From NCBI GenBank assembly GCA_902781655.1, contig CACZJZ010000009.1, positions 1 to 64,000 on the forward strand: 64,000 bases of DNA, written 5' to 3'. The position numbers and the translations under genes are program-made. Below are positions 1-64,000 of the stretch, one piece after another; position 1 is the first letter of the stretch, and each line of letters starts with the position of its first letter. This DNA is from an uncultured Lachnospiraceae bacterium. Lineage in GTDB: Bacteria > Bacillota > Clostridia > Lachnospirales > Lachnospiraceae. The notes under the pieces were generated by a model. It did not search any database. It was not told the origin of the DNA and saw only the letters and a list, made by a program, of their open reading frames with translations.

Positions 1-1
1 C

Positions 2-55
2 TCTTTGCATTACCTGACACCAAAGCAATATCGCGAGTACTGCCAAAAAATCTAA
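2..55 (+). pseudogene. C-terminal end of an IS3-family transposase (partial at window edge)
   Basis: The first 17 codons read SLHYLTPKQYREYCQKI and then stop. This is the usual end of IS3-family (IS150/OrfB type) transposases, in which a run such as RPHxSLxYLTPxxYxxxC closes the integrase domain. Only the tail lies in the window, so it cannot be said whether the element is intact. The 3' terminal repeat of the element would lie just after the stop. Confidence is limited by the short length. Confidence 0.6.
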
Positions 56-105
56 GTGTTGATTTGCAAAAATGTGTCTACTTTTTGTTGACTAGTGCAT
101 ATCGC
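56..105 (+). mobile_element. Probable right end of the IS3-family element
   Basis: After the transposase stop there is a short untranslated stretch with the sequence TGTGTCTACTTTTTGTTGAC near 74-92, the style of terminal inverted repeat seen in IS3/IS150 relatives. The matching left end is outside the window, so the exact boundary is inferred, not seen. Confidence 0.4.
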
Positions 106-155
106 CAAATTTTCAGGAAACGGAAATTTGACAAGATATCCTTATATATTATCCC

Positions 156-1382
156 TCAGGAAGCCGACGGCCGGATCTCGCCCGCCAGCTTGAACCCTTC
201 CTTAGCGGCAAAAACAGCAATGATCTCGTTGATGATGGCCGCCGCCGCAATGGTCCCCTTTACCAGAGCGGCCAAATCCGGCCGGGCATCCGCAAGGGTG
301 CTGCAGATGATACCGGTAAATACAAGGGAAACTCCCGAATGTGGCAGCAATGTCAGGCCCAGATATTTGCGGACCGTCTCCGGCATATGGGTGAGGGTCG
401 CTCCCAGCCGTGCTCCGCTGTATTTCCCGGCCGCCCTGGAAACGATGTAAATGAATGTATAAAGACCGGCGCCGAGGATCAGATGAAAGTCCAAAGGAGC
501 CCCCAGGTCAACGATGGCCGTCAGCAGGCTGACACCCAGTATCGGATGAAACCAACCGATAAGCCTGTCCAGAACAGATTCGCTGACCATGTTGGAAAAA
601 GCAGCGGAGAAAGAGACCCCCATCAGCATATAGTTTAGGGTGATCCCCTTGAAAACATATCGGTTGAGGATGATGCCGACCACCGCCGTAACTGTGATCC
701 CTATGACAAGAGTCGTCAGCGTAAAAGCTTTGCTCTGTTTTCTGCGCAGGATCAAGCCGGCCGGGATCCCCGTTACCAGACCGATCGCAATGGGAAGGAC
801 GATCATGACGGGGATCATATAAACAGGAACGGAACCTCCGGATACCTGATGGGCGATAGCAGCATTGACCGTGAAAAAGACAGCAATGCCAACAATATCA
901 TCCAGGATCGCCATAGGGAGCAGGGCGTCTGTGACCGGTCCTTTGGTATGGAATTCCTGCACGATAGACAAGGCCGGAGCGGGAGCGGTCGCAAGAGCGA
1001 TCCCGCCGAAGGCGAAGGCAAGCCAGACCGGAATGCCTTTGAAAGCAAAAAGGATGCCGAATACCAGTGACACAAGAAGAAAAGTCCCCAGCGACTGTGT
1101 AAGCGTAGTGATCAGAAGTGCCTTGCCGTAGGCCTTGATCTTCCGGAAAATCAGTTCCGTTCCCAGCATAAGACCGAAAGACACCTGCATCCAAGTGATG
1201 ATCGTTTTATAGATCAGGGAATCCATCAATTGTTGCGGAAGCAGGCCTAAAGCACTGGGCCCCAGCAGCATGCCTGCAATCAGCCAGCCCAGTATGGACG
1301 GCATTTTCAATTTGGAAACAAGTTTGCCCAAAAGAGCGGCAATAATCAGTACTAAGATCCAGCGAAGATAATATAAGAGCAT
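156..1382 (-). CDS. Cation:proton antiporter, CPA2 (Na_H_Exchanger) type
   Basis: A 408-residue integral membrane protein with about 11-12 hydrophobic segments spread over its whole length. The N-terminal part (about residues 25-45, KMPSILGWLIAGMLLGPSAL) matches the first conserved block of KefB/NapA-like exchangers, and an ILDDIVGIAVFF segment near residue 158 carries the paired acidic residues of the ion site in this family. No TrkA-N or RCK domain follows the membrane part, so it is the short form. It lies 21 bp downstream of a TetR-family gene on the same strand, which suggests co-transcription and control by that regulator. Substrate (Na+, K+ or other) cannot be read from sequence. Confidence 0.85.
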   Translation of the reverse strand: MLLYYLRWILVLIIAALLGKLVSKLKMPSILGWLIAGMLLGPSALGLLPQQLMDSLIYKTIITWMQVSFGLMLGTELIFRKIKAYGKALLITTLTQSLGTFLLVSLVFGILFAFKGIPVWLAFAFGGIALATAPAPALSIVQEFHTKGPVTDALLPMAILDDIVGIAVFFTVNAAIAHQVSGGSVPVYMIPVMIVLPIAIGLVTGIPAGLILRRKQSKAFTLTTLVIGITVTAVVGIILNRYVFKGITLNYMLMGVSFSAAFSNMVSESVLDRLIGWFHPILGVSLLTAIVDLGAPLDFHLILGAGLYTFIYIVSRAAGKYSGARLGATLTHMPETVRKYLGLTLLPHSGVSLVFTGIICSTLADARPDLAALVKGTIAAAAIINEIIAVFAAKEGFKLAGEIRPSAS

Positions 1383-1403
1383 TTTACTTTCCTTCCAAAC
1401 CTT

Positions 1404-2039
1404 TCAGCGCCGGATGATCCCATACAGGAAGATCGAAAGCGCCTTCAAGCATTCCTTTTCATGAAGCTGCATGGCTTTTTTTACATCGAAAGTGGATACA
1501 TCGGTTTCGGATTTGTCCATTTGGATGGTTTGATGATATCTGGCGTTCAGAAAATCCTGCAACTGACGAAAGAGTATAAGGGCATCCTCCTGAGTAAGAT
1601 CTGCCCGCAGCCTTTGGCCGGACAGGATCTGGCCAAGCACTTCCTCATTAAAAGAATCAAAAGCAGCTCGTTTTTCTTCGATATCGGCAGTAAGTTCCCT
1701 GGGTGGATATAGGACCGCCTGGCAGAAAAGCTCGGCTTCATCGGGATTTTCCGAGAAATAGCGGGACCGAACTAAAAAATAATCTTCAGGACTGACGGGG
1801 TCCATCCCCTGCAGTCCGTGCTTGAGCCCTATCGTCAGCCGATTGAAGCAATCTTCCAGGCAGGCAAGATAAAGCTCTTTTTTAGAGCCGAAATAATGAT
1901 AAATGATCCCCTTCGAAATGCCGGCCTTCGAGCAGATCGTATTAAGGGAACCGGCCAGATAGCCTTGGGAAGCAAATTCGGATGCAGAATATCTGAGAAT
2001 ATTCTCTCGCATGTTTTGTGTTTTTAACTGGCGGTTCAT
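1404..2039 (-). CDS. TetR/AcrR-family transcriptional regulator
   Basis: A 211-residue protein with a typical TetR N-terminal helix-turn-helix at about residues 12-55 (SKGIIYHYFGSKKELYLAC is the recognition helix and following turn). The C-terminal two thirds is a helical ligand domain of no obvious specific class. It is the first gene of a probable two-gene operon with the antiporter at 156-1382. Two palindromes of the form GACC-N4-GGTC lie 33-72 bp upstream of its start and are the likely operators, so autoregulation of the regulator-antiporter pair is inferred. Confidence 0.88.
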   Translation of the reverse strand: MNRQLKTQNMRENILRYSASEFASQGYLAGSLNTICSKAGISKGIIYHYFGSKKELYLACLEDCFNRLTIGLKHGLQGMDPVSPEDYFLVRSRYFSENPDEAELFCQAVLYPPRELTADIEEKRAAFDSFNEEVLGQILSGQRLRADLTQEDALILFRQLQDFLNARYHQTIQMDKSETDVSTFDVKKAMQLHEKECLKALSIFLYGIIRR

Positions 2040-2071
2040 ATTTGATCCTCCGGAAAATATCTATATAAATC

Positions 2072-2111
2072 GACCACTTGGTCAATTATATATTTTATCG
2101 ACCGTGTGGTC
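2072..2111. promoter_or_regulatory. Tandem TetR operator candidates
   Basis: Two near-identical palindromes, GACCACTTGGTC at 2072-2083 and GACCGTGTGGTC at 2100-2111, lie 28 bp apart with AT-rich DNA between them. They are directly upstream of the TetR gene, matching the size (arms of 4-5 bp, short spacer) of TetR-family sites that carry GACC/GGTC half-sites. Confidence 0.65.
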
Positions 2112-2454
2112 AATATATAATCGATAAAAACCTTATTAGTGACCAATCAATCTCCTATCTTCCATTGACAAATGAGACTTAGTCTCTTTTTTAGACCGGC
2201 AAAATAATATCGATTACATTTTTTACTGCTTTTATCCTTTGAAACGCACAATTCAGAGCTATACTTTTAGATCATAATGACAGTGGTTTTCGCATTTCGT
2301 TATTATGAACAAATCAATTATATATTTATGCCATTATTATCGTCATTTAGTCCAATTTACTTCTGTAATCGTTTACATTATTATGAGGGCGTAAACGAGG
2401 TAAGCAAAAGCCCCACACCCACTCTCACAAATCTAATGAAGGAAGGTGTCCCGT
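2112..2454. other. Intergenic region with small palindromes
   Basis: A gap of about 340 bp between the divergent TetR gene and a small ORF. A TTGACA hexamer at 2165-2170 is followed by a perfect palindrome GAGACT-T-AGTCTC (2174-2186) and a T run. Further down, CGTTTAC (2370-2376) and GTAAACG (2391-2397) can pair in the leader of the small ORF. No coding sequence is visible. Function of either palindrome is unknown. Confidence 0.4.
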
Positions 2455-2664
2455 ATGTTAAACGATAAGTATTTTCATGAAGAATCCTCAAGATCCTTTA
2501 ACAACCGTGTCGGCAGAAGAACGCCGAAAGCTAAGAAAAGAACTTCCGGCGTAAAAGACGTAAACATGCGTGACCTTCTGCCCGGGTATCGTCCAGATCA
2601 AGACAGCGATGAGGTCTTAAGGATCCACGATACTGTCAGCAGTCTGCAGCCTTTCGGTTTCTGA
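2455..2664 (+). CDS. Small basic protein of unknown function
   Basis: A 69-residue reading frame starting MLNDKYFHEES and rich in Lys/Arg in its middle (GRRTPKAKKRT). A GTG nine bases upstream in frame lies inside the ribosome-binding site, so the ATG at 2455 with GAAGGAAGG in front is preferred. No domain is recognised. The good Shine-Dalgarno and the terminator hairpin at 2770 support a real gene, but homologues would be needed to be sure. Confidence 0.45.
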   Translation: MLNDKYFHEESSRSFNNRVGRRTPKAKKRTSGVKDVNMRDLLPGYRPDQDSDEVLRIHDTVSSLQPFGF

Positions 2665-2769
2665 AATGATTGGATGCAGGACTGATCCACTTTGGAAGAA
2701 GGACATTCAATAGTTTTCCAGAGCTATCGAGTGTTATTCTTTTCTCTTTTTCACTCCACTTTTCTGTTT

Positions 2770-2804
2770 GACCGCCGGCAGAGGGATGCTGGCGGTCCCT
2801 TTTT
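2770..2804 (+). terminator. Intrinsic terminator downstream of the small ORF
   Basis: Stem GACCGCCGGC (2770-2779) pairs with GCTGGCGGTC (2788-2797, one G-T pair), followed by CCTTTTTG. Orientation fits termination of plus-strand transcription from the 2455-2664 gene. Confidence 0.7.
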
Positions 2805-2839
2805 GTTTTCACATCATACACGAAATCATTCCTGTCCGA

Positions 2840-3129
2840 TCAATGAAGTCCCCGAGCCGTGATCAGTTCCTGAAATAAGGGTTTCGGTTCCCGGACTGCT
2901 TCCTGCTGCAGGTTTTCCAGCAGAACGGCAGGCATCCACCCTTTCACGATTTCCCAATTGTTATCAAAATTTCGGTTGAAAACACTGACATCGATCAACT
3001 TTTCATCTGTCTCGCGTTCATCCGTGAAAAGATCCCGCATCCATCGGAGATAGCGCGGACGCTGAGTTTTTCCAGAGGAGTCTGCAGGATCAGATCGTGT
3101 ATCCTGTCAAGCAGTTCTTCGTTTGTCAT
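2840..3129 (-). pseudogene. Remnant of a TetR-family regulator
   Basis: Reading from an ATG at 3129, MTNEELLDRIHDLILQTPLEKLSVRAISDGCG resembles the first helices of a TetR DNA-binding domain, then the frame ends. A second frame on the same strand (2840-3040) carries a possible C-terminal piece (NWEIVKGWMPAVLLENLQ...). The turn and recognition helix are missing and the two pieces are in different frames, so the gene is broken by deletion and frameshift. It points away from the decayed SDR gene at 3231, as regulator/enzyme pairs of this kind usually do. Confidence 0.5.
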
Positions 3130-3230
3130 GCTGTCCTCCCCGGGTACTCCACACTTTTGGATATTTGTGAATTGTCCGTTCAAATTGTACCAGAAAAATT
3201 TCCTTAGCAAGAAAAAAGGGCATAAAAGAC

Positions 3231-3608
3231 ATGCCCAACCATAAGATCCTGAAAGGAGAACCACTGAGTACAGCAGGAAAAGTGATCGTCGTTACCGGAG
3301 CCAGTTCCGGTATGGGAAAACGTATGGTAAAGGTCCCGGCCCAGGACGGAGCCCAATGTGGTCGCCTTTGCCAGAAGGACAATATCCGCTGTAATGCGGT
3401 CGCAGCCGGCGGCTTTGCCCCCGAGATCGCGACGTCCATGGGGCGTCCCGACATGGATGGCTATGCGGCCTGCGGCAAAGTCATAGCCCTTGGAAAAACC
3501 GGGGGCCCCGACGACATGGCCCGGGTGATCCGTTTTCCGGCTGACGACGCTTCCTCCTTCATCAACGGCGTCGTCCTTCCCGTAGACGGCGGCTGGACGT
3601 CTTTCTGA
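3231..3608 (+). pseudogene. Short-chain dehydrogenase/reductase with internal deletion
   Basis: The first part reads AGKVIVVTGASSGMGKR, the Rossmann TGxxxGxG motif of classical SDR enzymes. It then jumps within a few codons to NIRCNAVAAGGF and ends with ASSFINGVVLPVDGGWTSF, the standard SDR C-terminus. About 120 residues that should hold the NNAG motif and the catalytic Ser-Tyr-Lys are missing although the frame stays open. At 125 residues against about 250 for the family it cannot be an active enzyme. An AAAGGAG site lies near 3252, so the original start was probably at a codon shortly after it. Confidence 0.75.
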
Positions 3609-3636
3609 AATCGGTAAAAAGATACGGATAAAACAG

Positions 3637-3675
3637 CAGGGCCCGGAACGTATTCTGTTCCGGGCCCTGTTTTAT
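3637..3675. terminator. Bidirectional intrinsic terminator
   Basis: A perfect 13-bp stem, CAGGGCCCGGAAC (3637-3649) with GTTCCGGGCCCTG (3657-3669), with a 7-base loop and T-rich DNA on both sides (TTTTAT after it, and the complement of ATAAAA before it). It separates the plus-strand SDR remnant from the convergent minus-strand pseudouridine synthase remnant. Confidence 0.8.
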
Positions 3676-4693
3676 CTATTCGCTCATCCCAAGCAGAGCA
3701 CGAAAGTCCTCCGGCAAGGGAGCCTTTATTACTAATTTTTCTCCCGTCATAGGCTGCAGCAGGGTCACTTCTTCTGCGTGCAGCATGCAGCGCTGCCCTG
3801 TTCGGGCCCGCCCATCCACGCTTACATCCTGAGTAGCTGCATCCTGTGTACTTTCCGGTCCGTACAGGCCATCGAATAAAAGGGGATGTCCGATCGAGGC
3901 CATATGGGTACGGATCTGATGCATTCGGCCGGTCCGGATGGATAAGCGGACAAAAGAGGCCGGACTGCCGTCAGGCAGGCTGAAATTTTTCAAGACCTGG
4001 TATTCCGTATGAGCCTCCAGCACAGGTGACTCTGCCAGATACCCATCCGCGGCCCCCGCTGTTGACCTTTTGGGGCTGACCACGATTCCTTTTTGCAAGG
4101 CCTGCTGCGCCCTTGGATCGGTGACCGGCAGCATCAGGCTCATGGGATGGCCGCTCTTGCCTACAAGGTCCGGGCACTTGACCCTGACCAAAGGGGTATC
4201 GATCCGGCTGTCGCCGGACAGGTGTCCGTGCACCAGAGCGACATACTGCTTGCTGTAAGTACCTTTTTTCCGTTCTTTTTCCATCCGGTTCAGGGCTACC
4301 GACGACCGGCAGGCTCCGATGACTCCGGACGTTTCCATATCCAGACGCCCGATCAGGCGGACCGGTTCGCGGTACCATGCCGGCCGGTTTATCCAGAAAA
4401 ACGATATCCCTGTCTTCATATAAGACAGGGATATTCAGTCCGGACCGGTCTTCCCGGACGGTCGCTCCGGTGTCGGGAAAACATATACGGATGACCTGGC
4501 CTTCTTTGACTGTCGTACCCGTCGAAGTACGCCCGTCCTCTGCAAATGTCTTTCCGTCAAGGCTGATGCCGCCGGGTGTGAACTTGGCCCGGCTGATCTG
4601 ACGGGACGATAAGCCCATCTTCTGTTTCAGTACCTGGCCCAGCCTCATACCTTCTTCATTCCGACTGACAAGGTGGGTAAGAATCAATTCCAT
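3676..4693 (-). pseudogene. RluA-family pseudouridine synthase, disrupted
   Basis: From the ATG at 4693 the first frame gives an S4-like RNA-binding start and then YEDRDIVFLDKPAGM, the conserved block before the catalytic region. The rest of the enzyme (RLIGRLDMETSGVI with the catalytic Asp in RLD, TYSKQYVALVHG, RLSIRTGRMHQIRTHMAS, HPLLFDGLYG) continues in another frame that overlaps it and ends at 3676. The conserved HP..GHxxGTL region between KPAGM and RLD is absent. A deletion of about 30-40 codons whose length is not a multiple of three therefore explains both the missing motif and the frameshift. The downstream end is marked by the terminator at 3637. Confidence 0.75.
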
Positions 4694-4729
4694 AGTAGCG
4701 CCGCCCGCTGCAAAAAAATATCCGAACGA

Positions 4730-5143
4730 TCATTTACCGCTCTGATGACGTTTAACTTTCAGACGGTTGGCCGTGCGGGCGAACTCCAGCTCGGCCAGAT
4801 GATATTCCTGGATGCTCTTCTTCTGCAGCATGATCTCCTTGGCCCGCGCCTGCTCGGCTCTTGCCCGGTTGGCATCGATCTCTTCTGGCCGTTCGATGGT
4901 CTCGCACAGGATGAGCACTTCCCCGTCCTCGCATTTGACGAAGCCGTGGGAAACCGCCGCGTACTGGTTCTGCCCTCCGGGGACCCTCCAGGTCAGCTGG
5001 CCCGGTACGATGGCGCAGATCATGTTACTGTGCCCCGCCTGGATGCCCAGAAAACCGTCACGATAGGGAATGATCAAACTTTCCAAAGGTCCCTGGTAAA
5101 AGGGACCTTCTGCTTTTAATATGCGTCCGTTGAAGGCTTTCAC
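4730..5143 (-). CDS. atpC: F-type ATP synthase epsilon subunit
   Basis: A 137-residue protein with the beta-sandwich N-terminal domain of epsilon (PFYQGPLESLIIPYRDGFLGIQAGHSNM) and a two-helix C-terminal part rich in Ala, Arg and Glu (about residues 90-135). Epsilon sits on gamma in the central stalk and its C-terminal helices can inhibit ATP hydrolysis. It is the last gene of the atp operon, 60 bp after atpD. Length is normal for the family. Confidence 0.93.
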   Translation of the reverse strand: MKAFNGRILKAEGPFYQGPLESLIIPYRDGFLGIQAGHSNMICAIVPGQLTWRVPGGQNQYAAVSHGFVKCEDGEVLILCETIERPEEIDANRARAEQARAKEIMLQKKSIQEYHLAELEFARTANRLKVKRHQSGK

Positions 5144-5203
5144 CGCAGACCTCCTTTACGATTCTTCAATATTCGTGATTCTTTCCGACTGGCTCGGTCC
5201 GGG

Positions 5204-7698
<2,495 letters not shown>

Positions 7699-7701
7699 GG
7701 A

Positions 7702-9453
7702 TTACTTCTTTCTGTAGGCAGCCAGCACCGGTTCGGCAAGATCGGCGATCTCCTGACGGGTCTCGTCGGAAAGTTTGCCCGAAGTATCGATGGTCCGGCA
7801 CAGGTCAGCCTTTTCACTGTTAAAGTAAGAAAGCAGGGCTGCGGAGGCCTGACTGATCTTTTTGACGTCGATCCCCAGGAACTGGTGGTCTAAGGCGCAG
7901 GTCAGCAGGATGACCTGTTCATGCTGCTGATAAGGATGATGCTGGTTCTGACGCAGAAGACGCATCAGACCCTGCCCGTAGGCCAACTGCTGTTTGGTGG
8001 TTTCATCCAGATCGCTGGAAAACTGAGTGAAAACTTCCATTTCCCGGTACTGGGACAGATCCAGCTTGATAGACCCGGCCGCCTTTTTCATGGCTTTGGT
8101 CTGAGCAGCGCCGCCGACACGGGATACAGACAGGCCGACGTTGACCGCCGGGCGCTGGCCCTCGAAGAATAGGTCGCTTTCCAGAAAGATCTGGCCGTCC
8201 GTGATGGAAATAATGTTGGTGGGAATGTAAGCCGATACGTCTCCTGCCTGGGTCTCTACGATAGGCAGAGCGGTCATGCTGCCGCCGCCCTTTTCGTCCG
8301 ACAGGTGGGCAGCCCTTTCCAGAAGGCGGGAATGCAGATAAAAGACATCGCCGGGATAGGCCTCACGTCCGGGAGACCGTTCCAGAAGCAGACTCATGGC
8401 ACGGTAAGCAACGGCGTGTTTGGACAGGTCATCATAGACGATCAGCACGTCCTTGCCCTTGTTCATGAAGTACTCGCCCATAGCGCAGCCGGCATAGGGA
8501 GCGATGTATTGAAGGGGCACCGCGTCCGAGGCCGAAGCGTCGATGACGATCGTGTAGTCCATGGCTCCCGTGTTTTTCAGAGTCTGGGTCAGCTGCATGA
8601 CGGAACTGTTTTTCTGGCCAATTGCTACATAGATACAGATAACGTCTTTACCCTTCTGGTTAAGGATGGTATCCAGGGCGATGGTAGTCTTACCGGTCTG
8701 GCGGTCGCCGATGATCAGCTCACGCTGTCCGCGTCCGATGGGGAACATGGAATCGATGCTTAAGATACCGGTCTCCATAGGACGGTTGACCGGCTGACGG
8801 TCGATGATGCCGGGGGCCGGTGACTCGACCGGACGGTAATCATTGGCCTGAATGGGACCTTTTCCGTCGATAGGCGAACCTAAAGCGTCGATGACCCTGC
8901 CCAGGAATTTTTCCCCGACCGGGATGCCGGCTTCCCGCATGGTGCGGTAAACCTTACTTCCTTCCATGACATCCTGATCGTCTCCGAACAAAATGCAGCC
9001 GATCCGGTCCTTTTTCAGGTCCTGGACCATGCCCTTGATGCCGCATTCAAAAACGACGATCTCACCGTAGGTGGCGTTGGTCAAGCCGCTGACCAGGGCG
9101 ATGCCGTCTCCTACTGTCAGAACGGTCCCCACTTCCTGGGGAACGATGGCAGGACTCCATTTGTCGATACTTTCCCGGATCAGAGGCATCAAACGGTCGG
9201 ACGGTACATCGGGCAGACCTTCGATCATGTCCCGCATCTGACGCAGACGTCCCGGCAGGCTCCAGTCGTACACATCGTGGCCGACCTCCAGGATAAATCC
9301 CGTTTTCAGGCTGGGATCTTCGACAAAGGTCAGATCGACGGGTCCGTATTTTTGGGTAAGAAAGCCTTCGAACTTCTCAAGCTGCTGCTGAGAAGGGGCC
9401 TGCGGAGCCCGGATCACAGCTTTCTTCTGTTTGGTGTCAGAGGAGGCGCTCAT
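7702..9453 (-). CDS. atpA: F-type ATP synthase alpha subunit fused to the delta-subunit C-terminal domain
   Basis: Residues from about 95 onward form a normal alpha subunit: the beta-barrel domain, the P-loop GDRQTGKT near residue 245, and the conserved block with [16 protein letters not shown] near residue 452. The protein is 583 residues against about 505. The extra N-terminus (about 15-85) reads like the C-terminal domain of delta/[16 protein letters not shown]..., [18 protein letters not shown] and [13 protein letters not shown] align with the end of E. coli AtpH (LSEQQL..., DKSVMAGVIIRAGDMVID, SVRGRLERLADVL). No separate atpH lies between atpF and atpA, where it normally would. The start codon overlaps the atpF stop (ATGA), so the fusion is not a mis-called start. 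See findings. Confidence 0.93.
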
Positions 9454-9968
9454 GCCGGGTCCCCTCCCTTGACGGCGCTGCTATCGGATCCATCGGCGGC
9501 GGTGTCGGCAGTATTTAAAAATTCATCATATACGTCCGATACTGACTTTCTGGCCAGTTTGGAGGCAGCATCTTCCGCCAGCGAGCGGATCTGTTTGGAA
9601 GCATCTTCCATAATGCTGGCTTTATCAGCCTCCGCCTCCCGGCGGGCTTTAGCCAGGATCTGTTCGGCCTTCTGATGGGCGTCTGCTTCTTCCTGACTCA
9701 GCTTATCCTGCATTTCCTGCTGAGCCGTCTTTTTGCGCAGAGCGATCTCCTGATCGGCCTGATCAAGCTTAGCCTGATATTGAGCCTTTAATTCGTCGGC
9801 CTGACTGTTTTTCTGGGCAGCTTCGTCGGCCATAGCTTTATACTTGGCCTCCCGCTTGTCCATAAAATCCTTGACCGGCTTATAGAGCAGGAGATACAGG
9901 CCGCCGAATAAAATTGCAAAGTTGAACAGATGCAGCAGGATCTGCTGCAGATTGATATTCAGTGGCAT
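9450..9968 (-). CDS. atpF: F-type ATP synthase b subunit
   Basis: A 172-residue peripheral-stalk protein with one N-terminal membrane helix ([22 protein letters not shown]) followed by a long charged coiled coil (about residues 35-145). The C-terminal 30 residues are polar and disordered-looking ([18 protein letters not shown]), where b normally contacts delta. Its stop overlaps the atpA start by 4 bp. Given that delta is only present as a domain on AtpA, this tail is the likely contact partner, which is inference. Confidence 0.93.
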
Positions 9969-9987
9969 AATTTCGATCTCCTCTTCC

Positions 9988-10383
9988 TTACAGGGTGAAG
10001 ACGATCAGGATCGCAACGATCAGGGCGTAAATGATGGCCGTTTCGATAAATACCAGACCCAGCATCAAAGCGGTACGGATGCTGCCGGCTGCTTCGGGCT
10101 GACGGGAAATGGACTCTACCGACTTGGAAATGGAAAGGCCCATGGAAAAGGCGCCGACGCCGGCTACAAAGGCGATGGCGACTGCGGCTGCCCAAGCCTT
10201 GCTGCTGACAGTAGACGCCTCAGCGGCGGCCTCACTGACAGCGGTGTCCGCGCTTGCATCCGTATCTTCTACAGCAGCGGTCTGCGGAACGGCTGCCTGC
10301 GTTTTTACAGCCGGAAGCAGGGTCGAAAGTCCGATGACCAGAGCCAGTGCTGCAAAAATAAAACGTTTCGTAATGGTTTTCAT
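9988..10383 (-). CDS. atpE: F-type ATP synthase c subunit with signal-peptide-like N-terminal extension
   Basis: The last 70 residues are a normal c-ring hairpin: helix 1 (AWAAAVAIAFVAGVGAFSMGLS), polar loop with ESISRQPEA, helix 2 with the ion-binding Glu in GLVFIETAIIYALI. In front of it stand about 57 extra residues: a hydrophobic segment (FIFAALALVIGLSTLLPAVKTQA) that looks like a cleavable signal peptide, then an acidic, Ala-rich linker. When helix 1 and 2 are lined up with the Na+-binding c subunit of Ilyobacter, the Gln and Thr ligands appear to be Met and Ala here, which favours proton coupling; this is inferred from alignment by eye. Confidence 0.92.
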   Translation of the reverse strand: MKTITKRFIFAALALVIGLSTLLPAVKTQAAVPQTAAVEDTDASADTAVSEAAAEASTVSSKAWAAAVAIAFVAGVGAFSMGLSISKSVESISRQPEAAGSIRTALMLGLVFIETAIIYALIVAILIVFTL

Positions 10384-10435
10384 AATGTTGTTACTCCTTA
10401 TTGATTGTGAGGGTATGTTTGTTTATATCGGCCGT

Positions 10436-11287
10436 TCAGGCTGCTATGTCTGCAGCTTTGGGTTTTGCCTTGCTTTTTTTAGCCTTTTTCGGCTGGGGAA
10501 GCGAAACTTCTCCGTAGAATACGGTGGTCAGCATGGTCAGTACGTAGGTCTGGATCAGGGCGTGCATCAAGGTGAACATAATACCTACTGCTACCGGGAT
10601 CACAAAGCTGAGGCTGATGCTGTAATAAACCAGCTCGGTCACCAGAAGTCCGCTCAGAAGAGCTCCGAACAGTCGGAAACTCATGGAGATGGGAAGCGAA
10701 AATTCCTTCAGCGTCAGGCCTATGCCTTTGACATGGTTGCCGGCGATACCACCCGACATTATGACACCGTAGGAAAGGCAGCCCAGGGCTATGGCCGCGT
10801 TGATATCCGACAGAGGGGACGGCAGGGACACGCTCGCCCCGGTGGTCGTTATGGCCTGTATGCCGAACAGCTCAAACAGAGTGCCGAAGAAAATATAGCT
10901 TCCGGCGAAGAACACGTAAGCGCCTAAGAACTTATGACGGTGCGGGCTGTTCTGTCTTGCCAGCCCGTCGGCCAGATCCACCAGGCTTTCGATGGCCAGC
11001 TGGAACTTGCCGGGCACTTCGGTAAAATGGGGAACAGCGAAAATGCGGATCAGCGCGGCCGCCGCCAGAAGGATCCCCATGATCCACCAGTCGGCGATCA
11101 CCGAGGGATTCATCAGCATGCCCAGCGCTTTGATTTTGTTATGGTCATGAAGTACCCCATCCTTCATGACATCCTGCAGCGTTTCCGTGTTGGCGGCCGG
11201 TTTCCCCATCAAAAAAATAAGGACCAGCAGAACAACAAGGACCGCTGCCCAGACAATCAGAAATTTTTTCTTTTTCTTTTTGTCCAC
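10436..11287 (-). CDS. atpB: F-type ATP synthase a subunit
   Basis: A membrane subunit of about 283 residues that forms the ion half-channels. The essential Arg lies in the conserved SFRLFGALLSGLLV segment, followed by the last two helices (TLMHALIQTYVLTMLTTVF). The gene could start at an ATG at 11317, but no ribosome-binding site precedes that codon, whereas AAAGGAG (11300-11306) stands 11 bases before a GTG at 11287, so GTG is preferred. It is the first gene of the operon; no atpI is present upstream. The C-terminus ends in a Lys-rich cytoplasmic tail. Confidence 0.9.
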   Translation of the reverse strand: MDKKKKKKFLIVWAAVLVVLLVLIFLMGKPAANTETLQDVMKDGVLHDHNKIKALGMLMNPSVIADWWIMGILLAAAALIRIFAVPHFTEVPGKFQLAIESLVDLADGLARQNSPHRHKFLGAYVFFAGSYIFFGTLFELFGIQAITTTGASVSLPSPLSDINAAIALGCLSYGVIMSGGIAGNHVKGIGLTLKEFSLPISMSFRLFGALLSGLLVTELVYYSISLSFVIPVAVGIMFTLMHALIQTYVLTMLTTVFYGEVSLPQPKKAKKSKAKPKAADIAA

Positions 11288-11355
11288 AGTCTGTATCACT
11301 CCTTTCAGAGTAAACATTGTTTGCCAATGACACTTCTAAAAATTAGGCAAGTGTT

Positions 11356-11361
11356 ATTATA
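11356..11361 (-). promoter_or_regulatory. Possible -10 element of the atp operon
   Basis: TATAAT on the minus strand, about 70 bp upstream of the preferred atpB start. No convincing -35 hexamer stands 16-18 bp before it, so this is a weak call based on the perfect -10 and position. Confidence 0.35.
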
Positions 11362-11523
11362 CACTATCTGGCACAATGAAAACAGCCAAAGCTCAAACAT
11401 TCTTAAAGCCAAATACTTGTGCTTTTAGACAGTGGTATTTATTTTATTGATTTTCAACATATAAGATCCGTATTGATTCTGGTAGAATACCCTTGTGATA
11501 TTTATTTGATAAGGATGCATCAT

Positions 11524-12855
11524 ATGGAAAACGAATTATTTGAAAAAGCGCCGGTCCGCAAAGCCTATTTAAAATTAGCTATGCCCGTGGTCATGGGCAT
11601 GGTGGTCAGCCTTGTCTATAACATGGTCGACACCTGGTTTATTGCCCGAACCGGTGACACCAGTCTGGTGGCCGGCGTCTCCCTGTGCGCTCCCGTCTTT
11701 TCTCTGATGCTGGCCTTCGGAGACATTTTCGGTCTGGGAGCCAGCTCGGTCATCAGCCGTCTGTTCGGAGCCAAAAAGTATGAGGAATCGTCCCATGTGC
11801 ATGCCTTTTCCTTTTACACGGCGCTGGGCTGGAGCCTTGTCTGCGCACTTGTCATGCTTGTCTGTAAAAATCCTATCCTGAGGCTGCTTGGTGCTAAAGA
11901 AGATACGTTTGCCAGCGCCTCCGCTTATTATACCTGGCTGGCCGCCGGAGCCCCCGCCATCATCCTGTCGCTGGTTCCCAACAATACCCTAAGGACGGAA
12001 GGTCTGGCCTTTTCCGCTATGATCGGCACCATCATCGGCTCTGTCTGCAACATCATCCTGGACCCCATCTTTATCTTTTCCCTGGGGCTGGGAGCCGCCG
12101 GGGCCGCAATCGCAACCGTCCTTAGTAACGCGGTGACCGTGATCATTTATATCCTTGTTCTTTTGAAAAAAACTAAGCACCTGTCGATCCGTCTGTCCGA
12201 CTACAGGGCAACCCGTTCGGACATTGGCCAGCTTTTCGCTATCGGTCTGCCGGCCTCCATCACCAACCTGATGCAGAGCTTTGCCATTATGATGACCAAC
12301 CGCTTTCTTCTTCCTTACGGGACAGATAAGATCGCGGCTCTGGGTATTGCTTTGAAAGTGAATATGATCGTAATGCTGGTCATGGTCGGTTTTGCATTCG
12401 GCGGCCAGCCCTTATACGGCTACAGCTACGGGGCAGGCGATAAGGACCGCCTGAAAAAGACACTGCGTTTTGCCATGACGGTAGAGTTGATTTTTTCGGC
12501 TGTTATGGCTGCCCTCTTTATCTGCCTGGCTCCGGGCATCATCCGTATTTTTATCCAGGATCCCGACGTTATTTCCTCCGGAGCTCAGATCCTGAGGGCC
12601 CTTGTCGTTTCCATGCCTCTGATGGGCATCATCCTGGTGCTGACTACCCTCTTCCAGTCCGCCGGTAAAGCCATTCCCGCCTTTATTCTCTCCCTCAGCC
12701 GCCAGGGCCTTGTCCTGCTATTAATGCTGATCCTTTTATCGGCCGTTTTCGGTTATTACGGAGTGATCTATGCACAGGCCGTCTCCGATCTGATCACCTG
12801 CCTGATCGCTATCATCCTGGCAAAGGCCAGTCATGTGGTCAAAAATTCCAAATGA
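11524..12855 (+). CDS. MATE-family multidrug/toxin efflux transporter
   Basis: A protein of 443 residues with twelve membrane segments in two similar halves. The N-terminal part (KAPVRKAYLKLAMPVVMGMVVSLVYNMVDTWFIAR) is the classic start of NorM/DinF-like MATE proteins, and FGLGASSVISRLFGAK and FAFGGQPLYGYSYGAG match the conserved loops of each half. These proteins export cationic drugs in exchange for H+ or Na+. The ATG at 11524 is chosen because TAAGGA precedes it at proper distance; upstream in-frame codons add a sequence unlike the family. It stands alone, divergent from the atp operon. Confidence 0.9.
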   Translation: MENELFEKAPVRKAYLKLAMPVVMGMVVSLVYNMVDTWFIARTGDTSLVAGVSLCAPVFSLMLAFGDIFGLGASSVISRLFGAKKYEESSHVHAFSFYTALGWSLVCALVMLVCKNPILRLLGAKEDTFASASAYYTWLAAGAPAIILSLVPNNTLRTEGLAFSAMIGTIIGSVCNIILDPIFIFSLGLGAAGAAIATVLSNAVTVIIYILVLLKKTKHLSIRLSDYRATRSDIGQLFAIGLPASITNLMQSFAIMMTNRFLLPYGTDKIAALGIALKVNMIVMLVMVGFAFGGQPLYGYSYGAGDKDRLKKTLRFAMTVELIFSAVMAALFICLAPGIIRIFIQDPDVISSGAQILRALVVSMPLMGIILVLTTLFQSAGKAIPAFILSLSRQGLVLLLMLILLSAVFGYYGVIYAQAVSDLITCLIAIILAKASHVVKNSK

Positions 12856-12861
12856 TACAAT

Positions 12862-13220
12862 TTATTCACTATAAAAAAGCATTTGAAAAATAGTATCAGT
12901 CGCTTGAGATACATCCATGTTGCTTGTATTAATCTCGACTTTAGGGGACAAAGGTATCTCATATGGGCTATCCAGTCCAGTAAAATTCGTAATTTTCCCT
13001 TCTCGAGCTTCCTTATATAGTCCTTTGCAATCGCGTTTTTCGCAGATTTCCAAAGGTGTTGAAAGGTATATCTCATAGAAGTGGTCTGCACCAATAATCT
13101 CTTTTGCCACTTCCCTATCAACTTGTAAAGGTGAAATCAGTGCTGCAGCGGCATTCACATTATTATTATTTAGTAACTTGCAAATTTCTGCTACTCTTCG
13201 AATATTTTCTTTTCCTAACC
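12862..13220 (-). pseudogene. cysC: C-terminal fragment of adenylylsulfate kinase
   Basis: The frame ending at 12862 reads ENIRRVAEICKLL, AAALISPLQVDREVAKEI, FYEIYLSTPLEICEKRDCKGLY, GKITNFTGLDSPYEIPLSPKVEI, which is the C-terminal two thirds of CysC (APS kinase, making PAPS). The N-terminal P-loop (GLSGSGKST) is absent, because the sequence upstream switches to an IS30 transposase at about 13,220. The fragment cannot bind ATP and is a remnant. It converges with the MATE gene with only 6 bp between them. Confidence 0.8.
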
Positions 13221-13855
13221 ACGGATTCTCTGCCGGCTTTATGGCCAACGACGGTATCGATCTCCCAGTGCCCGCACTCGGTCCTGAGTGCTGCAACGTT
13301 CGGTCGTTCGTCTATGCTTGTTCCGAGAATTCGCTTATTCTTCCTTGCAGGATGCTTCTTGTGTGCCTTGCTCAAGGCCTCTGGAACATCAAACGGGGTG
13401 AGCGGCAGATTCCCTGCCCACAGCTCATTGTAGAGTGTTTTGGTGCAGGGGATCTGGTCTTTCGAAAACAGTACCTTGCGTATGGCATATCCTACACACG
13501 CATCCAATGACCAATGTTGCTCTTTCATCTTATCGATCATCCACTTGATGAATGGATTGGTCTTCGTGAGTTTGTGTTCCTTATGACATCTGCTGCGGTT
13601 GACTTCATAATTTGCCTGACCTCGCTTAGGCGAATATTCCGGAAAGCGACCACGTTTGCCATTTCGTTCTCCGGTCCCTCTGCGCAGTTCATACATGACC
13701 GTTGAGAGCGAGCAGTCTAACGATAGTGCGATGGCTCTAAGAGAATAGCCCAGCTTATGGAAGACTTTGATGCTGCACCTGTCTTCAAATCTAAGATGCT
13801 GACCTCTTTCGCGATCAGGGGTTAATGTGGTAGAATTTGCTTGATCCATAACCAT
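13220..13855 (-). pseudogene. IS30-family transposase, C-terminally truncated
   Basis: The start (LRFEDRCSIKVFHKLGYSLRAIALSLDCSLSTVMYELRRGT) is the IS30 helix-turn-helix, and residues near 195 (RTECGHWEIDTVVGHKAG) contain the first catalytic Asp of the DDE triad. The reading frame then runs into unrelated DNA, so the second and third acidic residues are lost. The cut coincides with the start of the cysC fragment, so a single deletion removed the end of the transposase together with the beginning of cysC. Confidence 0.85.
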
Positions 13856-13945
13856 CTCCTTGGTGATTTGGTGTGGTAACTTAATTCTACCAAAGGAAAT
13901 CGCTATGGATCACCTTTATTTTTAACTGTTCAATTTCATTTTACA
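13220..13945 (-). mobile_element. IS30-family element remnant
   Basis: Covers the truncated transposase and its upstream end. The stretch at about 13,918-13,945 (TTTTTAACTGTTCAATTTCA, then TTTTACAAT) is in the position of the terminal inverted repeat before the transposase start; the opposite end is deleted. The element can no longer move by itself. Confidence 0.6.
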
Positions 13946-14099
13946 ATCAACCATTGCCAGAACAAATGCATTTCCCTTAATAAAGGATATTCCGATAACC
14001 TGGGAATACGAAGTTCCCTTCGGTGCATTTATCCATGATCCTCCTTCCATACTTTTACAATCATTCATTAACCATATTCTTTCTGTTTTCAACCCTTGA
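13943..14099 (+). pseudogene. C-terminal fragment of an unidentified gene
   Basis: An open frame begins inside the IS30 end and reads ...FPLIKDIPITWEYEVPF, GAFIHDPPSILLQSFINHIL and stops at 14097. It has no start codon of its own, so it is probably the tail of a gene cut by the IS30 insertion. The composition loosely resembles the end of a LysR-type substrate-binding domain, but this is not a firm match. Confidence 0.3.
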
Positions 14100-14114
14100 T
14101 TCCTCTCACCGATT

Positions 14115-14879
14115 ATGCTGACACCTTACAATCAAACGGCTGTTTTTTTCCCTGTTATCAAGAAACTGCTTCCTGCCTATACTGCTTTGGGATACGTGTC
14201 CAGGGAAATGGTCCTTAGGTCTGAGTTTCTGATCTATGAAAATAATTATTCTGTTTTTTATGCACCCCATAATGATGATTATAATCCCTCGGCAGAAATC
14301 ATTATGATCGGGATCACGCCGGGCTGGTCGCAGAGCAAGCTTGCTTACGAAACGGTTCTGTCGCAGCTGCAAGTCGACCCTTCGGCTTCTTATGAAACAT
14401 TATGCCGCCAGGCTAAACTAAGCTCCCGTTTTGCCGGGCAAATGCGAACCAACCTGATCCATATGATCGATCAGCTGCCTCTTGCCGAGCGGCTATCCAT
14501 ACCAGAAGTCTCTTGGCTGTTCCGCACAGACTGCCCTCTTCTCCACACCACCTCATTGATCAAGTATCCCGTCTTTCTTCACAAGGGTGGGTCCTTTGTT
14601 AATTACAGCGGTTACAGTCCATCTCTATTAACCGATGATTATCTACAGCATTTCATCTGCCAAAGCCTTTCTTCCGAACTGGCGATGATCCCACACATCA
14701 AAATGATCATCCCCCTGGGTAACATAGTCGAAAGGGCTTTGCTGACCTTGTTTCCGGAGTATTCCGATAGGGTCCTTTGCGGACTTCCTCATCCGTCCGG
14801 TCTGAACGCTCACAGGATCTCTGCATTTGAGCATCAAAAAGCGGACCTGATCCAACAGGTCCGCCGCATATTGAATTGA
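14115..14879 (+). CDS. Uracil-DNA glycosylase-superfamily protein
   Basis: A 254-residue soluble protein. EIIMIGITPGWSQ near residue 60 resembles motif 1 of UDG-like enzymes (GxxPG), and LCGLPHPSGLNAHR near residue 222 resembles the closing HPS motif. Between them lies IPLGNIVERALL, the usual strand-helix before it. The Asp or Asn used for base excision in classical families is not obvious after GITPG, so it may be a divergent or non-excising member. It stands alone between an IS30 remnant and a tRNA-like locus; it is too long for a minimal UDG and has extra helices at residues 95-140. Confidence 0.5.
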   Translation: MLTPYNQTAVFFPVIKKLLPAYTALGYVSREMVLRSEFLIYENNYSVFYAPHNDDYNPSAEIIMIGITPGWSQSKLAYETVLSQLQVDPSASYETLCRQAKLSSRFAGQMRTNLIHMIDQLPLAERLSIPEVSWLFRTDCPLLHTTSLIKYPVFLHKGGSFVNYSGYSPSLLTDDYLQHFICQSLSSELAMIPHIKMIIPLGNIVERALLTLFPEYSDRVLCGLPHPSGLNAHRISAFEHQKADLIQQVRRILN

Positions 14880-14983
14880 ACAAATCATAAGCCATGCTGT
14901 CACCATATCGATGTCAGCAGGGCTCTTTTATGATCGATGCAAAGCTGTCTATTCAGACGCGATAAATTTTTTGCAACAAAAAA

Positions 14984-15085
14984 TGGAGCATATGGGATTC
15001 GAACCCATGACCTCCTGAATGCCATTCAGACGCGCTCCCGAGTGATCGGTTAAGCACCCCCACAGGCATCTGGGGCCATATCTCC
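14984..15085 (-). tRNA. tRNA-Ala(GGC)-like locus with aberrant 5' half
   Basis: The 3' half is canonical: anticodon arm TCTGA-ATGGCAT-TCAGG with anticodon GGC at 15021-15023, variable loop, T arm ATGGG-TTCGAAT-CCCAT and 3' acceptor strand ATGCTCC plus A. The 5' end begins GGAGATATGG, one base short of the complement of the 3' acceptor strand. Instead of a normal D arm there are about 45 bases with two extra hairpins (CCCC/GGGG and GTGCT/AGCGC). The whole is 102 nt, too long for tRNA-Ala. It is either a tRNA rearranged by insertion in the D region or a pseudogene. A T6 run follows directly. Confidence 0.45.
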
Positions 15086-15165
15086 ATCAGAATCCACCCA
15101 CACGCATTTCTGCGATTATTTTAGCGTGTTTTGGAACTGTTGTCAATTAGAGAGGCTGAATGAGC

Positions 15166-15188
15166 GCACTGTCAGGCAGTGCTTTTTT
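15166..15188 (+). terminator. Intrinsic terminator
   Basis: GCACTG-TCAGG-CAGTGC followed by TTTTTT. The orientation stops plus-strand transcription just before the 3' end of the convergent serine recombinase gene. Confidence 0.65.
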
Positions 15189-16852
15189 CATGAAACAATG
15201 TCCTGTGCTGCATACTCAACTTCTGTTTCCAATCCGAGTTCGAACTGTGCGAAGCTCATGTTGAACTCGATGTGCAGGCGATAATCGGAGTACACATCCA
15301 CTCTCTTGATGATGTATCCTGCGATCATCTTCTTCACATCCATGTCGCTGCCATCGAACATCTCGGACCATTCCATGATGCGGCGGTAATCCGCTTTGAT
15401 GGCTTCGATGCGCTGATTGCTTTTCTCGACTTCCTCATTGAGTTCAGTCAATTGAGCATTGGCATCCAGCATCCTGGTACGGGCATTGTTGACCAGCTCC
15501 GACAGGACATCCATCGGGAATGCACTTTCGCCCTGTACGGCTTTGATAACCTCCAGCTTCAGGGATTCATATTCCTTCGTTGCCTTGGCGGATTCCGCTT
15601 TGGCGTCCGAAAGGCGTTTCTTGAGGCTGACCATAGCGCTGCGGTGGGTACGGGAAATGATCTCGTTTTCCTCTACAGAACGCATCCGGTCGAATACCTG
15701 ATGGAGAATGTCGGTGACCATCTTGTCCAGAATGTGCATGGTGTAGCCAGTCTGCCCATCGCAGTTACTGCGCTTGCGGGTCTTGTTGTAGCACACATAG
15801 CGGATGCGCTTGCGGCCAACCTTTTCACCGGCAGCGTTGATCCGAGTTGTCCCATTGGTGGTCAGCGTCAGACGCCCGCCACAGTGGCCACAGAACACAT
15901 TGCCGGACAGTAGGGACTGCCCCCTGGTGTTGCGGGGCATGGTTCGCAGTGCATTGCATTCATTGGCACGCTCGGCCATGAGCTTCTGCGCCAGCGCGAA
16001 GTTCTCCGGTGAGATAATCTGCAAATCAGGGAATGCTTTAGACTGTGTACTGCCGCTCCGAAGCACTCCGGTGTACATGATATTATGCAGAATGTGACCG
16101 ACGGTAGCTTCATGCCAGTTCTTCCCGTCACGGGTCTTGATGCCCATCTCAGACAGAAAGTTGGCGATTTTGAATCTGCCGTAGCCAGAGCCGACACACA
16201 GGTCGAACATCATGCGCACGACCTTTGCCTCGTCGGGATTGATCTCCAGTTTGAAGACCTCATGCTTGCGCTTGTTGTATGTGCCGCTGGGTACCAGGTC
16301 ATAGCCGTAAGGGGCGGAACCGCCACGGAAGCGGCCTTCCTGTACCATCTGCCCGAGGGCAGCCTTGGTACGCATGGAGGTTTTCTGGCTTTCGCCGTCT
16401 GCCTGCCAGAAGCGGATGTAGTTGGTGAGACGGTCGACATGCGTGTCGATTCGCTGTTCACCTTCGTTGACGCTCCAGACCTGAATGCCGTGGTTGATGA
16501 GCCATTCGACCACGAATGGCGTTTCTTCGGCTCGTCTGCCAATACGGTCGAACATGAACACCAATAGGATATCAAATTTATCCTGCTCGGCATATTCCTT
16601 GATGAGTTGAATTTTATCACGGTCATTGGCGCTGACCTTGAAGCCCGACACGCCGTTTTCCTGTTCCTCATACACGATGGTCCAGCCCATCCGCTCTGCG
16701 AACTCACGGCAGGCTTTTCTCTGCACGGGGATGTCAGCTTGATTCTGGTCATCGTGGTCGACCTGCTTGGTGGTGGAGACGCGGTACAGACAGCATACTC
16801 TGTTCTGGATGCTGAGTACATTTTGATAAGAACAACAAACTCTTTCAGCCAT
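15188..16852 (-). CDS. Large serine recombinase
   Basis: A 554-residue site-specific recombinase. The resolvase domain starts at about residue 19 with CCLYRVSTTKQ, placing the catalytic Ser at about 26, and holds FDILLVFMFDRIGRR with the conserved Arg. A recombinase domain follows (APYGYDL near residue 183), then a zinc-ribbon (CGHCGGRL near residue 323 with CYNK...NCDG), a long coiled coil (about 405-490) and a C-terminal segment. This is the architecture of phage and ICE integrases of the TnpX/phiC31 class, which integrate with no host factor. Start ATG is preceded by GAGGAAGGA. It probably moved accessory part 1 of the window. Confidence 0.9.
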   Translation of the reverse strand: MAERVCCSYQNVLSIQNRVCCLYRVSTTKQVDHDDQNQADIPVQRKACREFAERMGWTIVYEEQENGVSGFKVSANDRDKIQLIKEYAEQDKFDILLVFMFDRIGRRAEETPFVVEWLINHGIQVWSVNEGEQRIDTHVDRLTNYIRFWQADGESQKTSMRTKAALGQMVQEGRFRGGSAPYGYDLVPSGTYNKRKHEVFKLEINPDEAKVVRMMFDLCVGSGYGRFKIANFLSEMGIKTRDGKNWHEATVGHILHNIMYTGVLRSGSTQSKAFPDLQIISPENFALAQKLMAERANECNALRTMPRNTRGQSLLSGNVFCGHCGGRLTLTTNGTTRINAAGEKVGRKRIRYVCYNKTRKRSNCDGQTGYTMHILDKMVTDILHQVFDRMRSVEENEIISRTHRSAMVSLKKRLSDAKAESAKATKEYESLKLEVIKAVQGESAFPMDVLSELVNNARTRMLDANAQLTELNEEVEKSNQRIEAIKADYRRIMEWSEMFDGSDMDVKKMIAGYIIKRVDVYSDYRLHIEFNMSFAQFELGLETEVEYAAQDIVS

Positions 16853-17086
16853 AATGTATCCTTCCTCTCAATGAATGATTTAGAAATGTGAGAGGTTCAG
16901 ATACACCTTTTCATGTATTCACTTTTCAAAGTACACAGCATTCTGCCACCTTGATTATCTCACATTTCAGGTTGAATAGCTATCAAAACCTCGAAATATA
17001 AGCAACAAAGAAACGGCCTCCGATCCGGTAAAATCGCGCTTGAGTAAAAGACTTTTTGCCCAAGCGCCAGCTTGCCGAGAATAGAA
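16853..17086. other. Upstream region of the serine recombinase with an inverted repeat
   Basis: GAAATGTGAGA at 16883-16893 and TCTCACATTTC at 16958-16968 are perfect 11-bp inverted copies 64 bp apart, directly upstream of the recombinase gene. They may be sites for the recombinase or its regulator. No coding sequence is seen in the rest. Confidence 0.45.
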
Positions 17087-17120
17087 AGCAGGCCGCAGCT
17101 TTAAACTGCAGCCTGCTCGT
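17087..17120 (-). terminator. Probable intrinsic terminator of the 19.2-17.1 kb operon
   Basis: AGCAGGC-C-GCAG pairs across a short loop with CTGC-A-GCCTGCT. On the minus strand it is followed by TTTCTATTC, a weak U tract. It lies 16 bp after the stop of the gene at 17136. Confidence 0.55.
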
Positions 17121-17135
17121 AATGACAAAAGAATT

Positions 17136-17381
17136 TTATTTTTCCTGCTCTAACCGATGGAGTTCTGCGTGGGCTTTTTCAAGTTCTTCTTCCAATTCAG
17201 CAATGCGCTTCTGATCTCGACGAAATATCTCACGATTTATTTCGTCCGATTTCTGATATATCATAACCATGAGCATCAGAGCCGGACGCACATCCTCGTC
17301 AGGGATTTTGACGACAGCTGCGCCAACAGCCTCTTGGCCGCGATTCTTTACCAACTGCTCCAAATCATCTCTGGTAACCAT
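17136..17381 (-). CDS. Small coiled-coil protein of unknown function
   Basis: An 81-residue protein beginning MVTRDDLEQLVKNRGQEAVGAAVV. GGAGG lies nine bases before the ATG. A longer in-frame start exists upstream but would overlap the zinc-ribbon gene and is not preferred. The second half (about residues 45-81) is strongly charged and heptad-like (RRDQKRIAELEEELEKAHAELHRLEQEK), a likely coiled coil. It ends a four-gene cluster with an XRE regulator and an AlbA_2-type protein. No known function. Confidence 0.6.
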   Translation of the reverse strand: MVTRDDLEQLVKNRGQEAVGAAVVKIPDEDVRPALMLMVMIYQKSDEINREIFRRDQKRIAELEEELEKAHAELHRLEQEK

Positions 17382-17403
17382 TTTGTTTTTCCTCCGCAGT
17401 TTC

Positions 17404-17568
17404 TCAATTCCACTTCTCGGTGTGCTTTTGACGATCCAGATATTCCTTTGATTCTTGCTCATCGGCAGGCCGCACTCGCTTTTTGCCGCAGTCCGGGCAT
17501 TGGTCGCATCCGGTTTCCGCTTCGAAGGTATAGTGGCAGGCGTCACAGGTATAGATTTCTTTGCTCAT
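17404..17568 (-). CDS. 54-residue zinc-ribbon (rubredoxin-like) protein
   Basis: Reads MSKEIYTCDACHYTFE and then CDQCPDCGKKRVRPADE, giving two Cys-x2-Cys knuckles in 54 residues, the pattern of small zinc ribbons such as rubredoxin-type or FmdB-type proteins. Its ATG overlaps the stop of the preceding gene (ATGA) and uses GGAG inside that gene's last codons, so translation is coupled. Too short to appear as an obvious gene by length alone, but the start, ribosome site and cysteine pattern all agree. Role unknown; a DNA- or protein-binding accessory to its neighbours is possible. Confidence 0.65.
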   Translation of the reverse strand: MSKEIYTCDACHYTFEAETGCDQCPDCGKKRVRPADEQESKEYLDRQKHTEKWN

Positions 17569-18959
17569 CGTACTTCTCCTGTGGTATGACGGACTGCAAT
17601 ATATTTCTGATTCCGGCTATTGGGCTTATCAGGAACTGTCAACTGGAGTTCTCCTGTCTCCAACATCGGCTTCAGATATGCTTTCAGAAAATGTGCTTTG
17701 TTTTTCATTCCGCAGGCTTGCATCAACTGTTCGCGCGTCTGAGGGGCATTGAGGCACAGAGAAACAATCTTACTCCGAATATCTTTATCTGGAGTGTTGA
17801 CTGGTATGGTAACTGGAGTGGTATCCGTTCCAGTCGTGTCAAAATTCTCGTCGGACCGATAGAAAACAACCACGAATCCGGACTTCAAAACCTCAAATTT
17901 ATATTTGCATCCAGCAGCGTCACACGCATCAGCAATACGCTTCAGTCCAGTACCAAAGCTCTCAACATTCTTGGAGTAATAAAGTGTCTGTGCAATCAGC
18001 GGGTTCCTGCGGATAGGGCGCTCTCGACCAGAGATGAAGTCCTCCGGCTCATAGCCTGCCGGAAAAGTACCGGGGTTATAAATCTCAACTCGGTCCTTGT
18101 ATATGGAAACCTCGTTGTTCTGTCCGGTTCCGTATTCCTTGTGGCAAAACGAATTGATCAGCGCTTCACGGACGGCATCCACAGGAATTTCTGGGATTTC
18201 TTTGCGTTGCAAAGATCCAAACTCTACCCGCCAGCGGATATTTTTGAAAATATACTTTTCGGCACGGTCAACGAGTTCGAAGATCGTTCCATGCTCGCGC
18301 TGAATATCCAAAAATGTGAGCCGCTCCGTTCCGGCGAATACCGCCATTTGCAGGTCATTGTAAGGTGTCTCACCGAACAGGACCATGCCTGCGTTCAGCA
18401 GGTAGCTTCCCGCAGTCAAGCTCAACTTACCCAGCACCGTATCCCTGTCGGAATAATCAAAGCTGATTCTGCCGAACTCTTGACCGCGGTGGATATACTC
18501 TTTGAGAGAGTTCTCGTCCACCGAGCTTGTCAAGCACTCAGAAACTTTGCGTTCCCATACACCTTCGCTGCTTTGCCGCTCCATAATGTAGTCGGTCAAT
18601 TCCTGCTGGGACATTACCTTATCTTCATCCGCGACACGGATTCTGGCCACATTATAGGCAAAGTATGGTGTGTTGTGCCCTTCAAAGCTGACATGGATAC
18701 AATCCTTATCATCAATATGGACTACTGCAATTTCCGGGTAAATTCTCGGCTCGATATGGTTTGCAATCTCCTGACTGATATCCCGTAGGGTCTTTTCGGA
18801 AATTTGCTGTCCAATAGGCGTCCCATCTGGTTTTATCCCGAAATAGAGTTCGCCTTTCTGATGTTTGTTCAGGATGGCAGCAATTGATACGACGCCTTCC
18901 TTCAGTTCTCCAGTAGTCTTTTTAAATTCTAAGGTTTCGGTTTCGTGTCCGAGATTCAA
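17565..18959 (-). CDS. AlbA_2 / Schlafen-like regulator with HATPase-type domain
   Basis: A 464-residue protein. The start (ETETLEFKKTTGELKEGVVSIAAILNKHQKGELYFGI) is the AlbA_2 (Schlafen AAA_4-type) domain. The middle (VDAVREALINSFCHKEY..., KDRVEIYNPGTFPAGYEPED, RNPLIAQTLYYSKNVESFGTGLKRI) is the conserved histidine-kinase-like ATPase part of this group (COG2865). The C-terminus (about 395-464) has a winged-helix look (TREQLMQACGMKNKAHFLKAYLKPML). Such proteins are usually described as putative transcriptional regulators and are common in mobile elements. It overlaps the XRE gene upstream by 4 bp and the zinc-ribbon gene downstream by 4 bp. Confidence 0.8.
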   Translation of the reverse strand: MNLGHETETLEFKKTTGELKEGVVSIAAILNKHQKGELYFGIKPDGTPIGQQISEKTLRDISQEIANHIEPRIYPEIAVVHIDDKDCIHVSFEGHNTPYFAYNVARIRVADEDKVMSQQELTDYIMERQSSEGVWERKVSECLTSSVDENSLKEYIHRGQEFGRISFDYSDRDTVLGKLSLTAGSYLLNAGMVLFGETPYNDLQMAVFAGTERLTFLDIQREHGTIFELVDRAEKYIFKNIRWRVEFGSLQRKEIPEIPVDAVREALINSFCHKEYGTGQNNEVSIYKDRVEIYNPGTFPAGYEPEDFISGRERPIRRNPLIAQTLYYSKNVESFGTGLKRIADACDAAGCKYKFEVLKSGFVVVFYRSDENFDTTGTDTTPVTIPVNTPDKDIRSKIVSLCLNAPQTREQLMQACGMKNKAHFLKAYLKPMLETGELQLTVPDKPNSRNQKYIAVRHTTGEVR

Positions 18960-19183
18960 TTTTGCTCACCCCTCTCAACACTTTTCAATGTGTCAAATGC
19001 AAAAGCGATATTCTTGGATTTGCAAAAGTCCCGAATCACAAACAGTGTCATTTTATTCGGCTCGGTTCTTCCGTTCTCCCAGCGATTGACGGTCGCAACA
19101 CTTATATTCAGCTGTTCCGCAAGTTCCTTCTGCGAAATGCGCAGTTCACTGCGAAGCTGAATAATAGAGTCTGCAAAAGTCAC
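18956..19183 (-). CDS. XRE-family helix-turn-helix regulator
   Basis: A 75-residue protein that is almost only a Cro/CI-type HTH: IIQLRSELRISQKELAEQLNISVATVNRWENGRTEPN (about residues 8-44). It is the first gene of the coupled set ending at 17136, so it probably controls that operon. Start is supported by the fit of the HTH at the N-terminus and by overlap (ATGA) with the next gene. Confidence 0.85.
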   Translation of the reverse strand: MTFADSIIQLRSELRISQKELAEQLNISVATVNRWENGRTEPNKMTLFVIRDFCKSKNIAFAFDTLKSVERGEQN

Positions 19184-19263
19184 TGGTCATCACGCCCCTT
19201 TTGCATAGTATAACACATGATAAGCGTTTTTACAACGAAGAGAAGCATTTCCGAACCACTCTT

Positions 19264-19446
19264 TTATGCAGGCTGTTCCTCACTGCACAGCCCGTTCTTT
19301 CGGATATATGCGTCCAGCAGGGTGTTGCGTACCAGAGCAGAGAGGGTCGGATTGGCCTCCTGAGCAAAGCTGATCGTTACCTTATGACCCTCAATGGTCA
19401 TCTGGATCTGCCTGGTGTTTTTCTTCTCTGTACTCTGATTTACCAT
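19264..19446 (-). CDS. Small protein downstream of mazF-like toxin
   Basis: A 60-residue protein starting MVNQSTEKKNTRQIQMTIEGHKVTISF and ending in a short helical region (ALVRNTLLDAYIRKNGL). It overlaps the end of the MazF-like gene by 56 bp in another frame, with GAGG and AGCGAGGAAGC-type purine DNA before the ATG. Small proteins of this look are common in Clostridia mobile elements, but I do not recognise a function. It could be an antitoxin placed after its toxin, which is speculation from gene order. Confidence 0.6.
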   Translation of the reverse strand: MVNQSTEKKNTRQIQMTIEGHKVTISFAQEANPTLSALVRNTLLDAYIRKNGLCSEEQPA

Positions 19447-19858
19447 AGTCGCTTCCTCGCTTTCTTTTGTTGTCAGGTAGTATATCCTTAATCCCAATGC
19501 TGATCTCCAAGGCAGCATTCACTTCCTGCATCTTGCCTTTTCCTACAGTTCCCGCATACCCAAGCAGGCGCTGCTTGTCTAATGTCCGAAGCTGTTCCAG
19601 CATGATCGTGGATTCATTGTGTAATCCGCATTGTCGCCCATTCAGGTTTACATGGGTCGGTAATCGGTGATGCTTTATGCGGCTGGTAATCGCCGCCACG
19701 ATGACCGTGGGACTATGACGATTGCCTATGTCATTCTGAATAATCAGCACCGGTCGGACGCCTCCTTGCTCGGAGCCGCGTACCGGTTCAAGATCCGCAT
19801 AGAATATATCTCCGCGGTATGCGGAGTGGATGTTGTCATTATCCATAGTAGCTTCCAT
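19391..19858 (-). CDS. MazF/PemK-family endoribonuclease toxin
   Basis: About 155 residues. The core reads YRGDIFYADLEPVRGSEQGGVRPVLIIQND and TVIVAAITSRIKHHRLPTHVNL, then STIMLEQLRTLDKQRLLGYAG, which are the conserved strands of MazF toxins including the Arg and Thr/Ser that act on RNA. The ATG at 19858 is preceded by AGGAG five bases away; an in-frame codon far upstream runs through the hairpin region and is not used. No MazE-like gene stands upstream, where the antitoxin usually is. Such orphan MazF genes are frequent in ICEs of this group. Confidence 0.85.
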   Translation of the reverse strand: MEATMDNDNIHSAYRGDIFYADLEPVRGSEQGGVRPVLIIQNDIGNRHSPTVIVAAITSRIKHHRLPTHVNLNGRQCGLHNESTIMLEQLRTLDKQRLLGYAGTVGKGKMQEVNAALEISIGIKDILPDNKRKRGSDYGKSEYREEKHQADPDDH

Positions 19859-20312
19859 TTTTCTCCTGCTACAAACTAAGTAAAGGAATCCGCGCAGGCC
19901 ATAGCGCACAGCTTTAGCCTGCGCGGTATATATTTTCCTTTGCCTGTACTTGACACTACTTCCCCAGGCGGGGCGGCAACTTGAACTGTGCTGGCGCACA
20001 TCACGGGACTCTCACCCCTCCGGGGAACGCCCGGAGCTGCGTACAGGAGTATCATTGTGGGCTGACGGGATCATGGCGGGAACAGCTTGCCAAAGCTGTC
20101 TTGGCCTGAGTGGGTATCGCTCTGCACCTTATTTGGCCGTCCTTTGATGCGGAGATGCTCCGCACAGGTGGTCTTCGCGCACTCGGCCTGACGCTGGCTC
20201 CGTCAGCTAATGTATTCAAGTTGCCGGATATGACCGCCTGAGACGGTGTTTATCAAGGTTCATAGCAGGGAGAAAAATTATCCCTTCACCTATCGCGGGA
20301 AAAAGGAGGGTT
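19859..20312. other. Gene-free, hairpin-rich region; possible structured RNA
   Basis: About 450 bp between the sigma-like gene and mazF with no plausible gene. It contains several clean inverted repeats: CCGCGCAGGC/GCCTGCGCGG (19890-19899 and 19917-19926), TGCGGAG-ATG-CTCCGCA (20148-20164) and CTGACG/CGTCAG (20188-20193 and 20201-20206), plus a CCCCTCCGGGG-type stem near 20017. The density is well above that of other gaps here. It may be a non-coding RNA or a regulatory leader of mazF; I cannot assign a known family. Confidence 0.45.
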
Positions 20313-20798
20313 TCACACCCTGTTTTTCAAAAATTTTTTCAATTTCTTTTTTGCGGAAGCGATTGACTTTGAGACATTCTGTTGTGCTATGCCTTCAAAT
20401 GATGCAATCTCTGCCGCTGTTACTCCATTTATGCAATAGAGCCAGAGCCTCGTTCGCTGGCGTTCGGTCAATTTAGTTCCCATTCCTTCCAGTAAAAGAT
20501 TCTCCAGAAGATGTCTTTCGGATAGGTCAATTTCTGTGATGTAACCTTCCTCGGCGGACGGAACCGCAATTACTTCCTCAGCCAAGCTCTCCAGCGGGAG
20601 CGTGCCATCATAGTACAGGTGGTCAACTTTTTCTTCTCCGTGATAATCCATATCGGATATCTTTTTCCAGCGCAGGAACTCCTCCTCGTTGGAAAAGTCA
20701 TCACGGGTCAGGCGAATCAAATTACCATCAGCATCCGTATAGACGATGGCGTTGGGATCTTTCTTATTGAGAGCGTAGATGCTCTTTCGATTGAACAT
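20313..20798 (-). CDS. Sigma-70 region 4-like DNA-binding protein
   Basis: A 161-residue protein from MFNRKSIYALNKKDPNAIVYTDADG. GGAGG lies seven bases before this ATG. The C-terminal part (KLTERQRTRLWLYCINGVTAAEIASFEGIAQQNVSKSIASAKKKLKKFL) is a region-4-type helix-turn-helix as in ECF sigma factors; no region 2 is present. Proteins of this build are common in Clostridia conjugative elements. It may act as a positive regulator of element genes rather than as a true sigma factor. Confidence 0.75.
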   Translation of the reverse strand: MFNRKSIYALNKKDPNAIVYTDADGNLIRLTRDDFSNEEEFLRWKKISDMDYHGEEKVDHLYYDGTLPLESLAEEVIAVPSAEEGYITEIDLSERHLLENLLLEGMGTKLTERQRTRLWLYCINGVTAAEIASFEGIAQQNVSKSIASAKKKLKKFLKNRV

Positions 20799-20887
20799 AT
20801 TGCTCCTCCGTTTTTTCAAGATTTGGTGGCGAATCAAATCTCGAAAACGGAGGGCCACGGCAGCGCGGCAAAAGTGCCCCGAAATGC

Positions 20888-20921
20888 AAAAAAGCTCCCG
20901 GAGCACAATGGCTCCGGGAGC
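20888..20921 (-). terminator. Strong intrinsic terminator
   Basis: A perfect 11-bp stem, GCTCCCGGAGC (20894-20904) with GCTCCGGGAGC (20911-20921), 6-base loop, and T6 on the minus strand at 20888-20893. It ends transcription coming from the SARP-type gene before the sigma-like gene, so the 12-bp repeat tract lies inside that transcript. Confidence 0.85.
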
Positions 20922-21103
20922 AGGACGCAATATTAGAATGATAGACGGTTCGCGGCGCAGGAGGGCCGTACAGATCCGTGCACAAGGGGCGCAAACCGGC
21001 CTTGTGGTGACCAACGGCGTAATATCGTCTTCTGCACAGCAAAAAAATCACCCGCCCGCATCATCTATCGGACGCATCCGATAACCAATGATAACGGGCG
21101 GGC

Positions 21104-21270
21104 AACCTCAGCCGTGACCTGCTGGACAACCTCCTGTATGACTTTTCTATGACCTCAGCTGCAACCTACTGGGCAGCCTCATGTATGACCTCTTCCGCAA
21201 CCTCTGGAGCAACCTACTGCGTAACCTCTGCTACAACCTCAGCTGCAACCTCCGGAACAACCTCAAGTTG
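21104..21270. repeat. 12-bp tandem repeat tract (14 units)
   Basis: Fourteen consecutive units, thirteen of 12 bp and one of 11 bp (21140-21150), each starting with a form of AACCTC or GACCTC and followed by six variable bases. The tract begins 3 bp after the stop of the SARP-type gene. In the same frame as that gene the first units read EVVPEVAAEVVAEV, with later in-frame TAG codons, so it looks like a degenerate four-residue repeat after the stop codon. See findings. Confidence 0.85.
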
Positions 21271-21273
21271 CTC

Positions 21274-22578
21274 TCATTTTATGTTCAAATACTTCTTGAT
21301 GACCTCGGCATGCTCTAACGCCAGATAGGGCTTCGCCGCCGTGTAGTATGTCTGTGCCATAGAGAGATTTCCCTGAAATCCCATGGCGAGGATCGCATAC
21401 ATGTTCAGTTCGCTGTCCTTCGGGTCGAAGCGCAGAGCATCAATAGCCGTCTTTTGCGCCAGGATATAATCCTTGCACTCCATCTTCAGCCGGACATATC
21501 CCTTGGTGATCTGCAGATACAGCGACTGATAGTACATAGACAACTGCATCAGCCACAACTCATGTTCGCATCTTGGGAGCAACTGTCCCTTATACATATC
21601 GACTGCGCTGTGGTAGAGGGAATGCCGCATATCCGGGTTTTCTTCTGTCTTCAGCTGAATGCAGGCATCCTCAAAACGGTCAAAGTCTGTATGAATATTA
21701 TAGTCAGGATTGATTTGGAATGTGCCGTTCTTGCCGACGACGAGCTTGTCGAGGCCGATGACAGAAAGAGTGCGCCGCAGGCGGTAAACGATATTGTTGA
21801 CGACCTTATACGGCGAGTCGAGCTCGTCGTATGGGCAGATGATCTCTGCCAAGGTGTCAATGGAGAAATTCTTTTTGTGGTTCAGGATAAGATATGCCAG
21901 GAGCAGGTAGCACTGGTCCGCTTTGATATCTTCTCCGGTCAGCGTTCCTTTTGGTCCGATGATCTCCATACCGCCAAAGAAATTGATATGGATGTCCTCC
22001 GGATTGTACTTGGAGGCTTTTGTGGCAGCCAAAAGGGACTGCTGCTGTTTGATCTCGTTGAGTTCCAGTACTACTGCATAGGAGGCGATGAACAGGAAAA
22101 CCGGGTCATCCGTATAGCGGGTCGGATCGTCCACGGCAATGAATCCCTGATTGATCCGCTTGGAGAATGGTGCCGCCAGCAGTGTAGTCACCCCATACTC
22201 CCGAAAGAAAGCCGCTTCATCCGGATAAACTCTCTCCAATCTCTGTAGGTCAGAAATCATAACCGGTTTATTGGCCCGAAGTGCTTTCCTCCATCTCGGA
22301 AACTTCTCCATGGGCAAGCACTGGAGCATATCTCTCTGCGCTTGGACACCATCCTTGCACCACTCATAGGTAATGACGCCGATTCCGAGCTCCCAGTCAG
22401 CTTCCAGCACAGATGCTCTCGATGCGCCATAAAACTCAGCCACACCTTTCAGGAGGCCATTGATGATGGCTTCCGAATCCTCGGTGTTCCGTAGGCTGGC
22501 CTCCAGCACGCTCATCGCACGATGAAACGCGCTGCATTCAACAAGCGTGGTGGTTTCCTGCATGATTTCGTTGCTCAT
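21274..22578 (-). CDS. SARP/BTAD-type transcriptional regulator with N-terminal GAF-like domain
   Basis: A 434-residue protein from MSNEIMQETT; AAAGGAGG stands seven bases before this ATG, so the longer upstream frame is not used. Residues about 30-190 look like a GAF sensor (GASRASVLEADWELGIGVITYEWC, LLAAPFSKRINQGFIAVDDP). Residues about 215-300 form an OmpR/SARP winged helix (LTGEDIKADQCYLLLAYLILNHKKNFSIDTLAEIIC, VVNNIVYRLRRTL), followed by a bacterial activator TPR region (BTAD). The ligand of the GAF part is unknown. Its mRNA would carry the 12-bp repeat tract and end at 20,888. Confidence 0.75.
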   Translation of the reverse strand: MSNEIMQETTTLVECSAFHRAMSVLEASLRNTEDSEAIINGLLKGVAEFYGASRASVLEADWELGIGVITYEWCKDGVQAQRDMLQCLPMEKFPRWRKALRANKPVMISDLQRLERVYPDEAAFFREYGVTTLLAAPFSKRINQGFIAVDDPTRYTDDPVFLFIASYAVVLELNEIKQQQSLLAATKASKYNPEDIHINFFGGMEIIGPKGTLTGEDIKADQCYLLLAYLILNHKKNFSIDTLAEIICPYDELDSPYKVVNNIVYRLRRTLSVIGLDKLVVGKNGTFQINPDYNIHTDFDRFEDACIQLKTEENPDMRHSLYHSAVDMYKGQLLPRCEHELWLMQLSMYYQSLYLQITKGYVRLKMECKDYILAQKTAIDALRFDPKDSELNMYAILAMGFQGNLSMAQTYYTAAKPYLALEHAEVIKKYLNIK

Positions 22579-22678
22579 GAATATGCCTCCTTTGATTTGT
22601 AAAAAAGCGCAGAGACTGTCCAATCTAACTCGGACAGCCTCTGCTGTGAACCGCACAGCAAGGCTGAGCGGTTATGTA

Positions 22679-22984
22679 CTATACCATTGTCTTGATGAAT
22701 GCAGCAAGCGCTTCGCGTTGGTCCTCTTTGAGCGCCGCAACACTGTTGTCAAACTCACTCCGGGCATTCAGAGTGTTTGCTGGATCGTCCTCCGCAAAGA
22801 ACTGAGCCAGCGTGATTCCACAAGCGTCACAAATCGCATTCACCGTTGGAATAGACGGCTGGTTGTTCCGCTTGAAGATATTACTGATCGTTGTCTGCGA
22901 CAGCTTGGATTCCTGCGCCAATCGGTAAATTGTCCATCCGCGCTCATCCATTAACTGTCGAATTCGCTGTTGTGCATTGAACAT
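22679..22984 (-). CDS. XRE-family helix-turn-helix regulator
   Basis: A protein of 101 residues from MFNAQQRIRQLMDERGWTIYRLAQESKLSQTTISNIFKRNNQPSI, a Cro/CI HTH at residues 5-55, then a short helical tail (LAQFFAEDDP..., LKEDQREALAAFIKTMV). The ATG at 22984 is chosen because GGTGG precedes it; a GTG upstream overlaps this site. The gene is monocistronic upstream of the SARP-type regulator. Confidence 0.85.
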   Translation of the reverse strand: MFNAQQRIRQLMDERGWTIYRLAQESKLSQTTISNIFKRNNQPSIPTVNAICDACGITLAQFFAEDDPANTLNARSEFDNSVAALKEDQREALAAFIKTMV

Positions 22985-23151
22985 TGGTACCACCTACTAT
23001 GCTATTAGTATACACCTCATTTGATTGCCTTCATAGAAATCATCGGTATGGTATATGGTAATCAAATGATATGTACCCGTTATGGTGCCATAGATAGGGG
23101 CACGGAGAAAGTTATTGAGATTTTATGGATGGAATCCCACTGATGTTTCTC

Positions 23152-23196
23152 AAAAAAACAAGCAAGGAATCCAAATAATCAGGACTTCCTTGCTTG
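23152..23196 (-). terminator. Intrinsic terminator of the capsule operon
   Basis: On the minus strand CAAGCAAGGAA and TTCCTTGCTTG form an 11-bp perfect stem (23186-23196 with 23159-23169), followed by T7. It comes 44 bp after the stop of the zinc-ribbon ORF and is the first strong terminator after GalE, so it marks the end of the long capsule transcript. Confidence 0.85.
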
Positions 23197-23239
23197 TGAA
23201 GATAATATAGAGCAGGAAAAACGGCCATGAGATAGCAAA

Positions 23240-23431
23240 TCAATTGTTGCGTAGGGGGCCGAAAATCCCTCGCACACGATTTCTGGATTTAGCCTTCTTG
23301 TGGTTCTTCTCCAGCAATGATGCTGTATCTTTCTCGCAATTATAGCAGACCATACGGCCTTCTGGAACTGGGCAGCCGCAACATACGCAAGTGTCTACTT
23401 GCCGTATATAGCGTACTTTGGTTTTCGTAAT
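23240..23431 (-). CDS. Zinc-ribbon protein without a standard start codon
   Basis: The frame encodes TKTKVRYIRQVDTCVCCGCPVPEGRMVCYNCEKD and ends LRNN, with CxCCxC and CYNC knuckles of a zinc ribbon and a basic tail. No ATG, GTG or TTG lies in frame upstream of the cysteines before the TGA at about 23,470. An ATT at 23429-23431 stands seven bases after GGGAG, the spacing of a real start. Either ATT is used, the start was mutated from ATG, or the gene is dead. It directly follows galE. Confidence 0.5.
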   Translation of the reverse strand: MTKTKVRYIRQVDTCVCCGCPVPEGRMVCYNCEKDTASLLEKNHKKAKSRNRVRGIFGPLRNN

Positions 23432-23482
23432 GCAGCATCTCCCGTTTTCGATACTTCCTGCGCTAATATAAATTCATTTTGC

Positions 23483-24496
23483 TTACATAAACCCATCGGG
23501 ATTTTTCTGCTGCCAGTTCCATGCGTCACGGCACATGTCACTCAAAGTTCTTGTGGCTTGCCAGCCAAGCAACGCTTTTGCCTTTTCTGCCGAGGCGAAG
23601 CAGACCGGGATATCTCCCGCCCGGCGACCAACGATTTGAAAAGGGATATGAATCCCAGTAGCGTTTTCAAATGCGGAAATCAACTCAAGAACGCTATGTC
23701 CCATACCTGTTCCCAGATTGATTACCTCCACGCCCTTGTGCGAAGTGCAAAACGGCAGTGCTGCTGTGTGGCCAGCGGCAATGTCCATGATGTGGATGTA
23801 ATCTCGGATACATGTACCATCTGGCGTATCATAATCAGCGCCAAAAACGGATAGTTGCTTTCGCTTTCCTGTAGCCACCTGAGTGATATATGGCATCAAA
23901 TTGTTTGGTGCGCCATTGGGAGCCTCTCCGATAAGGCCACTTGGATGAGCTCCCACCGGATTGAAATAGCGAAAAATGACCGCTGAAAAATCCGGGGTCG
24001 CCGCAGCATAGTCCGTAATGATCTGCTCGATCATATACTTCGTCCATCCATACGGGCTTGCGATGTCGCCAGTGGGACACGCTTCTGTAATCGGCAGCGT
24101 GGCTGGATTGCCATAAACCGTTGCAGACGAGCTGAAAATCAAGTTTTTGACCTGATATTTGCTCATGGTTTCCAAAAGTGTGAGGGTACTGTCAAGGTTA
24201 CCTCTATAATACTTGAGCGGTTGCTGAACAGATTCTCCGACAGCCTTATATCCCGCAAAGTGCATGACCGCATTGATCTCATGTTGTTTGAAAATCTGCT
24301 CCAAATCCGCAGAATTCTGAATGTCCACATAATAGGTTCTGACGCTTTTCCCCGTGATTTCACTGATTATGATTGGAACCTTTGGGGAACTATTATAGAA
24401 GGTATCTGCGATGATTACATCGTATCCCGACTGAAGCAGTTCAACTGCTACATGACTGCCGATATATCCCGCTCCGCCAGTAAGTAAAACGGTCAT
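23483..24496 (-). CDS. galE: UDP-glucose 4-epimerase
   Basis: A 337-residue extended SDR enzyme interconverting UDP-glucose and UDP-galactose (or the HexNAc forms). The NAD-binding motif is LLTGGAGYIGSHV at the N-terminus; the catalytic Tyr/Lys lie in SPYGWTKYMIEQI near residue 150 and the Ser in SSSATVYG near 124. GGDI-type C-terminal features and length are normal. It overlaps the LCP gene by 4 bp and is the last enzyme gene of the capsule operon, supplying a UDP-sugar for the repeat unit. Confidence 0.93.
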   Translation of the reverse strand: MTVLLTGGAGYIGSHVAVELLQSGYDVIIADTFYNSSPKVPIIISEITGKSVRTYYVDIQNSADLEQIFKQHEINAVMHFAGYKAVGESVQQPLKYYRGNLDSTLTLLETMSKYQVKNLIFSSSATVYGNPATLPITEACPTGDIASPYGWTKYMIEQIITDYAAATPDFSAVIFRYFNPVGAHPSGLIGEAPNGAPNNLMPYITQVATGKRKQLSVFGADYDTPDGTCIRDYIHIMDIAAGHTAALPFCTSHKGVEVINLGTGMGHSVLELISAFENATGIHIPFQIVGRRAGDIPVCFASAEKAKALLGWQATRTLSDMCRDAWNWQQKNPDGFM

Positions 24497-25494
24497 TCAC
24501 TGCTCTCTTTCTCCGCATTGAGTGGAAGATACTCGTTCAATAGATCCTCGTGGATTTTGTCCAGATCCGGGACGACCACCGACATACCTCGGATAGAAGC
24601 ATAATGGTATGCGTTATCTGCCGGGACACGATAACTGGAGAGCTCTGCACTTCCCATAATTGGGATGCACTTCGCTGCCAGTAGCATGATTTGCGAGTTC
24701 GTCATGTCAGTTGACAGATACGGTAGTACTTCATCCAACAGCTTCATCAGATCTGCTGCATTACTCTGGCGGAACTTGGTATAGATTGCCTGCAGCACAT
24801 TGCGCTGACGCTGGGTCCTATAAAAGTCATTGTCGATCTTTCTGATGCGTGAATAAGCAAGAGCCTTTGTCCCATCCAGGTGGTAAACACCAGCCTCCGT
24901 ACCGATATTTATCGTCTTGGCTTCCTTGCTCGTCATCTCAATATCTACGCCGCCAAGTATATCAATCATGCTCTGGAAGCCAGAGAAGTCGACCTCAAAG
25001 CACCCGTCAATAGAAACTCCGAAATTAGTATGTAATGTATCCATCAGCAGAGGAAAACCGCCGAAAACATAGGCAGCATTCAATCTATTATCAGAATAGC
25101 CGCCGGGGATCTGAACATACAGATCTCTCAAAAATGAGATCATCGATATCTGCTTTGTATCTGGGTTGATACTGCACAGAATCATAGAGTCAGAGCGTTG
25201 CCGCCCTTCTCCCTCGCGTCGATCCTGACCGACCAAAAGGATATTGAGCAGGTCGTCGTCCAGAAATGGTTCTATCTCACTCCAATCGACCTCTTCCGGT
25301 TTGAGCTCGATGATATCTTTCGGCTCGTTGCTTGCATCGGTTTCGAAGTCTTCCTGATCTGGAGGGATGACATCTACCGTGTCGGGTACCTTGTTGATTT
25401 TATCCAACTTCGATTGGACATACCCAAAAGCTGAAACGGCCAGAAGTAGAACTGCTGCTACACATACCAATGCTACGATTTTTCTCTTTTTCAT
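24493..25494 (-). CDS. LCP-family (LytR-CpsA-Psr) cell-wall polymer ligase
   Basis: A 333-residue membrane-anchored enzyme that attaches undecaprenyl-linked polysaccharide to peptidoglycan. One N-terminal membrane helix (IVALVCVAAVLLLAVSAFGYV) is followed by an acidic linker and the LCP domain starting LNILLVGQDRREGEGRQRSDSMILCSI, with RDLYVQIPG and RLNAAYVFGG, which include the Asp and Arg residues binding the pyrophosphate. Its place near the end of the capsule operon agrees with the final wall-attachment step. Confidence 0.93.
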   Translation of the reverse strand: MKKRKIVALVCVAAVLLLAVSAFGYVQSKLDKINKVPDTVDVIPPDQEDFETDASNEPKDIIELKPEEVDWSEIEPFLDDDLLNILLVGQDRREGEGRQRSDSMILCSINPDTKQISMISFLRDLYVQIPGGYSDNRLNAAYVFGGFPLLMDTLHTNFGVSIDGCFEVDFSGFQSMIDILGGVDIEMTSKEAKTINIGTEAGVYHLDGTKALAYSRIRKIDNDFYRTQRQRNVLQAIYTKFRQSNAADLMKLLDEVLPYLSTDMTNSQIMLLAAKCIPIMGSAELSSYRVPADNAYHYASIRGMSVVVPDLDKIHEDLLNEYLPLNAEKESSE

Positions 25495-25562
25495 AAGCTT
25501 CTACCACCTTAGTCAGAAACTCTTCAAGTAAGTATGGCTCGAATCCAATATTCTTTTGAGAT

Positions 25563-27038
25563 TTATTGATAGCGGTTCTTGTAATACTTCTTATAATAGC
25601 CGCCATCCTTTTTCTTGATGTTGTTGCGGACTACTCCGAGAATTTTGCTTCCGCTTTTCCTCAGTTGCTCTATGACCTCGATGGCCTGCCGATAACGGAC
25701 TTGATTGTCAGAAATAACAAGGATCGTTCCATCGCATTTGGCTGCTACGACGGCAGCGTCAATGACGCTGCCAAGCGGGGGGACATCGATCAGCACATAG
25801 TCGTAAGACTCTTTCGCCGCCTTCAAAAGCTCTTCAAAGGATTGCCCGCTCAGCAGCTCTACCGGGTTGGGGGGATACTTGCCTGCAAACATGATCGACA
25901 AATTTTCGTACTGCGTCTGATAAAGGCATTCTTTGACAGAAGTCAGCCCTGTCAGCACCTCGCTCAGTCCCGCAGGGTTTTCCGCTGTGGTGTTACGCCC
26001 TGCCATAACCGATTTTCGCATATCCGCATCAATGACCAGCACACGCTTGTTCAATTCTGCAAGGCTCTTTGCAAGCTGCAGGGTGATAGTTGTCTTGCCT
26101 TCATTCTCATTGCAGCTTGTGATCACGACAGTGCAGATATCTTGACCGCAGAACTGCAAATTAGTTCGCAATGTCTTAAATGCTTCCTGCGTGAAGAAGT
26201 CTTTCTTTCCTGGAAGTTTTAAGGTTGTTTTCACAGACGATCCGGTTTCCAAAATTGTTTTCTCCATTTTATTTATCTTCCACCTCCTGCTTGGCTGAGG
26301 TCCTATACGCCGCGTATGTCTTGTAATAGCCGTATTTTCCCGACTTTTGCCATCCGCATTCGGAATGTTGCCCAGAACGCTGAGGCCAAGGTATCGCTCC
26401 AGATTTTCGCCATCGGTCTTAATGCGGTCATCGAGGAGGAAGATAATCAGGAAGATCACATACGTTACAACGGCAGCAACAACGCCAGCAAAAGCAAATG
26501 TGAGCATCCTCGTGCTGTTGCAGGGATCAGGGTCTGTTGTTCCCAGTTCGTAGAGGTTCACCTGCTGAAACCCCATGGCATCTTCAATGCGCTTTGAACC
26601 GATGGTGCAGATTCGATCCACGATACGCTTTGCCAGTTCGGGGGAATCCGCTTTCACAGTCACCTCGAGAATACGGGTGTCCTCCGGATTCGAAGTGGAA
26701 ACACAGTCATATAGATCCTCGTACTCCATGTCCAGATTCAAGCTGCTGATAACTTCATCCAAAACGGTATGGCTTTTTAAGAGGTAGGTGCAGTCATTGA
26801 CAACCTTTAAGGCCAATGAAAAATCGGAGCTTGCGTCACTGGCGGTCGCGCCATCTGCCTGACGCAGAATGTAGAGGGTCGCGGTAGAGGCATATTGCGG
26901 GACAAACGTCATACGGTTGAATACCAAAAAGCCGCCACAGCAAATGCAGGCCGCGAGTATGATGGCCCATAGCCGTTGGACGAATACACCCCACAGGTCT
27001 TTCAGCGTAACTGTTTTAAAATTTGCTTTCTGATTCAT
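25563..27038 (-). CDS. Fused chain-length regulator and tyrosine kinase (CapA-CapB type)
   Basis: Residues 1-225 are a Wzz/CapA-type protein with two membrane helices (about 22-44 and 180-203) and an extracellular part. Residues from 258 are a BY-kinase: Walker A SCNENEGKTT at 308-317, Walker A' VLVIDADMR near 335, Walker B YDYVLIDVPP near 415 and a C-terminal tyrosine cluster (YYKKYYKNRY). In Bacillota these are normally two proteins. Here the join (about residues 230-257) is frame-shifted: the other frame gives KYGYYKTYAAYRTSAKQEVE, DK and a stop just before MEKTIL at 26267. So the fusion arises from a one-base loss. See findings. Confidence 0.88.
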   Translation of the reverse strand: MNQKANFKTVTLKDLWGVFVQRLWAIILAACICCGGFLVFNRMTFVPQYASTATLYILRQADGATASDASSDFSLALKVVNDCTYLLKSHTVLDEVISSLNLDMEYEDLYDCVSTSNPEDTRILEVTVKADSPELAKRIVDRICTIGSKRIEDAMGFQQVNLYELGTTDPDPCNSTRMLTFAFAGVVAAVVTYVIFLIIFLLDDRIKTDGENLERYLGLSVLGNIPNADGKSRENTAITRHTRRIGPQPSRRWKINKMEKTILETGSSVKTTLKLPGKKDFFTQEAFKTLRTNLQFCGQDICTVVITSCNENEGKTTITLQLAKSLAELNKRVLVIDADMRKSVMAGRNTTAENPAGLSEVLTGLTSVKECLYQTQYENLSIMFAGKYPPNPVELLSGQSFEELLKAAKESYDYVLIDVPPLGSVIDAAVVAAKCDGTILVISDNQVRYRQAIEVIEQLRKSGSKILGVVRNNIKKKDGGYYKKYYKNRYQ

Positions 27039-27040
27039 GC

Positions 27041-27778
27041 TTAAGAAAAGTCCTTTCTTACGGCCTCACCATGCAATAAACGAATCGCATTATTGCAGCA
27101 TAAAGTTGCCGCATAGTCGGCACCGTACTTTTTGCTGATGTAGTTAAAGCACGTCAACATTTCAGGTGGGCGAGACGTACAGTTGTGTGCATCTGAGGAA
27201 AATAGATCGATCAGCCCAAGGGACAACAGCTTCCGGCATTGACGCTGAACAAGTAGGCCAAACCCGCGGAACAGGGACTGAGTATCTGCTTGGAGCACCA
27301 CGCCATCGTGCCAGAACGCTTGAATCGCAGGAATTCTTCCGTGCAGGGATCGATAGCGCTCCACATGGGCAAGAATGGGGATATAGCCTGCGTTGAGCAA
27401 TGCATGAAGGCCATTTCCGATTGTTTTTTCAGGTGCTGTTTCCGAGAAGTCCACCAGCACATATCTGGTACCGTTGACCGTTCTGCAAACACCTTGCCTC
27501 AGCCAAGTCACACATTCCGGTTCATACCGAAGTTCATTTCCCAAATACAGCGCCATGTCTGGATATGTTTTCTGCACATAACTCGACAAGCGCTTAAATG
27601 CCGCATTTACCTTGTCATAATTGTCTCCAAAGTAGCCGGGGTGGAAATGAGGTGTACAGCAAAGCACCCGTGTGCCAGCTTGATAAGCCGCATCTAAAAT
27701 GGCATGCATCTCATCTTCGTCTTTTGCACCGTCATCCACTCCAAACAAAAGATGTATGTGAATATCTGCAAGCCCCAT
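27041..27778 (-). CDS. Tyrosine-protein phosphatase of the PHP family (CpsB/CapC type)
   Basis: A 245-residue metal-dependent phosphatase. DIHIHLLFGVDDG at the N-terminus, CCTPHFHPGYF near residue 40, HVERYR near 140 and SDAHN near 195 supply the His and Asp metal ligands of the PHP fold. CpsB-type enzymes remove phosphate from the BY-kinase tyrosine cluster and so tune capsule chain length. It lies 2 bp upstream of the fused kinase gene, as in Streptococcus-type cps modules. Confidence 0.92.
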   Translation of the reverse strand: MGLADIHIHLLFGVDDGAKDEDEMHAILDAAYQAGTRVLCCTPHFHPGYFGDNYDKVNAAFKRLSSYVQKTYPDMALYLGNELRYEPECVTWLRQGVCRTVNGTRYVLVDFSETAPEKTIGNGLHALLNAGYIPILAHVERYRSLHGRIPAIQAFWHDGVVLQADTQSLFRGFGLLVQRQCRKLLSLGLIDLFSSDAHNCTSRPPEMLTCFNYISKKYGADYAATLCCNNAIRLLHGEAVRKDFS

Positions 27779-28924
27779 TTATCCGTCCTTCCTCCATACC
27801 ATTTTATTCACGATGCCCGTGTAGCTCTGAATGATTCTGGCGACCTTCATGGACACATTTTCAGCGGTATAATCCGCCACCGGCGTACCGAAGCATTCCG
27901 CCCGCTGCATCCCGACAGCCATCTCCACCGCCTGAAGGAGGGGCTCTGCGTCGATTCCGGCGAGTACAAAGCAGCCCGCGTCCAGCGCCTCGGGGCGCTC
28001 AGTGGAGGTGCGGATGCTGACTGCCGGGAATGGCTTACCGACAGACAGGAAGAAACTGCTCTCCTCCGGCAGCGTTCCGCTGTCGGAGACCACCGCAAAG
28101 GCGTTCATCTGCAGGCAGTTGTAATCGTGGAATCCCAGCGGCTCATGTGCGATCACGCGGCTGTCCAGTTGGAAGCCCGTCGCCTCCAGCCGCTTTCTGC
28201 TTCTCGGGTGGCAAGAGTAAAGGATTGGCATGTCGTACTTTTCCGCCATGGCATTGACCGCTGTGAACAGCTGGACAAAATTGCGGTCCGTATCGATGTT
28301 TTCCTCCCGGTGCGCCGAGAGCAGAATGTACTGTCCCTTGGTCAGACCCAGACGCCGGTGGATATCACTGCCTTCGATCTTGTCCAGATTGGCGTGCAGC
28401 ACCTCCGCCATGGGACTGCCGGTCACGAAGGTGCGCTCCTTTGGCAGTCCACACTCCATCAGATACCGGCGTGCATGCTCCGAATAGCAGAGATTGACGT
28501 CGCTGATGATGTCCACGATGCGGCGGTTCGTCTCCTCCGGCAGGCACTCATCCTTGCAGCGGTTTCCTGCCTCCATATGGAAAATCGGAATGTGCAGGCG
28601 CTTGGCACCGATCACGGAAAGGCAGGAATTGGTGTCGCCCAGAACCAGCACTGCGTCCGGCCTGACCTGCACCATCAGCTTGTAGGATTTCTCAATGATA
28701 TTCCCAATCGTGGCTCCGAGATCATCGCCTACGGCATCCAGATAATAGTCCGGCGCCCGGAGACCGAGATCGTCAAAAAACACCTGATTGAGGGTGTAGT
28801 CGTAGTTCTGACCTGTGTGGACCAGAATCTGCTCAAAGTACCGGTCGCAGCACTTTATGGTGGCGGACAGCCGGATGATCTCCGGCCGCGTGCCGATGAT
28901 CGTCATCAGCTTCAGCTTTCCCAT
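27779..28924 (-). CDS. UDP-N-acetylglucosamine 2-epimerase, CapG/WecB type
   Basis: A 381-residue non-hydrolysing epimerase. It starts KLKLMTIIGTRPEIIRLSATI and holds VLVHTGQNYDYTL, AVLVLGDTNS, SAHREENID and SDSGTLPEESSFF, all conserved in WecB-like enzymes. In the order CapE-CapF-CapG it makes the last step to UDP-L-FucNAc by epimerising C2 of UDP-L-pneumosamine type intermediates. It starts 2 bp after the stop of the CapF gene, so the three enzymes are translated together. Confidence 0.88.
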   Translation of the reverse strand: MGKLKLMTIIGTRPEIIRLSATIKCCDRYFEQILVHTGQNYDYTLNQVFFDDLGLRAPDYYLDAVGDDLGATIGNIIEKSYKLMVQVRPDAVLVLGDTNSCLSVIGAKRLHIPIFHMEAGNRCKDECLPEETNRRIVDIISDVNLCYSEHARRYLMECGLPKERTFVTGSPMAEVLHANLDKIEGSDIHRRLGLTKGQYILLSAHREENIDTDRNFVQLFTAVNAMAEKYDMPILYSCHPRSRKRLEATGFQLDSRVIAHEPLGFHDYNCLQMNAFAVVSDSGTLPEESSFFLSVGKPFPAVSIRTSTERPEALDAGCFVLAGIDAEPLLQAVEMAVGMQRAECFGTPVADYTAENVSMKVARIIQSYTGIVNKMVWRKDG

Positions 28925-28926
28925 TG

Positions 28927-30093
28927 CTACACCTCCTCAAAGTAGGTATCCGGATGGCTGGGGTCAAACTGCTCATTGGCCCACATGACTGTCACCAGAT
29001 TTTCCGTCTCACTCAGATTGATAATGTTGTGGGTATAGCCCGGCAGCATATGGACGGCTTGGATCCGGTCACCGCTGACCTCGAATTCGATTTTTTCATC
29101 GGAGCCGATTTGGCGTTCCTGAATCAGCCCGTGTCCGGCCACGACCATAAAGAACTCCCACTTGCTGTTGTGCCAGTGCTGCCCTTTGGTGATGCCGGGC
29201 TTTGTGATGTTCACGGAGATCTGACCGCAGTTCTTCGTTTTCAGCAGTTCTGTGAAGCTGCCGCGCTCGTCCACATTCATCTTCATCGGGAATGCGATTT
29301 TTTCCGGCGGCAGGTAGGAAAGATAGGTGCTGTAGAGCTTCTTCTCAAAGCTGCCTTCCGGAATCTCCGGGAGCAGAAGTGTCTGCGGCTGGTCGTGAAA
29401 GGTCTGAAGTAGTCGAACGATCTCGCCCAGCGTCACGCGGTAACTGACCGGAACGCTGCAATATGCTCCATCCGTCCGGTGGGGCTGGCCCTCCATGGCA
29501 TTTAGGATCTCGTCGATCAGGTCGTCAATGTAGACCAGTTCCAGTTCGACTGCCGGATCCGAAACGGTGATAGGTAGATCCCGTGCGATATGATGGCAGA
29601 ATGTCGCCACCACGGAATTGTAGTTGGGGCGGCACCATTTTCCGAACAGATTGGGCAGGCGGTAGATCATCCCGGCTGCGCCAGTTTCTCTGCCATAGGC
29701 AAGAAGCAGCTCCTCCGCCGCCTTCTTGGACTGCCCATAGGGACTCCCGGCATACCGTCCGGCCAGACTGGCCTGAATGGAGGAGGAGAGCAATACCGGG
29801 CACCGGTTACCGCTTTTCCGAAGTATCTCCAACAGGGTACGGGTGAAGTCCGTGTTTCCGGCTGCAAATTCTCCCGGATCCTGGGGCCGGTTCACGCCAG
29901 CCAGATGGACCACGAAATTTGCCTTTTTGCAGTAGTCCGCCAAGGTCTCTGCCGAAGTATCCCGCGTACATAAAAGGATCTCCTCGATTTGCAGTACGGG
30001 CCGGGTCCTGTCTCTGCGATCCTTGATGGTGGAAAGGCGCTGCGTCAGATTCTTCCCGACAAATCCGTTTGCGCCGGTGATCAGTACATTCAT
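28927..30093 (-). CDS. CapF-type bifunctional reductase with cupin domain
   Basis: A protein of 388 residues. The SDR part (NVLITGANGFVGKNL...; PYGQSKKAAEELL near 150) is followed by a C-terminal cupin (QHWHNSKWEFFMVVAGHGLI near residue 310) with the His ligands of a metal site. This two-domain build is particular to CapF of the UDP-L-FucNAc pathway. The ATG at 30093 overlaps the stop of the CapE gene (TGATG) and has GGAGG eight bases upstream; a TTG six bases further upstream is less likely. Confidence 0.9.
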   Translation of the reverse strand: MNVLITGANGFVGKNLTQRLSTIKDRRDRTRPVLQIEEILLCTRDTSAETLADYCKKANFVVHLAGVNRPQDPGEFAAGNTDFTRTLLEILRKSGNRCPVLLSSSIQASLAGRYAGSPYGQSKKAAEELLLAYGRETGAAGMIYRLPNLFGKWCRPNYNSVVATFCHHIARDLPITVSDPAVELELVYIDDLIDEILNAMEGQPHRTDGAYCSVPVSYRVTLGEIVRLLQTFHDQPQTLLLPEIPEGSFEKKLYSTYLSYLPPEKIAFPMKMNVDERGSFTELLKTKNCGQISVNITKPGITKGQHWHNSKWEFFMVVAGHGLIQERQIGSDEKIEFEVSGDRIQAVHMLPGYTHNIINLSETENLVTVMWANEQFDPSHPDTYFEEV

Positions 30094-31121
30094 CAGCAAG
30101 TTCCTCCGAACAGCTTCAGCTTTAGAAGAAGCTGTTTCATTTCCTCCACATTCAGCCGGTGCGTATTGTGCGAAGTATACTGCTCGATTTTGCCGAACTC
30201 TGGATTTCCCTTGCTGAAATAGTTGTCATAGTCCAGATCTCGATTATCTGCCGGAATGCGGAAGAAGCCGGGCAGATCTTCCGCCCGCATCATTTCCTCT
30301 GCAGTGACCAGCACCTCAAAGAGCTTTTCACCATGGCGCGTTCCGATAATCGTCGAGCCAAGGTCGGAGTGCTTCAGCTCCAGCACAGCCTGTGCCAGCG
30401 TCTCGATGGTCGCAGCAGGGGCCTTCTGCACGAACAGGTCACCCTGTTCGCCATGCTCAAAGGCATAAAGCACAAGATCTACGGCATCGCTGAGCGTCAT
30501 CATGAAACGGGTCATATTGGGATTCGTGATCGTCAGAGGTTTTCCCTCGTCGATCCGGTCGCAGAACAATGGGATGACTGAGCCACGGGAAGCCATGACG
30601 TTGCCGTACCGCGTCAAACACAGAACCGGATCCCCAGGCAGCATCTGTCTGGAACGGGCAATCACATTCTTCTCCATGACAGCCTTCGTCATGCCCATAG
30701 CGTTGATGGGATAAGCCGCCTTGTCCGTGGACAGGAAGATGGCCTTCTTCACATGGTTTGCCACACAGGCGGAGATCACATTGTCGGAACCGGCCACATT
30801 GGTTTTGACCGCCTCCATGGGATAAAACTCGCATGAGGGCACCTGCTTCAAAGCTGCGGCATGAAATACATAGTCCACACCGCGGAACACATTCAGAATG
30901 GAATTGTAATCCCGCACATCTCCTATGTAAAACTTGATTTTCTCCGCGTGCTGCGGATACAGCTCCTGATAGGTGTGCCGCATATCATCCTGCTTCTTCT
31001 CATCCCGTGAGAGAATGCGGATCTCTGCAATGTCGGTGGTCAGGAAGCGGCGCAGCACAGCGTTGCCAAAGGAGCCTGTCCCACCGGTAATGAGCAGTAT
31101 TTTATCTTTGAACGATATCAT
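30093..31121 (-). CDS. UDP-GlcNAc 4,6-dehydratase/5-epimerase, CapE type
   Basis: A 342-residue SDR enzyme. LLITGGTGSFGNAVL is the nucleotide site; NAMGMTKAVMEK near residue 140 holds the Met-x3-Lys that replaces Tyr-x3-Lys in FlaA1/CapE enzymes, and FLSTDKAAYP precedes it. The C-terminal part contains TRHGEKLFEVLVTAEEM, conserved in this group. It makes the first intermediate of UDP-L-FucNAc and sits right before CapF and CapG. Confidence 0.9.
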   Translation of the reverse strand: MISFKDKILLITGGTGSFGNAVLRRFLTTDIAEIRILSRDEKKQDDMRHTYQELYPQHAEKIKFYIGDVRDYNSILNVFRGVDYVFHAAALKQVPSCEFYPMEAVKTNVAGSDNVISACVANHVKKAIFLSTDKAAYPINAMGMTKAVMEKNVIARSRQMLPGDPVLCLTRYGNVMASRGSVIPLFCDRIDEGKPLTITNPNMTRFMMTLSDAVDLVLYAFEHGEQGDLFVQKAPAATIETLAQAVLELKHSDLGSTIIGTRHGEKLFEVLVTAEEMMRAEDLPGFFRIPADNRDLDYDNYFSKGNPEFGKIEQYTSHNTHRLNVEEMKQLLLKLKLFGGTC

Positions 31122-31127
31122 CTGGTC

Positions 31128-32447
31128 TTACTCCTTTGTATGATTTCTTTGTTTTTCAGGCAGCACGCCGCGCAAAAGTACGGCATCCAGCATTAGTTTT
31201 GTATTTGGACGTAGCGGGCGAATCAGCGCAGGAAGCAGGATTGTTGTCGAAGCCTGGGTGATCAGCGAGGCCGCAGCGGCTCCAGATGCTCCCCACGACG
31301 GGATCAGCGCAAGATTCAGCACAACATTCAGCACAGCCGCACTGACATACAGGTATTTCAGATATTTCTGTCTGTTTTCGCATACCATCCATGCGTTTCT
31401 GGCAACACCGAGATAGGAAAACGCCGTGTACCAAACCACGATGCGCAGAGGTCCAACTGCCGGCAAATAGGTTTCTCCATAGAGAATCAAAATAAAAGGC
31501 TTGGCGACAAGGCAGATCATTGCGGATACGAACAGGGACACATAAAAAACAATTGCGTAGAGTTGCCGGTTCTTCCGCTCATAGCGCAGGCGGTCCTTCT
31601 GAAAACTCTGCACAATCTCCGGATAAAGGGAATCAATGATTGCCGAGAGGATAAAGGCCCATGAAACACTGACCGTCGAAGCAAGGGAATAATGTCCAAC
31701 GGCATCTGCGCCAAGCATCTGCTTGAGCATCAGCTTGTCTGTACAGGCATAGATGGAGACCATCAGTCCGGCTATGATAAAGCTGCCGCTGCTTTGCAGA
31801 AGCTCCTTTGCTTTTTTCAGAGAGTAACGGAATCTTGTTCCGCCATTTTTGAAATAAGCGATCAGCAAAAACACCGCAAGTACGATGTAATCCAATGCGC
31901 TTGCAACGGCGAACCATTCCACACTTTTCCCAAGCACAAGCAAAATAATTTTGTACACAGACATTGCCGCATACGAGACAAGTTCGGCAATGGCGGAATA
32001 CTTGGACTGGAGCCTGGCCTGAAACCAGTAGTTGAGGGTATCAAACACCTGAAAAATGAGGCCAATGCTGTACAGCGCTACAACCACAACGGTGAGACGT
32101 TCTCCTCTGTCCACGACACTGACAATACCGATGATTGCCAATGCAGACAGCAGACTTGAAATCGCCCGCAGCAACAGGGTCGTTCCAATTGTTTCGCCCT
32201 GCTGCTCCGGATGATCCACAAAGTTCTTGACGATCACACTGTTGATGCCAAGCGTACATAGCGAGGCAAAGAATGTCGCATATGCCGCTGCGTAATTGAT
32301 CAGGCCGTAATTGCTTGGGCCAAGATAGCGCGCCGCAAAAATACCAACGACAAAGGCCAGCAGCTTGTTCGCCACTTTGCCGCCGATGATCCATCCGGCA
32401 TTTTTAACAACTTTATTCTTTCTGAGCGACTGCAGCAAAATCTTCAA
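31128..32447 (-). CDS. wzx: Polysaccharide flippase (Wzx)
   Basis: A 439-residue membrane protein with about 12-14 helices. The start (VVKNAGWIIGGKVANKLLAFVVGIFAARYLGPSNYGLINYA) is the conserved first block of the polysaccharide-synthesis MVF/MATE-like flippases. It moves undecaprenyl-pyrophosphate-linked repeat units to the outer face. The gene starts 35 bp inside the end of the acetyltransferase gene. Only one Wzx is present in the locus. Confidence 0.88.
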   Translation of the reverse strand: MKILLQSLRKNKVVKNAGWIIGGKVANKLLAFVVGIFAARYLGPSNYGLINYAAAYATFFASLCTLGINSVIVKNFVDHPEQQGETIGTTLLLRAISSLLSALAIIGIVSVVDRGERLTVVVVALYSIGLIFQVFDTLNYWFQARLQSKYSAIAELVSYAAMSVYKIILLVLGKSVEWFAVASALDYIVLAVFLLIAYFKNGGTRFRYSLKKAKELLQSSGSFIIAGLMVSIYACTDKLMLKQMLGADAVGHYSLASTVSVSWAFILSAIIDSLYPEIVQSFQKDRLRYERKNRQLYAIVFYVSLFVSAMICLVAKPFILILYGETYLPAVGPLRIVVWYTAFSYLGVARNAWMVCENRQKYLKYLYVSAAVLNVVLNLALIPSWGASGAAAASLITQASTTILLPALIRPLRPNTKLMLDAVLLRGVLPEKQRNHTKE

Positions 32448-32937
32448 ACTCCTTCACCACTTTAGCTGGGACACCGGCCACCAGTGTATCCGCCGGCACA
32501 TCCGTGGAAACACAGGCACAGGCTGCGATCATGCTTCCATCTCCAATGCTCGTATTCAATAGGAGGGTAGATCGACCACCGATCCAGACGCCGCGGCCCA
32601 CTGTAATATGATAGGATTCGCCTTTTCCAGCCCGCCTTTTGTGGTTGCCCATATGGTGTCCTCCCGTCAGGAAGGTAACATCCGGAGCGATATCGCAGTT
32701 ATCTCCAATCGTTACTATCCCATTTCCATGAACAGTGAGATTGCATCCGATCCAACAATTTGCGCCAATGCGAAGCGTTCCTGTATTATAAATTGGCCCG
32801 ACAATTTTGGTATTTTCTCCGATTTCATAGCCGATGGAACGGAGAAGATTCCTCTTTTCAGAGAAGAACCGGGTTCCCGCCAGAGTATGATTGACAAGGT
32901 ATATCACAATTCTTTTTTTGATAGTCTTCAACTTCAT
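32413..32937 (-). CDS. Hexapeptide-repeat O-acetyltransferase
   Basis: About 174 residues from MKLKTIKKRIVIYLVNHTL; the ATG overlaps the preceding gene's stop. The rest folds as a left-handed beta helix with hexapeptide repeats (IGANCWIGCNLTV, IGDNCDIAPDVTFL, VGRGVWIGGRSTLL, IGDGSMIAACACVSTDVPADTLVAGVPAKVVKE). The catalytic His is in TGGHHMGNHKRR. It most likely acetylates a sugar of the capsule repeat unit. Confidence 0.88.
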   Translation of the reverse strand: MKLKTIKKRIVIYLVNHTLAGTRFFSEKRNLLRSIGYEIGENTKIVGPIYNTGTLRIGANCWIGCNLTVHGNGIVTIGDNCDIAPDVTFLTGGHHMGNHKRRAGKGESYHITVGRGVWIGGRSTLLLNTSIGDGSMIAACACVSTDVPADTLVAGVPAKVVKEFEDFAAVAQKE

Positions 32938-34082
32938 CTTTGATACCAGTCCTCCCGCAGCGGCTTTGCGGGGCTGCATGGACCGTTCGCAAACAACCCA
33001 GAAGCGTCTTTACCGTTCAAAAGGGCGTTCGATAGCTGCAAAAATCGCTTTGCGGCAACCTCCGCATTCCACAATTCTGTAATCGTCTGGTACGCCGCTT
33101 TTCCAAAGCTATACTGCATAGTCGTATTTTCAAGAAGCCGTCGTACCTTTTCATAAAGCTCCTGAATATTGCCGGAGTGATAAACGCTTCCATTCACGCC
33201 GTCATTTACGAGATAAGGGGTTGCCCCAGCTGCATCGCTGGCAACCACCGCACAGCCGCTGTTCATGGCCTCGTTTAACACAGCGCCCCAGCCCTCTTGG
33301 CGGTCACTTGTGAATAAGCAGATGCCTGCGCTTTCCATATGACGGCGCACGGCTTCCGGAGACATGGCTCCAAGGAATCGTATATTGGTCTCCAGCAGCC
33401 CAGCTTCTGAAGCCTGCCGCTTGAGCTGCTGCTCCATCTCACCGGTACCGATCATCTCGATTTTGAAGCAGCATCCTGCATCATGGAGTCTCCTTGCAAC
33501 CTCGATCACATCGTCGGGATGCTTCCAGCCCAAGAAGCGTCCACACCACAAAATGGTTGCTTTTGCTTTGCGGTCGATCAAGTCATCAATGCTGGGATAC
33601 CGTATCGTCTCCGGGAAATAGCCCCATTTATAGCACCGACCGCGGAAAAGGCCGAATTTTGCATAATCCCCCGCAGTATAGGCGCTGGCACAGAGCATAT
33701 ACGCCTTTCGCCACGGCGGATTGCAAGCGTGCCAGTGGAAAAAACGTTTTGGATATTTGAGAAGCGGATTTCCTGTCTTTAAGATTCGCTCGGAATATCG
33801 GAAAAACAATTTGGCCTTTTTACCGTATTCCTTTGTCTGACGCTCTGGAAAGGAACCGGCTATCAAAACATCCAGATTACTTAACTGCTTCTGGACCTCC
33901 TGATCTGATGCCGAACAGGTATATGGACGCGCCAAATCATTTCCCCACCCGAGATTCTTTCGCTCCGTATCCATCTCTTTATGCGCCACGAAGCAATAGT
34001 TGTGATTTGTCAATTCATAGAGGGCATCGGATAGAGGGACTTGATGATGCGTAAAGTAATTGCTGCAAAAAAGAATTCTCAT
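32934..34082 (-). CDS. Glycosyltransferase, GT4-like
   Basis: A 382-residue GT-B enzyme. The C-terminal half shows IRYPSIDDLIDRKAKATILWCGRFLGWKHPDDVIEVA and SDRQEGWGAVLNEAMNSGCAVVASDAAGATPYLVNDGVNG, with the EX7E-like acidic pair of family GT4. The N-terminal acceptor domain is short. It overlaps both neighbours by 4 bp. Donor sugar unknown. Confidence 0.88.
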   Translation of the reverse strand: MRILFCSNYFTHHQVPLSDALYELTNHNYCFVAHKEMDTERKNLGWGNDLARPYTCSASDQEVQKQLSNLDVLIAGSFPERQTKEYGKKAKLFFRYSERILKTGNPLLKYPKRFFHWHACNPPWRKAYMLCASAYTAGDYAKFGLFRGRCYKWGYFPETIRYPSIDDLIDRKAKATILWCGRFLGWKHPDDVIEVARRLHDAGCCFKIEMIGTGEMEQQLKRQASEAGLLETNIRFLGAMSPEAVRRHMESAGICLFTSDRQEGWGAVLNEAMNSGCAVVASDAAGATPYLVNDGVNGSVYHSGNIQELYEKVRRLLENTTMQYSFGKAAYQTITELWNAEVAAKRFLQLSNALLNGKDASGLFANGPCSPAKPLREDWYQR

Positions 34083-35299
34083 GTAGCCATCACACGCCCT
34101 TTTCCCAAAGTAGACAAAACATTTTCATAGAGTTCAACATAGCCCTGATACACCGTATCTTTGTCAAAACGCGCCATTTTTTTAGGATCCGCACGCCAGT
34201 TGCTGTCTGCCACGTCTCTCACAGCATTCTCCAATGCCTGTATATCGCCCTGCGGAACCAAGCGTCCATTTCCCGGTGCTACCGTTTCAGGACAACCGTC
34301 TGTCTTATATACCACCACCGGCGTTCCGCACGCCTGGGCCTCTACCGTAGTCAGGCCAAAGGTTTCCTCATAGGTAGGGTTCACAAACACATCTGCAGCG
34401 GAGTACCACTGTGCCAACTCTGTTTGATTTGCCGTGCGTAAAAGCCCAAGCACATCGGAAGGAATATCCGGCAGTTGCTTTTCAATCAGGCCAATCAAAA
34501 CCACCTGATAGTCAGAACCGAGGCGGTCAGCAAGTGTCAGCAAATCCGGCAGACCCTTGCGTGCATTCCATGCATTTGCTACCCCGAGGACAATTTTCTT
34601 ATCTTCCAGATGATACTTTTCACGCAAGCTGCTGGACTGTGGACAGAAAACCGTGCGGTCGATTCCGTTGGGGATAACGGTTCGCGGGTAGTTCTGTAGG
34701 AACGACCGGGAAACCTGATCCGCAAGCCACTGCGAGGGTGTGGTGATAGTCAGATTCTTCACACCGGTAAAGGCGTTCTTTTTGCGAAGGAAGTTGCGCC
34801 TTACATCGCCCTTCCAATAGCATTGCGGATACCGGTACAGCAATTTGCAGTCCCGACACTCCGTCTGCCATTGCACACACTTGACTTGCGAGAAATGTGT
34901 GCAATGTCCGGTAAAAGTCCAGCAATCATGCAAAGTCCAAACGACGGGGATATTCGCTTCCTTCAAAAAGCGGAACAGCATCTCGTAATTCACATAGAAG
35001 CCGTGCAGCGTGTGCAGGTGGATAAGATCAGGCTGAAACGCTCTGATCTCTCGGATCATCTTTCTGGTCGCCGCCCAGGAATATAGACCCGCGTGGTCTG
35101 TGAATCGTGATACTGCGTTGTGAAAGTAAAAGCCGAAATCTCCGGATACTTTCACTGCGTCCGCATTGTCGGAGCATACTCCCGTTCCATATAAAGCCTT
35201 TACATCATTGCCATGCTTTTTCAGCAGGTTCATGATATCAGCGATGATTTTTCCAGTGCTTCCGGTCCCATATACCAAATTGACAAACAGCACTTTCAT
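34079..35299 (-). CDS. Glycosyltransferase, GT4-like, with Cys-rich N-terminal motif
   Basis: About 406 residues from MKVLFVNLVYGTGSTGKII; the ATG at 35299 has GGAG eight bases before it, while an ATG at 35308 lies too near. The N-terminal half holds VVWTLHDCWTFTGHCTHF followed by KC..W...CRDC, a repeated cysteine pattern that may bind metal. The C-terminal half (VNPTYEETFGLTTVEAQACGTPVVVYKTDGCPETV) is the GT4 donor domain. It is a paralogue of the gene at 50669, sharing the whole N-terminal pattern. Confidence 0.88.
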   Translation of the reverse strand: MKVLFVNLVYGTGSTGKIIADIMNLLKKHGNDVKALYGTGVCSDNADAVKVSGDFGFYFHNAVSRFTDHAGLYSWAATRKMIREIRAFQPDLIHLHTLHGFYVNYEMLFRFLKEANIPVVWTLHDCWTFTGHCTHFSQVKCVQWQTECRDCKLLYRYPQCYWKGDVRRNFLRKKNAFTGVKNLTITTPSQWLADQVSRSFLQNYPRTVIPNGIDRTVFCPQSSSLREKYHLEDKKIVLGVANAWNARKGLPDLLTLADRLGSDYQVVLIGLIEKQLPDIPSDVLGLLRTANQTELAQWYSAADVFVNPTYEETFGLTTVEAQACGTPVVVYKTDGCPETVAPGNGRLVPQGDIQALENAVRDVADSNWRADPKKMARFDKDTVYQGYVELYENVLSTLGKGRVMAT

Positions 35300-35375
35300 C
35301 CTTCTCATCTCCGATGTTGTGTGATAAAAGAGAACCGCCGAGGTGCCAAGGTGCGCCCCGGCGGTTCCAGTGTAT

Positions 35376-38300
35376 TTACTCGGTTTCGCTGTTCAGAATC
35401 ATCCGGCCAGCACTGTCAAAGTTGTAATATCCCACCGGCATCAGGCCGTGCGTCCAGTACACATAGTAGCTGCGGTCATGGACGACCTCACAGGTGGAAC
35501 GCACATAGTAGTAGTCGCCGTCGATCTGGATCAGGCCGGCATAAGCACGTTCGCCGTTCCGATAGAAGTACAGGCTTCCATCTTCCTCGTAGATTCCGTT
35601 CTTCAGAGGTGCGACGCTACCTGTCAGTTTGCCATCTGCGTCGAAGTGATATCTGCCCTGGGGCATCAGGTCATGCGTCCAGGAAATGTAGTAATCGCAA
35701 TCGCGTACCACTTCACACTTGGAATTCACATAGTAGTAATCATCGCCAATTTTGATGAGGCCCGCATAGGTCAGTTTTCCATTGACATAGTAATGCAGAA
35801 CGCCATCTTCCTCGACGATGCCATTCTTCGGAGTGCCGGTCAGCTTTCCGTTTTCATCGAACGTGTAGTAACCGGCTTCCTTCAGGCCGTGCGTCCAAGT
35901 GATCCAATATACGCAATCGGTCACGACCTCGCCGTTGCTGCGGACATAATAGAAGTCACCGTCAATTTCAATCAGGCCGACATAGGTTACCTTGCCATTG
36001 ACATAGTAACGAAGTACGCCGTCATCGTCCTTTACGATGCCATTCTTGTCCGTTGCGCCCTGAATGAGTTTGCCCTCTGCGTCAAAGGCATAGGTTCCTT
36101 CCTCCATCAGGCCGTTCATTCTGGAGCAGTAGTAGGTCTGGTTCACGATCAGCTGGCCCTTGCTGTTGGCATAGTAGTAATCGTCACCGATCTTGATCAT
36201 GCCTGCAGGAGCCTTGATGCCGTCGACATAGTAGAAGAGGTCTTCGCCATCCTTCAGGATCCCGTTCTTGCTGGTGTCCTCGTCGTGCAGAATGACGCCG
36301 TTTTCATCGAAGTAGTAGCCCCACTCCGGAAGTGCAAGGCCATTGGTCTTATGGAGCCAGCAATCCTTACCGTTCAGCACAGTGCTCTTTACCGCTGCCG
36401 AGAGGGTCAGGCCCTCACGCTCCTCCAGATTCTTCTGGACTGCGAAGTAATAATAGTTGACCGTGCCGTTCTCCTTGACAACGCGCTTCAAACCTGCTTC
36501 CTCTTCGATGATGCCGCTGTTGAGCCAATAGGTGTCTTCTCCGACGCTGTAAACGCCGGTAACGTCGCTCTGGAATACGCCTTCCGCATCAAAGACGCAG
36601 CGTGCGGTTTCAGTTGCTCCATTGGGGATCAGCGTCGTGATTCCAGTAGCCGCGTACCCGGTTTCGGTATCCAGATAGTAGGTCTCACCGTCGATGACCG
36701 TCCAGCCGGTCTTCTGCAGTTCGCCGTCCTTGTAGTACTGCTTGCCGTTTGCATCCTTAAGCCAGCCGTTCCAGAACTGCCACTGTGCATACAGCGTCAT
36801 ATCTCCGGTCAGTTCAAGAATTGCGCCCTCATCGGCATAGGTAGCGCCGCTGCCATCGGCGGCGGTGTTCCAGCCGATGAACTTGTAGCCCTCACGGGTG
36901 AAGGCGTTGGTATTCAAGGCAGTGTCCACACCGACTTCAAAGCGCTGAGGCTCCATACTGCCTTCGCCGCCGTTGGCATTGAAGGTGATGGTGTAGAACA
37001 CACGGGCAGATGCAGAGTACTGTGCCGTATAAGTGGCATCCTCTTCAGCAACCACAACCTCCGGACTCCAGCCGGTGAAGGTGTAGCGGTAGTTGTCGTC
37101 AGGAGCCTTATCCGTACTGTCCTTGAAGGAAGGCATGGTGCCCTTCAGATAATCTTCCTCAGCTACGACCTCGCCATCGATCACCCAGGTGATGTGTGCG
37201 CCAGTCTTAGGAATTTCCTTGCCTTGTTTCAGCAGTTCATTGCAGACAGAGCAGTAGGTGTCGCCGGTGTAACCGGGTGTCGTAAGCGTTGCTTCGACCG
37301 CATTGCGAATCTCCGGTTTGTGACCGGTAGCCGGGATTACTTCCTGTTTAACAATGACTTCGTTGCAAACAGAGCAATGCTTGCCTTCCGTCAGGCCAGG
37401 CTCGGTGCAGGTCGGAGCCTTTGCTGCGTCAATGACTTCGGTGTGACCCTTGGCTGGAATCTCTGTCTGTGCAACGATGATCTCATTGCAGACGGAGCAG
37501 TGCTTGCCCTCAGTCTTGCCGGGTTCGGTGCAGGTCGGCTCAACTGCCGGATCAATGACCTCGGTATGGCCCTTGGCCGGGATCTCTTCCTGGGCAACGA
37601 GTACAGTATTGCAGACGGAGCAGTGCTTGCCTTCGGTCAGACCAGTCTCCGTGCAGGTCGGAGCCTTTGCTGCATCGATTACTTCTGTGTGGCCGGTCGC
37701 AGGGATCTCTTCCATACCGGAGAGGATTGCCTCGCAAACGGAGCACTTCGTACCGGCTTTATGACCAGCCTCGGTGCAGGTAGCGGGCTGTTCCGCAACT
37801 TCAACAGGGGTATGCCCGGTTGCATCGATCGCTTCGGTCTTGGTTGCATTGCAAACTGTGCAGGTGTAGGTCTTGACACCGGCATTCTCACAGGTAGGAG
37901 AGGTCGTGATCTCGCCCTCATTCCAGCTGTGGCCCTTGGCGGGGATCTCTTCCTGTGCTTTGATCACCGTTCCGCAGACAGAGCAGCGGGTACCGTCCGT
38001 CAGGCCGGTATCGGTGCAGGTCGCTTCCTTGCCAGGAATGGTTTCTTCCTTGTGGCCGGTCGCGGGAATCACTTCCTGCGCAATGAGAACTTCGTTGCAG
38101 ACGGAGCAGTGCTTACCCTCAGTCTTGCCGGGTTCCGTGCAGGTCGGCTCAACGGCAGCATCAATGGCCTCGATATGGCCCTTAGCCTCAATGGCCTCGC
38201 CCTTGGTGATTTCTTTGCCGCAGATGGCGCAGACCGTATCGCCGGTGTAGCCGTCCTCGGTGCAGGTGGCATCCTTCTTGTTGATCACCTTGGTGAGAGA

Positions 38301-40622
38301 ATGATTGTCCTCCCACTGGGCATAAAGAGTGGTGTTCTCGGTTAGATTAACAGTCGCACCATCCGCATAGGAGTCGCCAGTACCGTCAGCCGCCGTAGTC
38401 CAGTTCAGGAAGTTGTAGCCTTCACGAGTGAAGGTGTTTGCATTCAGCGCCGTATCCTTCTTTGCGGTTACGCTCTGCGGGGCCATCGTGCCTTCGACCG
38501 GGTATTCCGCACTTCCGTTGGCTTCAAAGGTAACCGTCAGCTCCGTGGGTTCTTCGCCGCCCCAAACGCCATTGACATAGTTAATGATATTGCCAGCGCT
38601 TGCGGTCGCGGTTTCCGTATAGGTACCGTCGGCATTGTGCAGCTTGGCAGCGGTGATGGGGATAGTCACCGCACTGCTACCCGCATTATACTGATAGGTT
38701 GCGGTCGCCGTGCCAGGTGTGCCCTGCTGAATGTACTTGCCGGTGCCATTGCTGGAGCAGATATCTGCACCGCCCTTGGTAGTGTAGATGGCGCCAATAG
38801 CCGTTACGTTGCCGTTCACATCCATCTTCGCATCAACCAAGTCGTTATTGGAGCGGTTGTATGCCTTACCAGGCGCATAGGCCACGGACTTAAACTTGCA
38901 GGGACCCCAGACGAAGTTGTCGGAGCTCCATTCGTCGCTGTCGTAGAAATAGATGTTCTTTCCGTTTGCAACCGTCAGGCCAGCGCCCTCGGCAATATTG
39001 ACCTGAACGCCCGCCAGCAGAGCGGCATCCTGATTGATGGTCACATTTCCAGACTGGATATTGATGGTAATGTTGTTGGTGATAGGCAGTACGTAGCTTG
39101 CAGAGTTGACATCCATGCCTGCAAGCGTCAGCGACAACGTGTTCAATGCCGCTTCGCCGTTTACTGTGAATACAAGACGATCCGTCTTTTCATCGTAATC
39201 CTTAGTAAAGCTACCGGATTCCACTTTGAACATACCGGTGTCGCCAATGAAATTAATGGCAGTAGTATATGTGGTGCTCATTGCATAAACGCCGCTATAA
39301 ACCTGTTCATTGGCGCCGGCATTCAACGTCAAGGGAACTTCGATGTTTTGTACGAAGTACTGCGAAAATGGGAACACCCCATGGCCCATGCCGGAAGATG
39401 CGCTGCCGCCGCGGAAGTCTGCAATCTGATAGAATTCGTACACCGTCGCGCCAGATTCCGCCAGAACAGAACCGCTGCCGGAGATAAAGCCCCATGCATA
39501 GAGCTTGCCGCCGTTCTTGACTGTAATGGAGCTGTTATCCGCCATTTTGATATAGCCGTAATCGCCAACGGGGCGTCCCTGCTGACCGCCGCCAGCTGCA
39601 AAATATCTGCCGCCCAAGCTGATCGCGCCATTGACGGTAATGGACGTGCCTTCGCTCATCGTCAGCGTCCGGAATGCCTTAGACGCGGGAGTCGTCCGAA
39701 TCGCCGCAGGAGCATCCGTATACAGCGTTCCCGCCTCATCAAATGGAATCAGAAGTGTAATTCCAGCCGGAATGGTATAGGTACCGCTAATGGAGCCATC
39801 AGTAGCCAAGGTGATCTTGGACTGGCTGTTTGCCTGTGCATAGGAAACCGCATCGCCCAGATCGTCAAACCGCTGGCCGCCGGTTTCAAACAAGGCCGCC
39901 GTTTTACTTGCGAACCGCGCTGTGATAGTGCAGTCATTTTCAATGTTCAACGCAGCCTTTGCAGACGTGCTGATATATTTCTCGTTAGAAACATCATACC
40001 AGCCCATGAACTGATAGCCCGCCGCCGGGGTCGCCACTACCTGATAAGCAGTCATAGAACTCTGAGTATTGCTGTACTCCTCGGTAATGAGTTTTCCGTC
40101 TACTGTATAAGTACCGTTTTCAGCAGGCACGAAAGTCGCAGTTGCATTGACATCGCTTACCAGAACCACGTTGGTAAGGGTGATCTTAGTGGCAGCACTG
40201 GTGCTGCCAGACTGGATGTATACTTTAACGCTCTCGTTTGTCGCCAGTTCCTTGGTAAAACTGGCACCCGAAGAAACCTCTGTACCATCCACCTGAATTT
40301 TTCCGCTGTTCTGCTCAATAGAGTAGTCAAAGGAAAGGGTTGCTGTTGTCGACTTCTTATTTGTAATTGTCAGTGTGGATTTATAGGATGTATCGCTGCA
40401 TGTTCCACCCGTGCTGGTAGCTGCGCCGATAATGCTCGTACCATTGGCCGACCAAGCATCATCTGCGTCGCCTGTAAAACTCAGTCCAATGTTCTCGTCA
40501 GCTAAGCCTGTCACTGTACCACTGGTTGCCGCAAACGCTGTCATGGTCACATTGGGTAACAGTGCCATAACCATGCACATGCAGAGCACAAGCGAAAGGA
40601 ATCGCTTTAATGTGCTTTTCAT
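35376..40622 (-). CDS. Giant surface protein: InlB-type repeats, Cys-rich repeats and cell-wall-binding repeats
   Basis: A 1748-residue secreted protein. Signal peptide is residues 1-31 ([25 protein letters not shown]). A region of beta-rich, unassigned sequence follows to about 690. An InlB-type repeat ([19 protein letters not shown]) lies near 730. From about 775 to 1145 there are nine or ten Cys/His-rich units of the form [20 protein letters not shown]...IPAKGH. A second InlB-type repeat stands near 1230. The C-terminus (about 1285-1748) is made of cell-wall-binding (CW/choline-binding-like) repeats with [12 protein letters not shown]. It has no LPXTG motif, so anchoring is non-covalent by the C-terminal repeats. 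It lies inside the capsule operon. Confidence 0.9.
37190..38300 (-). repeat. Tandem Cys/His-rich coding repeats in the giant surface protein
   Basis: Nine to ten units of roughly 37-42 codons. Most share PTCTE.G.T.G.HCSVCN followed by a variable strand and IPA.GH, giving three Cys and one His per unit. Several neighbouring units are almost identical in DNA (around 37,340-37,700), which suggests recent duplication; the outer units are more divergent. Confidence 0.85.
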
Positions 40623-41290
40623 TTCTTTATTACCTTCTTTCTTTGATGATTTCTGGCGTTTATTTCTATGTAAATGCTGAGTCCCGCCGCAAATGCGATG
40701 GCTGCCCAGACATGAGAGAGATGGAACAGCATCCCCGTAGAGGACGTCCGGAAGAATTCATCAAGAAAGCGGAACGCTCCATAGGATGCCATATAAAGCG
40801 GATAAGTGCTGCCGGGGTTCTTGCTCTTTTTCACTCTGGGAACGAGCAGAATCAACATCACAATGTAATAGAGAATCTCAAGTTCCCTCGTGGGAAAGTG
40901 AACGTGCGTTCCCGGTATAACTAAGCCGGAGCAGCATCCAGCGACGATGCAGTTGACCCGAGCACACATCAGTGTAAAAAGCATACACGGAGTAAACACA
41001 TCGCACACTTTGCAGTAAGGCCGCTTGGTAAGCTTGGCTCCCAGCCAGTAGGCTGCCGGCATAAAAAACACACCGCCAAACAGGCTCATGTTTCCTATGT
41101 CACCGCTTTCCAGAAAAGCAAAGACTTTCACACTGCATACGCCGATAGCAGTATGCAATACTGAAAGGATCAGTACGGCATACCATTTCATTTGGAGCTG
41201 TCGCCGCATCCTGTACAGCCAGAACACATTGAAGATAGTTCCTGCTGTTAGTAACAGATATAGTGAATTCGTTTGAAGCCATGACATCAT
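40619..41290 (-). CDS. Lgt-like (prolipoprotein diacylglyceryl transferase family) membrane protein
   Basis: A 223-residue protein with about seven membrane helices. [13 protein letters not shown] near residue 110, [12 protein letters not shown] near 130 and [19 protein letters not shown] near 170 mirror the conserved Arg-Asn, HP-x-Q-YE and E-x2-R motifs of Lgt. It is shorter than true Lgt (about 260-280) and His of the HP-x-Q motif is replaced (FPTREL). It is more likely a paralogue with another lipid-related role; it overlaps the giant surface protein gene by 4 bp and a small membrane gene by 4 bp. Confidence 0.65.
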
Positions 41291-41568
41291 CTTTGCACCT
41301 TCTTCCGGCTATGAGAACTCTGCTCTAAGCAAATAGCCAAATAGAACAAATTTAGAAGTAGCACTATTAAGCCACAAACTGCCACAAATACAGAACTCTG
41401 CATATTGGATAGCCATGCAAACAAATCTCCCAAGAGTTTCAGTACCCCGACAGAAATTCTTCCTTGGGGTGCAATTTGCTTTGCGCACAGGACGTACTCA
41501 ATTGCCATAATGAGATCTATGGCAAAGACCGAAATTCTTTGTCCATCGACATTAGGAATACGGAACAT
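41287..41568 (-). CDS. Small membrane protein, unknown function
   Basis: 93 residues with one clear membrane helix near the C-terminus (VFVAVCGLIVLLLNLFYLAICL) and a weaker one in the middle. Basic tail (SHSRKKVQR). No family recognised. It overlaps the Lgt-like gene by 4 bp and follows another small membrane gene, so it is part of the same translated unit. Confidence 0.6.
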   Translation of the reverse strand: MFRIPNVDGQRISVFAIDLIMAIEYVLCAKQIAPQGRISVGVLKLLGDLFAWLSNMQSSVFVAVCGLIVLLLNLFYLAICLEQSSHSRKKVQR

Positions 41569-41580
41569 TCCATATAGAAC

Positions 41581-41856
41581 TCAGATAAATACAACAATTA
41601 AGAGCAAGTACTTCTTGCGTTTACCCTTTTCTAAAAAACGAACATTATGAACAACAATGAGGACATCCAATCCCGTCCACAGCACATGCCCATAAAAACC
41701 TCTCGAAAGCAGCAGCGCATTAATCTCCCAAGCAAAATTTAAACTTCCTGCTATCAACGGCATAAGCAATAGATGGGATTTTCTATTTTGAATTCCGCAC
41801 AGAACAATGATTACATATGCCAATGTCCAGAAAATTACTGTTAAGTGATTAAGCAA
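41581..41856 (-). CDS. Small three-helix membrane protein with WE...LD motif
   Basis: 91 residues, three to four membrane helices. NFAWEINALLLSRGFYG and VLWTGLDVLIVVHNV carry a Trp-Glu pair in one helix and a Trp-x3-Asp in the next. This resembles the two acidic sites of membrane terpene cyclases of the Pyr4/PaxB type, but the protein is less than half their length. I list this as a resemblance only. It is the first of three membrane genes between the two large surface proteins. Confidence 0.55.
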   Translation of the reverse strand: MLNHLTVIFWTLAYVIIVLCGIQNRKSHLLLMPLIAGSLNFAWEINALLLSRGFYGHVLWTGLDVLIVVHNVRFLEKGKRKKYLLLIVVFI

Positions 41857-41929
41857 AACATACCCCCATTGAAAGGTTTCTCTCCATGGGGTATGGCGTT
41901 AAACGTGCCATACCCCATGGGTTATTCTG

Positions 41930-44900
41930 TCATCTCACCATCTTGCCGTCTGCACCAAAGGTGTAGAATGTGGCAGGCAGCAGGTTGTTGGTCTTAGATA
42001 CCCAGTAGCGCTGACTGGTGATGACCTTGCAGTAGCTGTTCACATAGTAGTAATCGCCGTCGATTTGGATCAGACCAGCATAGGTCTTGACACCGTCCAC
42101 ATAGTAATACAACTCGCCGTCCTCACTGACGATGCCGTTCTTCACCTCGGGATTGGGATCAGGGTTCGGATCGGGGTCGGGTGTCGGAATAGGCGCATCC
42201 GTCATCTTGCCTTCTGCGTCAAAGTTGTAGAATGCAGCGGGGAGCAGATCATTGGTCTTGGACACCCAGTAGCGCTGATTGGTGATGACCTTGCAGTAGC
42301 TGTTCACATAGTAGTAATTACCATCGATCTGAATCAGGCCGGCGTAGGTCTTGACACCATTGACATAGTAATACAGCTCGCCGTCCTCGCTGACGATGCC
42401 GTTCTTCACTTCGGGATCAGGATTGGGATCCGGATCGGGGTCAGGTGTCGGAATGGGTGCATCGGTCATCTTGCCGTCTGCACCAAAGGTGTAGAACCCC
42501 GCGGTCAGCAGATCATTGGTCTTAGACACCCAGTAACGCTGATTGGTGATGACCTTGCAGTAGCTGTTCACATAGTAATAATCGCCGTCGATCTGAATCA
42601 GGCCAGCGTAGGTCTTGACACCATTGACATAGTAATACAGCTCGCCATCCTCGTTGACGATGCCATTCTTCACCTCAGGATCAGGATTGGGATCCGGATC
42701 GGGGTCAGGCGTCGGAATGGGCGCATCGGTCATTTTGCCGTCTACATCGAAGTTGTAGAAACCAGCAGGCAGCAGGTCATTGGTTTTGGACACCCAGTAG
42801 CGCTGGTTGGTGACTACCTTGCAGGAGCTGTTTACATAGTAGTAATCGCCATCGATCTGAATCAGGCCAGCGTAGAAGCGAACGCCGTTGACATAGTAAT
42901 ACAGTTCGCCGTCTTCATTCACAATGCCATCCTTCGAGGGATCGGGCGTATCAATGATCATGCGGCCATCTTCATCAAAGCTGTAGAATGCCGGTTCAAA
43001 GCCAGTATCATTGGGATAGGAAACCCAATGACGGGTGTTCTTCACTGCCGTGTAGTCTACGCTTCCGAAATAATAGTAGTATCCGTCTTCTGCCAAATAC
43101 AGGCCGTTGCAAACCATGCCGTTGATGGTATAATACGTATTTCCGTTAAGATAGAATAGCCCCGTGTGCTGATATACGCCATGGCAGATACCATCTTCTC
43201 CAAAGTCGTACCAATAAATCGGGTCATCATGGTTGTCGCGCAGTTTTACATACCGGAGGCCCTCATAGCGATAACCGTCCTGATTGAAGAAATACAGATT
43301 GCCTTCAATGGTGTACCACTTGCCCTGAACAAAGCCGGGGCCATAATAGTAGCGTTTACCGTGGTCAGTGGCCAGCCATGCACCCTTCACCAGTTTGCCG
43401 TGTTCAAATTGATAGATTACATTGGGGAAGAAACTGCTGTTTTCACCATCCAGCCCCTGGAAAGTCTCGGGGTCAAAGTAGTAATAACCGTTGTTGCCAT
43501 CTGCATCCGTCAGGTTCCACCAACCGGACTTGGCCACGCCGTTGATGGCGTAATACCATGCGCCATCGAATTCAATCAGCCCAGTGACCTTTCCTTCACA
43601 AGCACCGGTTGTCTCATTGAACTGATAGAAATACTCGTTGCTCTCATCGTTGAGGCCAGGAACCTTGTGAATGCCTTTCAAGGCATTGTTTTCGACGAAG
43701 TAGTAGGATGTACCGTTGACCGTTTTCCAGCCAGACCAGGAACCGTTGTCCAGGATGAAACGATCCGTGAAATCCTGATACGATTCGCAGTAGAAATGGC
43801 CGCCGCAGGGGTGCGTGGTATTCTCCGGCTCCTCATAGGGATAGATCCCATACTGCTCCTGGAAGGAGGTCTGCTTCGCCATGTTGTAGAGCGCGTTTGC
43901 GCCCAGATAGATGTCGTAGCCAACCGAACCGGAGTTCTCAATGCTCAGGCACTGATTATCATCCCACTGTGCGCCGCCCTTGGCGGACAGCTGCACGCCG
44001 CTGAGGATGCAAATAGGATTGGCCGTATCAGGATCGATGGCCTGGCTCTGCTTGATGAAGTTGCACTTCACAGTGAGCAGATTGTTTTCGTCCAAGGATG
44101 CGGATGTAAGACGGAAGTAATCATTGGACACCGTCAGGTTGGAGATGTCCACAGCGACATTCTGGTCAAACTGGAACTTCACCGTCACCTCAGTCTTCGA
44201 GCTTACGCGCTCCGCCAGCTGGAGCAGCAGATCCCAAGCCGTGATGCCGGAAATATCGCCGCCAGCAACCATGGACAGAAGCGGCTCCAGCTTTTCAGGT
44301 ACCTTGATCGTCATCATATCCAGTCCGAAGACATAGGTGACATTCATGGGCTGGCTGGGATCGATCACATGATAGCGGTCTGTCTCGCCATCTCCTCCGG
44401 GAAGATATTCCGCATTGGAGACATCTCTTGTCCACGCGAAGGTTCTGTCGCCGCTTGTGGCGTTGTCAAAGTCGAAAATCGCCTGATTGGCACTGTACAT
44501 AGCGACCTTGATCGTGGCACTGATGGAGTAGTCCCGCGTGATCATGGCCGTGATGGTCACATTGCGCAGACCGGACGCCTCGCTGCCGGTAAAGGCAAAG
44601 CCGTTATTCGCAGCTTCCACAGTACCCGCTGCGCTGTTGCTCAGTTCAAATGTGATATCGCCTGCGCACACAGCGACGGGATTCTCATTATAGGTTGCAA
44701 TCAAAGGAAGGCGCACCGAGTCTCCGTAAATGGCGTTGATACTCGTTTTGGAGAATTTCAGGCCATTCGGCTCGACCACGGTAAGCGTCTTGCTGCCGAT
44801 CACCGTGTCACCGGACAGGAGCTGAATTTCCACGCTGCCCTTCTTGACGGCGGTGAAAACACCATCTTCAGAAACGGTACCGATGGTTTCATCCGCGGAC

Positions 44901-47008
44901 TTCCATGTGATATCGGCAGGGAGTTCCGCCGCGCTGCCGGACACACTGACACCGGAAGCGATCAAGCGGACTGCGGCGCCGCTCGTCAAGTAATCATAAG
45001 CAGAGGTGATCAGGGCATGATCAAACTCCGTAGAGACAGGGGCTGTGGAGACCACCATCAGAGATGAACTAACGGAACGCTCATAACCATCCGAAGGACG
45101 GTTCACGACCGTGAGCGTATTGCTGCCTTCCTGCTTCGCTACGAAGGTAGTGGAACCGCCACCGTCCAGATTGATTGCGGTCACACAGCCTGCGTCCAGC
45201 ATGATCTGTGCCAGTTCTTCAGCACTGCCGCCGGCGGAGAAGGGTTCCTGACGACCGTCCAGCACCATCAAGACAACCTTGCCCTCAGCGGTGATACCCA
45301 CACAGGTGCGGGAATGACGGCTGTTATAATAGTCTGCTGCGCTGGTCACGACGGACTTTCCATCCTTGACCAGATAAACGCTGCCGCCGACAGCCTCTTG
45401 GATTTGGTCTTTATAGGCTGCGTAATCGCTGGAGCTGCCGATCATGGCGGTTCCATCCTTCAGGATCGCAAAGAAGTTTTCAGAGGCGACACCGTGATAT
45501 TCGACACCCTCCATGACCAAAGCGCCGCTGGGGGCACCGGTGGTCATGTTGTAAAAGTCTGCATTGACACCGACGACCGCATTGTAGTGTTCCACATAGT
45601 TCGCCGTGTCGGCCGGATCGGAGTGGCGCTTCTGGGCCGCAGTCATCTGGTCGGATACGCGGGACATGGCCCAGCCCTGGCTCGGATCGTTGGCATGATA
45701 ATTGGCGTGGATGCTCACATCATCGCGGGAAATATCAGCGGTCGCAATGTAGTAAACGATCTGCTTGTCGTCCTTGGTCAGCGCATAGTTGATCGTCTGC
45801 GTCACGCCGGGAGCGACCGTCGTCGTATCCGAAGAGAACACAGAGTAGTATGCATCATCCGGCTCCGGGTCGGGTTCGGGATCCGGATCAGGGTCGACCG
45901 GGTCGGTACCGTTCGGATCACCCGCAAGGTCAAAGAGATAATCTGCAAAAGCGTAGCAGCACGCTTTACGCAGCGTTTCATAGTTGGAAAGATCGGTCAG
46001 AGAATAGGAGCTCTCCAGCGCACCGATCAGGGTATTCCCGGTATAGGTACTCATAACCTTGCTCCGGATACCGTCCTTGGTGACCATGCCGCCCAGGCGG
46101 TTGGTCAGAAAGTAGGAAGCGCGGCTTGCATCTGTAAGCCCTGCGGTGAAGTAGTTCTCAATGATCGTGCTCAGCGCAACACCGCCACGGTTCATCTCCG
46201 TTGTGAGATAGAAAGCATCCATATCGCCATAGAGATCCGTATCGGTGAAGGAGTGATCCACACTGTTGAGTGTGCCGTAATCTACACCGAGGTATCTTGC
46301 ACGAATGTTGGCGGCAAGCGTATCGACGTCAGTCTCCGTGGTATCCACCTTGTCAGCGATATCCACGTTTTCGGCGCAGTACATCAGATCTGTAATGTCA
46401 CCGGCCCAACTGCCCATGTCGGCACGAGCCTGAACAACAGCATCCGTCATGCCTTGCACCTTGGCGTAATTGGCCACATCCATTGCGCCAAACACATGGC
46501 CAAGGTCAACTTTATTGCCATTGGGCAATGTGAAGTTGTTGATGTTCTTCAGCGCAGAGGCCGAAGTGTTGTTCGCGGTATCCTGCTCGGAAACGTAGGC
46601 GGTGAAGGCAGTGTTCTCCTTGCCGCAGACCATTTCCCAAGTGCCGGAGGTATACCGCTCCACGCCTGTACGGATATAGTTGATGATCAGCGCATTGGCA
46701 TTCTCACCGACATTTTCTTCCGTATAGGTCTGGGCATAGCCTTCCAGAACCTTGAAGCAGGAAAGGAATGTCGCATAGTCTGAAATCTCAGTGACGGCAG
46801 ATGTGTCATCCACTTGCTCCGATTCCTGGTCTTCCAGTTCAACGGAGACATCCTCGAGTTCAGAAGCAACAGGTTCTTCATAGTTCGTGGCGGTATCCTC
46901 AATTGCCGAGTCATCTGCCGCATACGCTCCAACAGGCAGTAGCGTTGTCAGCAGCATGACGATGACAAGGCACATTGACAGATACCTTTTCATTGTTCCT
47001 CTCGCCAT
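41930..47008 (-). CDS. Surface protein with NAGPA (phosphodiester glycosidase) domain and cell-wall-binding repeats
   Basis: A 1692-residue secreted protein. Signal peptide is residues about 6-30 (YLSMCLVIVMLLTTLLPVGAYA). Residues about 75-360 form an unassigned domain with VDLGHVFGAMD and WAGDITDLMYC. After a PDPEPDPEP linker, residues about 390-655 form a NAGPA domain (VGVNADFYNMTTGAPSGALV, VGITAEGKVVLMVLDGR, AINLDGGGSTTFV, VNRPSDGYERSV), which cleaves sugar-phosphodiester bonds. A BIG2-type Ig domain lies near 680-755, further beta domains follow, and cell-wall-binding repeats fill residues about 1140-1692. AAGGAG precedes the ATG at 47008. A role in trimming phosphodiester-linked wall or capsule sugar is inferred from the domain and context. 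Confidence 0.88.
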   Translation of the reverse strand: MARGTMKRYLSMCLVIVMLLTTLLPVGAYAADDSAIEDTATNYEEPVASELEDVSVELEDQESEQVDDTSAVTEISDYATFLSCFKVLEGYAQTYTEENVGENANALIINYIRTGVERYTSGTWEMVCGKENTAFTAYVSEQDTANNTSASALKNINNFTLPNGNKVDLGHVFGAMDVANYAKVQGMTDAVVQARADMGSWAGDITDLMYCAENVDIADKVDTTETDVDTLAANIRARYLGVDYGTLNSVDHSFTDTDLYGDMDAFYLTTEMNRGGVALSTIIENYFTAGLTDASRASYFLTNRLGGMVTKDGIRSKVMSTYTGNTLIGALESSYSLTDLSNYETLRKACCYAFADYLFDLAGDPNGTDPVDPDPDPEPDPEPDDAYYSVFSSDTTTVAPGVTQTINYALTKDDKQIVYYIATADISRDDVSIHANYHANDPSQGWAMSRVSDQMTAAQKRHSDPADTANYVEHYNAVVGVNADFYNMTTGAPSGALVMEGVEYHGVASENFFAILKDGTAMIGSSSDYAAYKDQIQEAVGGSVYLVKDGKSVVTSAADYYNSRHSRTCVGITAEGKVVLMVLDGRQEPFSAGGSAEELAQIMLDAGCVTAINLDGGGSTTFVAKQEGSNTLTVVNRPSDGYERSVSSSLMVVSTAPVSTEFDHALITSAYDYLTSGAAVRLIASGVSVSGSAAELPADITWKSADETIGTVSEDGVFTAVKKGSVEIQLLSGDTVIGSKTLTVVEPNGLKFSKTSINAIYGDSVRLPLIATYNENPVAVCAGDITFELSNSAAGTVEAANNGFAFTGSEASGLRNVTITAMITRDYSISATIKVAMYSANQAIFDFDNATSGDRTFAWTRDVSNAEYLPGGDGETDRYHVIDPSQPMNVTYVFGLDMMTIKVPEKLEPLLSMVAGGDISGITAWDLLLQLAERVSSKTEVTVKFQFDQNVAVDISNLTVSNDYFRLTSASLDENNLLTVKCNFIKQSQAIDPDTANPICILSGVQLSAKGGAQWDDNQCLSIENSGSVGYDIYLGANALYNMAKQTSFQEQYGIYPYEEPENTTHPCGGHFYCESYQDFTDRFILDNGSWSGWKTVNGTSYYFVENNALKGIHKVPGLNDESNEYFYQFNETTGACEGKVTGLIEFDGAWYYAINGVAKSGWWNLTDADGNNGYYYFDPETFQGLDGENSSFFPNVIYQFEHGKLVKGAWLATDHGKRYYYGPGFVQGKWYTIEGNLYFFNQDGYRYEGLRYVKLRDNHDDPIYWYDFGEDGICHGVYQHTGLFYLNGNTYYTINGMVCNGLYLAEDGYYYYFGSVDYTAVKNTRHWVSYPNDTGFEPAFYSFDEDGRMIIDTPDPSKDGIVNEDGELYYYVNGVRFYAGLIQIDGDYYYVNSSCKVVTNQRYWVSKTNDLLPAGFYNFDVDGKMTDAPIPTPDPDPDPNPDPEVKNGIVNEDGELYYYVNGVKTYAGLIQIDGDYYYVNSYCKVITNQRYWVSKTNDLLTAGFYTFGADGKMTDAPIPTPDPDPDPNPDPEVKNGIVSEDGELYYYVNGVKTYAGLIQIDGNYYYVNSYCKVITNQRYWVSKTNDLLPAAFYNFDAEGKMTDAPIPTPDPDPNPDPNPEVKNGIVSEDGELYYYVDGVKTYAGLIQIDGDYYYVNSYCKVITSQRYWVSKTNNLLPATFYTFGADGKMVR
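41939..42960 (-). repeat. Exact-period 264-bp tandem coding repeats
   Basis: The same DNA landmark (CATCTTGCC and variants) recurs at 41939, 42203, 42467 and 42731, an exact 264-bp (88-codon) period. Each unit encodes a wall-binding repeat pair plus a PTPDPDPDPNPDP linker. Units are nearly identical at the DNA level, which suggests recent expansion and a length that can change by recombination. Confidence 0.92.
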
Positions 47009-47026
47009 GTCAGTTTCTCCTTACAT

Positions 47027-47494
47027 TTATTTTAAATTATCGATCAGATAATTTAAGTCCTCCTGCATTGCGTAGAAGCGGGTCTGCTCTGTCTCTTCCA
47101 AGCCAGAGTCTGCAGGCAGTTCCTCTACATGCAGATAAACATTTCGCTGGGTCCCTGTGTCATCCGTCAGGCAGCCAACAACCTCGCTGCTGTCATCACC
47201 AATTAAAACCTTGAACAATTCATAGGTTTCTTCTCCGCTCTTGGTTTCAAAGGTAACCGCAATCGTGTTTCCGTTCTGCTCCTGGCGAATGGTAACATAC
47301 TCCTGCCAACGATCCGGATAATGCAGATCACCGTAGTCTGTATGAACGACTACATCTTCTGGAATCGTATCTGCAGAAACATTATCATTCTGCTCTTCCT
47401 GCACTTTGTCATTGCCGCATCCGGCCAACAGGCCACACAAAAGTGCACCGCATAACAAATAGCCTATCAGTTTGACTGGTGTCTTTCTTTTCAT
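47027..47494 (-). CDS. Small lipoprotein
   Basis: 155 residues with a type II signal (LIGYLLCGALLCGLLAGC, lipobox Cys at 26). The mature part is beta-rich and acidic (LHYPDRWQEYVTIRQEQNGNTIAVTFETKSGEETYELFKVLIGDD), ending with TRFYAMQEDLNYLIDNL. No named family is recognised. It precedes the NAGPA-protein gene by 18 bp and is likely a partner of the surface machinery. Confidence 0.85.
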   Translation of the reverse strand: MKRKTPVKLIGYLLCGALLCGLLAGCGNDKVQEEQNDNVSADTIPEDVVVHTDYGDLHYPDRWQEYVTIRQEQNGNTIAVTFETKSGEETYELFKVLIGDDSSEVVGCLTDDTGTQRNVYLHVEELPADSGLEETEQTRFYAMQEDLNYLIDNLK

Positions 47495-47546
47495 TCCATG
47501 ACCTTCCTTTGTTTTTGATTTTGCTATATTCTTCAGGGCGTATGCC

Positions 47547-48359
47547 CTAAAATCCCAAGTATTCCGTGAATGGATGCTCGGTATCTAATTTCAAGTATCT
47601 GTGATGGCTTCTTTGCTTATCTGGCGGTGGATCTTGCTGATAGTCACCATACTTCTGCTTCAGATACGCATCACAGTCTGCCGGAAGCCGGACAGGAAGC
47701 CCCTCGAATATGCCGTAGCTGCCATCGCCATATATTTCTTTTCTGTGGTATTCCAAGCGTCCTTGCCAATTTCCGTGGTTTGCGATGACACTCGAAGATT
47801 CTGTCGGCCATGCAGAGATCAATGCTGTATAGGCCGCAGCAGTTTGTGCGGTATTTTTACCAAAACCCAAAGCTCGCAGCGGATTCACAACCGCTTCCTT
47901 CCATCGCTCAGGACGAACGCAGGGAATGGAAAGCTTTCTGACAAACCAAGCTTTCTTACGTTCCAGTCGTTCCTGTTCTTTTTTATCTGTCGGGTAACCA
48001 TCCAGAGGAAAAATGTCAATGCTGATTCCATGGTTGATTGGAAGTGCCGCGACGCTTTCCTCAATGCAGGTCGTTTCTGAATTTCTCAGCTTGCTGTAGA
48101 TTGCGGGAAATGCAGGATCTGATTGAAAGTTTTGAAGGAAGAGCTGTTCCGGAAGCAAAGCCGGAGCTTCCTTGCAGAAGCGTTCATAATCATTGCGGAA
48201 TAACGCGACATCGGCATCATCATCCCAAGGGACAAAGCCGCCATACTTAACCGCCCCAAGCGCACTGCCGCATACTAAAAAGTATTTCAACTGCAGCTGA
48301 TCACAGATCTGTGTGAAGATTTGAAGTATCTGAAACACTTTCTTCTGGAGTGTGGTCAT
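47547..48359 (-). CDS. LicD-family phosphotransferase
   Basis: A 270-residue protein. YFLVCGSALGAVKYGGFVPWDDDADVALF near residue 28 is the LicD signature with its metal-binding Asp triplet. LicD enzymes transfer phosphocholine (or another phospho-alcohol) to surface sugars. No licA, licB or licC is seen in the window. The presence of two proteins with choline-binding-like wall repeats in the same operon makes a phosphocholine-decorated polymer plausible. The gene start lies 59 bp inside the end of the polymerase gene. Confidence 0.88.
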   Translation of the reverse strand: MTTLQKKVFQILQIFTQICDQLQLKYFLVCGSALGAVKYGGFVPWDDDADVALFRNDYERFCKEAPALLPEQLFLQNFQSDPAFPAIYSKLRNSETTCIEESVAALPINHGISIDIFPLDGYPTDKKEQERLERKKAWFVRKLSIPCVRPERWKEAVVNPLRALGFGKNTAQTAAAYTALISAWPTESSSVIANHGNWQGRLEYHRKEIYGDGSYGIFEGLPVRLPADCDAYLKQKYGDYQQDPPPDKQRSHHRYLKLDTEHPFTEYLGF

Positions 48360-49488
48360 TCTCTAATCTCCTCATCATTGCACTGACCATTCCATCCACC
48401 ACGCACAAAGCAAGGAAGAAGTTCAATGCACCTTCCCAAATTGGTTCAACAAAGCAATTGACATATGCGCCGATATACAGGAACAGAAGAAGGTATCGCA
48501 GTGACGGAAGGATTTTGGTGTTCTTCCATATCACCGTCACATTGGCGAAGTTTTTTATGGAGTAAACCAGCAATAAGCAAAATGGAATGATTCCTGAAAC
48601 TCTGCCAACATCCAACCACATGTTATGGCGATATACCTGACTGGCTCGGCCGCCCATCGGGTACTGAATCAATTCACGCAGTCCGATCCAAAAGCTTTGA
48701 AAGCGGAAAGAATCTGCATTCTCTAAGGATGCCCGCCGCTGATAGCGCGCCGCCAAATTTGTACTCAGGATATAGTCCCTTATGGACAAGACATTGAAAT
48801 GGTAGAGCAGAAACGCAATCAGGCTGATAACAGCCATGATTCCAATACATTTCAAAACTCCGGCAATGCCCTGCTCGCTGTATGCGAATTGCAGTGCGGC
48901 AAGAATCACGATCAGCAGAAGAATTGCAAATTGTGTTCGTGTTCCCAGCATGAACATGTACTGAATTGTGGCAAAAAACAACGCAAGGAACATGATCTTT
49001 ACCGGGAGCCTTTTCTCGAACTTCACCGCATAGGGGGCAACTGAGATCGGCAACGTATTTAGTGCGCCGGATCCCGTTGCAGCTCGATATGTACCTGTCC
49101 AGAAATCGATCAAGCGGTATCGGTTATTTCCGATGTTGACCAGCATATTCAAGGTCGCATAAGTTCCAAATCCGGTTGCCAGCGCCAAAATGCCATCTCG
49201 GATTTGTTTATCAGAACTTCCCTCAGCAATGAGCCAACCGATCGCAAATGCGACGACTGGCAGGACTCCGTGGTGGTACACACCTGAGATCGTCCGCATT
49301 CCAATCAAGGCATATGTCATGCCTGCAGACAGCAGCAGCCAAAAGCCTGGCGCATATAAGAAGTTAAAATAGATTTCTCTGCCAAGCATTCGCTGCCGCA
49401 GCAGAGCTACAAACAGGAACACCAGCGGATATGCATATCCCCAATTGATCGCGCCGAGCGTCAGCAGGAACAGAGGTACAATTGTCAT
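48301..49488 (-). CDS. wzy: O-antigen/capsule polymerase (Wzy type)
   Basis: A 395-residue membrane protein with about 11-12 helices and one large outer loop (about residues 235-300, NAADSFRFQSFWIGLRELIQYPMGGRASQVYRHNMWLDVG style). Such build and position among glycosyltransferases is typical of Wzy, which joins repeat units on the outer face. Sequence similarity within this family is always low, so the call rests on topology and context. Confidence 0.75.
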   Translation of the reverse strand: MTIVPLFLLTLGAINWGYAYPLVFLFVALLRQRMLGREIYFNFLYAPGFWLLLSAGMTYALIGMRTISGVYHHGVLPVVAFAIGWLIAEGSSDKQIRDGILALATGFGTYATLNMLVNIGNNRYRLIDFWTGTYRAATGSGALNTLPISVAPYAVKFEKRLPVKIMFLALFFATIQYMFMLGTRTQFAILLLIVILAALQFAYSEQGIAGVLKCIGIMAVISLIAFLLYHFNVLSIRDYILSTNLAARYQRRASLENADSFRFQSFWIGLRELIQYPMGGRASQVYRHNMWLDVGRVSGIIPFCLLLVYSIKNFANVTVIWKNTKILPSLRYLLLFLYIGAYVNCFVEPIWEGALNFFLALCVVDGMVSAMMRRLENDHTPEESVSDTSNLHTDL

Positions 49489-50672
49489 GCGTTGCTTTGC
49501 TCCTTATGAATGAAGTCCAGGACCCGGCGCATTTGCACATTTCGATTTTTATTCTTCAGCACAAATTCTCTTCCTCTCGCACCCATCTCATCCAGCTCTG
49601 ATGGACTTAATTTTCTGAGAGATTCCACTGTGTCCCGAACGGAGGCAGCACTCTCCTCTGGAATATACGTTAAGAATGGATCATACTCTCCGGGTATCCC
49701 GTCCAGGCGAAACATCATGACCGGACGGCCCGATGCCATATACTCCATGGTCTTGGAGGGAAAGCTGTATTTCGTGTATTCACCCTGATTGGTTCTGGGG
49801 TTGACAAGCACGGTTGCTTTCTTCTGCAGCTGCACCGCTTCCACATGCGGTAAAAAGCCGAAGAAGCGAATACGGGGATCTTGAGCAGCATATGCACGAA
49901 TTTCTTCCTCCATTTCGCCGGAGCCGCACAGCCACAATTCAATGTCAGGATCATGCAATTCCTTCATCGCTTGAAGGAGTAATTCAAGGCCATAGCGCCG
50001 GTTCAACCGTCCTGTATATAGCATTGAAAATGGTTGAGGCTTTGAAACCGGCGGTTCATCTGCAACATCCCCGCACATTCCCTCCATCACGAGGTATGGG
50101 CGATTGCCTACATGCAAAGGCACAGTCATTTGTTTCGTCAGGAGGATGAAACGATCTACTCTTACCATAAAGTGATAAACAACTTTGCAGTGGATTCTCC
50201 GCAAGAGTCTCCTGAATGCAGAAACCTGGTGCATATCATAAAACTCGGGAATATCCGTAATCACCGCTGTTACCCTGTATTCGGGCTTCAGTTTATTGAC
50301 AGCCCACAAAAATGGAAGATATGCTGTGAAAATCAGGAGTTCTGATTCATATGGATACTTCTTCAGCCACGCTCGTACCTTCCTCATTCGTATGAATTGT
50401 TTTACGAGCGGGATATTCCAACAGCCGACCTCATGGCCGACTATATTCCCACAGGACCAGTCTGTATCTTTCAGGCGAAAGATTTTGAAGTTTTTAGGCC
50501 ATGTTCCAACCGGCAGGGCATTGATAACAATCAGCGGTTCATCTGTATTCGCATGGATCCCCTTGATTAAATTCCATTGAAAGTTATTTGCCGCATTGGA
50601 GACGCCTCGTTTTGATGCGGATATAATTTCCTGTTCCCGTTCCTCCGGGAATAATGGTCCCAAAATAATCAT
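49485..50672 (-). CDS. Glycosyltransferase, GT4-like
   Basis: 395 residues. PFSMLYTGRLNRRYGLELLLQAMKEL near residue 215 starts the donor domain; RTNQGEYTKYSFPSKTMEYMASGRPVMMFRLDGIPGEY near 305 is the GT4 sugar-nucleotide site. Overlaps both neighbours by 4 bp. The N-terminal acceptor domain lacks a clear signal or membrane helix. Confidence 0.88.
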   Translation of the reverse strand: MIILGPLFPEEREQEIISASKRGVSNAANNFQWNLIKGIHANTDEPLIVINALPVGTWPKNFKIFRLKDTDWSCGNIVGHEVGCWNIPLVKQFIRMRKVRAWLKKYPYESELLIFTAYLPFLWAVNKLKPEYRVTAVITDIPEFYDMHQVSAFRRLLRRIHCKVVYHFMVRVDRFILLTKQMTVPLHVGNRPYLVMEGMCGDVADEPPVSKPQPFSMLYTGRLNRRYGLELLLQAMKELHDPDIELWLCGSGEMEEEIRAYAAQDPRIRFFGFLPHVEAVQLQKKATVLVNPRTNQGEYTKYSFPSKTMEYMASGRPVMMFRLDGIPGEYDPFLTYIPEESAASVRDTVESLRKLSPSELDEMGARGREFVLKNKNRNVQMRRVLDFIHKEQSNA

Positions 50673-51790
50673 ACAGATAGCTCCGCCGCTTCTCGCTCCG
50701 TCAGTTTATAAATTTGCTCTGCCAGCCCGTCAATATCATTTTCTTTTACAATGTACTTTCCGCCTGCACTCTCAGGGCTACCACCTACATCATAGGTGAT
50801 GACTGGCGTTCCGCAGGCTCTGGCTTCCAAGTTCACTGTCGGGTATGTATCCTGATGCGTAGGATTAACAAACACATCTGCCGCACTGTATATTTTGGCC
50901 AACTCACCGGGACTGGCTGTACGGGGCAGAGCCAGGATCCCCGGCAAGAGCTTCCTTTTTTGCTTTTCCGTCACGCCAACCAAGACAATCGCAAATCTGC
51001 TGTCCAGTTTTTCACGCAGCCGACAAAAATCGAGCAACCCCTTCTCCTTATCCCAAACGCTGGCCGCACCTAAAATAACCGTTTTCCCGTACAATCCGTA
51101 TTGCTCTCGGAAACCACTCGGTGTTGGCTTGAACAGGCTTTTATCAATCTGATTATGTAATACCTCAACGGGATATTCTTTTAAGAAGCTTTGCTTCACT
51201 ACCCCAGCTAACCATTTCGATGGAACAATGATTGTCAAGTTCGCAAGGCCAGTAAAACACGCCTGTTTCTGCCGGTAGTTCCTCTGTGTATGATCCACCC
51301 CATATGTTTTGGGATATGCCTTCAACTGTGGACAATCCCCGCAGCCGAATTTCCAGCGGTCACATTTTGCTGCGCTAAATTGAGCACAGTGTCCGGTAAA
51401 TGCCCAGCAGTCGTGAAGCGTCCAAAGGATTTTGATTTGAGAATGCTTTTTCAACCATTTGAAGAGCAGTTCAATATTTAAATAGTAGCCATGCAGATTG
51501 TGCAACCAAATCACATCAGGCCGGAAATGCTCGATTTGTGAAAGCAATCGCTGTGTTGCCGCTCTGGAGCCATACCCATTCAAATCGAATAAGCGCGTAA
51601 TTCCTGCGTGAAACAGATAATCCGGCTTTGTGCCGATTCGAATCAGTTGTGCCGCACCGTTATCTGCACATGTTCTTCCATATGCAGCAGCACATTCATG
51701 GCCCTCGTTTTTAAGCTGTTCACATTTATCTGCGATAAGTCTGCCTGTACTTCCAAATCCGTAGACAGAGTTAATGAATAGGTATTTCAT
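50669..51790 (-). CDS. Glycosyltransferase, GT4-like, with Cys-rich N-terminal motif
   Basis: About 373 residues from MKYLFINSVYGFGSTGRLI; this ATG fits both its paralogue at 34079 and an AAGGA site upstream, whereas the longer frame adds unrelated residues. ILWTLHDCWAFTGHCAQF with KC..W...CGDC repeats the cysteine pattern of the paralogue. The donor domain (VNPTHQDTYPTVNLEARACGTPVITYDVGGSPES) is GT4. Two paralogues in one locus suggest two similar linkages in the repeat unit. Confidence 0.88.
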   Translation of the reverse strand: MKYLFINSVYGFGSTGRLIADKCEQLKNEGHECAAAYGRTCADNGAAQLIRIGTKPDYLFHAGITRLFDLNGYGSRAATQRLLSQIEHFRPDVIWLHNLHGYYLNIELLFKWLKKHSQIKILWTLHDCWAFTGHCAQFSAAKCDRWKFGCGDCPQLKAYPKTYGVDHTQRNYRQKQACFTGLANLTIIVPSKWLAGVVKQSFLKEYPVEVLHNQIDKSLFKPTPSGFREQYGLYGKTVILGAASVWDKEKGLLDFCRLREKLDSRFAIVLVGVTEKQKRKLLPGILALPRTASPGELAKIYSAADVFVNPTHQDTYPTVNLEARACGTPVITYDVGGSPESAGGKYIVKENDIDGLAEQIYKLTEREAAELSV

Positions 51791-51803
51791 GAAAAACAAT
51801 TCC

Positions 51804-53021
51804 TTAGTTGGCCGTGCGTAATACGTTCTTGAACAAGGCGGCATACTTGTTCAGGCCGATGCCCTTTGCATACTTTTCCGTGTATAGTCTCACTGCATTG
51901 CCGGACATTTTTTTGCACAGTTCCGGGTCCTGATACAATTGCAAGATATTCTGGGTGAGTTGCACACCATTTCCTACATCTGAACATAGCCCGATTTCAG
52001 AATACAAAACATCCTTTGATAAGTAGGAGCTCTGTTCCGCAACAGCCAGAATTGGCAAACCGCCCTGGAGATAGCTATAATATTTACTGGGGGCACACAT
52101 ACCGGTCAGCCCCTGTTCGAGACTGACAATACCGCAGGAACTGGCAGCGACCGCATGCTCAAAAGCAGTTCCGGTAAGGAAATCGCAGATTCTGACATTG
52201 GAAAGCCGCTCTGCCGCCTGTCGGACTGATGGCATCTTGTTTCCGTGACCGGCAATTAAAAATTTGATATTCGTGTGATCCGCCAATTGGTTCATTGCAT
52301 GAATCAAGGCTGTTTCATCCTGACAGATACCGATATTGCCAAAGTAGGCAACGATAAAGTCCTCATCTGTATATCCCAGTTCAGCTCGTGCTGCGGGCTT
52401 ACTGCCAGCTGCTGCTTCATGCGCCCAATTGGAAATGGTGAAAACACGATCCGCAGAAAGCTCAGGGCGATGGTCAAGAAGGTATTCCCGCATCTCATCG
52501 GTCAAAGCAACGACGGATTCAGCGCGTTGGAAGAGGCTTCTGTTTATTCGCCGCATCACGCTTGAAACGGTGCTGCCTTCTCTCAGACTACCCGAGGCAT
52601 AAGCGACTTCCGGATAAACATCGTAGGACACGAAAATAATTTTCGTTTTAAAGAGTCTATTGGCCAAAATTGCAGCGATGGGAAGCACCGGTGGATTCGA
52701 ATAGACAATGACCGCTTGGTAGTCCTTAATTTCGAAAATATGGAGCAAGACCGAGAGTGTAAAAGAAAAATAGTTAATCAGTCTTCCGAGTTTACTGTGT
52801 CGGCTGAGCTGCATATAGTGAAGCCGACGAATTGAAACGCCATTCTTCGTTTCTCTAACTGGAACCTTACCGCTGGCGTTATATTCCCGTGGGTAGCCGC
52901 ACAAGGCACCAACGGAGTATCCACTCTGCGCCAAATATCTGGCAGTATCAAAAGGGAGTGTTGCGGAGGAGTTATATTCTGGATAGAAAAACTGGCAGAG
53001 GAAAAGGATGTCACGTTTCAT
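51804..53021 (-). CDS. Glycosyltransferase, GT4-like (WbuB type)
   Basis: 405 residues. FLCQFFYPEYNSSATLPFDTARYLAQSGYSVGALCGYP is the N-terminal block of WbuB-like transferases. IVAYFGNIGICQDETALIHAMNQLAD near 225 and the C-terminal SKYYSYLQGGLPILAVAEQSSYL give the donor domain. These often act second, adding HexNAc to the lipid-linked first sugar. It follows the priming transferase directly. Confidence 0.88.
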   Translation of the reverse strand: MKRDILFLCQFFYPEYNSSATLPFDTARYLAQSGYSVGALCGYPREYNASGKVPVRETKNGVSIRRLHYMQLSRHSKLGRLINYFSFTLSVLLHIFEIKDYQAVIVYSNPPVLPIAAILANRLFKTKIIFVSYDVYPEVAYASGSLREGSTVSSVMRRINRSLFQRAESVVALTDEMREYLLDHRPELSADRVFTISNWAHEAAAGSKPAARAELGYTDEDFIVAYFGNIGICQDETALIHAMNQLADHTNIKFLIAGHGNKMPSVRQAAERLSNVRICDFLTGTAFEHAVAASSCGIVSLEQGLTGMCAPSKYYSYLQGGLPILAVAEQSSYLSKDVLYSEIGLCSDVGNGVQLTQNILQLYQDPELCKKMSGNAVRLYTEKYAKGIGLNKYAALFKNVLRTAN

Positions 53022-53079
53022 TTTTTCACGCTCTCTTACTTGTTTCTAATTCCGGTTTAAGAACCCTAACGCGCAAATA

Positions 53080-53745
53080 TCACCTGGCACCCTCATGAGA
53101 GAAAACGATATGTACAGTCTTTAAGAGGCATCTAAGGTCAAGGGCAATGGATTGGCGTTCAATGTATTCCATATCGTAGATGATCTTTTCTTCCGGCTTC
53201 AGTGAGTATCCGCCGTTTACCTGTGCATACCCGGTCAGCCCCGGCGTGACTATCAGGCGGTTGGAGAAGCCTGGAATATATTTCTCAAATTCTCGGTAGA
53301 AATAAGCACGCTCCGGCCGCGGGCCGACGAAGCTCATGTCGCCTCGCAGGATGTTATAGAGCTGGGGATGCTCGTCCAGCCGTGTGCGCCGAAGGATTTG
53401 GCCAAAGTGCGTGCATCTTGGATCCTGTTCATCCGCCCACTGGGGGCCGTTTTCCTCCGCATCAAGGCGCATGGATCTGAATTTATAGATCATAAACGGC
53501 TTCCCATTGATGCCGAGCCGCTCCTGCTTAAAAATCGGAGCGCCTGGCGAGTCTATGGTGATAATCAGTGCAATGATCATCATCGGGATTGCCAAAATCA
53601 GCAGGCCCAAAAAAGAGCATACTATGTCAAAAACACGCTTCGTTACCAGAAACAGCTTCTTCTGCCGCAGTACAGGCTTTGCTATCTGAATGATCACATC
53701 GGCAGAGCTTTTCTCTGCCAAATAGCCGGTCGCTGTTGACGCCAT
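53080..53745 (-). CDS. Undecaprenyl-phosphate sugar-1-phosphate transferase (priming enzyme)
   Basis: About 221 residues. One membrane helix (VFDIVCSFLGLLILAIPMMIIALIITI) is followed by PIFKQERLGINGKPFMIYKFRSMRLDAEENGP, TRLDEHPQLYNILRGDMSFVGPRPE and TPGLTGYAQVNG, all signatures of the WbaP/PglC-type bacterial sugar transferases. It loads the first sugar phosphate on undecaprenyl phosphate. The ATG at 53745 is preferred over a GTG at 53754 because an AGGG/GGGA site suits it better. First enzyme gene of the capsule operon. Confidence 0.9.
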   Translation of the reverse strand: MASTATGYLAEKSSADVIIQIAKPVLRQKKLFLVTKRVFDIVCSFLGLLILAIPMMIIALIITIDSPGAPIFKQERLGINGKPFMIYKFRSMRLDAEENGPQWADEQDPRCTHFGQILRRTRLDEHPQLYNILRGDMSFVGPRPERAYFYREFEKYIPGFSNRLIVTPGLTGYAQVNGGYSLKPEEKIIYDMEYIERQSIALDLRCLLKTVHIVFSHEGAR

Positions 53746-53789
53746 ATATCCCACATCCCTACACTCTTAATCTCTAAGTAGCTGCACCG

Positions 53790-54404
53790 TCAGACCGGTG
53801 TTGAGCCAGATGGGATCAAAAGCTCTTCACGAACGTTAGGTACAACAAAGCTGTATATCTGTTCGAATGCCCACTGTGTGGTCGCATCATCATCCGGCAT
53901 TTCACCGCCAAGCACTCTTGCGGCAAAAGACAGCATCGTGTCAAAAACCTGATGAAGTAGCATGTTGACATTGGCTTCCGGTTTGAAAGTTTGTTCCACC
54001 GCTGCAAATAGCTCCTGAAAACATTGGAGATGCTCCTCGTATGCATAAGTGCGGCAATTCGCAGAATAGTAGTATCGAAGGTAAAAGAGGCAGTCGTCCT
54101 TCCTTCCAAGAATGAACCTCCAGCTTGCTGACCACAGTTGAAACGCTCTGTCCTTCCATGGAGCATTCTGTATATGCATACCCACGAGGTTTTGCTTGAG
54201 AAAATATGCGAAAGCGACATCTTCCATGTGGAAGGCGGCACACAGCAGTGCCTCTTTGCTCTCAAAGCAGCGATAGATATATGCTTCGCTCAGGCCAGCT
54301 TCTGTTGCGATTGCTTTCGTTGTCGTTTTGTCTAATCCATCCCTGGCCACAACACGAACTGTCCCCTCAATAAAAGCTTGCTTTGCATTCCGTTCCCTCT
54401 TCAT
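53790..54404 (-). CDS. TetR-family regulator at the head of the capsule operon
   Basis: 204 residues with a TetR HTH near residues 10-50 (GLDKTTTKAIATEAGLSEAYIYRCFESKEALLCAAF). The C-terminal domain is helical with no known ligand class. It is the first gene after the promoter at 54,578-54,606 and is 36-45 bp upstream of the priming transferase, so it probably controls its own operon. Confidence 0.85.
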   Translation of the reverse strand: MKRERNAKQAFIEGTVRVVARDGLDKTTTKAIATEAGLSEAYIYRCFESKEALLCAAFHMEDVAFAYFLKQNLVGMHIQNAPWKDRAFQLWSASWRFILGRKDDCLFYLRYYYSANCRTYAYEEHLQCFQELFAAVEQTFKPEANVNMLLHQVFDTMLSFAARVLGGEMPDDDATTQWAFEQIYSFVVPNVREELLIPSGSTPV

Positions 54405-54529
54405 TCGATTACCTCATTTATGGTACATGATGTTATTACTGAGTGAGTGCCCACTATGTTGTGTCCAAGAAAAAAGCAAATTATTTTTATTACTGCGAAT
54501 GATTTGCTAATCCACAATCGGAAATTTCA

Positions 54530-54546
54530 TGGAGTTTGCCACTCCA
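54530..54546. repeat. Inverted-repeat site, copy 1 (integrase-side)
   Basis: TGGAGTTTGCCACTCCA, itself a TGGAGT/ACTCCA palindrome. Its first 15 bases recur in inverted orientation at 55982-55996 on the other side of the integrase gene. It lies in the leader between the capsule promoter and the TetR gene. Candidate recombination or arm-type site. Confidence 0.7.
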
Positions 54547-54577
54547 CGGGAAAGCTAAACCCCATTTTTTCTTCCGT

Positions 54578-54606
54578 ATTATAGCATATTGCACATTGAA
54601 ATGCAA
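54578..54606 (-). promoter_or_regulatory. Sigma-A-type promoter of the capsule operon
   Basis: On the minus strand TTGCAT (54601-54606) and TATAAT (54578-54583) are 17 bp apart. Transcription would start near 54,571 and run through the inverted-repeat site at 54,530 into the TetR gene. The remaining 54,607-54,776 holds no gene. Confidence 0.7.
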
Positions 54607-54776
54607 TTGCCTCAGCGGCGAAATGGAAGAAAAAAGTGTGATTTTATCAGCGCACGGCAATATTTGTCGAAGAAATACCTTGATTTGAAAGTTTAGCGCA
54701 GTCAAACCGGCAGTCTGGATGGATTTAAAATAAGATCCACACCCAATATGATCACTGCACAAGGAGGAATTACGAA

Positions 54777-55892
54777 ATGGCAAAGGGTGAGAATATCTTC
54801 AGACGGCGGGATGGTCGCTGGGAAGCTCGCTATAGCAAAGGGCGCGAGCTATCTGGAAAAATCAAGTATGGATACTGCTATGGAAAAACATACCGTGAGG
54901 CCAAAGAGAAAGCAGAAAAGTGCAAAGCGGCGTTAGCAAGCGGAAATCCCTTGCCAACATCCAGGACTCCAAATCTGTTTTCCGCCTATTGTATGGGGTG
55001 GCTTCACGCAAAGAAAAGCAAGGTGAAAGAATCAACATATATCAAGTATAGCACAGTAGTTGAAAAGCACATCATTCCCAAGCTTGGTGATTGCTGCCCT
55101 TTGGGATTTACTACGGAACTGATGGACGATTTCATCAGAGAATTGCAGTTTGAAGATGAGCTGGCACCAAAGACCGTACATGATATTCGGGTCGTGCTGC
55201 ACGGGATATTAAAGTTCACGGCTTCGAAGGTCACAGGAGGCTTTCCCGTGGTGGAGATCAACTATCCGAAGATAGGAAAAAGGGAAATGCGTGTTTTGTC
55301 CAGAGAGGAACAGGCGTGCTTCATTTCCTACCTGCAAAAGGATTTGGATCCATGCAGATTTGGTATCTTGCTGGCGTTGTGTACTGGCATCCGAATCGGT
55401 GAACTCTGTGCGTTGCGTTGGGAATACGTTTCTACAAGAGATAAAGCAATCAAAATTGTAGAGTCGCTGCAACGGCTGCGTGACACCAGCGCATCACAGA
55501 ATGCTCGAACGAGAATCGTAATCGGTCCACCCAAAAGCGATACCTCCGTGCGAACGATCCCTATGACGGAATACGCGGCTGGGCTTTGCAGGCACATGAA
55601 GCCGCAAAGTTCAGCCGCATATGTTTTGACCGGAACGGACGCATTCATGGAGCCACGGGTATTGCAGTATCGATTGGAAAAGTACACGCAGGCATGTGGC
55701 CTGGAGGGGGTGCATTTTCATACACTTCGCCACACATTTGCGACACGTGCCGTTGAGGTCGGCTTTGAGATCAAATCGTTGTCCGAAATCCTGGGCCATG
55801 CCTCTGTCACAATCACGCTGGACCGATACGTGCATTCTTCGCTGGAATTGAAAAGGGACAATATGCAAAAGCTGAATGCTGCAGGGATGTAA
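54777..55892 (+). CDS. Tyrosine recombinase/integrase
   Basis: A 371-residue integrase. The N-terminal part (about 1-60) is a three-strand DNA-binding domain (AKGENIFRRRDGRWEARYSKGRE) as in Tn916-type Int. The core-binding domain follows, and the catalytic part shows CTGIRIGELCALRW (Arg), HFHTLRHTFATRA (His-x2-Arg) and a Tyr in DRYVHSS near residue 353. AAGGAGG precedes the ATG. It probably moves the conjugative element that extends to the right end of the window. Confidence 0.93.
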   Translation: MAKGENIFRRRDGRWEARYSKGRELSGKIKYGYCYGKTYREAKEKAEKCKAALASGNPLPTSRTPNLFSAYCMGWLHAKKSKVKESTYIKYSTVVEKHIIPKLGDCCPLGFTTELMDDFIRELQFEDELAPKTVHDIRVVLHGILKFTASKVTGGFPVVEINYPKIGKREMRVLSREEQACFISYLQKDLDPCRFGILLALCTGIRIGELCALRWEYVSTRDKAIKIVESLQRLRDTSASQNARTRIVIGPPKSDTSVRTIPMTEYAAGLCRHMKPQSSAAYVLTGTDAFMEPRVLQYRLEKYTQACGLEGVHFHTLRHTFATRAVEVGFEIKSLSEILGHASVTITLDRYVHSSLELKRDNMQKLNAAGM

Positions 55893-55937
55893 TCTCTGCG
55901 CAGTCAAGAATCAGTGTTATCAGATGATATCGAATCA

Positions 55938-55966
55938 GAAAAAGCCTTGCTGTGCGGGGCTTTTTC
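55938..55966 (+). terminator. Intrinsic terminator of the integrase gene
   Basis: GAAAAAGCC (55938-55946) pairs with GGCTTTTTC (55958-55966), so the stem itself supplies the U tract. Placed 46 bp after the integrase stop. Confidence 0.7.
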
Positions 55967-55981
55967 TTTGCTTTTGTAGCA

Positions 55982-55996
55982 GAGTGGCAAACTCCA
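55982..55996. repeat. Inverted-repeat site, copy 2
   Basis: GAGTGGCAAACTCCA is the exact reverse complement of the first 15 bases of the site at 54530. It is followed by CGAAAAT, similar to the CGGGAAA that follows the ACTCCA half of copy 1. The pair encloses the integrase gene. Confidence 0.7.
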
Positions 55997-56119
55997 CGAA
56001 AATAACACGGTAATTTGTTGTGACTTAGGAGATTTTCGCATCGCGGAAATCTCCTTTTGTTTTTCCAGTGCGGTGATTCAATAACGCCTTCAATCGCTAT
56101 CTCGTCTCGCTTTATAAAT

Positions 56120-56238
56120 CGCTGTTCTGCTCTTTTTAATTATACAATGCTCTATAAATAAGTCAATAGCTCTTTTTATAGAGCGGATAAAAAATGCCGG
56201 GCAAGCTATAATTTTATCCAGAAAGGGGCGGCATTTTT
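56120..56238. promoter_or_regulatory. Operator-like repeats and promoter of the XRE gene
   Basis: Three copies of GCTCT followed by AT-rich DNA occur near 56,128, 56,149 and 56,169; the last is a palindrome GCTCT-TTTTAT-AGAGC (56169-56184). TATAAT stands at 56207-56212, and GAAAGGGGCGG serves as ribosome site before the ATG at 56239. An autoregulatory operator is inferred. Confidence 0.5.
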
Positions 56239-56526
56239 ATGAGCAAGGAAGGCGTCAGCTTTAAGAACAGAGATCGTTTTATTCAACTTGGTATCGCAAT
56301 TTCAACTCTGCGCAAATTGCGTGGCATGTCTCAGGATCAACTGGCAGAGAAGGCCAATATGAGCCGCTCTCATCTAAGCGCCATTGAAGCGCCTAACATG
56401 ATCAGAAGCTTTTCCTTGGAGACACTATTCAATCTTGCAGATGCATTGATGATCACACCATCTGATCTTCTCAACACATCACTTTTCTCTGCGCAAATCA
56501 ACGAGCTTACGGATTCTGAGAAGTAA
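56239..56526 (+). CDS. XRE-family helix-turn-helix regulator
   Basis: 95 residues. The HTH is at residues 15-72 (LGIAISTLRKLRGMSQDQLAEKANMSRSHLSAIEAPNMIRSFSLETLFNLADAL). Short Cro-like regulators in this position usually control the transfer or excision genes of the element. It is flanked by a strong operator-like region and a strong terminator. Confidence 0.88.
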   Translation: MSKEGVSFKNRDRFIQLGIAISTLRKLRGMSQDQLAEKANMSRSHLSAIEAPNMIRSFSLETLFNLADALMITPSDLLNTSLFSAQINELTDSEK

Positions 56527-56618
56527 CCCAACTACTGTTCTTTCTCTGTATTAAATCTCCGATAGAGTGGGTCCTTCTGGGAGGTCCATCATGAACCTCC
56601 CCTGGGTTCAGCAAATGG

Positions 56619-56655
56619 GCGCAGTCCTCCCTTGGCGGAGGACTGCGCTTTTTTT
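56619..56655 (+). terminator. Strong intrinsic terminator
   Basis: GCGCAGTCCTCC (56619-56630) with GGAGGACTGCGC (56637-56648), perfect 12-bp stem, then T7. It ends the XRE transcript and faces the convergent mobilisation operon. Confidence 0.88.
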
Positions 56656-56661
56656 ACGGCC

Positions 56662-56919
56662 TTACTGCATGGAATACAGGTTGGATGTGCTGCTCCCATT
56701 GTCACGGTAGCGTGGGATCTTTTGCAGGTATCCATGCTGCTCCAGATCCGTCAATGCCCGTTTGACCGTGGAGCGTGACAATCGCATGTCGGACGCAATC
56801 GTCTTGATTCCTGGCCAGCATTTTCCCTCGCTGTCTGCGCGGTCACGCAGATACATATAAACTGCCCTCGCTCTGGAGGGCAGCTCGGTGTCGGCATAAA
56901 TTGTTCCAAAGTAACTCAT
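56662..56919 (-). CDS. Helix-turn-helix protein (HTH_36 type)
   Basis: 85 residues. ADTELPSRARAVYMYLRDRADSEGKCWPGIKTIASDMRLSRSTVKRALTDLEQHGYLQKI is a winged HTH as seen at the N-terminus of plasmid replication initiators. Here only the HTH is present, so it is a small regulator or a truncated initiator. Overlaps the coupling-protein gene by 4 bp and is the last gene of the mobilisation operon. Confidence 0.8.
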   Translation of the reverse strand: MSYFGTIYADTELPSRARAVYMYLRDRADSEGKCWPGIKTIASDMRLSRSTVKRALTDLEQHGYLQKIPRYRDNGSSTSNLYSMQ

Positions 56920-58736
56920 AGATCCTCCTCACCATAGGTTTTCATCTGCTTTCCGCCCCTGCGCCGAGGCTTATCTACAGCAGGCTCATGGGCAATGCCG
57001 CCGCGTCCGGAAACGGCATAGGCTCCACGCATATCCGCATTTTCCGCCTTATTTGACTGCGGGAGGTTACGCTCCAGATCTTCACGGTTGGCATAGGCTA
57101 CTACACGATCTGCCCGCTCCGGCACGATATAAGGCTCCTCGAAGGTGATACCCCATTCCAGGAAAAGCCGCAGGCGGGTACGCATGGGATACCGCCCCGT
57201 TTTCTGGACAATAAAATTCCCCTTTGGAATCGCCTTCAACTCATCAGCCGTCAGCAGCGGACGCTCCATCATCTGCAGACTTTGGCTGGGATCGTTCTTC
57301 CCGCGGCTTACAGACCCAGATAAAACGGTACGGTTTCCGAGTGCCTTCGACAGCACCTCCGCCGTCTGACTGTTAGGTGCAAAGCCGCCGAAGATGGTAT
57401 CCTGGCAGTTGTCCTGAATAATTTCGCTTCCTTCTTTTCCGTAGTTCTTTTCAAGCTGCGCTAAGGACTGAATGATTGGCACCAGCGTCAGGCGGCGGGA
57501 ACGGCCTGCGGAGAACAGCGGAAGGACATCGAAGGGCGGCATGGTACCAAACTCATCGCAAAACAGCACCACGCGGTTTTGCAGCTTGCCACCGTTTTCA
57601 TCCGCTACGGCGAACAGCTCTCGACTCAGATTCTGGATCATCAAGCCCGCCATGAAGTTTTTCGTGGTGTCCTCCTCCGGAAGAATGAGGAAGATGGCAG
57701 ACTTTTCAGAGCCGAACTTTTCCGCGTCAATGGCGCTGTCAAAGCAGAGCACCTGTTCCAGCTCCGAGTCCAGAAACGCATTGAGACGAGAAAGCACAGT
57801 AGACATGACAGAAGCCATGGCCTGTTCCGCGCTATTGAGTGCAGCGCCCGCAAACCATCTGGCTTTGTGGTCAGGTGGCAGCTTACCCATCAGAAGCTGA
57901 AAGTGACTCTTGCCCTTTACCTTACTGGGTTCCAACAGATCCTGCACTAACTTGAAAACGGAAACGATATGCCGGCGTTCCTGGGGATGCTCCTCATCCG
58001 GCGGAAGAAACTCCGCCAGCATCAGGATGACCGAGGTGAGCAGTCCCTCCGCCGCATCATAGAAAAAGGCGTTCTGTCCGCGATTGCTGTCATCGCCATC
58101 GGGGTTGACAATGGTTTTGGCAAGGATCTTGGCGTATTTCTCCGCCTTGGCTCGAGCCGCCAGGTTCTTGGGATCCTCTCGTGCGATATCCATGTAGCGG
58201 TTGACCAGTGTCAGCAGATTATTGCCATCTGAACGAGTAGGATTGCGCAGGTCGATGACGGACACATTGTAGCCGTAGCAGTTCTTTGCAATCGTACCGT
58301 AATTTCGAGCCAGGTCACCCTTGCTGTCCAACGCCAGCCAGCTCATACCGGAGGCGCAGGCGTATTCCAGATTGGGATACAGGAAGAATGCGGTTTTGCC
58401 AATACCGCTGGCGCCGATCATAAGGCAGTGAATGTCATCGCTATCCACCAGTGCGGTGAGTTCCTGCGGTTGCCCCTTGCAACCGAGGATCAATCCCTGC
58501 TCCGTGGGGAGATTCTGTCCTCTGCGCCACTCTCTGACTTTGAAGGGCACATGGGCATAGGTCTGCTTGATTTCCTTGTCGGTGGCCCATCGGGCTGTAC
58601 CATGCTGCCCATCGCCCACAGTGCGGGATTTGATATTGCCAAGGGTATAGTGATGGGACATCATGGACAGCCCGCCGATGACAAGGAACATCGCCGCTCC
58701 CGCCGCGATCAGAATCCAGATACTTGCGTTCAACAT
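56916..58736 (-). CDS. VirD4/TraG-type coupling protein (T4CP)
   Basis: 606 residues. One N-terminal membrane helix (IWILIAAGAAMFLVIGGLSMM). The P-loop is GASGIGKTAFFLYPNLEYA near residue 108; LALDSKGDLARNYG follows. Walker B is VVLFCDEFGTMPPFD near residue 390. It is the hexameric ATPase that brings the relaxase-DNA complex to the transfer channel. Only one predicted N-terminal helix is seen; many relatives have two. Stands 1 bp after the toprim gene. Confidence 0.92.
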   Translation of the reverse strand: MLNASIWILIAAGAAMFLVIGGLSMMSHHYTLGNIKSRTVGDGQHGTARWATDKEIKQTYAHVPFKVREWRRGQNLPTEQGLILGCKGQPQELTALVDSDDIHCLMIGASGIGKTAFFLYPNLEYACASGMSWLALDSKGDLARNYGTIAKNCYGYNVSVIDLRNPTRSDGNNLLTLVNRYMDIAREDPKNLAARAKAEKYAKILAKTIVNPDGDDSNRGQNAFFYDAAEGLLTSVILMLAEFLPPDEEHPQERRHIVSVFKLVQDLLEPSKVKGKSHFQLLMGKLPPDHKARWFAGAALNSAEQAMASVMSTVLSRLNAFLDSELEQVLCFDSAIDAEKFGSEKSAIFLILPEEDTTKNFMAGLMIQNLSRELFAVADENGGKLQNRVVLFCDEFGTMPPFDVLPLFSAGRSRRLTLVPIIQSLAQLEKNYGKEGSEIIQDNCQDTIFGGFAPNSQTAEVLSKALGNRTVLSGSVSRGKNDPSQSLQMMERPLLTADELKAIPKGNFIVQKTGRYPMRTRLRLFLEWGITFEEPYIVPERADRVVAYANREDLERNLPQSNKAENADMRGAYAVSGRGGIAHEPAVDKPRRRGGKQMKTYGEEDL

Positions 58737-58737
58737 T

Positions 58738-59655
58738 TCACCTCATTTCATTCATAGAAAAGCCCTGAGCGTTTTCGGCGCTCAGGGTCAGGTCGTCATT
58801 CCAGTCTTTGTTCTCCGGGATCAGGCGCTCCACGGAATAGCGCACCTCTAACTGATTCTGCATCCGGCGGCTGGCCTGATGACCAGCTTCATCGTTATCG
58901 AGACAGAGCAGAACGGTATCGAGCTGCGGCGCTTGCTCCAATATCTGAACTACCGGCTGAATGGATGTGCCGCAGCAGGTCACATAGCTATGCCGCTGCC
59001 AGTTCTCCGGATAAAGGGTGATGAAGGACAGCATATCGATGGGTGCTTCAAACACATACAGACTTCTGTCTGTGCCGACATGATGGAAGCTGTATCGCAG
59101 GTCGCTGCCCTCCACATTCAGACGGAAGGCTTTTCCGTAGCTGTTGGCGCTGCGCTTATGGGCGTGGCGGGGAACACCATCTGTATCCGTACCAACAAAC
59201 ACGGCGTTGTGATATTCGGCATCCTCATACAGAAGCCCAGCCTTGGCAAAGTGCGCCACCACATCTCTTGCGATGCCGCGATGCTTGATGAGATACGCAA
59301 ACACTCTGCGCATATCTTTGTTGGCGGGCGGCAGTGCAAATGGCTTCACAGGTTCCTCTGTACGTTCCCCGGCAGAAGGATACGCCGTCCCCAGTTCACC
59401 GCCCAGCAGCATTGTCACTGCGTCCGGGTAGCTAAGGCCGTAGAACCGCTGCACAAAGCTGACGGCATGTCCGCCTCGCTCCTCCGCATGGTCATACCAT
59501 TCGTTGCCTCGGACGGTCACGCTGTGGTCACTGGCAAGACGTTTTTCTCTGCCGGAGGAAAGCAGCTTTTCACCACGGCAGCGCAGGAACTCCTCCAGAT
59601 TCACTGCGGCGGCGCGCTGTTTCTGTTCTTCGGTGAAATGAATATAGCTTGACAT
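58738..59655 (-). CDS. DUF3991/toprim-domain protein
   Basis: 305 residues. The first part (EEFLRCRGEKLLSSGREKRLASDHSVTVRGNEWYDHAEERGGHAVSFVQRFYGLSYPDAV) is the CHC2-like/DUF3991 domain of mobile-element primases. A toprim fold follows (SLYVFEAPIDMLSFITLYPENW, TVLLCLDNDEAGHQASRRM) with the Glu and the Asp-x-Asp metal pair. The zinc-binding cysteines of true DnaG primase are absent. It may help to prime DNA synthesis after transfer. Confidence 0.85.
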   Translation of the reverse strand: MSSYIHFTEEQKQRAAAVNLEEFLRCRGEKLLSSGREKRLASDHSVTVRGNEWYDHAEERGGHAVSFVQRFYGLSYPDAVTMLLGGELGTAYPSAGERTEEPVKPFALPPANKDMRRVFAYLIKHRGIARDVVAHFAKAGLLYEDAEYHNAVFVGTDTDGVPRHAHKRSANSYGKAFRLNVEGSDLRYSFHHVGTDRSLYVFEAPIDMLSFITLYPENWQRHSYVTCCGTSIQPVVQILEQAPQLDTVLLCLDNDEAGHQASRRMQNQLEVRYSVERLIPENKDWNDDLTLSAENAQGFSMNEMR

Positions 59656-59669
59656 GGAGTTCTCCTTTT

Positions 59670-61628
59670 TTACATACTCTGCTGATACTGCGTCTGCTCC
59701 TCGTGATCATCCGCCCTGTGACCCATAGCCATACGTTTCTCCATAAGCCGTCTGCGGCGTTTGGAGTCGATACGGATCCCCGCTGGGTTGCTTGGCGGAA
59801 CAGAATTGCTTTGAAATATTCTGCTCATGTGATGGAGCAGCTTGGTTGCCGCCAGCATGACAGACGGATCCCGGAACTGGTCAAAGCGGTCGAGAAAAAA
59901 TCGTGCATACTCATTGCCCTGTGCCGCAGCTCGAATCAGCCATTCTCTGGCCTGCTCACGATCCAGAGGGACATCCCGGCCCAAGAGATACAGCTTGCCC
60001 AAGGTGTACTGTGCAAATTGATTTTCCTGATCAGCGGAAGCTGTCAGATACACAAGAGCCTTTGCCACATCCTTCGGCACGGACTCGTCGGCAAGATAAA
60101 TCTTTCCGAGCCGATACCGTGCAAACTGGTTGCCATGGTCTGCGGCCTTGCTCAGCCATCCCATCGCTTCTACTGTACGCTTCTGAGTGAGGAGCAGCTT
60201 TCCGAGGGCGTACTCCGAGAAATCATTACCGGCTTCTGCAGAGTGGCGAAACCACTGCTCTGCTTTTTCGTGGTCACGCAAGGTGGAGAGATCATCTCGA
60301 TAGAACTTACCAAGCTGATGTGCCGCAACGGTATATCCTTCCTCCCAGAGCCGTTCCAGCGCTTTGACTGCGTCTGCATGTTCCGCATCCAGCGCATAGA
60401 TGTCCTGCAGAACGGCCTTTGCAGTACGGTATCGCTGCGCCTGCTCGTACACGCTGTAGGACTGATGCTCCTCCTTCTGACTTTCCGGCTCCGGCTCATC
60501 CTGCATCCTTTCATCCTCAAAGGTTGGGAGGCCGAGGCGAATGTTCTCGGCCTCCCGGATGATGTCGTTCTTGATTTTGCGAAACTCCTTGCGTTGGGAT
60601 AGCGGGAGTCGCTCCCACGGGGTGCTGTGACCGTAACACTCGTTCAGTTCCTCGTGGATCTGATTCCACACCTCATAGCACTCAGAGACCTCCGGCAGCT
60701 CCGCCAGCGCATCCCCGATGGTATCAACAAGCTGCTTCAGCGGCTTTTTGAGATAGCCATACTGTTTCTTTCCAGTAGTCGTTTCCAGTGCCTGCACAAG
60801 CTGTCGCATGTTGTCCTCGATGATCGGGCTGTCGCAGATCTGGTGCTGCATCCGGCTGATCATTTCCCGCATGGCATTCTGTGCTGCCTCCACCAAGTCT
60901 GAGTAGGCCACATCCTTGCGCTCATAGATTTGCTGCATCTCATCCCGGAAGATAGCATTGGTCAGCTTGGAACGCATCGCCGCTATCCCGTCCTTGGTCA
61001 GGAAGCCTTCCTTGGGATCATCGGACCAGACCATCATGTGGATGTGCGGGTGATGTCCCTCATCATGGAAAGCGGCGCACCAGTGGAAGTTATCGAGCGA
61101 TATCTTCATCGACTTCGCCAGCGTCGGCGCGTTCTCCATGAGGAGCGCGCGCCACGCATCGGCGTTGTTGTATTCCAAACGAGCAGCATCCTCACGGCGC
61201 AGAGAGTAGATGATGGTCCACACATTTCCTTCATGCGCTTCCAGCTCTGACATTGCCGAAGTGAGATCTACGGCAGTGGCAGAACTGAACAGGCCATGAG
61301 CACCTCGCTTCTGCACGCGGGGACGGGTAGCAATGTACTGCATATATCCGCTCTCTGAATCCATTTCGTGAAAGTTAGCATCCAGTGCCATACTAATAAA
61401 TGCGGAGGCCGTACCAAGCGTGGGCGTTTTGCAGTAGTCCTCGTACTCAAACAGTTCCACCGCATCCGGAAAGTCCGTGAGCAGTTTTTGAATAAGCTCT
61501 CGCTGACCTTTTGTGACCGCACCGTTTCCAGCCAGCTTCTCCACGCCTTCACGGGTAGCGATGTAGCGCATGTACCCGCTGGCTTTCCCAGATTTGATAT
61601 AGCCGCTTTTCTGTACGAGCTTCGCCAT
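59670..61628 (-). CDS. MobP3-type relaxase with C-terminal Sel1 repeats
   Basis: 652 residues. N-terminal relaxase: KSGYIKSGKASGYMRYIATREGVEKL (Tyr candidates at about 10, 19 and 22), NFHWCAAFHDEGHHPHIHMMVWSDDP near residue 185 with the three-His metal site. After a helical middle there are about five Sel1-like repeats from 405 to 595 (AAHQLGKFYRDDL, AEQWFRHSAEAGNDFSEYALGKLLL, ARYRLGKIYLADESVPKDVAKALVYL). The relaxase nicks oriT and stays bound to the transferred strand. Sel1 repeats should bind a protein partner. Confidence 0.88.
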   Translation of the reverse strand: MAKLVQKSGYIKSGKASGYMRYIATREGVEKLAGNGAVTKGQRELIQKLLTDFPDAVELFEYEDYCKTPTLGTASAFISMALDANFHEMDSESGYMQYIATRPRVQKRGAHGLFSSATAVDLTSAMSELEAHEGNVWTIIYSLRREDAARLEYNNADAWRALLMENAPTLAKSMKISLDNFHWCAAFHDEGHHPHIHMMVWSDDPKEGFLTKDGIAAMRSKLTNAIFRDEMQQIYERKDVAYSDLVEAAQNAMREMISRMQHQICDSPIIEDNMRQLVQALETTTGKKQYGYLKKPLKQLVDTIGDALAELPEVSECYEVWNQIHEELNECYGHSTPWERLPLSQRKEFRKIKNDIIREAENIRLGLPTFEDERMQDEPEPESQKEEHQSYSVYEQAQRYRTAKAVLQDIYALDAEHADAVKALERLWEEGYTVAAHQLGKFYRDDLSTLRDHEKAEQWFRHSAEAGNDFSEYALGKLLLTQKRTVEAMGWLSKAADHGNQFARYRLGKIYLADESVPKDVAKALVYLTASADQENQFAQYTLGKLYLLGRDVPLDREQAREWLIRAAAQGNEYARFFLDRFDQFRDPSVMLAATKLLHHMSRIFQSNSVPPSNPAGIRIDSKRRRRLMEKRMAMGHRADDHEEQTQYQQSM

Positions 61629-61631
61629 CGC

Positions 61632-62033
61632 TTACACAGACTTCTGAAAGTCCATCGCATCCTTGAAGGAGATGCGGCCATTGGTCCGCTTCATATCTCG
61701 GATAGCCCTGCCGCGCAGGCGCTCATATGTTCCTTCGTCGATGTCGGTATCGTAGGCGATGATCTGTGCCATCAGGTTGATGTCCACGCCCTGCTTGAAA
61801 AGCAGAGAACTGATGCGGCTCGCAAAACCGTCCAGCGTTCCGGTCAGCGTCGTGGAGAGTACTTCAGGCAGAAACGCATTGGCGTTTTTCGTGTGTAAGG
61901 ATCCAACATAAAACTCAATTGCTTTTTTGATAAACTCATTTTTGGCAGCACAGTTATCTGTGCGATAATAATCCTCGACCTTTTGCCACGTGCTGTCTGG
62001 CAACCAAATAGTGTGTTTGTTCTTATTGCTCAT
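61632..62033 (-). CDS. Relaxosome accessory protein (MobC-like)
   Basis: 133 residues from MSNKNKHTIWLPDSTWQKVEDYY; GGAGGGA stands before this ATG. The N-terminal beta strand and helix (HTIWLPDSTWQKVEDYYRTDNCAAKNEFIKKAIEFYVG) are ribbon-helix-helix-like, and the rest is helical (DGFASRISSLLFKQGVDINLMAQIIAYDTD). Such proteins bind oriT and help the relaxase. It is 3 bp upstream of the relaxase gene and follows the hairpin-rich region 62,034-62,350. Confidence 0.75.
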   Translation of the reverse strand: MSNKNKHTIWLPDSTWQKVEDYYRTDNCAAKNEFIKKAIEFYVGSLHTKNANAFLPEVLSTTLTGTLDGFASRISSLLFKQGVDINLMAQIIAYDTDIDEGTYERLRGRAIRDMKRTNGRISFKDAMDFQKSV

Positions 62034-62354
62034 TTTGTCCCTCCATACTGCTTGACGTCGCTCAAATCCACTGAAAACACTGGTTTTTTTGAGCAAATCT
62101 CAAATAAAAGCGTCAACGCTTGATTCCAATGGAGAAAAAGACGTCACTGAAAAAACTCGAAAACAGCCCGCACTGCGGGATGTTGTGAGTGCCCTGATGC
62201 TTAAAAGCGTCAGGGCTTTCTCCTGCTTTTCTTTCGTCGGATGCCAGTCTCCCCACAAAGCGGTTCAACACCCGCTCAAATCCCCGCAGTGGGGTACTTG
62301 CTCGGGCTGCCTGTAAAAAGCGCACACAGCGCCCCACAGGGGCGGACACGGCGG
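62034..62354. other. Candidate origin of transfer (oriT) region
   Basis: No convincing gene in 320 bp. Inverted repeats: GCCCTGATGC/GCGTCAGGGC (about 62,190-62,217), CCCC-GCAGT-GGGG (62282-62294) and CGCCCC-ACA-GGGGCG (62330-62344). A minus-strand frame (62113-62349) is open but has no ribosome site and a composition unlike a protein. Location next to the accessory and relaxase genes is the usual place for oriT. The first hairpin, followed by CTTTCTCC, could also be a terminator. Confidence 0.55.
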
Positions 62355-63362
62355 TTACATCTGCATCCCAGGAGCCTGCGATTCACTTTCACGAAGCTGC
62401 TGGGCGTATTCGTGCAGGCTCATGCCGGTTTGCTGCTGACAGAACGCCTCCATCTTGCTGAGCAGGACTTCCTGTTCAGCAGCATTGAGCGGGTAACTCC
62501 AGCTTTCTTCCGAACCGTCTCCCTTGCAGAGGTTCAGTTCCAGTGTGTCGCACAGACAATCCTGCTCCACATCATAGTTAGCGTAGATGTTGAGCCAGTC
62601 ATCGTTCTGATCGGTGCAGACAAATGTCCCGAAGGCGGCATCCACATCGAAGTCCGCCTGCAGATAAAAGTTGAGCTTGCCGTCTGATTCGATGATCTCC
62701 TCACCGCAAGAAAAGTTCTGTGCGGAGAGATGACCTGCCGAGGTGATTTCTTTGCCTTTCAGATGATTCAACAGCTTGCGCCACTTATCATCGCCCGATG
62801 CGAACTGCGACCGGGTGGCATGATAGACCGCCACCGATACATCACGCATTGCCCAGGTCTGCCAGCCATCCATAATGTGAACAGCGGAGAACTCACGCTT
62901 GTCGAAGTTCACATCGAATACGCCGCGCACCTTTCCAGTGTTCTCCATGCGAAGGGCTGTCAGGGCATCAAACTCTTTTGCTGTGATGGGCTGCCCGCCG
63001 AAAAACATTCCGATGAATTTGCCCGGCGCCACGCCATTGTCTTTCGTAATATAACCGCGCAGCTTTTTCCCGACCGCCAACAGTTCCTTGCCGGGCGAGG
63101 TCTTGAAGTACCATTCCTGACCACGCTCCGTTACATGGTAGGCGGCATAAGTGCGGGCCGCTTCTTCCTCCGCACGCTGTGCAGCAGCTTCCGATTGGAT
63201 CGCACGGCTGATGCGCGCATACTCCCGCTCCGGAAGCTGATTGCACAGCTCGTCCAGTACATTCTCCAGATGCTCCTGCAAGGTTTCGTCCCTGAGATGC
63301 TTCTCGATAGCATTTTTCCAACGCTGGTCGATCCATAGAACGATTTCTTCCTGCTGTGCCAT
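62355..63362 (-). CDS. Conserved conjugative-element protein, unknown function
   Basis: 335 residues, soluble and acidic. An N-terminal helical part (IDQRWKNAIEKHLRDETLQEHLENVLDELCNQLPEREYARISRAIQSEAAAQR) leads to a beta-rich middle (FDVNFDKREFSAVHIMDGWQTWAMRDVSVAVYHATRS) and a C-terminal part rich in Asp (DFDVDAAFGTFVCTDQNDDWLNIYANYD). I recognise the general type from Clostridia ICEs, but no function is known. It starts 1 bp after the next small gene. Confidence 0.75.
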   Translation of the reverse strand: MAQQEEIVLWIDQRWKNAIEKHLRDETLQEHLENVLDELCNQLPEREYARISRAIQSEAAAQRAEEEAARTYAAYHVTERGQEWYFKTSPGKELLAVGKKLRGYITKDNGVAPGKFIGMFFGGQPITAKEFDALTALRMENTGKVRGVFDVNFDKREFSAVHIMDGWQTWAMRDVSVAVYHATRSQFASGDDKWRKLLNHLKGKEITSAGHLSAQNFSCGEEIIESDGKLNFYLQADFDVDAAFGTFVCTDQNDDWLNIYANYDVEQDCLCDTLELNLCKGDGSEESWSYPLNAAEQEVLLSKMEAFCQQQTGMSLHEYAQQLRESESQAPGMQM

Positions 63363-63363
63363 A

Positions 63364-63636
63364 TCAGTTGCCCTCCTTCACCGTGACCGCCATGGGCTTC
63401 GGCTCACTACTCGGCGTTTTGGGTACGGCAGATTTGGCAGTGCGCTTAGGCTTGGGAGCAGGGACAGCCTTGCTGTCCAGATACTCCCGCACAGCTTCCG
63501 GCACCGTCTGCTCATAGAGCTGCTTGAGCGCATCGTCCATGCGGGCCTGCACGGAGGAGTGTTCCTTGCGGAGAGAAAACTCCAGTGCATCCAGCTTGTC
63601 ATCGTCAAAGGTGAGTGTAATATTTACTTTCTTCAT
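63364..63636 (-). CDS. Small conjugative-element protein, unknown function
   Basis: 90 residues. The start MKKVNITLTFDDDKLDALEFSLRKEHSSVQARMDDALKQLYEQTVPEAVREYLD is a strand followed by two helices, like a ribbon-helix-helix or coiled dimer. The last 30 residues are Pro/Lys/Ala-rich and probably disordered. Common next to the 62355-type gene in such elements. Function unknown. Confidence 0.75.
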   Translation of the reverse strand: MKKVNITLTFDDDKLDALEFSLRKEHSSVQARMDDALKQLYEQTVPEAVREYLDSKAVPAPKPKRTAKSAVPKTPSSEPKPMAVTVKEGN

Positions 63637-63647
63637 ACTGTACCTCC

Positions 63648-64000
63648 TCAGTCATAATTGATATACGGAATTTTCAGCCAGTGCGTCCAACCACGGTTCG
63701 CCAGTTCTGTTTTCACCACACCGTACTTGGTACCCATAGCCTCGATGACCTGACCGCCGCCAATGTAAACGCCGATGTGCCCGTCATGCCAAACGGCAAG
63801 GCCGGGAATATCCGGCATGGTATCGATGGTGCCGGACTCTGTGGCGCTGTAGTACATCTGGTTGGCACCGATATCCGGCATCCCGTGGGTACCATAGTCA
63901 ATGGTCATCGTTTCCGGGGACAACCATCCGTATCCCTTGATGAGTCCCACGCAGTCGGTAGTCCTGCCGCCCAGCCAGTTGGCACGGATAAAATCTTCGT
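63648..64000 (-). CDS. NlpC/P60-type cell-wall hydrolase, C-terminal part (cut by window end)
   Basis: The visible 117 codons hold RTTDCVGLIKGYGW with the catalytic Cys and LAVWHDGHIGVYIGGGQVIEAM with the catalytic His, and end with WLKIPYINYD. This is the NlpC/P60 papain-like fold seen at the end of conjugative-element peptidases (CwlT/Orf14-like), which open the wall for the transfer channel. The N-terminus is beyond 64,000, so length and other domains are unknown. Confidence 0.82.
   Translation of the reverse strand, partial: EDFIRANWLGGRTTDCVGLIKGYGWLSPETMTIDYGTHGMPDIGANQMYYSATESGTIDTMPDIPGLAVWHDGHIGVYIGGGQVIEAMGTKYGVVKTELANRGWTHWLKIPYINYD

Follow-up and report, generated by a model that had tools for sequence, protein, structure and literature searches.

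A natural fusion of the δ C-terminal domain to the α subunit of F-type ATP synthase in an uncultured Lachnospiraceae bacterium and its relatives, and its possible bearing on stalk number

How is the F1 head of an F-type ATP synthase held to its stalk when the operon has no gene for the δ subunit? This question is raised by an operon on the minus strand of a 64,000-nucleotide stretch from an uncultured Lachnospiraceae bacterium (contig CACZJZ010000009.1, positions 1 to 64,000; hereafter the window), in which atpB, atpE, atpF, atpA, atpG, atpD and atpC give the subunit order a-c-b-[δC]α-γ-β-ε. Each subunit has its Pfam match within one open frame: a (atpB, 10436..11317; PF00119, E 5.9e-17), c (atpE, 9988..10383; PF00137 at residues 65-127, behind an N-terminal extension of ~60 residues), b (atpF, 9450..9968, 172 aa; PF00430, E 8.4e-16), α (atpA, 7702..9453, 583 aa, start ATG; Pfam and PDB alignment), γ (atpG, 6796..7698; PF00231, E 6.5e-87), β (atpD, 5204..6793, the frame being taken from its first TTG; PF00006, E 1.5e-73) and ε (atpC, 4730..5143; PF02823 and PF00401, both domains kept). 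In canonical operons, the δ gene sits between b and α; here, as a preliminary description of this DNA had stated, the atpF and atpA frames share 4 bp (ATGA), and the open reading frames and Pfam agree that no atpH lies between them.

The same description had read about 90 extra N-terminal residues of AtpA as the C-terminal domain of δ (OSCP), and the profile search and fold prediction both bear this out. AtpA residues 6-75 (9229..9438, minus strand) match positions 99-170 of the 172 in the OSCP profile PF00213 (E 2.6e-8; 34.6 bits against a cut-off of 22.3); ordinary PDB α chains, among the matches listed, start aligning at residue 83 or later, which puts the extra part at ~80-90 residues; and the segment is predicted by AlphaFold2 (pLDDT 76.5) to fold like δ/OSCP, matching both δ/OSCP structures and an engineered fusion (PDB 9jc1) in Foldseek and VIA-align. 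Residues 106-574 comprise ATP-synt_ab_N, ab and ab_C, that is, all the usual domains of an F-type α (β-barrel, nucleotide-binding and C-terminal). Of the two domains that define δ/OSCP, Pfam finds the C-terminal one alone: the match is confined to profile positions 99-170, and the N-terminal, α-binding domain, which had been supposed lost, was not found in AtpA. Residues 76-105 (9139..9228, minus strand) form a linker and the α N-terminal helix, which the model places at residues 85-98 and which aligns with its counterpart in the engineered protein (profile 12-109 on chain 5-101). Alignment to that protein runs across the junction (AtpA 11-540 on 9jc1_I 5-538), and among the best 60 of 69 PDB matches, 9jc1 alone also covers the δ domain. 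Judged by these alignments, the window AtpA is a natural δΔN-α subunit, with the δ C-domain tethered to α and the δ N-domain gone.

The preliminary statement that no δ-α fusion had been described has to be withdrawn, as the fusion is, as a kind, already in print in the accessible sections of Ueno et al. 2025 (PMC12229609). There, residues 2-104 of Bacillus PS3 δ were deleted and the rest was joined to α; the resulting enzyme carried about two stalks on average by gel and as many as three in cryo-EM, every stalk being accompanied by an a-subunit (15, 51, 26, and 8% of the particles on the grid with 0, 1, 2, and 3 stalks), and had an H+/ATP ratio of 5.8 (PMC12229609). The authors argue that the δ N-domain, by its position on the threefold axis, keeps the enzyme to a single stalk, and they name as natural fusions Acidaminococcus fermentans, whose enzyme they predict to be multi-stalk, and two UniProt entries, with no wider spread mentioned in those sections (PMC12229609). 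Our search of the open-licence literature found no paper on such a fusion in Lachnospiraceae or other Clostridia. The engineered PS3 FoF1 and the window enzyme both lack the δ N-domain and a free δ and have the δ C-domain joined by a short link to the α N terminus; the former is man-made, lacks the ε C-domain and has had its stalk number measured (PMC12229609), whereas the latter is natural, has both ε domains and is known here from its genes. The A. fermentans protein, likened by its description, is also a natural δΔN-α gene fusion (PMC12229609).

Two other known systems invite comparison with the window operon. In the mycobacterial b-δ fusion, δ is carried on b, with one δ per enzyme and the N-domain kept. 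Its δ C-domain (PDB 7jg5) matches the window domain, and both proteins fuse δ to a stator partner, but the window has only the C-domain, and has it on α; by Pfam, the window AtpF matches PF00430 only, and so is no b-δ fusion of this type. Such fusions are reported from Gordonia and some Mycobacterium (PMC5709465). N-ATPases, in which δ is reported as absent or fused with b, share with the window the lack of a free δ (PMC11738941), but their gene order, β-ε-X-X-a-c-(bδ)-α-γ (PMC11738941), is not the a-c-b-δC.α-γ-β-ε of the window.

A free δ encoded elsewhere might still serve this enzyme. In the entire genome (2.76 Mb, 99.5% complete), PF00213 is matched twice at E<=0.001, each time within an α-fused open frame (592 and 613 aa; the window, on contig C9, and C6:181614), and this search found no free δ or atpH. 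Contig C6 thus carries a second complete F-ATPase operon, whose 591-aa AtpA has the same δ domain and, with a match spanning profile positions 103-168, likewise lacks the δ N-domain. Over 121 residues, the C6 copy is 98% identical to that of the uncultured Lachnospiraceae isolate RUG554 (L155), and on this basis the window is assigned to the same family; RUG genomes are of rumen origin. PF00430 (b) is matched twice in the genome, which also encodes an A/V-type ATPase; given the second fused F-ATPase and the A/V-type enzyme, the window operon need not be the main one, or be expressed. That we are dealing with an assembly artefact, a pseudogene or a dead operon is nevertheless scarcely credible. 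The case is built on genomic sequence, and a few relatives are damaged (α is shortened in one class locus, L115 of genome G319, and β is split in L266), but the window frames are intact and matched by Pfam, a second fused operon stands in the same genome, and the fusion recurs in many assemblies made independently, as well as in strains in culture (e.g., DSM 14600 and DSM 10710). For the same reasons, its recurrence in the second operon and in cultured strains, an assembly deletion between atpF and atpA is very unlikely.

Nor is the fusion peculiar to this genome: in a survey of the family with a fused-domain profile (A1), it was present in at least 42 of 200 genomes, one per genus and our own included, as 29 δC-α, 12 whole-δ-α and 1 b-δC-α fusions, a recurrence, cultured strains included, that speaks against an artefact. 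The fused family loci were annotated, that of genome G178 by way of locus L173 of Oribacterium parvum ACB1; G007 and G180, counted among the 42 after annotation, had a reported stop in the matched stretch. The class sample gave fusions in 42 of 391 genomes (own included) from 17 family codes, with 40 of the 41 other fused loci annotated and G529 left out, and in the phylum sample (n=299), G892 was the one genome from outside the class to show a fused frame at E<=1e-7. Within the genus, PF00213, which is less sensitive than A1, found a fused frame in 11 of 41 genomes, a free δ in 25, both in 4 and no match in 9, so that many relatives, even congeneric ones, retain an ordinary δ; some genomes (G214, G236, and O. 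parvum) have a canonical operon beside the fusion. From a scan of named genomes, 80 of 158 loci were retained (54 δC-α, 17 whole-δ-α, and 9 canonical); as the fused domain served as the probe, these figures are not a prevalence. Cultured strains with whole-δ-α include Oribacterium parvum ACB1, several other Oribacterium and Parablautia sp. Marseille-Q6255; those with δC-α include Shuttleworthella satelles DSM 14600, Lachnospiraceae MA2020, AD3010, and P6A3, [Clostridium] aminophilum DSM 10710 and KH1P1, and Catenisphaera adipataccumulans DSM 25799.

These loci form a graded series. Among 192 distinct annotated α proteins, gathered with fused probes and thus no measure of prevalence, α carries the whole of δ in 35 and the C-domain in 116. 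In one operon (L076:5605-6288, genome G065), the δ C-domain stands at the C terminus of b, followed by a plain α, with no δ N-domain recognized; in another, from a single genome (L075:6156-8492, G068), b, δC and α share one 778-aa frame, which taken literally would put three b chains on each F1. Such forms are what deletions around a δ gene lying between b and α would leave. A different oddity, a second b-like subunit of 319 aa with an unexplained C-terminal half, adjoins a δC-α gene at L077:4483-5442 (G071). Across 123 fused genes (some genomes counted twice), fewer than 20 residues precede the C-domain in 91 of 102 δC-α genes and 90 to 109 in all 20 whole fusions; ten of the remaining δC-α genes are intermediate, and one falls in the 90s without a recognizable N-domain. 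Even in whole fusions, the first ~30 residues of the N-domain usually go unrecognized (median model start 30, versus 5 in free δ), a pattern that looks as if the domain were decaying.

A quick tree of 97 α cores, built with the δ part excluded, places the genome's two fused copies in different clades, so they are not recent duplicates. The window copy belongs to a clade of 22 rows (SH-aLRT 95; 99 for the 21 δC-α), all δC-α but one b-δC-α gene. The C6 copy belongs to a clade of 41 rows, in which 32 δC-α and 9 whole fusions are intermixed; the grouping of all its N-domain-less rows into one clade is rejected (p 2.1e-4). Since regain seems less likely than loss, the N-domain probably disappeared on more than one occasion after fusion, with recombination as the alternative. 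A single clade of all fused rows is rejected (AU test, lnL 300 lower); a single origin of the fusion within the main clade is not (p 0.61). What is new, compared with the published fusions, is the breadth of δ-α fusion, two such operons in one genome, the graded series and the repeated loss of the N-domain.

Taken together with the domain, its fold and the lack of any other detectable δ, this pattern can be set in a mechanism. The δ N-domain, which normally sits on the threefold axis, binds α and allows one δ per F1, has here been lost; b would dock on the tethered δ C-domain, making a free δ unnecessary and the clamp between F1 and stalk covalent. The α N-terminal helix is retained after the δ domain, and nothing known occupies the axis. 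The preliminary description had noted that three δ C-domains would be supplied per F1, and we agree, unless α is made in two forms; with three equal docks and an empty axis, multiple stalks would be most likely, so that at least part of the complexes would bear two or more b2 stalks, every one accompanied by an a-subunit, and the extra a-subunits would raise the number of ions moved per ATP. Reasoning from the engineered precedent, we lean, with modest confidence, toward a natural δΔN-α enzyme that carries more than one stalk with a-subunits.

Fusion alone does not imply many stalks, because whole-δ-α presumably seats one of its three N-domains on the axis. A single stalk is thus conceivable, although we doubt it: all three α would bear the δ domain, one a with b2 would use one of them and two would stay empty, the fusion merely saving a subunit and strengthening the clamp. 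Whole fusions, which keep the site-limiting N-domain, are common in our fused-probe set and compatible with one stalk, and most engineered particles on the grid had one stalk or none (PMC12229609); however, the enzyme engineered without the N-domain averaged two stalks by gel (PMC12229609), and under a single stalk there is no obvious advantage in losing the N-domain repeatedly after fusion. A two-stalk enzyme may possibly have arisen by another route at L146:3771-4556 (G490), where a free δ of 261 aa has one N-domain and two tandem C-domains, that is, two b docks.

The alternative of two forms of α supposes internal initiation or cleavage yielding about one δC-α and two plain α per F1, and again one stalk; we consider it improbable. 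If plain α were also made, a ribosome site would be expected near the α start. Among the 123 fused genes, 104 of which have any start codon at the junction, the best start codon there scores -5.19 kcal/mol, against an expectation of -4.77 derived from these genes' other codons and -7.49 at the gene start; ribosome sites are hardly enriched, if at all, at the δC-α junction. The measure has a built-in control in three frames from three family codes that join γ and β (L076:7817-10117, L110:5797-8157, and L112:5815-8199): if F1 has one γ, such a frame cannot be the sole product, and the β start within it gives a clear signal (-14.8, -8.7, and -8.7, respectively). These frames suggest that internal starts can be kept in such operons, and individual candidates do occur. 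The window atpA, which scores -12.3 at its start, has only weak sites at ATG codons 73, 76, and 89 (-4.9, -1.1, and +0.4), but a GTG in frame at codon 61, within the δ domain, has a site of -10.5 from which some shortened α may be made; an ATG within the b-δC-α frame of L075, at codon 276, has a fair site (-7.8). There is no general sign that plain α is produced separately.

Our preferred reading, several stalks per enzyme, extends to a wider proposition to which we give even credence: that many gut and rumen Clostridia run multi-stalk synthases with 2-3 a-subunits per c-ring and an ions/ATP ratio above c/3, δ having first been fused whole and its N-domain then repeatedly lost, with two such enzymes in this genome, neither a recent duplicate of the other. 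If true, the natural ion-to-ATP ratio would depend on how many a-subunits there are in addition to the c-ring, and fermenters might thereby possess a low-gear machine that, at more ions per ATP, makes ATP at low driving force or, in reverse, exports ions cheaply. The subunit that such an enzyme would require is found in 17 family codes of the class sample, in cultured strains and twice in one genome, with intermediates, which makes the question of natural multi-stalk enzymes directly testable.

Eight c-subunits compared gave no firm lead on the coupling ion: the motif is E-T-A in the window, E-A-T in four other fused operons and the canonical L139, and E-T-T in the canonical L147 and L243. The E-T-T motif is one that we take to be sodium-like. 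The extension of the window c subunit (9988-10383) resembles a signal peptide plus linker, and long c frames (about 106-150 aa) also occur in several relatives from the window clade. Also on the minus strand of the window, two overlapping frames at 3676-4693 resemble a single RluA-type pseudouridine synthase interrupted by a frameshift or sequencing error, and a frame at 13166-13855 resembles what we take to be the start of an IS30-type transposase.
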